In this document: in pieces, positions 1 to 32,065 of the stretch
Layout: every line of letters begins with the position of its first letter
Numbering within the stretch: the first letter of the stretch is position 1
Assembly (NCBI RefSeq): GCF_017410345.1
Contig: NZ_JAFQQZ010000025.1
Coordinates: forward strand, 1 to 32,065
Direction of reading: 5' to 3'
DNA: 32,065 bases
From: Methanobrevibacter sp.
GTDB taxonomy: Archaea > Methanobacteriota > Methanobacteria > Methanobacteriales > Methanobacteriaceae
Program-made: the position numbers and the translations under genes
The notes under the pieces: generated by a model
The model's database searches: none
Told to the model about the DNA's origin: nothing
Seen by the model: the letters and a program-made list of their open reading frames with translations, nothing else

Positions 1-44
1 ATTTTTATTTTTATTTTTAAAATTATTGATTTAAGAGGATTCAT

Positions 45-2516
45 ATGGCTCAAAAGGAATTGGATATTCCAGTGGATGGAATGCATTGCTCTTCATGCTC
101 ATTGCTTGTAGAGAAATCTCTAGGTAAGCTTGATGAAGTTGAATCCATCAATGTGGACTTGAACACCAATAAGGCACATATGGTGCTTAATGGAAATATT
201 TCTCCTGATCTTATTGATGAGACTGTGGAATCCGTAGGATTTACAGTTCCAAAGGATGAAGTGGTCATTCAAATTGACGGCATGCATTGTGCTTCCTGTG
301 TAAACAATGTGGAAAAGTTCTTGCCACGTGTTGATGGAGTGGTTGAAGCAAATGCCAATCTTTCCAATCAAAAGGTCACAATCAAATACTATCGGGACAT
401 GTTGAATCTTAAGGAGATTCAAAAGACCATTGAAATGCTTGGATTTGAATATCTTGGCCTTGATGGCGATTTGGACATAATGGATGAAGAGGAAAGATAC
501 CAGAAGGACCTTCAAGGAAAGCTATACAGAATCATAGTTGGTTTGGTATTTGCCGGAATATTGATGGCAATCATGCACTTCAAGTTTACAATACCTCCAC
601 TCACAATGGGCCAGTTATCCCTAATTATAGCTATTTTCCCATTCTGCTATGTCAGCTATCCAATCTTGAAGGCAGGATGGAACTCCTTGAAGCATAAGAA
701 CTTGGATATGGATGTAATGTACTCCATGGGTATTCTTGTGGCATTTGTATCAAGCGTTTTAGGCACATTCGGCATTGTTTTGGATTCAAGTTTTATGTTC
801 TATGAATCTGCAGTGATGCTTCCTTCATTCTTGACCATAGGAAGATATCTTGAGGCAAGGGCTAAAAGGAAAACCTCATCTTCAATTAAGGAGCTTATCG
901 GTCTTCAGCCAAAGACCGCTACATTGATTACCACTGATGCAGAAGGAAACAATGTGGAAAAGGAAATAGACATTGAAGACATCAACATTGGGGATATCCT
1001 GCTTGTAAAGCCAGGTGAGAAGATTCCTGCAGACTCCATCGTAGTTGATGGTGAAAGCTATGTTGATGAGGCAATGATTACTGGGGAACCTGTTCCAAAG
1101 CTTAAGAAAGCGGGAATTGATGTTTTCTCAGGTACAATTAACCAAGATGGAGCATTGAAGGTAGAAGCTCAAAAGATTGGATCTGAAACCGTTTTATCCC
1201 AGATAATCCAGCTTGTGGAAAAGGCACAAGGATCCAAGCCTCCGGTGCAAAGACTGGCCAATAAAATCGTAAGTTGGTTCATACCAGTAATTCTTACAAT
1301 AGCAATCATAGTATTCCTGTTATGGTACTTTGTAGCCCATTCAGGGTTGCTATTTGCACTCACCTGCCTTATTTCAGTCCTTGTAGTAGCATGTCCATGT
1401 TCACTTGGCCTTGCCACTCCAACAGCGGTTACCGTAGGTGTTGGAAGAGCTGCCGAATATGGAATACTCATCAAGAATGGAGAAACCTTGGAAAGCTCTA
1501 AAGACGTTGATGTATGTGTATTTGACAAGACCGGAACAATCACTGAAGGAAAACCTGAAGTTGAAGACATAGAAACATTTGGCATGGAAGAGGACAAATT
1601 CCTTCAAATCTTATCAAGTGTTGAAAACAATTCAAGTCACCCAATTGCAAAATCAATATTGAATAGATTCAAGGCCAATAACATTCAACTCTCAAATGAA
1701 GGAAAGGATGATTTGTCTCTACTCAATGTTGAAGACTTTGAAAATGTCACAGGTAAGGGATTGAAGGCAAATGTAGCTATTGATGGTGAACAAAAACCTG
1801 TATTGGCAGGAAACCTTAAGCTCATGGAAGCAGAGGGTGTAGAAGTTTCACAAGATGTCTTGAATAAATTTGATACTTTTGTTTCAGAAGCTAAAACAAC
1901 CATTGCAATGGCTGTAGATGGTGAAATAAAAGGAATCATCACTTTAATGGATAAGCTCAAGCCTAGTTCCAAGAAGGCCATTGATGAATTGCATAAGATG
2001 GGCATTGAAACCTATATGCTTACAGGAGACAATGAAAAGACAGCTGCCACTGTGGCAAATGCTGTCGGAATTGACAATGTGATGGCTAATGTATTGCCTA
2101 ATGACAAGCTTGACAAGGTCCAGGAACTTCAGAATGAAGGAAAAAGAGTATTGTTTGTAGGTGATGGAATCAACGATGCCCCTGCACTTTCACAGGCGGA
2201 TGTCGGTGTTGCCATGGGCAATGGTACAGACATTGCAATGGAAAGCGGGGATATCGTAGTTATGGAAGGAGACCTTGAAAATGTGGTAGCTTCAATCCAG
2301 TTCTCCAAAAAGGTTATGACAAGGATCAAGGAAAACCTCTTTTGGGCATTTGCATATAATATGCTCCTTGTTCCAGCGGCTGCAGGTTTGCTTTTCCTAC
2401 TCTTTGGTATCATTTTCCGTCCAGAATGGGCAGGTTTAGCTATGGCATTAAGTTCAGTTACAGTGATTAGTTTGTCATTGCTCTTAAAACGATATGTTCC
2501 ACCAATTAAACGATAA
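45..2516 (+). CDS. copA: Copper-type heavy-metal translocating P1B ATPase
   Basis: The 823-residue protein is a P1B-type ATPase that pumps a soft metal ion, most likely Cu(I), across the membrane using ATP. Two N-terminal heavy-metal-binding domains carry GMHCSSC (Cys15, Cys18) and GMHCASC (Cys82, Cys85). Membrane segments begin near residue 160. The TGEP actuator motif, the CPC ion-binding motif (Cys450-Pro-Cys452), the phosphorylation motif DKTGT (Asp494), an HP motif in SSHPIA and the hinge GDGINDAP (about 706-713) all follow in the usual order. Length and order are full and typical of CopA with two HMA domains. The ATG at 45 has AAGAGGA upstream. CPC with paired MxCxxC domains indicates Cu+ or Ag+ rather than Zn2+. 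No copper regulator or chaperone gene lies next to it in this window. Confidence 0.95.
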   Translation: MAQKELDIPVDGMHCSSCSLLVEKSLGKLDEVESINVDLNTNKAHMVLNGNISPDLIDETVESVGFTVPKDEVVIQIDGMHCASCVNNVEKFLPRVDGVVEANANLSNQKVTIKYYRDMLNLKEIQKTIEMLGFEYLGLDGDLDIMDEEERYQKDLQGKLYRIIVGLVFAGILMAIMHFKFTIPPLTMGQLSLIIAIFPFCYVSYPILKAGWNSLKHKNLDMDVMYSMGILVAFVSSVLGTFGIVLDSSFMFYESAVMLPSFLTIGRYLEARAKRKTSSSIKELIGLQPKTATLITTDAEGNNVEKEIDIEDINIGDILLVKPGEKIPADSIVVDGESYVDEAMITGEPVPKLKKAGIDVFSGTINQDGALKVEAQKIGSETVLSQIIQLVEKAQGSKPPVQRLANKIVSWFIPVILTIAIIVFLLWYFVAHSGLLFALTCLISVLVVACPCSLGLATPTAVTVGVGRAAEYGILIKNGETLESSKDVDVCVFDKTGTITEGKPEVEDIETFGMEEDKFLQILSSVENNSSHPIAKSILNRFKANNIQLSNEGKDDLSLLNVEDFENVTGKGLKANVAIDGEQKPVLAGNLKLMEAEGVEVSQDVLNKFDTFVSEAKTTIAMAVDGEIKGIITLMDKLKPSSKKAIDELHKMGIETYMLTGDNEKTAATVANAVGIDNVMANVLPNDKLDKVQELQNEGKRVLFVGDGINDAPALSQADVGVAMGNGTDIAMESGDIVVMEGDLENVVASIQFSKKVMTRIKENLFWAFAYNMLLVPAAAGLLFLLFGIIFRPEWAGLAMALSSVTVISLSLLLKRYVPPIKR

Positions 2517-2523
2517 AGTTTTT

Positions 2524-2576
2524 AATGATTCTATCATTTAATTAATCGTTATTTTTATTTAAATGATGGAATTATT
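2524..2576 (+). terminator. Long stem-loop after copA
   Basis: Bases 2524-2541 (AATGATTCTATCATTTAA) can pair with 2559-2576 over 18 positions around a 17-base loop. In plus-strand RNA there are 16 Watson-Crick pairs and two G-U pairs. In minus-strand RNA those two positions would be A-C mismatches, so the hairpin fits the copA transcript better than the converging trkH transcript. It starts 8 bases after the copA stop, and T-rich DNA follows. The terminator role is inferred. Confidence 0.6.
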
Positions 2577-2625
2577 GTTTCTATTTTTTACTAGTTTTTT
2601 ATCTTTTATCATGATTTTCTATTTT

Positions 2626-4101
2626 TTAATTTCCTATCTTATTTCTTATGGACCTTTTCACTAATTTTATACTTTGATCGAATGTTTCAAATCCTATTTG
2701 GATTGTCATTAGGATAGGAATGATTTCCAATCTTCCCAACCACATCAGGAATATCAACAATATCTTAGGGAATGTATTCAAGTCAACATTGATTATCCCT
2801 GTACTCAATCCGATATTACCTATTGTAGAGGTGACATCAAATAGTGTATTGATAGGGTCATTTGTATAAAAGGTCATTATTATCCAGGATATTGCCAAAA
2901 AGGACAGATAAACTGCAATATATGATGAAGCTTCCTTCATTTCTGTTTCATTGATCTTTTTGGATTTGATTCTTGTGCTTACAACTCTTGCAGGGGAGAT
3001 AATGTTTGTTACCGCAATGCTTGTGCTTTTCAATACTGTGATGACTCTAATGAGCTTTACAGCACCTACAGTTGATCCTGAAGAACCACCCATCACCATC
3101 AATATCATTATGATTATCAATGCCGGGCATCCCCAGGAAGCCATATCGCTTGGGGTGGCTATATTCGCTCCGGTTGTTGTTATTGCAGAAACTACATGGA
3201 AGATGGCATTCATTGGAGCAATGTGTGCCATCAATGCAACCAATGTTCCAGCAATTATTATGCCTGCAATGAGGAATTGGAATTGGATATCCTTAAACAT
3301 TGCCTTTCCTTTTGTTTTGACCATTTTATAATGGACTGTAAAGCTTGTGGCACCTAATATCATTAGGAACATTGTGATTAGGTAGACTATGTTGTTGTTG
3401 TAAAATCCGACATTTGCATTTTTAATGGACATTCCTCCAGTGGATATTGTGGTGAATGTCAGATTGATTGAATCGAAAAGAGGCAATCCTGCCAATAAAT
3501 ATAAGATAATGCCCAATAGTGTATAGGCAAAATATATTTCTATAGCCTTTTCGAGAGTGTGTTTGATACTTGGCTTTAATCTATCTTCCCTTGCTTCGGA
3601 TTTATATAACTTATATGCGGAAGTTCCTGGCTTTATGATTAGGCTTATGAAAATGATTACCACTCCAAGTCCGCCAATCCATTGTTCAAGGCTTCTTAAG
3701 AATAGTATTGACATAGGTAGGGATTCCACGTCATTGAACATGGTCAATCCACTCCCGGTCCATGCGGAAATGTTTTCAAAAAAAGCGTCTATGAATGATA
3801 CGTCCAAAACCAGCATCATTATAATTGCAGCTATAAATCCTGCCCATAGCCAGGATATGCTTGATATGATCATTGCATGCTTTGATCTAAGCTTATTGTA
3901 TTTTCTGAATACTTTAACAAAGAAATAGCCTAATCCAATTGAAATTAAAGGTGGAATCAATCCTATATGATACACATATTCCCCAGAGAGCACATCTATG
4001 ATAATGGGAACCATCAGTATTGCCCCTATTCCTACCATAATGTATCCAAGATAGTGCAAAATGATTTTAATATCTTGTCTTGACAGGTATTTAATTCTCA
4101 T
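2626..4101 (-). CDS. trkH: TrkH-type potassium uptake channel subunit
   Basis: The 491-residue polytopic protein belongs to the TrkH/KtrB cation transporter family, the membrane pore of K+ uptake systems. Four degenerate selectivity-filter loops, each centred on a glycine, can be read in order: TGSGLTMFND, TISTGGMSI, ITTTGAN and TIGNIGLSTG. They are followed by the usual helix-breaking segments (GGLGVVIIF, MGGSSGSTVGAVK, LGRLEI). An AAAGGTGG ribosome site sits just upstream of the ATG at 4101. TrkH needs a cytoplasmic TrkA/KtrA partner with RCK domains; none is encoded in this window, so it must lie elsewhere. The gene follows the MFS gene by 136 bases and probably has its own promoter, because a TATATAAT-like stretch lies near 4160. 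K+ versus Na+ preference cannot be settled from sequence. Confidence 0.9.
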   Translation of the reverse strand: MRIKYLSRQDIKIILHYLGYIMVGIGAILMVPIIIDVLSGEYVYHIGLIPPLISIGLGYFFVKVFRKYNKLRSKHAMIISSISWLWAGFIAAIIMMLVLDVSFIDAFFENISAWTGSGLTMFNDVESLPMSILFLRSLEQWIGGLGVVIIFISLIIKPGTSAYKLYKSEAREDRLKPSIKHTLEKAIEIYFAYTLLGIILYLLAGLPLFDSINLTFTTISTGGMSIKNANVGFYNNNIVYLITMFLMILGATSFTVHYKMVKTKGKAMFKDIQFQFLIAGIIIAGTLVALMAHIAPMNAIFHVVSAITTTGANIATPSDMASWGCPALIIIMILMVMGGSSGSTVGAVKLIRVITVLKSTSIAVTNIISPARVVSTRIKSKKINETEMKEASSYIAVYLSFLAISWIIMTFYTNDPINTLFDVTSTIGNIGLSTGIINVDLNTFPKILLIFLMWLGRLEIIPILMTIQIGFETFDQSIKLVKRSIRNKIGN

Positions 4102-4237
4102 TAAACCACCTTTAAAATTCTCATTGATTTAAAAATAAAATCTATTTTTAATACTGATTATATAATTATATTTAATAATTATTTAAATCTTTTTATTATT
4201 TTTTAATTTCAAAGGTGAAATGATTTTGTATTTTTAT

Positions 4238-5626
4238 CTATTGGTTCGCTTTCATTGTTTCTATCTGCTCGTCACGGCTTTTTAGTCTTAAGGTGAATGC
4301 AAATGCAATCAGTGCAACTACTGCAGCTAAAAACAAGCTGACCTTATAACCGATAATTCCAGAGAAAGATGCGATTATTCCTCCAATGAGAGCACCACCT
4401 ATCAATTGTCCCGCACTAGAGAGCATATTTACGATAGCCTGTCCTGCCCCTCTCTCGTATGGCTTTGCTTCAGTCAGAACAATGTATCTTAAAGGAGCAC
4501 CGATTATTGTTACAAGCCCTACTCCAATCAGGCATCCTGCTATTATGAAGAATACCAGATTGCTTGGATAGATTGCAATAGCTATCAATCCAATAGCTAA
4601 AAGCATTGTCCCCATTGACATAAGTTTTTTTGATCCAGTGGAATCTAAAAGCTTGCCGAATATCGGTGCTGCAACAGCATTGGTTCCTAAAATTGGAATC
4701 AACATTAGACTTGCAAGTTGGTCATTCAATCCCATTGAAAGGATTACTAAGGATGGGATGAAAATCGCTGAGGAGTAGATGATTCCATAGCATAGGGTTT
4801 CAATGCATGCGATTCTAATCTCGCTGTTTTTCAGCATGTGAATTGGCACAATGGATTCTTCTGCATTTTTTTCTATCTTTAAGAAAATTGGTATGAGAAT
4901 TATGAATGCAATTAGGAATGGAAGTACCTTTATAGACAATAAGCTGCTTATGAAATTGCTTGAATCGATTTGATTTAGGCCGTAGGCTAAAAATACTGCA
5001 AGTAGGCTCAGTATTACGATTCCCAAATAGTCTATTTTCAGCTTTCTTTCATTTTCTTGGCTTGGAAGGATATGCCAAGCGAAAGCTATTAGAAATATTG
5101 CGATAGGAATGTTTATTGTAAAGCACCAGTTCCATCCATATGGTATCAATGCGGCTCCGACCAACGGTCCTCCGATTGCTGAGATTCCAAATACGCTTCC
5201 AAGGATTCCCAATGCCTTTCCTCTCTCTTCAAGTGGAAATGCATCCCCTACGAATGCTCCTGCTACAGGGAATATTCCTCCACATCCGAAACCCTGTATG
5301 ATTCTGCCTAAGAATATAAGTTCTATGCTCAATGCGGATGCAATAAGGCAGGATCCTATTCCAAATAGCAATACATCGAGGATAAAGATCTTTTTTCTTC
5401 CATAGAAGTCTGAGAATTTAGCCATGACAGGAGAACCGATCATGAATGTTATTACAAAAAGTGTGAATATCCAACTTGATTCCCGGCTTGTCAGGTGGAA
5501 GCTCTGTTCAATTGAAGGAAGCACTGGGCCTATTATTCCAGTGTCCAATGAGCCCATGAACACTCCTATTAAAAATAAGATAAGTATTAAGTTACGTGTT
5601 TTATTGTCTAAAGCTTTTCCTTCCAT
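4238..5626 (-). CDS. MFS drug/proton antiporter, DHA2-like
   Basis: This 462-residue major facilitator protein probably has 14 membrane segments, as in the DHA2 (EmrB/QacA-like) group. The first helix holds LDTGIIGPVLPSI, the equivalent of the DHA2 motif around an LD pair. Motif A is seen at residues 64-79 (GSPVMAKFSDFYGRKK). The antiporter motif C, a glycine-rich helix ending in GGPLVG, lies at about 140-158. The protein probably exports a drug or metabolite in exchange for protons; the substrate cannot be named. It lies 78 bases downstream of the MATE gene on the same strand and may share its transcript, making a two-pump efflux block. The start at 5626 has only a weak AGTGA site. Confidence 0.88.
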   Translation of the reverse strand: MEGKALDNKTRNLILILFLIGVFMGSLDTGIIGPVLPSIEQSFHLTSRESSWIFTLFVITFMIGSPVMAKFSDFYGRKKIFILDVLLFGIGSCLIASALSIELIFLGRIIQGFGCGGIFPVAGAFVGDAFPLEERGKALGILGSVFGISAIGGPLVGAALIPYGWNWCFTINIPIAIFLIAFAWHILPSQENERKLKIDYLGIVILSLLAVFLAYGLNQIDSSNFISSLLSIKVLPFLIAFIILIPIFLKIEKNAEESIVPIHMLKNSEIRIACIETLCYGIIYSSAIFIPSLVILSMGLNDQLASLMLIPILGTNAVAAPIFGKLLDSTGSKKLMSMGTMLLAIGLIAIAIYPSNLVFFIIAGCLIGVGLVTIIGAPLRYIVLTEAKPYERGAGQAIVNMLSSAGQLIGGALIGGIIASFSGIIGYKVSLFLAAVVALIAFAFTLRLKSRDEQIETMKANQ

Positions 5627-5704
5627 AGTATTACTTTCACTATTTGATTTTAAATAGTTTTTCTTGAAGGCGTTTAGTTTAGACTCTTTGATTAATCTAT
5701 ATAA

Positions 5705-7069
5705 TTAGGTTCCAAACTCTTCTCTTATGTGCTTTATGGTGAATCTTGCAAATGAGAAGTTCAAGATACTTGCAAGTGTTCTTCCTATGGCAAGACCTGC
5801 CCAGATACCGATGAGTCCCCATCCTAATGCTATTCCAAGGGTGTATGTTGCGGTAACTGTGAAGATGACTTCCCTGATGATTGTCCAAGCCAAACTTATT
5901 GTTCCCTTACCGATTCCTTGGTATAGGAAACTTGAGCACATTCCAGCTCCAGTGAGAGGTAGGCATAAGCTGGCTATTCTTAGGAATTGTGTGATTTCAG
6001 GAACCAATGGTGCAGTTTCAGGAGTGTATGCAAACATTGTTGACAGTTGAGGCGCAAATGCAACAAGGATTATTGTAACCACGGTTCCAAAGGCTATTCC
6101 AAATTTGGCTCCATAGATATGTGTTCTTGATAAATAATCTCCATTTCTTGCACCGAATGCACTGCCGCTCACTGCAGCCACTGCACTTCCAATGGAGGTA
6201 AGAGGCATGATTGCAAACAAGTAAAGTCTTTGGCCTGAGGTGAATGCAGCTATTCCAAATTCCCCTCCGATTGTAGAAATGAAGATTAGGTATAGGCTAA
6301 CTGCAAGTGACATCATAAGCATATCCATTGAAGCGGGAATACCCACTTTTAGAATGTCCTTTGCTATCTTTGGGTCAAATTTGAAATTTTTAAGTTCCAC
6401 ATGAACCCAAGTGTCCTTTTTGATTAGAATCCAGTACATGATCACTGTAGCTGAACCGATTGAGCTTACGATTGTTGCAAGTGATGCTCCTGCAGAACCA
6501 AGTCCTAATGTGTAGATGAAAAGAGGGTCAAGGCAGGTATTCAATATGACTGATACGATAACCGCATACATGGCCCTTTTCATATCACCTTCCCCACGAA
6601 GGATGCCGCTTCCACCATTTGCAAACATGAATGTGAACAGCCCTAAGAATAATGGGGTACCGTATTTAAGCCCTTCCTTAAGGGATTGGCCACTTGCTCC
6701 ATAGGTTCTAAGAAGGGGTTCCTGTATGAAAAGGAATACGATTGTCAAGATTATGGAGGCAATTAAAAATATTAAAAGGGCATGAGTGGCTGACTTGTTT
6801 GCCCCTTCATGGTTTTTAGCTCCTACAAAACGACTGATACTGCTTGTAGCACCATTTCCAAGTCCTACGCTAACTCCGTTTACTATCATGAAAATAGGGG
6901 TTACAAAGCCTATTCCAGCTATTGCAGCCTGTCCGAGACCTGCTACGAATATTCCGTCGATGATATTGTAGGATGCTGTAAGCAGCATTGATATCATGAT
7001 TGGAATGGCAAGTTTCTTTACAGCTATTTCAGGAGCTCCTCTCATCAGTTCAACATTTTTGTTTGCCAT
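5705..7069 (-). CDS. MATE family efflux transporter
   Basis: The 454-residue protein is a multidrug and toxic-compound extrusion (MATE) transporter with two homologous six-helix halves. The N-terminal segment PIMISMLLTASYNIIDGIF and the repeat of this pattern after residue 230 (KVGIPASMDMLMMSLAVSL) are typical of archaeal and bacterial MATE proteins related to NorM/DinF. MATE pumps export cationic compounds using a Na+ or H+ gradient; the substrate and coupling ion are unknown here. A short AGGT site precedes the ATG at 7069. The gene heads a minus-strand run MATE - MFS. Upstream bases 7070-7208 are AT-rich and likely hold its promoter. Confidence 0.9.
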   Translation of the reverse strand: MANKNVELMRGAPEIAVKKLAIPIMISMLLTASYNIIDGIFVAGLGQAAIAGIGFVTPIFMIVNGVSVGLGNGATSSISRFVGAKNHEGANKSATHALLIFLIASIILTIVFLFIQEPLLRTYGASGQSLKEGLKYGTPLFLGLFTFMFANGGSGILRGEGDMKRAMYAVIVSVILNTCLDPLFIYTLGLGSAGASLATIVSSIGSATVIMYWILIKKDTWVHVELKNFKFDPKIAKDILKVGIPASMDMLMMSLAVSLYLIFISTIGGEFGIAAFTSGQRLYLFAIMPLTSIGSAVAAVSGSAFGARNGDYLSRTHIYGAKFGIAFGTVVTIILVAFAPQLSTMFAYTPETAPLVPEITQFLRIASLCLPLTGAGMCSSFLYQGIGKGTISLAWTIIREVIFTVTATYTLGIALGWGLIGIWAGLAIGRTLASILNFSFARFTIKHIREEFGT

Positions 7070-7208
7070 AGTCTTAACCTAGAAAAAATAGTTAAAATAA
7101 TTGATTTTTAAACAAATACAATAAATTTACTATTCTATTTTTGTTTCTTATAGTATTTTATTATATTTATTTTAACTTGGGTAAGATAAGTTTAATCCAA
7201 TTAAATTA

Positions 7209-7901
7209 TTAAAAAAGAGTCTGCTGTCCAGTAGATTTCTTATCAAGTTTCCAATCAATCTCTTCCAGATTGTTTTCATTTAGGAATTCATTGACCAATC
7301 TGAAGTGATTGCATCCAAAGAATCCTCTTCTTGCTGAAAATGGGCTTGGGTGAGAGGATTTTAAAACTAAATGTTTTGGATTAGTAATAAGCTCTTCCTT
7401 TAATTCAGCCTGTTTTCCCCATAATAGGAAAACAATAGGATTATTCTGATTGTTTAAAATCTTAATCACATTGTCTGTAAAGGTCTGCCAACCGCATTTG
7501 CTGTGGGAGTTTGCATTTCCCTCTTCAACTGTGAGAACTGTGTTGAGTAAGAATACTCCTTGTTTTGCCCAGGATTCAAGGCATCCGGAGTCAGGTATAG
7601 GGTAATTGTATTCTGATTCTATCTCCTTGAAGATGTTCTTGAGTGATCTTGGTATCGGATGGCCTTCTGGAGTTGAGAATGCAAGGCCGTGAGCCTGTCC
7701 CTTTTCATGATAAGGGTCCTGGCCTAAAATGACCACCTTCACATTTTCTATCGGACATAGCTTGAAGGCATTGAAAATTTCTTCCTTTGGAGGATAGATT
7801 GTTTTTGTTCTGTATTCCTCTTCTACAAAGTCCTTTATTTTTAGGAAGTATTCCTTTTCAAATTCCTCTTTCAATGCTTTATCCCAACTGTTTCCAATCA
7901 T
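7209..7901 (-). CDS. ung: Family-1 uracil-DNA glycosylase
   Basis: The 230-residue enzyme removes uracil from DNA, starting base-excision repair. It has the family-1 (Ung) signatures: GQDPYH at 60-65 with catalytic Asp62, the uracil-pocket segment GLAFS, LLNTVLTVEEG, and the leucine-type loop HPSPFSARRGFFGCNHF from His184. Length matches bacterial Ung. Most archaea use family 4 or 5 glycosylases, which are Fe-S proteins, so a bacterial-type Ung in a methanogen suggests transfer from bacteria. The last residues, STGQQTLF, resemble the first half of a PCNA-binding PIP box. It is last in the minus-strand group that begins with the TetR-GNAT gene, 40 bases after the acyltransferase gene. T-rich DNA follows its stop codon on the coding strand. 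Confidence 0.95.
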   Translation of the reverse strand: MIGNSWDKALKEEFEKEYFLKIKDFVEEEYRTKTIYPPKEEIFNAFKLCPIENVKVVILGQDPYHEKGQAHGLAFSTPEGHPIPRSLKNIFKEIESEYNYPIPDSGCLESWAKQGVFLLNTVLTVEEGNANSHSKCGWQTFTDNVIKILNNQNNPIVFLLWGKQAELKEELITNPKHLVLKSSHPSPFSARRGFFGCNHFRLVNEFLNENNLEEIDWKLDKKSTGQQTLF

Positions 7902-7941
7902 AAAATCACTTTTTTAACAAATCTTAGTTTTATTTTTTTAA

Positions 7942-9084
7942 TTATTTCTTTCCAGTTACCTTATCCAAATATGGAATCTTGTCTAAAATTATTAGAATTA
8001 TCAAGCTTATTGCTGTTGTAAGAATCACTAAAACCGGTATCCAAATCAAGGAACTTCCTTGTGTGAAGTTGATTATCTTTATTAAATTGATTTTTATGCA
8101 ATATAAGATCAAGTAGTGAATGAGATAAATTCCATAGCTGTAATTGCTTATTGTTGTTAATGCATTTCCTAATCGATTACTTTCCATATCTGAGAATGAT
8201 TTGGTCTTTGATATATATTTGAACAATAGGAATAGATTTGCAGACATGAACAATATCAGTAAGTTGAAATAGCTTAAGCGAACGAATTGATGAACCATAT
8301 GTGACCTTGGAACTACAAAACAGAATATGTACCAAAGATAAGATCCTATAAATAGTAAGGCTGTTATAGCTATAAGATATTTCTTATCAATTCTTTTTTC
8401 CAGAAAGTCACATTTTGCCAAGAAGTATCCTATTATTATGTATGCTAAAAATGAAATGTAATAAGTCAATCTAGGACTGTATGGATTGAATAAATGATAA
8501 TGGCTCATTCCAATATAGATTACAGACAATATTGCTAGAATGCTAATGAATTTCTTATTGAAATCGCTTATTTTGCTTTCCATCTGCATTATCTTATTTA
8601 TGATGAATATGCCGACATAAGTTATTATAATCATCCAAACGAACCAGAAATGCACTCCCAATGTTCCAGCGGTTCCGGAGAAAATTTTAATTGCACTGTC
8701 TAAATTGAATCCTTGGCTCATTATGTTTGTAAATATTATGTAAACCAATACCCAAAACAGGAAAGGAATGAACAGTCTTGACAATCTCTTTTTAAAGAAT
8801 TTTACCAATGTGTCCTTTTTGCCAATAAGCAATGCACCGCTAAGCATTACAAAGATAGGGATTGAAAAATCTCTAAAGCAGTCAAAGAATACAGAAATAT
8901 AAAGATTAGGGCTGCTTATATCCCTTGATACAAATGATACTGAAGCGTGGCAGAATACGATTCCTATAATTGCCAATGCTCTAAGGACATCATAGTAGAA
9001 TATTCTTTTGGATTGTTTAGGATTCTTGGATTGATTCATAGGATTACCATTGATATTTTTAGTTGCAATTGATATTTTATTCAT
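7942..9084 (-). CDS. Acyltransferase-3 family membrane protein
   Basis: The 380-residue protein has about ten membrane segments and the opening pattern of acyltransferase family 3 (OafA/NodX-like): YYDVLRALAIIGIVFCHAS, with the conserved R and H in or next to the first helix. Such enzymes transfer acetyl or other acyl groups to sugars of cell-surface glycans or lipids on the membrane. The substrate is unknown; in a methanogen with pseudomurein or surface glycans it could be a surface polymer. The first ATG (9084) lacks a clear ribosome site. The in-frame ATG at 9039 (residue 16) has GGTAAT three bases ahead and may be the true start, which would remove a polar N-terminal extension. It lies 24 bases after the flavoprotein gene, consistent with one operon. 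Confidence 0.85.
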   Translation of the reverse strand: MNKISIATKNINGNPMNQSKNPKQSKRIFYYDVLRALAIIGIVFCHASVSFVSRDISSPNLYISVFFDCFRDFSIPIFVMLSGALLIGKKDTLVKFFKKRLSRLFIPFLFWVLVYIIFTNIMSQGFNLDSAIKIFSGTAGTLGVHFWFVWMIIITYVGIFIINKIMQMESKISDFNKKFISILAILSVIYIGMSHYHLFNPYSPRLTYYISFLAYIIIGYFLAKCDFLEKRIDKKYLIAITALLFIGSYLWYIFCFVVPRSHMVHQFVRLSYFNLLILFMSANLFLLFKYISKTKSFSDMESNRLGNALTTISNYSYGIYLIHYLILYCIKINLIKIINFTQGSSLIWIPVLVILTTAISLIILIILDKIPYLDKVTGKK

Positions 9085-9108
9085 TGTTCAATAAATCTAT
9101 TATGAATT

Positions 9109-9846
9109 TTATTTCATTACTTTTTTAAGAACAAAGAACATTATCTTTGAGAATATTTTCTTTATGATTCCTAATTTTACTTCCGGAGCAAAGTCATGAT
9201 TTACCAATCCGGTGCTCTTCCAGTATTCCGCATCAGGTTTGATTGGATCTTTAGTGAGTGCCATTGCTTTCCACGCATTGTAAAATATGATGTCCATAAA
9301 TTTTGGGGGGTGAAGCTTTTTGGAACTAACATCCTTATGGAATTTTTGAGCTGTTTTATTGATTTCTTCTGTATTTATGCTGTCCTTTCCACCACATGCA
9401 TAAGTTATCTTATAGTTTTTGTTGAATCCCCAATGTCTCAGTGTTTCATCGATGTATTTTGCTACATCCTTATGGCCTGCTCCTGCTGTAGAGACAACGA
9501 TCAATGCCTTCTTGTCAAAGAATTCCGGTCTGTGATAGAGGTAAGCGGTATGGTCGAAGAAGTTCTTAATGAGTCCGGTTACGTTCATTGCATAAACCGG
9601 GCTTGTTATTATAAGTCCATCTGCCCATTTTATCTTTTCTATGATTTGATTTACTATTTCGTGGTGAGGGCAGTGTTCCTCTGTCTCCATTATGCATTTG
9701 AAGCAGCCATTGCACATTGGTATCTTTGCCTTCATCAATTGAATTTCTTCAAATTCCGCATCTTCTCCTAAATTGGTTTTTGCCTGCTTTACCATGCTCC
9801 ATGTATTTTTCTTTCTTGGAGATCCGTTGATTATAACATATTTCAT
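9109..9846 (-). CDS. Iron-sulfur flavoprotein, NADPH-dependent FMN reductase family
   Basis: The 245-residue protein has a flavodoxin-like fold. Its N-terminal strand and phosphate loop read YVIINGSPRKKNTW, and the FMN-side loop TSPVYAMNVTGLIKNFFD lies near residue 100. A compact cysteine motif C-x2-C-x2-C-x7-C (Cys45, 48, 51, 59) is the pattern that binds a [4Fe-4S] cluster in methanogen iron-sulfur flavoproteins (Isf). Isf proteins move electrons from ferredoxin and have been linked to reduction of O2 or peroxide. That role is family knowledge, not shown here. The C-terminus from about 170 is an extra helical, basic tail beyond the core domain. It lies 24 bases after the TetR-GNAT gene and 24 bases before the acyltransferase gene. 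Confidence 0.85.
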   Translation of the reverse strand: MKYVIINGSPRKKNTWSMVKQAKTNLGEDAEFEEIQLMKAKIPMCNGCFKCIMETEEHCPHHEIVNQIIEKIKWADGLIITSPVYAMNVTGLIKNFFDHTAYLYHRPEFFDKKALIVVSTAGAGHKDVAKYIDETLRHWGFNKNYKITYACGGKDSINTEEINKTAQKFHKDVSSKKLHPPKFMDIIFYNAWKAMALTKDPIKPDAEYWKSTGLVNHDFAPEVKLGIIKKIFSKIMFFVLKKVMK

Positions 9847-9870
9847 TCTTACACCTTAATTGAGTTTTAT

Positions 9871-11178
9871 TTATATTTCCAATTGTCCCTCTTGGACCTT
9901 CTTTTCCTTATATTCAAAGTTCCTGTCAAATTCATCCACTTCTTCTTCATCAACATAAAAGACTTTTGGATTGTGGAATATTCCCTTATCATAATCGATA
10001 TCTTTAAACTTGTTTTCAAAGACCTTTATCATGAAAAATGGATTTTCTTCATTTGTATCCGTTCCATCCAGGAAGAAATTGTATTTGGATGCACTTTCAA
10101 ATCCGAATCTGCTGTAATAGTTCTCATCGCCGATTACAAAGATGAATGGAATGTTCATATCCCTTGCAAGTCTTAATGTATGATTTATTAATCTAGAGCC
10201 ATAGCCTTGCTTTTGATATTTGGAATCTATAGCTATTGGGCCCAAGACAACAGCATCCTTGCTTCCTTCATTTAGTTTAATGTCTACTCCATATCTGTTT
10301 TCCTTATAAAGATTCAATCGGCCCTTTGAATAGTTTATATGCCCTATGATTTCATTATCCTTTTCCATCACATATGCCAAATCCTCTATGAAACTGCCAT
10401 CCTCCCTTAAGTTGTGGACGATATAATGTTCATAGGCTCCAGGACGATAGACATTCCAGAATGCATCCCTTACAAGATTTTCCACTTTTAAGTAATCATT
10501 CTCTTCTTCCAATCTGATGGATTCTTCATTTGATTTGTCATCTTTATTTTTCCCTTTATCCTCTATCTTTACGGAATTGAAGAGTAATTTCATATGGGCT
10601 GTTGTTCTCTTTTCGAAATCCTTTAGGAACTTTTCATCATCTTCAGGATAATTGATTATGAAATGTTCATACAATAGGAATAGCCCATAATAGTAAAATG
10701 ATTCTGCAAGCTGCTTTATGTCAGCATCTTTCTTGATGAATCTTTTCTCTTTCATCAGTTCAAATAGGTCCTGCCATCCTTTTATTGCATATCCTATGAT
10801 TGCTTCCTTTACAAAATTCCTTATCTTTTCATTGTGATATGATTCGACCAAAAAGATTCTTGTAATCCTCATCATCTTTGGCTCGGATAATTTTAAGATG
10901 AATCTATCGCTTCCCTCCTTATAGAATTGGTCAAAATCCATATCCAGATTTTCCCTGGATTGCATTACAGGGGCTTCTTCCTTAAGCATTTCATTGATGT
11001 AGTAGCTTAATATGGATTCTAGAATTGATTCCTTGCTTTGGTAGTGGTTATAGATGGAACTTTCCTTTATTCCAACTTCCTTAGCTATTTGGCGTATTGA
11101 CACTCCATCGTATCCGTATTTTGAGAATAAGTCAATGGAAACGTCAAATATCCTCATCTTTGTATTTTTTTTAGCCAT
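9871..11178 (-). CDS. TetR-type regulator fused to a GNAT acetyltransferase
   Basis: The 435-residue protein joins two domains in one continuous frame. Residues 5-200 form a TetR/AcrR regulator. The helix-turn-helix is about 27-46 (SIRQIAKEVGIKESSIYNHY), followed by a helical ligand and dimer domain. A charged linker (205-225) leads to a YhbS-like GNAT N-acetyltransferase at about 226-390, with the acetyl-CoA loop QKQGYG at 322-327 and the YSRFGF segment at 355-360. The ATG at 11178 has AAGGAG six bases upstream. Two ACTAAC-n4-GTTAGT dyads flank the likely TATA box upstream, so autoregulation is likely. It probably leads an operon with the flavoprotein, acyltransferase and ung genes. The effector and acetyl acceptor are unknown; the GNAT part could modify a toxic compound sensed by the TetR part. 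Confidence 0.9.
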   Translation of the reverse strand: MAKKNTKMRIFDVSIDLFSKYGYDGVSIRQIAKEVGIKESSIYNHYQSKESILESILSYYINEMLKEEAPVMQSRENLDMDFDQFYKEGSDRFILKLSEPKMMRITRIFLVESYHNEKIRNFVKEAIIGYAIKGWQDLFELMKEKRFIKKDADIKQLAESFYYYGLFLLYEHFIINYPEDDEKFLKDFEKRTTAHMKLLFNSVKIEDKGKNKDDKSNEESIRLEEENDYLKVENLVRDAFWNVYRPGAYEHYIVHNLREDGSFIEDLAYVMEKDNEIIGHINYSKGRLNLYKENRYGVDIKLNEGSKDAVVLGPIAIDSKYQKQGYGSRLINHTLRLARDMNIPFIFVIGDENYYSRFGFESASKYNFFLDGTDTNEENPFFMIKVFENKFKDIDYDKGIFHNPKVFYVDEEEVDEFDRNFEYKEKKVQEGQLEI

Positions 11179-11236
11179 ATTTTCTCCTTAACTAAAATAG
11201 AATATTGTCTTTTCTCATTTCATCATTAATTTTATA

Positions 11237-11254
11237 AACTAACAATTGTTAGTT
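11237..11254. promoter_or_regulatory. Operator 1 for the TetR-GNAT gene
   Basis: The 18-base sequence AACTAACAATTGTTAGTT is a perfect palindrome 59-76 bases upstream of the tetR ATG. It lies just after the expected transcription start. TetR dimers bind such dyads. Assignment to this regulator rests on position and symmetry. Confidence 0.8.
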
Positions 11255-11280
11255 AAATTCATATATTATTATGGTGGTGT

Positions 11281-11291
11281 TAATATATAAA
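11281..11291 (-). promoter_or_regulatory. TATA box of the TetR-GNAT operon
   Basis: On the minus strand this reads TTTATATATTA, the archaeal TATA type also seen ahead of other genes here. It lies exactly between the two dyads, so TBP binding would compete with regulator bound at either side. Confidence 0.6.
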
Positions 11292-11307
11292 ACTAACGAT
11301 TGTTAGT
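11292..11307. promoter_or_regulatory. Operator 2 for the TetR-GNAT gene
   Basis: ACTAACGATTGTTAGT repeats the core of operator 1 with one central base changed (G for A), which breaks perfect symmetry at one pair. Its centre is 54 bases from that of operator 1. It directly abuts the TATA box on the upstream side. Confidence 0.8.
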
Positions 11308-11332
11308 GTAATTTTTTAAAAAGAGAATTAAT

Positions 11333-12106
11333 TTATAATATTTTGGGAAATGGAGTGTTAATTTTAAATAGGCTTTGAGCATTTACTGCAGTTATTTTTA
11401 TTACTTCATCTTCTTCAATATTTAACTCTTCAGCTATCTTACTTATTGTGTATCTTATGTTTAGTGGTGTGTTCTCTTCCCCTCTCTTTTCTTCTGGTGG
11501 CAGATAAGGGGAATCTGTTTCTATAACTATATGATTAATGCCTATTTTACTTAGCATTTTTCTTATCTTTTTATTATTTTTATGAGTGATTGTTCCACCT
11601 ATTCCAATATGGAAACCTAATTTGATAAATTCATCTGCCATTTCAGCCGAACCGGAATAGGAATGCATGGATCCAAATACATTATGTTCTCTTAATGTAT
11701 CATATGTGTCTTGCATTGCTTTTCTGGAATGCACTATAACTGGGAGATTATGTTTTTCTGATAGGTTTAACATTTTTTCAAACAGTTCTATCTGCTTTTC
11801 CTTGTTTTCTTTTCCTTTGTAATAATCGAGACCTATTTCTCCTACTGCAACTACTTTTTCATTGTTGAGTTGTTTGTCCAATAAATCAATGTCTTCATCT
11901 CTTATGTCATCTGCAAAAGTGTAGAAATATCCTAAAGCGGCATAGACATTTTCATGCTTTTCAGCCAGTTCCAATGCTTCCTTATTGCTTTTTAAATCAG
12001 TGCCATTCAATATTAGAATTATATCATTATCTGCAGCTTCACTTATTACTTCCTCTGCATTTTCCATTTCACTTCTGTAGATATGGCAGTGTGTGTCTAT
12101 AATCAT
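11333..12106 (-). CDS. TatD family metal-dependent hydrolase
   Basis: This 257-residue TIM-barrel hydrolase is of the TatD family, metal-dependent DNases with 3'-5' exonuclease activity in characterised members. Metal ligands expected of the family are present: THCH (His6, His8), GEIGLDY (Glu90), VIVHSR (His126), a histidine in SMHSYSG (His148) and ETDSPYL (Asp198). One oddity is that the loop usually read as G-x-HPH is GYFYTFADD here. HSYSG also replaces the common HCFSG. The core metal site nevertheless looks complete. The gene is divergent from the TcdA-like gene across 99 bases and ends 154 bases before the tetR start. The true substrate (DNA, RNA or D-aminoacyl-tRNA) is not determined. 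Confidence 0.9.
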   Translation of the reverse strand: MIIDTHCHIYRSEMENAEEVISEAADNDIILILNGTDLKSNKEALELAEKHENVYAALGYFYTFADDIRDEDIDLLDKQLNNEKVVAVGEIGLDYYKGKENKEKQIELFEKMLNLSEKHNLPVIVHSRKAMQDTYDTLREHNVFGSMHSYSGSAEMADEFIKLGFHIGIGGTITHKNNKKIRKMLSKIGINHIVIETDSPYLPPEEKRGEENTPLNIRYTISKIAEELNIEEDEVIKITAVNAQSLFKINTPFPKIL

Positions 12107-12205
12107 ATGAATCCCGATTATTTATTTTAACATTAAGTTTTTATTCTTTTAACTTCAATTATTATATAATTAATTAAATTAAATTATATTTTTTGGTGAG
12201 ATTGT

Positions 12206-12919
12206 ATGGACGAGAAGTTTTCAAGAACAGAAATGCTGATTGGAAATGAGGGAATGGAAAAACTGAAGAATGCCAAAGTTGCTGTCTTTGGCCTTGGAGG
12301 TGTCGGTTCCTTCGTCTGCGAAGGGCTTGCAAGAAGCGGTATAGGCAATTTTGTTCTAGTGGATTTCGATAAGGTCGATGAGACCAACATCAACAGGCAG
12401 ATAATCGCCACAACAAAAACAATAGGCAGAAACAAGGTTGATGTCATGAAAGAGAGAATTTTGGACATCAATCCTGATGCCAATGTTGAAATTTATAATG
12501 AGTTTTATCTTGCTGATTCAGAATCTGACATCATTACAGAGGACTTGTCATATGTCGTTGACTGTGTGGATACAATAATGGCTAAGATTGCAATCATATG
12601 CAAATCCAAGGAAATTGGCGTGCCAGTAATGTCCTGTATGGGTACTGGAAACAAGCTGGATCCTACAAGTTTTGAAATAGATGACATTTACAAGACCTCA
12701 TATTGTCCCCTTGCCAGAATAATGAAAAAGGATTTAAAAAAGAGAAATATAAAGAAATTAAAGGTCTTGTATTCAAAGGAACATCCTATAAACACAAATG
12801 ATTGTGAAATAAACCAAAATGGAAAGAAGCATAAAGTCAAGGGCAGTGTTTCCTTCATGCCTCCCGTTGCTGGATTGATGATTGCTGGTGAGGTAATAAA
12901 GGATATTGCCGATGTTTAA
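12206..12919 (+). CDS. TcdA-like ThiF/MoeB-family E1 enzyme
   Basis: The 237-residue ATP-dependent adenylating enzyme is of the ThiF/MoeB/HesA superfamily. It begins FSRTEMLIGNEGMEKL and has the nucleotide-binding loop GLGGVGS at 29-35, Asp53, Arg64 in NINRQ, and the DCVDT segment at 119-123. The order SCMGTGNKLDP, then YKTSYCPLARIMKKDLKKR, matches TcdA (CsdL/YgdL), which cyclises t6A to ct6A at position 37 of ANN-decoding tRNAs in bacteria and some eukaryotes. It is somewhat shorter than E. coli TcdA. It lacks the CxxC zinc pairs of MoeB/ThiF. The ATG has GGTGAG upstream. It ends exactly where the convergent FMN-binding gene ends. A role in ct6A in an archaeon is inferred. Confidence 0.85.
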   Translation: MDEKFSRTEMLIGNEGMEKLKNAKVAVFGLGGVGSFVCEGLARSGIGNFVLVDFDKVDETNINRQIIATTKTIGRNKVDVMKERILDINPDANVEIYNEFYLADSESDIITEDLSYVVDCVDTIMAKIAIICKSKEIGVPVMSCMGTGNKLDPTSFEIDDIYKTSYCPLARIMKKDLKKRNIKKLKVLYSKEHPINTNDCEINQNGKKHKVKGSVSFMPPVAGLMIAGEVIKDIADV

Positions 12920-13390
12920 TTATTTTTCCTCAACTGTCTTTCCGCTCATATGTTCAATTGTTATCTCATATAATTCTGTAACATCAAGTAATCTGTCTAT
13001 TTCGTCCTTTGTTTCCTCTTCACTTGGGAAGAACTTGTTTCCCAAATGAGTCAACTTTTCTATTTTTGTATCTTTGTCTTTTATTGTTTTCATTGTTCCA
13101 AAGACAATTACGCTTTTGAATGTGTACCACCAGCTCTCTGATTTTGTTCCCTTGTCAATCACGCAATAGGAAACCTTTTCGTGTTTTTCAATTGCATCCC
13201 TTTTGTGGCTGTCCTTGATTGTTCCGTGGAAGTATATCTTTCCATCCACGTAGACATGACTTAAAGGAACGGCATAAGGATAATCATCATCACCAAGTAC
13301 TGCAAGGACTCCTCTAGGTTCGTTAATTAGAATATCAATGCATTCTTCTTCAGTTAATGCTTGTTTCTTTCTTCTCATTTCTCTAAACAT
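12920..13390 (-). CDS. FMN-binding split-barrel (PPOX/NimA-like) protein
   Basis: The 156-residue protein belongs to the pyridoxamine 5'-phosphate oxidase-like split-barrel superfamily. After a basic start (REMRRKKQALTEEECIDIL) come GVLAVLGDDDYPYAVPLSHVYVDGKIYFHG and then HKRDAIEKHEKVSYCVID. These match the NimA/5-nitroimidazole-resistance group of flavin-binding proteins, which reduce nitro compounds or bind F420/FMN. The reaction here is unknown. The upstream ATG (13390) has no clear ribosome site, so initiation at that codon could be leaderless; ATG at 13378 is an alternative. Its stop abuts the stop of the TcdA-like gene with no gap. Confidence 0.82.
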   Translation of the reverse strand: MFREMRRKKQALTEEECIDILINEPRGVLAVLGDDDYPYAVPLSHVYVDGKIYFHGTIKDSHKRDAIEKHEKVSYCVIDKGTKSESWWYTFKSVIVFGTMKTIKDKDTKIEKLTHLGNKFFPSEEETKDEIDRLLDVTELYEITIEHMSGKTVEEK

Positions 13391-13535
13391 ATTAATTATT
13401 TTAGTTTTTGTTATAAAAATAGTTAATTAAAAATTATAAGTTTGTTTAAAAATAGTTTAAAATATTAAAAAAGTAGAAAATTAGAGAAATAGAAAAAAAT
13501 TTAAAAATAGTTAAAATAAAAAAAGAAAAAAAATA

Positions 13536-13555
13536 ACTGGTTAATTAAAACCAGT
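13536..13555 (-). terminator. Stem-loop and T tract ending purB
   Basis: Arms ACTGGTT (13536-13542) and AACCAGT (13549-13555) pair perfectly around a six-base loop and overlap the last codons of purB. On the minus strand the stem is followed by a long T-rich run (13535 down to about 13510). The form is that of an intrinsic terminator. Confidence 0.65.
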
Positions 13556-14894
13556 CTTTAGATGATTCTAAAATCTCATCAACAATTATTTCTGCAGAAC
13601 CGATATAGGTATGAGGATCCATGATTCTTTCAACATCTTCTTTTGTCAGGAATTGGCTTGCTTCCGGATCTTCAAGGATTAGGTCTGCAAGTAGGAGTTT
13701 TTCCTTGTTTGCCTTGATGGCGTTCTTTCTTGCAACTCCATAAGCGGTCTGTTTACCCATTCCAGCTCTGGTAAGTTCTGCCATCAATCTTTCTGCCATG
13801 ATAAGACCATTGGTCAAGTTCAAGTTTCTTTCAATGTTTTCATCATAGAAGATGAGATTGTTCATGAGCTTGATTGTAAGATTCAAGATGTAATCACAGA
13901 GAATGCAAGCTTCAGGGAACATGATCCTTTCACATGAGGAGTTGGTCAAGTCCCTTTCGTGCCAGAGAGGGTTGTTTTCCATAGCTGCATTCACATAGGA
14001 TTTGACGATTCTTGCAACACCGCAGATCCTTTCAGCAGTGATTGGATTCATCTTATGTGGCATGGTACTGCTTCCAACTTGCTTTTCAGGGTCGAAGAAT
14101 TCTCCTAATTCCTGAAGTTCAGTTCTTTGTAGGTTTCTTACCTCAAGAGCTATTTTGCTTAAGGTGGTTGCTATGTTTGCCAATGTTGCTATGAACTCTA
14201 CATGGTTGTCTCTTTGAAGCACTTGGTTTGTGATTGGAGCAGGCTTGAGTCCGAGAATTTCAGATACCTTTTTGTGAACTTCCCAACCTTGGGTTCCAAG
14301 TGCAGCGGTGGTTCCTACAGCACCGTCCATCATACCGAGACAAACATTGTCTTTTGCATGCAATAACCTGTCGTATTGCCTGTGGAGTTCGTCTGCCCAA
14401 AGGGCAAATTTCATACCATATGTTGTTGGAAGCGCATGTTGGCCATGGGTACGGCCAATACATACTTTTGTCTTGTTTTCTTCTGCCAATTTGAGAATGA
14501 TTTTAGTTAATCTTTCGATCTTTTCTTCAAGGACTTCGATTGAATCCTTAATGAGCAATGAGTTTGAACTGTCTACAATATCATTGGAGGTTGCTCCAAA
14601 GTGAACGTATTCCCCTGCTTCACCTTCACATACTTCACTTAATCCTTTTGAAAGGGAAGCGATATCGTGTTTGGTTTCAGCTTCAATTTCGCTTACACGT
14701 TCCACGGTAACATATTTTGTATTTGCTTTTGCCTTGATTTCATCTGCAAATTCCTTTGGAATAATTCCAAGCTCGCCTTCAGCTTGAGCCAATGCAGATT
14801 CAACATCTAGCATTCTTTGCTGCTTGTTCTCTTGCTCCCAGATTCTTTTCATTTCTGGAGTTCCATATCTAAATTCAATTGGATGTATTGCCAT
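13545..14894 (-). CDS. purB: Adenylosuccinate lyase
   Basis: The 449-residue enzyme of the fumarase/aspartase superfamily catalyses two fumarate-releasing steps of purine synthesis: SAICAR to AICAR and adenylosuccinate to AMP. The three conserved regions are present: HFGATSND at 98-105, GRTHGQHA at 147-154 with the catalytic His150, and the signature SSTMPHKMNP at 275-284 on the mobile catalytic loop. Length and order are normal for PurB. A strong AGGAGAG site precedes the ATG at 14894. The gene is divergent from the first CPBP protease gene. Codon use and spacing show nothing odd. Confidence 0.95.
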   Translation of the reverse strand: MAIHPIEFRYGTPEMKRIWEQENKQQRMLDVESALAQAEGELGIIPKEFADEIKAKANTKYVTVERVSEIEAETKHDIASLSKGLSEVCEGEAGEYVHFGATSNDIVDSSNSLLIKDSIEVLEEKIERLTKIILKLAEENKTKVCIGRTHGQHALPTTYGMKFALWADELHRQYDRLLHAKDNVCLGMMDGAVGTTAALGTQGWEVHKKVSEILGLKPAPITNQVLQRDNHVEFIATLANIATTLSKIALEVRNLQRTELQELGEFFDPEKQVGSSTMPHKMNPITAERICGVARIVKSYVNAAMENNPLWHERDLTNSSCERIMFPEACILCDYILNLTIKLMNNLIFYDENIERNLNLTNGLIMAERLMAELTRAGMGKQTAYGVARKNAIKANKEKLLLADLILEDPEASQFLTKEDVERIMDPHTYIGSAEIIVDEILESSKDWF

Positions 14895-15067
14895 CTAAAC
14901 TCTCCTATAATTCCTAGATAATTTGATTAAATATAATGTTTTTTAATATTTTAAATCATATTTTTTTAAAATACATATCTATTTTTGAATTTTAGATTAA
15001 ATATATTTTATCAATTTTAATATTATTTTTCAATATTTTTAAGATATCTTTAAAATTTTCATAAAGA

Positions 15068-15076
15068 TTTATAAAT
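15068..15076 (+). promoter_or_regulatory. TATA box of the first CPBP protease gene
   Basis: TTTATAAAT preceded by AAAGA lies 51 bases before the ATG at 15127. The same AAAGATTTATA pattern precedes the second CPBP gene and the Xre gene, so these promoters are similar. Confidence 0.6.
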
Positions 15077-15126
15077 TACTATAATAAACTATTATTAGAT
15101 ATAATTTTATTTATTGGGTGATATGT

Positions 15127-15933
15127 ATGGATTTCAGCGTTAAGGATTTTAATGTAAGGCTTAGAACCATCAAGCTTTGGGAGTTAAGCATTGCATTGGT
15201 CATTTCATTTTTACTGACAGGATTTGTTGAGAATTACTTGAATGTATATTCTCCACAGTTTGAGTATATTCTCTTCTTCTGCTTCATGATGGTATTCTTC
15301 CTGATTGCCACATTTGGCACAACAGGATTCAATAAGGATGTCAATGATCTCTTTAAGACCAGCAATATTCTAAGGGTTTTGATTTTAGCAATTGCAAACA
15401 TTTTTATAGCATTTTTCATTCAAACCATGTTTTCCCCTTTGGATTCGCTTTTCAGTATGATCAATTCAATTTCCTTGCCTTTAATGGATATTGCGAGTGG
15501 TTCAAGCAATCCTTTGGTCTTTTTTGTTGAAATGTTTTCAGCAATTATCATTGCACCGATATCTGAGGAATTGTTCTTTAGAGGAGTCTTATTTAACAGG
15601 TTGAAAATCAGAAAAGGTTTCGTATTTGGTTTAATTGTCTCATCAATCATTTTCGGATTGTGCCATTTGAATTATCCGGACCATATTGCACATATAACCT
15701 ATACATGCATAATGGGAATGACTCTATGCATCCTATATTCAAGAACAGACAATTTGCTGTTGAATATGGTGGTTCATTCATTATACAATCTACTATCTTA
15801 TCTCATTGTATACACTCCATTCCAATATCTCCTGATAGGTGGCGAGTTCAGCAGCCTAATGGGTCTCTTGCTTCTCTCTTCATTGATATTCATTCCAGTT
15901 TACATTCTTTATTTCACCTATAAGCTGAAATAA
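15127..15933 (+). CDS. CPBP-type intramembrane protease, copy 1
   Basis: This 268-residue membrane protein belongs to the CPBP (CAAX protease and bacteriocin-processing) family of glutamic-type intramembrane proteases. The catalytic motifs are complete: EELFFR with Glu147-Glu148 and Arg152, His180 in GLCH, and His217/Asn221 in HSLYN. The first helix follows a short cytosolic segment, DFNVRLRTIK, shared with copy 2. I place the start at the ATG 15127 rather than the GTG at 15118, because GGTGAT (15117-15122) lies four bases ahead of the ATG. Bacterial relatives process peptides, act in immunity to self-made bacteriocins or cleave prenylated proteins. The substrate here is unknown. It opens a run of plus-strand membrane-protein genes. 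Confidence 0.9.
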   Translation: MDFSVKDFNVRLRTIKLWELSIALVISFLLTGFVENYLNVYSPQFEYILFFCFMMVFFLIATFGTTGFNKDVNDLFKTSNILRVLILAIANIFIAFFIQTMFSPLDSLFSMINSISLPLMDIASGSSNPLVFFVEMFSAIIIAPISEELFFRGVLFNRLKIRKGFVFGLIVSSIIFGLCHLNYPDHIAHITYTCIMGMTLCILYSRTDNLLLNMVVHSLYNLLSYLIVYTPFQYLLIGGEFSSLMGLLLLSSLIFIPVYILYFTYKLK

Positions 15934-15965
15934 GGACATATTTTTTCAAGATTTAATTGAAAAGA

Positions 15966-15974
15966 TTTATAAAT
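15966..15974 (+). promoter_or_regulatory. TATA box of the second CPBP protease gene
   Basis: TTTATAAAT, again preceded by AAAGA, lies in the 105-base gap between the two CPBP genes. The second copy is therefore probably transcribed from its own promoter. Confidence 0.55.
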
Positions 15975-16038
15975 GTTAAGCCAATAATATTTAAAACACT
16001 CATTTAAAATCATTTTTTAATTATATTTGGTGCATAAA

Positions 16039-16839
16039 ATGGACTTTGATGTAACTGACTTTAATGTAAGGCTTAGGACAATAAGGATAAGGGAAGCCGC
16101 TATAGCTATTGTGATTGCTTTCATCTTGACTGTAGCACTTGGCTTATCATATCCTCCACTTGCGGAAAATGAGGATCTGCTGCTATTTCCTTTCCTTTTC
16201 TTCATATTGATATTCTTCATCTGGGCCTTAAGAGGCACTCATGGATTGGGAAATGACTTCTCAAAGCTTTTTGAAAGGGATAACAGTATGGAAATACTTT
16301 ACATATTCCTAATAAATATCCTGTTTGCATTTATCGTAGTGGCTTTCTTTTCAAGCTTTGATACACTTTATGGCACTTTGTTTCCAGATATGGAGCCATT
16401 GTTGGACTTCACTCCAACCTTTGTTGATCCGATTGCTTTCATTATTGAGGCAATCTCTTCAATAATATTTGCACCTATCCTTGAGGAATTGCTGTTTAGG
16501 GGAGTTCTATTCAATAGATTGAAAATAAGGACTGGAATAATTGCTGCAATGATCATATCTTCGGCGATTTTCGCTATCGGACATGAATTCGGTGGAATGA
16601 TCAGTGCGTTCCTATTCGGAATGTGCATGTGCATTGTCTATTTGAAGACAGACAATATTCTTATGACAATGTCAATTCACTTCATAAACAATCTTGTGGC
16701 GGTCCTTCTTGAAGCGGCAAATTCAGATGCCTTCTTGTTCCAAATGCCAGTTTTGCCTATAACATTGTTGGTTTCTGTCATTGCAGGTCTTTTAATACTT
16801 TTATATATCTTTAAAGAGACTAAGCTATTAACGGCTTGA
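16039..16839 (+). CDS. CPBP-type intramembrane protease, copy 2
   Basis: The 266-residue paralogue of the preceding gene opens with MDFDVTDFNVRLRTIR, almost matching copy 1. The motif EELLFRGVLFNRLKIR (Glu149-Glu150, Arg154), His182 in AIGHEFGG and His214/Asn218 in HFINN are intact, so it should be active. The start is set at ATG 16039, not the upstream TTG at 16027, because GGTG (16029-16032) is correctly placed for it. The two copies share a 17-base identical stretch within their 5' coding parts, which points to a tandem duplication. The loop between the central helices and the C-terminal helices differ most, which would suit different substrates. The substrate is unknown. Confidence 0.9.
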   Translation: MDFDVTDFNVRLRTIRIREAAIAIVIAFILTVALGLSYPPLAENEDLLLFPFLFFILIFFIWALRGTHGLGNDFSKLFERDNSMEILYIFLINILFAFIVVAFFSSFDTLYGTLFPDMEPLLDFTPTFVDPIAFIIEAISSIIFAPILEELLFRGVLFNRLKIRTGIIAAMIISSAIFAIGHEFGGMISAFLFGMCMCIVYLKTDNILMTMSIHFINNLVAVLLEAANSDAFLFQMPVLPITLLVSVIAGLLILLYIFKETKLLTA

Positions 16840-16975
16840 ATGCTTTAATTTTATTTTTTATAATTTTTTTACTATTTTTCTATTCTTTCTATTATTTTAA
16901 TTTCTTTTACTATTTTTCCTAAATTATTTTTTTTTCTGCTTTAAATCAACTATTTTTACCAAAATCATCGAAAGA

Positions 16976-17072
16976 TTTATATAGGATGTAATATAATTTT
17001 TACATATAGAGATGTAATATAATTTTTACATTTGGAATTTATTTATTACATTTGGAATGTATTTATTACATT
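16976..17072 (+). promoter_or_regulatory. Repeat-rich promoter of the Xre regulator gene
   Basis: TTTATATA (16976-16983, preceded by AAAGA) is the likely TATA box. Directly after it, ATGTAATATAATTTTTACAT occurs twice (16986-17005 and 17012-17031, period 26). A 20-base unit TTTGGAATTTATTTATTACA is then repeated in tandem (17031-17050, 17051-17070; one mismatch). TACATT-TGG-AATGTA (17047-17061) and AATGTA-TTTAT-TACATT (17056-17072) form further dyads. At least seven TGTA/TACA half-sites fit in 86 bases. They are probably binding sites for the encoded regulator. Confidence 0.7.
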
Positions 17073-17114
17073 TTTATAATCTATATTTAATTAGCTATCG
17101 TTTAAAGTGATTAT

Positions 17115-17351
17115 ATGAAAACAATTATAAGATATTTGAGGCAGGAGATCAAGATGAGTCAGCAGGATTTGGCCGAATCAGCCGGTGTGACCCGTCAGAC
17201 AATCAATGCCTTGGAAAACGGACGGTATAATCCCTCTTTACTTTTGGCTTATAAGATTACAAGGATCCTGAATGAGGCCACTTATGGCGAAGATAAGGAT
17301 TCCTATTTAAGTATAGAGGATATTTTTAAATTTAGTGATGACGAACTTTAA
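17115..17351 (+). CDS. Small Xre-type helix-turn-helix regulator
   Basis: The 78-residue protein is essentially one Cro/CI-type helix-turn-helix domain. It reads LRQEIKMSQQDLAESAGV, then TRQTINALENGRYNPSLLLAYKI, the recognition-helix pattern of YozG-like regulators. A short acidic tail of about 20 residues follows. The ATG at 17115 has AAAGTGAT four to eleven bases ahead. The upstream region is packed with TGTA/TACA dyads, which suggests autoregulation, perhaps with control of the neighbouring membrane genes. No ligand-binding domain is present, so any signal must come through a partner protein, proteolysis or protein level. In many prokaryotes such small regulators sit next to membrane-protein genes, as here. 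Confidence 0.9.
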   Translation: MKTIIRYLRQEIKMSQQDLAESAGVTRQTINALENGRYNPSLLLAYKITRILNEATYGEDKDSYLSIEDIFKFSDDEL

Positions 17352-17363
17352 AAATTAAAAGAT

Positions 17364-17388
17364 ATCAAAGTTAAACAATAACTTTGAT
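17364..17388 (+). terminator. Perfect 10-base inverted repeat after the Xre gene
   Basis: ATCAAAGTTA (17364-17373) and its exact complement TAACTTTGAT (17379-17388) surround a five-base loop, AACAA. It starts 13 bases after the Xre stop and lies 45 bases before the DUF4013 start. It may end the Xre transcript or act as an operator or leader hairpin for the next gene. Only moderately T-rich DNA follows. Confidence 0.55.
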
Positions 17389-17432
17389 TCAGATTTATTT
17401 ATTGACTTAATATGTTTAGGGGTTAGATAAAA

Positions 17433-18167
17433 ATGATATTAGACATTTATAAGGATTCTTTAGAATATTCTGCTAAAGACTTAAAGACATTGTTAATATT
17501 GGGAGTGACTTACTTCTTGAGTTTCCTTTTCCTTCCAATATTCCTGATTTACGGTTATTCCTACAGGATTACCAAGATCTCTGTAGAAGGTATGATAAAC
17601 GGCAATGATCCATTGCCAGCATTTGACAACATAATTGACATGTTTGTAGATGGGATAAAGGTTGTCCTGGTCTATCTGGTCTACCTGTTGGTTCCATTCA
17701 TAATCTTCATATTGTTTGCAATCGTATCCAGTGCAATTGGAGGATACGGTGAATCCGCATTGATGGGTATCGGTTCCATCATCACCGTTGTAGCTATTGT
17801 ATTCGCTTATCTCATGAGCATGTTCGGTGTGGCAAACATGGCAAATTATGACGGTTCACTTGGAAAGGCATTTGACTTCAATGAGATCATTGAAATCATC
17901 AAGTCTGTCGGTGTTGTAAGGAGCATAGGTGCTTATCTCGGATTGGCTGTCATTAGCTTTGCAATTACAGCAACTGTTTTCCTATTGATCTTGTTTGTAT
18001 TCGGATTCTTTGGAATCATTACAGGCACTTTAGGATTTGGCGAAGCAGCAGGAGGAATCTTTGTTGCAGGATTCTTCATAGCATACTTTGTGATGTTATT
18101 CATTGTAAGTCCTTTTACCATGATCTTGCAATCAAGAGCAAGCGGATTGATTTACAATCTTCATTAG
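17433..18167 (+). CDS. DUF4013-type membrane protein, copy 1
   Basis: The 244-residue hydrophobic protein has about six membrane segments. The features I recognise as DUF4013-like are the N-terminal ILDIYKDSLEYSAKDLKTLLILG, a Gly-Tyr-rich first hairpin (IYGYSYRITKISVEGMINGNDPLPAFDN) and a soluble loop with FVDGIK. DUF4013 proteins are numerous in Methanobacteriales and have no assigned function. A good AGGGG site precedes the ATG. It lies 81 bases after the Xre gene and 52 before a paralogue, so the two DUF4013 genes probably form a unit. The C-terminus ends IVSPFTMILQSRASGLIYNLH, a short cytosolic or membrane-edge tail. It could be a permease-like or scaffold protein; nothing in the sequence decides. 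Confidence 0.75.
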   Translation: MILDIYKDSLEYSAKDLKTLLILGVTYFLSFLFLPIFLIYGYSYRITKISVEGMINGNDPLPAFDNIIDMFVDGIKVVLVYLVYLLVPFIIFILFAIVSSAIGGYGESALMGIGSIITVVAIVFAYLMSMFGVANMANYDGSLGKAFDFNEIIEIIKSVGVVRSIGAYLGLAVISFAITATVFLLILFVFGFFGIITGTLGFGEAAGGIFVAGFFIAYFVMLFIVSPFTMILQSRASGLIYNLH

Positions 18168-18219
18168 GTGATTGAAATAAATTAATTTTTATTTATTTTT
18201 TTCTTATATTGGTGAGTTT

Positions 18220-19071
18220 ATGGCTAGTATTACTGATTTAGTGAAAGAAGGATTGAAATATCCTTTAAATGATTGGAAAAAGGTTTTGACCTTAGGTATT
18301 ATATTTCTCATTTCAAGTTTGGTTTCATTTGCAATGGAATATCTGGTTTTTGATTCCATAAGGGTCATGTCAGATTTTGCTCCTTTGGATACAGTTCAAG
18401 GGGCTTTAGCAGCAATTCCTCCAAATAATATGGCATTGATCATATTGTCATGGATTGTAACACTTATATTGATGATATTCGCTTCAGGATACACCTACGA
18501 TGTCATCAAATATGCTTTGGAAGGAAAATTCGAACTTCCAGGCTTTTCAGACATCAAAGGATTGTTCGTGAAAGGTGTTCGTTCATTCATTGTTGGAATA
18601 GCTTATTCCATCTTGCCTATTATATTATTCTTACTTGGATTTATGTTGACTGTAAATGAGGCAGTTGGAGCTTCAGTAAATGCAATAGGTGGAATCATTT
18701 TGCTCATTGCAATCGTATTTGCAGTATTCTGTGCATTGATGGAAGTAATTGCATTATGTCATATGGTCAAGAATGATGAATTGGCTGCAGCGTTCAGATT
18801 CAAGGAAATATGGGCATTGATCAAGAACTTAGGATGGGGAAGATTCATCGGAATCTTACTCTTCACTGTCATTGCAATCATGATCATTACCGTATTCTTT
18901 GGCTTCATATTTGGACTTGTTGCCACAATCATCAGCATGATTTTTGGTTCTGCACTTGTACTGGCTTTAGTGAACATGATTCTAAATTCATTGCTTCTTA
19001 ATCCATATGCAAGCATTGTAATAAGCAGGGTTTATGGATCTGTTTATAATGAAGCAGCTAAAGTTGAATAA
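18220..19071 (+). CDS. DUF4013-type membrane protein, copy 2
   Basis: The 283-residue membrane protein is paralogous to the preceding gene product. It starts ASITDLVKEGLKYPLNDWKKVLTLG and carries the hairpin ASGYTYDVIKYALEGKFELPGFSDIKGLFVKGVR, which lines up with the GYSYRI...LPAF...FVDGIK segment of copy 1. Five to seven membrane segments are likely. Both proteins end with a similar helix and a short tail (NPYASIVISRVYGSVYNEA here). GGTGA lies five bases ahead of the ATG. The paralogues differ in the long first loop, where this copy has an insertion (SDFAPLDTVQGALAAIPPNN) expected outside the membrane core. The function is unknown; two adjacent, diverged copies would fit a hetero-oligomer. 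Confidence 0.75.
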   Translation: MASITDLVKEGLKYPLNDWKKVLTLGIIFLISSLVSFAMEYLVFDSIRVMSDFAPLDTVQGALAAIPPNNMALIILSWIVTLILMIFASGYTYDVIKYALEGKFELPGFSDIKGLFVKGVRSFIVGIAYSILPIILFLLGFMLTVNEAVGASVNAIGGIILLIAIVFAVFCALMEVIALCHMVKNDELAAAFRFKEIWALIKNLGWGRFIGILLFTVIAIMIITVFFGFIFGLVATIISMIFGSALVLALVNMILNSLLLNPYASIVISRVYGSVYNEAAKVE

Positions 19072-19116
19072 AAAAAACTGAGTATTAAAACTGAATTATA
19101 AACTATCAAACAAGAG

Positions 19117-19210
19117 AACTAGAAACTATTGGGTGATGCATAACTTATATTAAAACTCCTTAGAGTTAAAAAAATACTAAAAACAGAAAAACTAGAAACT
19201 ATTGGGTGAT
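19117..19210 (+). repeat. Direct repeat carrying duplicated ribosome-binding sites
   Basis: A 21-base sequence, AACTAGAAACTATT followed by GGGTGAT, occurs identically at 19117-19137 and 19190-19210, 73 bases apart. Similarity continues on both sides with small changes. Each copy ends in a strong GGGTGAT ribosome site but is followed by only a few codons (for example ATG CAT AAC TTA TAT TAA after copy 1). The copies may be remnants of duplicated gene starts or leader peptides. Confidence 0.7.
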
Positions 19211-19213
19211 AGC

Positions 19214-19255
19214 ATAATTAGAAATTAGAATAATCCTATTCTTTTTTCTAATTAT
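19214..19255 (+). terminator. 19-base-arm stem-loop
   Basis: Bases 19214-19232 pair with 19237-19255 at 17 of 19 positions (two T-T mismatches) around the loop ATCC. CTTTTTAAATT follows. It starts directly after the second 21-base repeat and 99 bases before the secreted-protein start. It could end the DUF4013 transcript or shape the leader of the next gene. Confidence 0.55.
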
Positions 19256-19312
19256 CTTTTTAAATTAATAATATTTTTAAAATTTTATTCAAAATGTAAA
19301 ATGGGTGATAAT

Positions 19313-20119
19313 TTGAAATTTGATTCAAGAATTTTAGGCATTTTATCTGCACTGTTGATTTTTGCAGTTGTTATTTCAAGTGCAGGTGCAGCCGATTTGG
19401 TAGCGAGTGGCATTGATAGCGATAATTTTGCTATTGATGTTCCTGAAGGAAGTGATTTTGTTAATGCAGCTACCACTAACTTGAATGTTGGTGATGTGGC
19501 TATGAACATGGAAGTCTTTGAAAATCAAGGTGAAAATGCAAATGATGTAAGCACAGTAATGTACTTAAAAGACGGTTCTTCTGATAAGAACATCATTTCA
19601 GATTTATACAATGACCTGAAGAATGATGGCCCTATCGTTGAGGAAACCGATGATTATTTCATTGTTGAAACAAAGGATGCAAACAATTGGAACTTCTTCA
19701 ATTTCGACATTGGAAATGATATTGATGGCTTATGGAACTTCGCAAGTGGAATCTTCTCAGATGATTCCAATGTAAACGTCACAACTGAAGATGCCGATGT
19801 GGAAGTTTCCAATGATGAGGGAGTACATATTGTCGGTGATGACAACACCACAGTTTCATTATCTACAAAAGGATTGGAGGTTTCCGATTCTTCTGGTGAA
19901 AATGTTTCCGTTTCAACTGATGGAGTAAAAGTCACTGATCCGAATGGTGAAAATTCAGTAGACACCAATGTTTCAATCGATGACCATATGATTTCAAATA
20001 TTGATAATTCTGATTATGCATTATGCATCAAGAATCCAGAAGGCGATCAAGTGATTGTAATTACTGGAAACGATTTGGAATTATTGAAATCAATTGCAGA
20101 AACTGCTTCTTTCAGTTAA
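19313..20119 (+). CDS. Secreted repeat-containing surface protein
   Basis: The start is best placed at TTG 19313, three bases after GGTGAT (19304-19309). An ATG at 19301 in the same frame would put that ribosome site inside the gene. The 268-residue product opens with a signal peptide (KFDSRILGILSALLIFAVVISSAGA, cleavage near AGA-AD). An acidic domain follows. Then four tandem units of about 17 residues (bases 19772-19975) follow the pattern [VL]-x-[VI]-x-D-x-x-G-E-N-V-S-[VL]-S-T-x-G, suggesting a small beta-solenoid. Several N-x-S/T sequons are present (NVT, NTT, NVS), consistent with archaeal N-glycosylation. No C-terminal anchor is seen, so the protein is probably released or bound through partners. 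The family is not recognised. It sits between membrane-protein and protease genes. Confidence 0.75.
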   Translation: MKFDSRILGILSALLIFAVVISSAGAADLVASGIDSDNFAIDVPEGSDFVNAATTNLNVGDVAMNMEVFENQGENANDVSTVMYLKDGSSDKNIISDLYNDLKNDGPIVEETDDYFIVETKDANNWNFFNFDIGNDIDGLWNFASGIFSDDSNVNVTTEDADVEVSNDEGVHIVGDDNTTVSLSTKGLEVSDSSGENVSVSTDGVKVTDPNGENSVDTNVSIDDHMISNIDNSDYALCIKNPEGDQVIVITGNDLELLKSIAETASFS

Positions 20120-20136
20120 ATTGATTGTTTAATTGA

Positions 20137-20222
20137 TTTATTTTATTTTTCTTTTTATTCGTTTCATTCTTTTTTTCCCCATTTTTATTTTTTTATTTTT
20201 TCATTTTCCTTTTCTTTTTCAT
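20137..20222 (+). terminator. Long pyrimidine tract after the secreted-protein gene
   Basis: From 20141 to 20220 only 8 of 80 bases are purines, and most are T. Archaeal RNA polymerase stops at T-rich tracts, and this one lies 20 bases after the stop codon. It is probably the terminator of the secreted-protein gene, with no hairpin needed. Confidence 0.6.
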
Positions 20223-20286
20223 ATTAAACTTAAATATTATAAAATTGATACTAAAAAAATAGAACTATTAATATGAAAGGAAAAAG

Positions 20287-21102
20287 ATGATTTGCATGAT
20301 TAGATTAAATGATTTTTTAGATAGATTATCCATAATAAAGGTTTTATCATTCTTTTTGTTCCTTATTTTAGTTTTGACCTTAATTCCAATGATTCTTCAT
20401 TTGAATATGGGAAATCTGGTCTTCAAATTCATTTTATATGGGATCATGCTGATATTTTTTGCTTATAAATTAAATGGCATTGATTTTGATGAGATTTCAT
20501 TCAAGGATGCCTTAAGAAATGAATATGATTCAATCTTCAAGGTCTCTGACATTTATCATATCTCATTTATTGTGATTTCAAACATTCTATTCGTTTCAGC
20601 AATCTATTTTGTTTTGAAATATTTGAGCTCCTTATCAATAATCGGTTTTGATTCCCCTCTTTTTGGCGATTTCAGTTCAGTAAGTGCTTTAATATTGGTT
20701 CTTTACTTTATCACTGTAGTGATATTGTCTCCAATAATAGAAGAGCTATTGTTTAGGGGAATATTCCTCAGAAGATTCAATAAGGAATTGGATAATCTGA
20801 CTTTGGCCATACTGATATCTTCAGTCTTGTTTGGAATCTGCCATAACTTTGGAGGAATATTGGGAGCTATTCTATTCGGTATCTGCGTTTCCATACTTTA
20901 TGTAAAGTCTAAGAATATTCTAGTGCCAATATTTGCCCACTTCCTGAATAATCTCCTTTCATTCCTGCTTGGAGTAGGCGGAATTGAAAGATTGATCCAA
21001 TCCAATTCAATTGTCATCATTCTAATAATCATATTAGCCATTGTCTCTAACTTCATTCTCTTTAAAGCCATTTTCAGTGAATGGCCTAAGAAAATGGAAT
21101 GA
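20287..21102 (+). CDS. CPBP-type intramembrane protease, copy 3
   Basis: The 271-residue membrane protein is a third CPBP protease. It has Glu152-Glu153 and Arg157 in EELLFRGIFLRRF, His186 in GICHNFGG and His218/Asn222 in HFLNN, so the active site is intact. It lacks the DFNVRLRTI N-terminus of copies 1 and 2. Its nearest resemblance is the catalytic half of copy 2 (GHEFGG versus CHNFGG, SIHFINNL versus FAHFLNNL). The ATG at 20287 has AAAGG six bases ahead; the in-frame ATG at 20296 is an alternative start. It lies downstream of the secreted-protein gene behind a strong T tract, so it probably has its own promoter. The substrate is unknown; the secreted neighbour is one candidate. Confidence 0.88.
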   Translation: MICMIRLNDFLDRLSIIKVLSFFLFLILVLTLIPMILHLNMGNLVFKFILYGIMLIFFAYKLNGIDFDEISFKDALRNEYDSIFKVSDIYHISFIVISNILFVSAIYFVLKYLSSLSIIGFDSPLFGDFSSVSALILVLYFITVVILSPIIEELLFRGIFLRRFNKELDNLTLAILISSVLFGICHNFGGILGAILFGICVSILYVKSKNILVPIFAHFLNNLLSFLLGVGGIERLIQSNSIVIILIIILAIVSNFILFKAIFSEWPKKME

Positions 21103-21187
21103 TTTTTTTTTTAAAAACTGATTTTAAAAATAAGGCCCTTTCCATTTAATGCCAATTCAATAATTTTTTATAATTATAATCATAAAC

Positions 21188-21196
21188 TTTATAAGA
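21188..21196 (+). promoter_or_regulatory. TATA box placed for a leaderless M50 transcript
   Basis: CTTTATAAG lies with its centre about 26 bases before the ATG at 21218. That is the archaeal TATA-to-start distance, and no ribosome site is visible between them. Transcription is predicted to start at or next to the ATG. Confidence 0.45.
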
Positions 21197-21217
21197 TTAT
21201 AAAATATAATTTAAGTT

Positions 21218-21823
21218 ATGTTTAGATTTACAAAAAAAGAGATAAGAGATTTAATCATATCCTTTATAGTGATTGCTTTAGGATTTACCATTCTCTACTC
21301 CAATGGGGATTACAGCCACATAGGGCTTGTTTTTCCAGTGGTCATGATTGGAGTGGGATTGGGATTCATTTTCCACGAACTGGGACATAAGTTCGTTGCA
21401 ATGCATTATGGATACTATGCGGAATATGAGCTATGGCCTACAGGATTGATCATTGCACTTGCAAGTTCATTTTTCGGATTCATATTTGCGGCTCCTGGAG
21501 CGGTTGTCATTTACAGTCAGGGAATGGAAGAGAAGACAAACGGTATCATTTCCATTGCAGGGCCAATTGTAAATATCGTATTGGGATTGATATTCTTCCT
21601 TATTTTAGGATCTCTTGGAGATTTCATATACACTGATGTTGGAGCTATTGTCTATCTGATCTGTGTCCTTGGTACCAGAATCAATTTCTTCCTAGCAGCC
21701 TTCAACCTATTGCCGATACCTCCATTGGATGGTTCTAAAGTAATGGCTTGGAGCATTCCTATCTGGTTGGTCACATTCGCAATCGCTGCACTTTTAGTTT
21801 TATTCTTCGGAGGAATCCTATAA
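21218..21823 (+). CDS. M50 (site-2-type) intramembrane zinc metalloprotease
   Basis: The 201-residue membrane protein has about six helices. It carries the two zinc-site motifs of M50/S2P proteases: HELGH at 53-57 inside a helix, and NLLPIPPLDG at 163-172, whose Asp171 is the third ligand. The ATG is the only reasonable start. No ribosome site precedes it, and a TATA box sits about 26 bases upstream, so the mRNA may be leaderless. It lacks PDZ and CBS domains, so it is a minimal form, common in archaea. Family members cleave membrane-bound regulators or processed peptides within the bilayer. It is the last protease of the cluster, 115 bases after CPBP copy 3. Its substrate is unknown. Confidence 0.88.
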   Translation: MFRFTKKEIRDLIISFIVIALGFTILYSNGDYSHIGLVFPVVMIGVGLGFIFHELGHKFVAMHYGYYAEYELWPTGLIIALASSFFGFIFAAPGAVVIYSQGMEEKTNGIISIAGPIVNIVLGLIFFLILGSLGDFIYTDVGAIVYLICVLGTRINFFLAAFNLLPIPPLDGSKVMAWSIPIWLVTFAIAALLVLFFGGIL

Positions 21824-22038
21824 TTTCTCCAAATTAAAATTTTTAAAATAATTTTTAATTTTATTTCTTAATTTTTTAATTATTTAAGAATAGAAATTTT
21901 TTAAAACTAAAAGTTTTAATATAAGAAATGATAGAAATAGTTAATACTTATGAAAGTCATATTAATATTATAATTATATTAATGCTTAATTGATTACTCA
22001 AAATTCAAAAATTATTAAATTATTTTAACGTGATATTT

Positions 22039-22200
22039 ATGGCAAAGAAAGATAACAAGATCAGCATGCCTATGAGTGGGGCAGGTTTAGTAAGATACTT
22101 CGATGACGAAAGTGTAGGTCCAAAAATTGCTCCTGAAATAGTCATCGCTATTACTGTAATTTTAGGAATCTTCTGTTTCATCTTAAGATTCTCTGTATAG
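22039..22200 (+). CDS. secG: Preprotein translocase subunit SecG (Sec61-beta)
   Basis: This small 53-residue protein begins MAKKDNKISMPMSGAGLVRY. It has the archaeal Sec61-beta pattern: a basic N-terminus, M-P-x-S-G-A-G-L-x-R-Y/F-F, an acidic stretch (DDES), then IAPEIVIAITVILGIFCFIL as a single tail-anchor helix. It is the third subunit of the SecYEG/Sec61 channel in the cytoplasmic membrane. The ATG at 22039 follows ACGTGAT by four bases. It lies 245 bases upstream of the PolD large-subunit gene and is probably transcribed alone, because T-rich DNA follows its stop. Confidence 0.9.
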   Translation: MAKKDNKISMPMSGAGLVRYFDDESVGPKIAPEIVIAITVILGIFCFILRFSV

Positions 22201-22445
22201 ACTTTTTACGAATTATTCTTTTTTTAATTATTTTTTTTAATTTTAAAGGCCAATCCTTTGAGTTTATTTTCAAAGTATTTTGTTTGTCAATATACTAACT
22301 ATTTTTATTTTTTTAAGAATTCTTCAATTTTTCATTAGTTTTTATATGCTCTCTTAATATTTTTAAATATGATAAAATACATACTAATATTAGAGAAAAA
22401 ATAAGCAAAAAACAAGATTATATTTTTTATTTATCAGTGATTATA

Positions 22446-25400
22446 ATGGATGCTGGAATGGATTATTTTGAAAGATTGGAAAGTGAAACCCTTAAGCTCT
22501 ATGAGATAGCTAATGAGGCAAGGTCAAAAGGATTTGATGTTGAGTTAGAGACTGAAATTCCATTGGCAAAGGACTTGGCTGAGAGAGTGGAAGGGCTTGT
22601 AGGCCCTAAAGGCATTGCCAAGCGTATCAAGGAATTGGAACAGGACATGTCCAGGGAAGAGGTGGCATTTCAGATTGCCGCTGAAATCGCGTCTCAGGAA
22701 TCTAATGAAACCGGTGCCAAGCTGGAGGCTGAAAAGCAGGCCTTTGCAGATCAAGGGCTCAGAACAGCTTTAGCTATCTTGACAGAAGGGGTTGTTGCAG
22801 CTCCATTGGAAGGTATTTCAGGAGTGAAGATCAAAAGCAATTCCGATGGGACAAAATATATTGCGGTATACTTTGCAGGACCTATCCGTAGTGCAGGAGG
22901 TACTGCAGCTGCATTGTCCGTTCTTTTAGGTGATAAGATCCGTGTAGCCACAGGTCTCGACAAGTTCAAGCCTACTGAAGACGAAATAGAAAGATATGTG
23001 GAAGAGGTTGAGCTTTACGAATCAGAAGTCACCAATCTCCAATACTCTCCAACTCCAGAGGAGGTCAGGCTTGCTGCAAAGAGCATTCCTGTTGAAGTAA
23101 ACGGTGAACCGACTGACCAGGTTGAAGTGTCCCACAGAGACTTGCCTCGTGTGGAAACAAACAACATCAGAGGAGGTGCTCTCCTTGCGATGGTAGAGGG
23201 AGTTATCCAGAAATCCAAAAAGATCTTGAAATATGCTCATACCCTTGATCTGGACAGCTGGGAATTCCTGGCTGAATATGCCAAAGGGGTAGGCTCTTCC
23301 AAGGAGGAGGAAGGTTCCCAGTCTGACAGTGAGGAAAGCCTTGAAGAGATTGATGATAACATTATTGACAAGGATGAGCTATTTGAACATTCCAAATATG
23401 CCCACGATATCATTGGGGGCAGGCCTGTTTTGGGATATCCATCTGAAAAGGGAGGATTCAGGCTTAGATATGGTCGTTCAAGAAATACAGGGCTTGCAAC
23501 CATGGGTGTTCACCCTGCAACAATGGAGCTATTGGAGTTCCTGGCAGTTGGAACACAGTTGAAGATTGAAAGGCCTGGAAAGGGTAACTGTGTGGTTCCT
23601 GTAGACTCTATCGAAGGGCCAACCGTAAAGCTGAAATCAGGTGAAGTCCGCAGACTGGATTCCATTGAGGATGCAAGAAAGGTCAAGGGAAAGGTTGTTG
23701 AGATCCTTTTCTTGGGAGACATGCTTGTTGCATTCGGTGAATTCCTAAGGAACAACCAGCCAATGCTAGGTGCCTGCTGGTGTGAGGAATGGTGGATTGA
23801 AACAATAAGGAATTCAGAGAAATATCGATCATTCAGTGATGAGGAAAAAGAGGCATTTGACTTGGAATCCCTTCAAACAAGGAAATTCACAGCTGAAGAG
23901 GCATTTAAGATAACTGAGGAATTCAATGTTCCATTGCATCCTGAATACACTTATTATTATAATGACATTTCCATTAAGGATTTGGTTGACCTTAGTGAAT
24001 GGTTAAATTCCAGAAGAGATTACCTGGAAAATGAATATCCAAATGGTGAAGATTTAACACTTGAGCTGTCCTACCAAAAAAGAATATTGGAAGTTATGGG
24101 ATTATGCCATAAATTGAAGGATGGTAAAGTAATAATTGACAGGAATCATGCTTATGCTTTACTCAAGACTATAAATGGAGACTATTCAAGATATCTCGCT
24201 GATGAGTATTATAAGATGAAGGTAGTTGACATCATCAATGATAATATCGACTTTGAGATTAAGGATAAGGCTCCATGCTATATCGGCACAAGGGTCGGAC
24301 GTCCTGAAAAATCCAAGGAAAGATTGATGAAGCCGGCTCCTCATGTGCTTTTCCCTATTGGAACCAATGGTGGAAACAGACGTTTGGTCGCAGAAGCCGC
24401 CAAAAAGAAAAAGATCAAGGTGGAGTTTGCCAGAAGGGAATGCACCAATCCGGATTGCAGATTGAGTTCATTCAAGGCCATCTGTCCGCATTGCGGATCT
24501 CCTACTGAAATAGGAAAATCCGGTCAAAAAGACATTAATTTGGCTAAAATGCTTTCCAAGGCTTCAGATAATGTTGGAGTCCGCAAGGTTGATGAGGTTA
24601 AAGGTGTTGTCGGACTCATTTCCGAGGACAAGCTTCCGGAACCTTTGGAAAAAGGTATCCTAAGGGCCAAGAATGGAGTTTTCACCTTTAAGGAAGGAAC
24701 CATTCGTCATGACTCCACTGACTTGCCACTTACCCACTTCATTCCAAGTGAAATCGGTGTTACAGTTCCTAAACTATTGGAAATGGGCTATACCAAGGAC
24801 TGTTATGGCGATGATATAGTCAGCGAAGACCAAATCGTTGAACTTAAGGTTCAGGATATTGTCATTTCCGACAATTGCGGTGAGTATCTGGTAGGTGTAG
24901 CCAATTTCGTTGATGATCTTCTTGAAAGGTATTATGGAATGGAAAGATACTATAATGTGAAGGACAAATATGACTTGATCGGCCATCTGATTGCAGGCCT
25001 TGCACCTCACACATCTGCAGGTGTATTGGGCCGTATTGTAGGATTCACTAAGGCTTTGGGCTGTTATGCACACCCTTATTTCCATTCTGCAAAAAGGAGA
25101 AACTGCGACAGTGACGAAGACTCCGTTCTCTTATTGCTGGATGCACTGATCAATTTCTCCAAATCATACTTGCCAAGCACTCGTGGAGGAAGCATGGATG
25201 CTCCTTTGGTTTTATCCACCCGTATAGACCCAGAGGAGATAGACGACGAGTCACATAACCTTGACATCTTTGAAAGGTTCCCTCTTGAATTCTTTGAAAG
25301 GTCTCAAGAGCCTTTGAAACCTGCTGATATGTTGGATTTGGTTGATAACGTATCCATGCATTTAGGCACTGACAGGCAATATCATGACCTGATGTTTTCA

Positions 25401-25859
25401 CATCATACCTCAAGCATACATGCCGGTCCTAAGCTTTGCCTATACAAACGTTTGGGAACCATGAAGGAGAAGGTGGAGGCCCAAATCAATCTGGCGGAAC
25501 TCATCAGGGCAGTGGACCAAAGGGGAGTCGTGGAAGGAGTATTGTCTTCACACTTCCTGCCGGATATCATGGGAAATTCAAGGGCTTTCTCCAAGCAGAA
25601 GGTCAGATGTCCTAAATGCGGCGCAAAGTATAGGAGAATGCCTCTTACAGGCAAATGCAAGTGTGGCGGAGATCTGGTTCTCAGCGTATCCAAGGGGTCT
25701 GTAGTCAAATATCTCGAAATCTCCCAGAACCTTGTAAACAGATACCCTGTATCACACTATCTTGAGCAAAGGCTGGAAATTCAGGAATTTGGTATTAATT
25801 CATTGTTTGAAAGTGACAAGTCCAAGCAAAGTTCCTTAGATGTCTTCTTTGGAAAATGA
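22446..25859 (+). CDS. polC: DNA polymerase D large subunit DP2
   Basis: The 1137-residue protein is the catalytic subunit of the archaeal replicative polymerase PolD, which works with the exonuclease subunit DP1. I start it at ATG 22446 rather than the GTG at 22437, because AGTGAT (22436-22441) fits the ATG. The active-site motif RRNCDSDED, with the essential Asp pair (Asp888, Asp890), is followed by SVLLLLDALINF. Two zinc-binding cysteine clusters are visible near residues 665 and 1055. The protein ends with QSSLDVFFGK, a standard PIP box (Q-x-x-L-x-x-F-F) for binding PCNA. No intein interrupts it, although inteins are common in this gene in other archaea. DP1 is not in the window. A stem-loop with T tract follows (25914-25933). 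Confidence 0.97.
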   Translation: MDAGMDYFERLESETLKLYEIANEARSKGFDVELETEIPLAKDLAERVEGLVGPKGIAKRIKELEQDMSREEVAFQIAAEIASQESNETGAKLEAEKQAFADQGLRTALAILTEGVVAAPLEGISGVKIKSNSDGTKYIAVYFAGPIRSAGGTAAALSVLLGDKIRVATGLDKFKPTEDEIERYVEEVELYESEVTNLQYSPTPEEVRLAAKSIPVEVNGEPTDQVEVSHRDLPRVETNNIRGGALLAMVEGVIQKSKKILKYAHTLDLDSWEFLAEYAKGVGSSKEEEGSQSDSEESLEEIDDNIIDKDELFEHSKYAHDIIGGRPVLGYPSEKGGFRLRYGRSRNTGLATMGVHPATMELLEFLAVGTQLKIERPGKGNCVVPVDSIEGPTVKLKSGEVRRLDSIEDARKVKGKVVEILFLGDMLVAFGEFLRNNQPMLGACWCEEWWIETIRNSEKYRSFSDEEKEAFDLESLQTRKFTAEEAFKITEEFNVPLHPEYTYYYNDISIKDLVDLSEWLNSRRDYLENEYPNGEDLTLELSYQKRILEVMGLCHKLKDGKVIIDRNHAYALLKTINGDYSRYLADEYYKMKVVDIINDNIDFEIKDKAPCYIGTRVGRPEKSKERLMKPAPHVLFPIGTNGGNRRLVAEAAKKKKIKVEFARRECTNPDCRLSSFKAICPHCGSPTEIGKSGQKDINLAKMLSKASDNVGVRKVDEVKGVVGLISEDKLPEPLEKGILRAKNGVFTFKEGTIRHDSTDLPLTHFIPSEIGVTVPKLLEMGYTKDCYGDDIVSEDQIVELKVQDIVISDNCGEYLVGVANFVDDLLERYYGMERYYNVKDKYDLIGHLIAGLAPHTSAGVLGRIVGFTKALGCYAHPYFHSAKRRNCDSDEDSVLLLLDALINFSKSYLPSTRGGSMDAPLVLSTRIDPEEIDDESHNLDIFERFPLEFFERSQEPLKPADMLDLVDNVSMHLGTDRQYHDLMFSHHTSSIHAGPKLCLYKRLGTMKEKVEAQINLAELIRAVDQRGVVEGVLSSHFLPDIMGNSRAFSKQKVRCPKCGAKYRRMPLTGKCKCGGDLVLSVSKGSVVKYLEISQNLVNRYPVSHYLEQRLEIQEFGINSLFESDKSKQSSLDVFFGK

Positions 25860-25913
25860 TTGCTTGATTGTTCACATTTGGATAATGGTTTTTATTGGAT
25901 TCTCATTTCATCT

Positions 25914-25933
25914 ATTAAGGTTTATCCCTTAAT
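25914..25933 (+). terminator. Stem-loop and T tract ending polC
   Basis: ATTAAGG (25914-25920) pairs with CCTTAAT (25927-25933) over seven bases around a six-base loop. TTTTTAATTTTTTT follows at once. The form is that of an intrinsic terminator, 55 bases after the polC stop. Confidence 0.65.
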
Positions 25934-25999
25934 TTTTTAATTTTTTTAACAGGTTTTAAGTATTTTCCAAATCATGATTGTTTCAATATAATTTGTTTG

Positions 26000-26020
26000 T
26001 ATAAATACGAACAATTTATA
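26000..26020. promoter_or_regulatory. Dyad A in the nrdD promoter region
   Basis: TATAAAT (26000-26006) and ATTTATA (26014-26020) flank ACGAACA. The right arm overlaps the likely TATA box, so a protein bound here could block TBP. Confidence 0.5.
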
Positions 26021-26082
26021 TACATCTTATTACATATATTATTTCGTGAAGTAACTAACTTTTTGTATAGTTGCTAACTTTC

Positions 26083-26107
26083 GTATAATATCGAACGGAT
26101 ATTATAC
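26083..26107. promoter_or_regulatory. Dyad B in the nrdD leader
   Basis: GTATAATATC (26083-26092) and GATATTATAC (26098-26107) are perfect complements with GAACG between them. The centre is 85 bases from that of dyad A, and both centres hold CGAA(C). It could be an operator or, in RNA, a 10-base-pair hairpin. No NrdR or other regulator gene is in the window. Confidence 0.6.
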
Positions 26108-26213
26108 ATGTAAGTACATAATTATTAGTAATCAAATTGAAAGTTTAATCTAATTCTTATGATTACATTAATTATTCTATTGATTAATTCTAATTTTTAA
26201 TGAAGGTGTTATA

Positions 26214-28526
26214 GTGGAAAAAGTAGAAAATGTAGAAAACGATATTAAAAGAGCTAAAATCACCGTCAGGAAAAACAACGGTGTTTGTGAAGCTTTCAGT
26301 TATGAAAAGTTGTTAAAGTCCTTGGTAATGGTGGAAGCTCCAATAGGTGAATATGAAAAGATCATTGCAACCGTTGGCGAAAACCTTTACGATGGAATCA
26401 CTACCAAAGAAATCAAAAAGATTGTTTACGAATGCTTAGAGGATATAGATTCTGAAGCGGCCAACAAGTACTTGGCTAAAACCACTTTAAAGGTACGTTC
26501 TTCCAGAGATAAAATCGAACCGTTCGACATGGCTAAGATTGCAAGCACATTGGTTGAAGAAACCGGTGCTTCCCAAGAAACCGCCTTTGAAATCGCAACT
26601 GAAGTTTGGAAGGAACTCAAAAAACTCAATGTCGAATACCTTACCGCTCCAATGATCAGGGAAATCGTAAACACAAAACTTGTGGAATACGGATTGGAAG
26701 ACTTAAGAAGCAGATACACTCGTTTAGGTATTCCTGTTTACAACATCACTTCATTGATTGAAAACGGTTCAAGAGACAATGCAAACATGATGCATAACCC
26801 GGAATCCATTCACAAATATGTTGCTGACGAAGCATTGAAACAATACGCACTCTTACACATGCTGCCACCTCACTTGGCAGATGCACACATGTCTGGTGAC
26901 ATTCACATTCACGACTTGGAGTTCTTCGCAGGAAGACCATTGAACTGTCTCCAACACGATATAAGGACCTTTATCAGATACGGTCTTAAAGTGGACGGTA
27001 CTGGAGACCACACTTCCGTTGCAGCAGCTCCTTCCCATATGGAAACCTTGATGAACCATACAGGTGAAATCATGTTGGCTGCACAGCAAAACATGTCCGG
27101 TGGACAAGGTATGTCCCTATGGAACGTATTTGTAGCACCATTTGCAACCGGCAGAACTTACGAAGAAGTAAAGCAATCCATTCAAATGTTGGTCTACAAC
27201 TTGAACATGGCTTACGCTGCTAGAGGTTCCCAAGTTCCATTCACAAGCATGCAATTGGAATTCGGTGTTCCAAAATTCCTTGAAGACGTCACTGCATACG
27301 GTCCAAAAGGAAAAGTTGTAGGTACCTACAGTGACTTTGAGGATGAAACCAGAATGATCCAAAAGGCTTTCACTGAAATCTTGCTTGAAGGAGATTCAGA
27401 AGGAAAACCTCACTTATTCCCAAATACAATTTACACATTACGTGAAGAGACCTTGAAAGGTGACTATGATGATGACTTACGTTTAGTCCATGAGCTTTCT
27501 GCAAAATACGGCTCATCCTACTTCGTAAACATGTTGCCTGACTACAGAGGTCAAATGGCTAACTATATGGGTTGCAGAACCTGTCTCCAAGACACCTGGA
27601 CCGGTGACTGGGAACAAGACTGTTTAAGAACAGGTAACTTGGCTTATGTAACCTTGAACTTGCCAAGAATCGGATACCAATCCAGAGATGAAAACGATGT
27701 CTTCGAATACTTGGACAATTACATGGACCTTGCTGTTGAAACTTTGATGATCAGAAGAAACCAAGGTCTCAACTGCTTGAACAAGTTCGACATCTTGCCA
27801 TTCTTGGACCAAGACGTGGAAGGAGAAACCTATTACAGAATCCAAAACTCTACATTGTCCTTCGGTTTCTGTGGTCTTAACGAAATGTTGCTTGCATTGT
27901 TCGGTGAAGGTATCGAAAACCCAGATGCAAACAAGTTCGGTCTCAAATGTTTAGAATACATAAATGCAAGATCAAAGGCATTGCAAGAGGAAACCGGCCT
28001 CAGATGGTCTGTATTGCAAACCCCTGCTGAATCAACCGCATACAGATTCGCAACCTTGGACAAGGAGCAATTCGGAGACAAGACCATCTTGCAAGGTGAC
28101 AACGGAGCTAACTACTACACCAACTCCTCACACGTGCCTGTAAACTCCGATATTTCCTTTGCTGACAAGGTCAAGATTGAAGGCCAATACCACAGCTTGA
28201 CTCCTGGTGGACACATCTTCCATGCATTCATGGGTGAGTCCTACTCAGATCCTGATGCATTGATGAGCTTGACCAACAAGATTGCAAGAAAATCCGACAT
28301 TGGTTTCTGGGCTTACAGTTCAGCATTCAGTTTCTGCTTAAACTGTAAGACTTTAATGAAAGGATTAAGCAACAAATGTCCTTCCTGTGGCGAGACTGCT
28401 GATGTGGAATGGTATGACAGAATTACAGGTTACGTACAACAAGTAGGTCATGCTAAATCTGCAAACGGCGGATGGAACGCAGGTAAACGTCAAGAATTAA
28501 TCGACAGACGTAGATTTGAACAATAA
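26214..28526 (+). CDS. nrdD: Anaerobic ribonucleoside-triphosphate reductase
   Basis: The 770-residue class III reductase makes deoxyribonucleotides from NTPs without oxygen, using a glycyl radical. An N-terminal ATP-cone allosteric domain (about 12-100) precedes the catalytic barrel. Cys245 (CLQHDIRTF) and the Cys454/Cys457 region (GCRTCLQD) are the candidate catalytic cysteines. The C-terminal zinc site has Cys708, 711, 722 and 725, and the radical loop RITGYV has Gly739. Initiation is at GTG 26214 behind AAGGTG. The codons used here are more restricted than those of the neighbours, which suggests high expression. The activating enzyme NrdG is not in the window. Three stem-loops follow the gene. 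Confidence 0.97.
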   Translation: MEKVENVENDIKRAKITVRKNNGVCEAFSYEKLLKSLVMVEAPIGEYEKIIATVGENLYDGITTKEIKKIVYECLEDIDSEAANKYLAKTTLKVRSSRDKIEPFDMAKIASTLVEETGASQETAFEIATEVWKELKKLNVEYLTAPMIREIVNTKLVEYGLEDLRSRYTRLGIPVYNITSLIENGSRDNANMMHNPESIHKYVADEALKQYALLHMLPPHLADAHMSGDIHIHDLEFFAGRPLNCLQHDIRTFIRYGLKVDGTGDHTSVAAAPSHMETLMNHTGEIMLAAQQNMSGGQGMSLWNVFVAPFATGRTYEEVKQSIQMLVYNLNMAYAARGSQVPFTSMQLEFGVPKFLEDVTAYGPKGKVVGTYSDFEDETRMIQKAFTEILLEGDSEGKPHLFPNTIYTLREETLKGDYDDDLRLVHELSAKYGSSYFVNMLPDYRGQMANYMGCRTCLQDTWTGDWEQDCLRTGNLAYVTLNLPRIGYQSRDENDVFEYLDNYMDLAVETLMIRRNQGLNCLNKFDILPFLDQDVEGETYYRIQNSTLSFGFCGLNEMLLALFGEGIENPDANKFGLKCLEYINARSKALQEETGLRWSVLQTPAESTAYRFATLDKEQFGDKTILQGDNGANYYTNSSHVPVNSDISFADKVKIEGQYHSLTPGGHIFHAFMGESYSDPDALMSLTNKIARKSDIGFWAYSSAFSFCLNCKTLMKGLSNKCPSCGETADVEWYDRITGYVQQVGHAKSANGGWNAGKRQELIDRRRFEQ

Positions 28527-28556
28527 GTTCAATCTACTCAATTTTCATTTATTTTC

Positions 28557-28579
28557 ATAGGTTTTCTTTTTTAACCTAT
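28557..28579 (+). terminator. nrdD stem-loop 1
   Basis: ATAGGTT (28557-28563) and AACCTAT (28573-28579) pair over seven bases around a T-rich nine-base loop, 30 bases after the nrdD stop. T-rich DNA follows. Confidence 0.6.
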
Positions 28580-28590
28580 TTTCATTTTTA

Positions 28591-28614
28591 TTGGAGTTTT
28601 TTATTCAACTCTAA
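28591..28614 (+). terminator. nrdD stem-loop 2
   Basis: TTGGAGTT and AACTCTAA form eight pairs around TTTTATTC. One pair is G-U in plus-strand RNA, so the hairpin fits the nrdD transcript. T-rich DNA follows. Confidence 0.5.
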
Positions 28615-28624
28615 TTTTCCACTT

Positions 28625-28651
28625 AATAGGATTCTTTTATAGAATCCTATT
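28625..28651 (+). terminator. nrdD stem-loop 3
   Basis: AATAGGATTCT (28625-28635) and its exact complement (28641-28651) pair over 11 bases around TTTAT. It is the strongest of the three hairpins after nrdD. Confidence 0.65.
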
Positions 28652-29044
28652 TACATCCTTTAATAGCTATTTTTCTAGAACTTTACTTCAGATCATATCA
28701 TATTTTCACTTATGGATTCCAATTTTTTTAAAAGTTTTAATTTCACTATCATTTATTTTCTACAAATGTGCCAATTTTTAAAATTTTTACAATCCCTATT
28801 AGCTATTTTTGTAATTAATTTTTTATAATATGATAATCTAAATATATAATTATAATAAATTATTAGGATATTGATTAAACTTTTTTTTAAATTAATTAAT
28901 ATTTTTCATAATTTTATTCTTTATAATTAGTAAAATTAGTATCAAATTCATATTAATTTATACTTCATTATTGCTTTCATATATGGGTTGAGTTTAAGTA
29001 CTCATTTAATTGAAAGCAGCTTTTATAATTATTATGGTGAAACA

Positions 29045-30631
29045 ATGAAACATTGGATTGAAAGAATCGCTGATGAATTAAATGAAATGGATGTAGAAAA
29101 ACATGTCATAGCAAGTGGTACATCTATATCAGGTTCTATACATATTGGAAATTCATGTGACGTATTCATCGCAAACGCAATAGGTAAAGCATTGAGAGAA
29201 TTAGGTAACGATGCGGAAACCATCTGGATTGCAGATGACCACGACCCACTTAGAAAAGTTCCTTACCCACTTCCTGAATCCTATGACCAATACTTAGGCA
29301 TGCCATACTCTATGATTCCATGTCCTGAAGGATGTTGTAAAAACTTTGTTGAACACTTTGAAAAACCTTTGTTCAAAGTTCTTGATGCTTACGGTATTGA
29401 AATTATTCCAAAATCCGGCTTTGAGATGTATAAGGACGGATCTTACCTTGAATCAATCAGGGTATCCCTTGAAAAGCACAATGAGATCAAGGCCATCTTT
29501 GACCAATACAGAAGAGAGCCACTGGCAGATCACTGGTTGCCATACAACCCTATCTGTGAAGAATGTGGAAGGGTAAACACCACCGAGGCATATGACTTCG
29601 ATGGAGACATTGTGAAATACAGATGTGAATGTGGCCATGACGGTGAGATGGACATCAAATCCGGTAACGGTAAGCTTACCTGGAGAGTTGAATGGGCAGC
29701 AAGATGGAAAATCTTCGGAACCACTTGTGAACCATTCGGAAAAGACCATGCTGCAGCTGGAGGATCCTACGATGTAAGTAGTGTAATCTCTGAGGAAATA
29801 TTTGATTATCCTGCTCCTTTCCCAGTTCCATACGAATGGATCACCCTTGACGGTGAGGCAATGAGTAAATCACATGGTGTGTTCTTCACTCCGGAACAAT
29901 GGCTTGAGATCGGACCTGCAGAAAGTCTCAACTACTACCTGTTCAGAAGCAAACCAATGAAATCCAAGGACTTCTCTCCAAAAATGCCATGGTTAGACTT
30001 TATGGACACCTTTGATAAGGTTGAAAGAGTATTCTACGGCGAAGAGGAAGCTCCATCTGAAAAAGAAGGTAGAAAATTCAAAAGCATTTACAAGATGGCA
30101 CAGATCAAGGCAGACTCTCCATTGCCATTCAGACCTCCTTTCAGATTCTTGGTAAACGCTTATCAGATTGTAGGCAGCAAGGACTTGGAGAAGATATTTG
30201 CAATCCTAAAGAAAAACTCACAATTGACCAAAAGCTTTGCAGATAAGGAATTTGCAGATTTGACCGATCTTGAACTCGCTCAATATGCAGAAAGAGTGGA
30301 CAATGTAATTGTTTGGTTGGAAAAATACGCTCCTAACTTCGTCAAGTTCCAAGTTCAATATGATTCAATTCCAAAATTGCCTCTTCCAGATGACCAAATC
30401 GCATTCCTCAAAGACCTTGCAGATTTGATGGAAGAGAAAGAGTTCTCATCTGCTGAAGAATTGCATGATGCCATGTATATGGTATTGGAAAGCCACGGAT
30501 TGAAACCTCAAAAAGCATTCCAAGCTATTTACAAAATGATTCTTGGCCAAAAGCAAGGACCTAGAGCAGCTTCATTCTTGCTCTCATTGGATAAGGACTT
30601 TGTTGTCAAAAGGTTAAGACAAGAAGCCTAA
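29045..30631 (+). CDS. lysS: Class I lysyl-tRNA synthetase
   Basis: The 528-residue class I LysRS (LysK type) charges tRNA-Lys. This type is typical of archaea, while most bacteria and eukaryotes use the unrelated class II enzyme. The class I motifs are HIGN at 33-36 (HIGH motif) and AMSKS at 272-276 (KMSKS motif). A zinc-ribbon-like segment (CEECGRV and YRCECGHDG) lies near residues 165-200, and an alpha-helical anticodon-binding region forms the C-terminus. I start it at ATG 29045 because GGTGA lies four bases ahead and [12 protein letters not shown] is the normal N-terminus. The frame runs upstream to a TTG at 28988, but that part is not conserved in type. Two stem-loops follow the stop. 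Confidence 0.96.
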
Positions 30632-30639
30632 ACCCAAGC

Positions 30640-30666
30640 TTTTTCCAGGCCTTCGGCCTGCAAAAA
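30640..30666 (+). terminator. GC-rich stem-loop after lysS
   Basis: CAGGCC-TTC-GGCCTG (30646-30660) is a perfect stem, unusually GC-rich for this DNA. TTTTT before it and AAAAA after it extend the pairing past a single C-C mismatch. It begins nine bases after the lysS stop. The A-T flanks make it symmetrical, so it could act on both strands. Confidence 0.65.
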
Positions 30667-30693
30667 CCTTGACCAAAAATTCTTTTCACTATT

Positions 30694-30708
30694 GGGAGTG
30701 ATTCTCCC
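30694..30708 (+). terminator. Second stem-loop after lysS
   Basis: GGGAG and CTCCC pair around TGATT. TATTTCTATTTTTATTT follows, giving an intrinsic-terminator shape behind the first lysS hairpin. Confidence 0.6.
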
Positions 30709-30869
30709 TATTTCTATTTTTATTTAATTTTATTTTTTAGTCATATTTCATAAAATTCTAATAATAATCTATCAAATATTTGTTCGATAATATTGAAACT
30801 TTATTCTCTAAAATAGAATTATCCTAAAAATAGCATTGTGTAAAAAATTTGTAAAAAAAAGAAAAAAGT

Positions 30870-30895
30870 GATTAATTAATAGAAATTAATTAATC
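30870..30895 (-). terminator. Stem-loop and T tract ending the coiled-coil gene
   Basis: GATTAATTAAT (30870-30880) and ATTAATTAATC (30885-30895) are perfect 11-base arms with a four-base loop, 11 bases beyond the stop of the minus-strand gene. On that strand the stem is followed by CTTTTTTCTTTTTTTT, so it is oriented to end that transcript. Confidence 0.7.
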
Positions 30896-30906
30896 GAAAA
30901 ATACAA

Positions 30907-31740
30907 TTATCTTCCTCTGATCTTGCCAAAGAATCCTTTGCTGGATTTCTTTTCAGTTAATTGTTCAGATAATTGTTGGTTTCTGTTTTTAAGAGAGTTG
31001 ATTGTTTTGTCTTTTGCTTTCATTGCAGTGCTTAACTTATTGTAATCTCTCTGTTTATTGTCTAATTTTTCGTTCAGGTCTTTTATTTCCGCTTCCAGTT
31101 TGGCAATTTTTCCTCCAACTCCTGCCTTTTCCTCTTCATATTCAGCTTGGTTGGATTTTATTTTGGCAGTGAGTTCAGCGGATTCTGCCTTGAGTTTTGG
31201 AATCAAATTGTCTTTCAAATCAGCGATTTCAGAGTTCTTGTCCTTCAATTGATTTTGCTTTCTCTTGATTTCCTTTTCCTTATTGTCAATCACTCTGTCC
31301 TTTGCATCCAATTCCTTGTTCAGTTTTTTGATTTCCTTGTTGAGTTCTTCGACAATGTCTTTTTCCTCATCAGTCAATCCTTCCATAGATGCAGCTTCTT
31401 CCTCTTTTTCATTAGCCTTTGCTTCAAGTTCGACAACCAGTTTTTCTATTTCATCCAGTCTGACCTTAGCCAATTGAAGACCTGCCCCTTTTTTGGCAAC
31501 GCTTTCACTTAAGTCGGCATTGATTTCCAATTGATCGAAGTATTTTTTTGTGCTTGTTTCCAATGCCTCTGTAAGTTCAATTTTAACCGCTTTCAATTCC
31601 TTGTTCTCTTTTTTCAAGTTAGGAATTATCTCATTGGTCAAATGATTCAATTCACTAGCCTGATTCTTAAGCTTTTCGTCCTTATTAGCTAATTTCTCTT
31701 TTAAAGTTTCAATTTCTTCTTCGGAAATAAAAACCACCAT
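30907..31740 (-). CDS. Coiled-coil protein of unknown function
   Basis: The 277-residue protein is nearly all predicted coiled coil. It consists of continuous heptad-like Leu/Ile spacing in highly charged Lys/Glu sequence (for example DKVIDNKEKEIKRKQNQLKD), with no cysteine, signal peptide or membrane helix. Proline is almost absent. The C-terminus is a short basic tail, KKSSKGFFGKIRGR, which could bind membrane or nucleic acid. Low-complexity coiled coils resemble SMC arms and many unrelated proteins, so similarity searches will give false matches. AGGTAATGAG precedes the ATG at 31740. The gene stands alone: it converges on lysS, and a perfect stem-loop with T tract ends it. A structural, cytoplasmic role is plausible but unproven. 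Confidence 0.85.
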   Translation of the reverse strand: MVVFISEEEIETLKEKLANKDEKLKNQASELNHLTNEIIPNLKKENKELKAVKIELTEALETSTKKYFDQLEINADLSESVAKKGAGLQLAKVRLDEIEKLVVELEAKANEKEEEAASMEGLTDEEKDIVEELNKEIKKLNKELDAKDRVIDNKEKEIKRKQNQLKDKNSEIADLKDNLIPKLKAESAELTAKIKSNQAEYEEEKAGVGGKIAKLEAEIKDLNEKLDNKQRDYNKLSTAMKAKDKTINSLKNRNQQLSEQLTEKKSSKGFFGKIRGR

Positions 31741-32065
31741 CTCATTACCTTTTAATTATCCAGAATCTAAAAAAAGAAAATCTTAATTTTTCATTTTTAA
31801 ACACCAGATAACTATTTTATTTTTTCTCAATTTAATTTACAGTCTAATTTAACCATTAAGTATAACAGCTAAATATTTTATTAGAAAATTTTAAAAAATT
31901 ATCTATAATAGTAATATAGTATAATTTATTTAAAAATTTTTTTATTTTTTTTAAAAATTAGTATAATTTTATTAAAAATTTTCATGTTCTTTTAAAATTA
32001 GCATATATTTTTTAAAAAATTTATTTTGTTGAAGAAGTAAAAAATAAGAAAATAAAAAAATAAAA
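31741..32065. other. AT-rich end of window
   Basis: These 325 bases contain no credible gene. They should include the promoter of the coiled-coil gene, which I cannot place with confidence. An imperfect repeat starting AGTATAATTT occurs at 31918 and 31960 (period 42), each followed by an A/T run. Confidence 0.5.

Follow-up and report, generated by a model that had tools for sequence, protein, structure and literature searches.

On balance, we favor the reading that a small Xre-family regulator and two DUF4013 membrane proteins of Methanobrevibacter belong to an Xre-autorepressed membrane-protection regulon resembling the LanFEG and BcrAB systems, and that the three CPBP proteases and duplicated M50 protease encoded around them are stable, genus-specific neighbors. 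The regulon itself is well supported, and it is its function that we infer. The cluster lies in a window of 32,065 nucleotides (the whole stretch of DNA analyzed), and its core, as judged from sequence comparison, is the Xre-DUF4013a-DUF4013b operon and not the proteases.

Gene content and conservation of the cluster

A first-pass annotation had described eight genes on one strand in the order CPBP-CPBP-Xre-DUF4013-DUF4013-secreted protein-CPBP-M50, four of them encoding proteases with intact catalytic motifs. We found all eight genes on the plus strand and located every motif in CPBP1–3 and M50. The features of the cluster are:

15127–15933, plus strand: CPBP1, CPBP (Rce1-like) intramembrane protease, 268 aa, seven TM-like segments; PF02517, 80.5 bits
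16039–16839, plus strand: CPBP2, CPBP intramembrane protease, 266 aa; PF02517, 76.4 bits
16971–16983, plus strand: BRE/TATA element of the Xre promoter, AAAGATTTATATA
16986–17071, no strand assigned: putative Xre operator array, directly downstream of the TATA box
17115–17351, plus strand: Xre, 78-aa HTH_3 regulator
17433–18167, plus strand: DUF4013a, polytopic membrane protein of the Xre operon; PF13197, 96.7 bits
18220–19071, plus strand: DUF4013b, polytopic membrane protein of the Xre operon; PF13197, 107.9 bits
19215–19254, plus strand: terminator-like hairpin and T run between DUF4013b and the secreted-protein gene; −13.8 kcal/mol, z = −5.2
19301–20119, plus strand: secreted protein with a signal-like N-terminal helix; no Pfam match
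20287–21102, plus strand: CPBP3, CPBP intramembrane protease, 271 aa; PF02517, 75.8 bits
21218–21823, plus strand: M50, small S2P-type metalloprotease; PF02163, 44.2 bits

The probable starts of CPBP1 and CPBP2 are ATG 15127 and ATG 16039; translation of the secreted protein could begin at TTG 19313, 3 bases upstream of which lies a GGTGAT Shine-Dalgarno sequence. All three CPBPs are members of PF02517 (75.8–80.5 bits against a cut-off of 22.4) and contain the motifs EExxxR (as EELFFR or EELLFR), FxxxH (FGLCH, FAIGH, and FGICH), and HxxxN (HSLYN, HFINN, and HFLNN); CPBP2 is 38% identical to CPBP1, an orthologue of which is present upstream of CPBP2 in most genomes of the genus. M50 combines a match to the PF02163 profile with the HELGH and FNLLPIPPLDG motifs of a site-2-type protease. 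A Pfam profile search assigned Xre to HTH_3 (PF01381, 58.4 bits), and it is the best-conserved protein of the cluster (88–97% in most of the genus). DUF4013 proteins are widespread in methane-producing archaea. The structural model of DUF4013a is all-helical and confident (mean pLDDT 93.8), with no match in the PDB at E ≤ 0.001; a literature search for DUF4013 returned no relevant work, the term turning up in cotton genetics.

Three of the four CPBP genes and two of the six DUF4013 genes of the 1.84-Mb genome are found in the cluster, and a synteny comparison indicated that purB and PolC flank it and that gene order is kept across the Methanobrevibacter genus, so the grouping goes beyond chance. 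The annotation had interpreted it as one system dealing with a membrane-active peptide or with membrane stress. What stands of that interpretation is a real, membrane-centered group, conserved genus-wide, that plausibly bears on resistance to membrane-active agents; what does not stand is the joining of the proteases with Xre-DUF4013 as a single unit. We also considered an anti-phage defense system and dropped it, since the PADLOC search for defense components returned generic HTH and ATPase matches and nothing specific.

The Xre operator and a distant ABC transporter

The array downstream of the Xre TATA box contains two perfect palindromes, ATGTAA-N8-TTACAT, at 16986–17005 and 17012–17031, beyond which two 20-bp repeats with half-sites reach 17071. 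Among 14 genomes of the genus, 13 retain the palindrome in the Xre promoter, and the same array precedes an orthologous ABC transporter pair in all 12 same-genus genomes that have that pair. A whole-genome search with the combined TATA and operator pattern gave matches in 21 of 61 genomes, whereas the reversed control pattern gave none among the 61; in other genera, three of the four matches (in three further genera) lie directly before DUF4013 or Xre genes. As predicted for autoregulation, the conserved operator overlaps Xre's own promoter. One genome, G003, has the operator and lacks the ABC pair, which is missing from some others of the genus as well (e.g. G013).

The palindrome is absent from the CPBP, secreted-protein, and M50 promoters, placing the CPBPs and M50 outside the Xre regulon and contradicting the earlier proposal that the proteases share a regulon with Xre-DUF4013. 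That proposal drew on AAAGATTTATA, which occurs exactly at three sites only (15063, 15961, and 16971, before CPBP1, CPBP2, and Xre). We ruled out a regulon defined by this element, as it is an ordinary archaeal BRE/TATA box that is poorly kept in relatives (the copy before CPBP1 recurs in one of six aligned relatives).

A second clade of Methanobrevibacter differs in that, at 31 of 34 informative loci, the operon of Xre and the two DUF4013 genes runs on into genes for an ABC ATPase and an ABC permease, with copies of the secreted-protein gene, where present, sitting between DUF4013b and the ABC genes; no CPBP or M50 gene occurs in these 31 loci. The corresponding pair of the window genome is encoded elsewhere (G000:C21, locus L114, 4014–5757) and is 64–73% (ATPase) and 72–78% (permease) identical to the pairs of the sister clade. 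The CPBP, DUF4013, and M50 linkage that had been proposed for comparison is kept within the genus, but outside it neither CPBP nor M50 lies beside Xre-DUF4013. Together with the absence of the operator from the protease promoters and the presence of the recurrent partner of Xre-DUF4013, the ABC transporter, outside the window, this leaves a single system containing four proteases unsupported.

The best match of the ATPase among 185 matching families is TIGR03740, lantibiotic protection (250.2 bits; 255 bits for the sister-clade ATPase), and that of the permease is the MutG family, TIGR03733. Both subunits nevertheless fall below the NCBIfam cut-offs (250.2 against 309.75 bits for the ATPase; 32 against 117.2 bits for MutG and 20 against 145.2 bits for MutE, TIGR03732, for the permease), so the lantibiotic-protection label denotes resemblance in sequence and not membership; the permease does belong to Pfam ABC2_membrane_4 (108.6 bits). 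The pair thus resembles LanFEG in uniting an ATPase and a small ABC-2 permease behind a regulator-controlled promoter, but it is archaeal, is accompanied by no lantibiotic genes, includes a single permease for the majority of species (G022 has two), and is predicted to be co-regulated with DUF4013 membrane proteins. In G022, Xre-DUF4013-DUF4013-PAP2 is divergent from ATPase-permease-permease. Bacterial bacitracin-resistance operons include a PAP2 phosphatase, and in G022 alone are the ATPase, permease, and PAP2 of the BcrABC systems of Gram-positive bacteria found together; here, however, the regulator is the 78-aa Xre and an extra DUF4013 pair is present, and M. smithii and M. oralis are still inhibited by bacitracin (PMC11536694). 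Methanobrevibacter boviskoreani is reportedly inhibited by nisin (PMC13289728), and agents of both kinds therefore act on these archaea.

Proposed function of the regulon

In the membrane-protection model, Xre would bind the array just past its own TATA box and keep the Xre-DUF4013a-DUF4013b operon off, and would likewise bind the array past the TATA box of the distant LanF/LanG-like ABC pair and keep it off. Attack on the envelope by a membrane-active or lipid-carrier-targeting compound of the lantibiotic or bacitracin type would lift repression, upon which the ABC pair may clear the agent from the membrane, with the DUF4013 proteins as sensor or protective partner within it. Small Xre proteins are also capable of activation. 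SdpR/SdpI of Bacillus subtilis is an autorepressor-immunity operon that likewise joins a small autorepressor to co-transcribed polytopic membrane proteins; by analogy, the membrane proteins here could be a receptor or immunity factor that relieves repression, although Xre is not of the ArsR family and DUF4013 is not SdpI. The CPBPs and the duplicated M50, with their separate promoters outside the regulon, may share the theme of envelope protection, as bacterial CPBP proteins have a role in bacteriocin immunity. Such a regulon would predict which genes should be induced upon bacteriocin exposure. Methanobrevibacter is the dominant methanogen genus of the rumen, and nisin and other bacteriocins are considered for cutting ruminant methane, so a resistance regulon in this genus would be practically relevant.

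The strongest alternative, which we consider nearly as probable as not, concerns the proteases: the CPBPs and M50 may lie near the Xre operon through shared descent of a syntenic purB-PolC block and tandem duplication, with no functional link. The flanking housekeeping genes are equally syntenic, no operator is common to the block, and M50 arose by duplication; an orthologue of its source gene sits elsewhere, adjoining apparent ycaO-tfuA-like genes, and by this comparison the window M50 is a genus-specific duplicate. Against mere shared descent, the set stays intact despite insertions at its flanks and between its genes in several species and despite changes of order in G014 and G017, and in L161, a more distant locus, DUF4013b has a CPBP gene immediately downstream. 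We discounted order-wide CPBP-DUF4013 linkage to weak support: in other families the two genes are about 2.6 kb apart, represent one inherited locus, and are separated by an unrelated, trm1-like gene (judged by eye).

A less probable alternative assigns the regulon to general envelope or lipid homeostasis (membrane remodeling) in place of peptide resistance, with the ABC-2 pair exporting a lipid or endogenous compound. Operators also precede YtfJ-like genes (G012 and G018) and, in some species, SpoIIM-family and DUF4013-only genes; those before YtfJ-like genes may reflect a role in general envelope stress. The lack nearby of biosynthetic genes and of any known resistance phenotype and the sub-cut-off score of the ATPase fit this alternative as well, but both ABC subunits match lantibiotic-protection or immunity families best, and the PAP2 phosphatase of G022 recalls bacitracin resistance.

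More speculative still, and in our view unlikely, is an extension of the membrane-protection model in which DUF4013 together with the small Xre would make up a module for sensing envelope stress in archaea: DUF4013 would detect attack on the membrane or on a lipid carrier and derepress the LanFEG/BcrAB-like pump, and the genus-specific CPBPs and M50 would add a second, proteolytic arm. If true, it would provide the first function for a large archaeal family; the common operator already connects DUF4013 to a peptide-resistance-like pump in Methanobrevibacter.

We regard a membrane-proteolysis island as improbable. In that reading, a peptide would be processed or broken down by the CPBPs and M50, or these proteases would drive a stress response through regulated intramembrane proteolysis; the secreted protein would be the substrate and Xre the regulator. 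In its favor, the CPBPs represent ancient, distinct lineages with vertical inheritance, are grouped with an intact M50, and are kept together genus-wide even where local order is altered. Against it, beyond the linkage and operator evidence above, the secreted-protein gene is missing from some genomes of the genus (e.g. G013), its product has no C-terminal transmembrane segment or anchor, in sequence or model, that would suit a substrate or sorting tag, and in one transcriptome a single CAAX protease, mru_0231, assigned to this locus by gene count, was about twofold down while the other nameable cluster genes were unlisted. The CPBPs share the Rce1-like domain and complete catalytic motifs of the Abi/MrtJ/MroQ proteases, but they score below every named equivalog cut-off (MrtJ, MrtS, MroQ, and ABC_perm_CPBP; best 58.8 bits against 435), and we found neither a C-terminal sorting tag cognate to them nor a bacteriocin gene. 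In the ORF lists, which cover intergenic ORFs systematically from 60 aa upward, we recognized no candidate precursor of a product peptide. The model of the secreted protein consists of an alpha/beta domain split by a beta-repeat insert (mean pLDDT 59, about 80–90 in the domain parts), and structure matches to this weak model were uninformative. Downstream of M50, at 22040–22201, lies a 53-aa Sec61-beta-like gene that the first-pass annotation had overlooked.

Conservation of the gene cluster inside the genus

The eight genes that the first-pass annotation had placed at 15127-21823 are confirmed in the window, in the order CPBP1-CPBP2-Xre-DUF4013a-DUF4013b-secreted protein-CPBP3-M50 and on one strand (+); the assigned families match, and the catalytic motifs of the CPBP and M50 membrane proteases are intact, as that annotation had held. 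The cluster is real and conserved inside the genus: the block consisting of purB, the eight genes, a Sec61-beta-like gene and PolC is repeated across many same-genus species, and in three more divergent genomes (G014, G017 and G001) pieces of it are still found near purB and PolC, in altered order. The Sec61-beta-like gene (window 22040-22201, +) encodes a genus-conserved 53-aa membrane protein in the gap between M50 and PolC, and is under the 60-aa limit of the ORF list. The secreted protein was not found in some genomes of the genus (e.g. G013), though the remaining cluster is present there. Because several species carry an extra opposite-strand gene of ~127-133 aa between the secreted-protein gene (where present) and CPBP3 (L231 8322-8705 in genome G011, and loci L118, L121, L124 and L155; not in the window), the single-strand layout is no rule.

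Three of the four CPBP genes and two of the six DUF4013 genes in the window's genome (1.84 Mb, 63 contigs) lie in the cluster. Pairwise identity is 38% for CPBP1/CPBP2, 34% for CPBP2/CPBP3 and 28% for CPBP1/CPBP3. In a tree of 41 CPBPs, in which some branches are open, CPBP1 and CPBP3 fall into supported groups together with the corresponding proteins of related species, and so do most counterparts of CPBP2; this grouping marks the CPBPs as old paralogues, inherited vertically, with no recent burst. The M50 orthologue found elsewhere in the family and order adjoins genes judged by eye to be YcaO- and TfuA-like, and the window's genome has both M50 copies. In G008 and G009 the older, second copy is damaged by a stop codon or split (broken at G008:C2:256216-256682, in two pieces at G009:C148:1174-1640); in G008 the cluster copy, unlike the second, is intact. 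Elsewhere in the window, a single reading frame at 9874-11178 (-) joins a TetR DNA-binding domain, at the N-terminus, to a GNAT acetyltransferase domain in one protein of 435 aa.

An operator shared by Xre and ABC promoters

The AAAGATTTATA-type promoters that had been taken to show a regulon did not bear this out, and we rejected them as a regulon mark: they are ordinary BRE/TATA elements, exact upstream of CPBP1, CPBP2 and Xre only, and the box before CPBP1 recurs in just one of six aligned relatives. At the Xre promoter, TTTATATA is followed immediately 3′ by two perfect palindromes, ATGTAATATAATTTTTACAT, and then by two 20-bp repeats sharing the half-site. A palindrome is conserved in 13 of 14 Xre promoters of the genus although the surrounding intergenic DNA has diverged, and nothing comparable was found 5′ of M50, the secreted-protein gene or any of the three CPBP genes, either in the window or in seven relatives. 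A terminator-like hairpin lies between DUF4013b and the secreted-protein gene. The gap 5′ of the latter (window 19110-19210) holds two copies resembling CTAGAAACTATTGGGTGAT, including a Shine-Dalgarno-like GGTGAT, and relatives have related pieces.

A whole-genome search turned up another array much like it at G000:C21:97900-97989, in the window's own genome, upstream of an ABC ATPase-permease pair; TATA box and array precede the orthologous pair in all 12 genus genomes having it. When 61 genomes were searched for the pattern TTTATATA-N(1-6)-TGTAA-N8-TTACA, 21 matched, and a reversed control pattern gave no matches in the same set. Matches in the genus are mostly the Xre and ABC promoters. Of the four matches outside it, three (in G019, G032 and G036) lie just upstream of an Xre or DUF4013 gene, by our estimate far beyond chance because DUF4013-upstream DNA is a small fraction of such genomes. 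In some species a YtfJ-like (Spore_YtfJ) gene and the membrane-protein gene after it, which stand behind TATA box and operator at L213 6807 (G012) and L215 6191 (G018), are possible regulon members. A SpoIIM-family membrane-protein gene lies directly behind them at L217 1300 in G013, a genome without the ABC permease. G003 retains an intact ABC-type array (L218 3303; G003:C17:77303) and no permease orthologue was found in that genome; possibly the pump was lost and the switch left behind.

Partners of Xre-DUF4013 in the sister clade

A collection-wide DUF4013a query returned 50 Methanobrevibacter loci (three labelled just 'archaeon'). In a clade at ~50% identity, the operon reads Xre-DUF4013a-DUF4013b-(secreted)-ATPase-permease, and its ATPase and permease share 64-73% and 72-78% identity, respectively, with the distant pair of the window's genome. 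The permease lies downstream of Xre-DUF4013 in 31 of 34 informative sister-clade loci, and none of these 31 has a CPBP or M50 gene; the sole CPBP case (L161) and the sole M50 case (L166) are both divergent members that lack the ABC genes. At G016:C8:1524-4152 (L224), a second ABC ATPase-permease pair, ~56% identical, is directly followed by another DUF4013 gene and lacks a strict operator match.

The membrane-proteolysis island proposed earlier, built on three CPBPs and M50, thus does not survive outside the genus the neighbourhood comparison put forward with it. Our analyses support instead an operator-defined Xre-DUF4013-ABC regulon, with the CPBPs and M50 as stable neighbours that may or may not be connected to it. 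A published lauric-acid transcriptome (M. ruminantium M1; PMC5816558) has a CAAX protease, mru_0231, down by log2 1.09; if G011 is that strain, counting genes back in it from nrdD (mru_0241) makes mru_0231 CPBP1 or CPBP2. The other nameable cluster genes (Xre, other CPBPs, M50) are absent from the list (PMC5816558), which speaks only weakly against co-regulation of the cluster because 71 regulated hypothetical genes are not displayed there.

Likely function of the regulon

The Xre-DUF4013-ABC regulon resembles bacterial antimicrobial-peptide resistance. Among 185 NCBIfam families matching the ABC ATPase, the lantibiotic-protection ATPase scores highest, at 250 bits (cut-off 309.75); for the permease the best match is lantibiotic-immunity MutG (32 bits; cut-off 117.2). 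The pair is therefore LanFEG-like, yet with both subunits below cut-off it may not be a true member. In G022, an Xre-DUF4013-DUF4013-PAP2 operon lies divergent to ATPase-permease-permease genes, and its PAP2 phosphatase is reminiscent of BcrABC. These archaea do respond to agents of the nisin and bacitracin type: inhibition of Methanobrevibacter boviskoreani by nisin has been reported (PMC13289728), and M. smithii and, to a smaller extent, M. oralis are inhibited by bacitracin (PMC11536694). The structure model of DUF4013a is a high-confidence one (mean pLDDT 93.8) and shows an all-helical membrane protein; no solved structural relative was found at E<=0.001. Because Xre has 78 aa and no visible sensor domain, a reasonable guess is that the co-transcribed membrane proteins would relieve its repression, in the manner of SdpR/SdpI.
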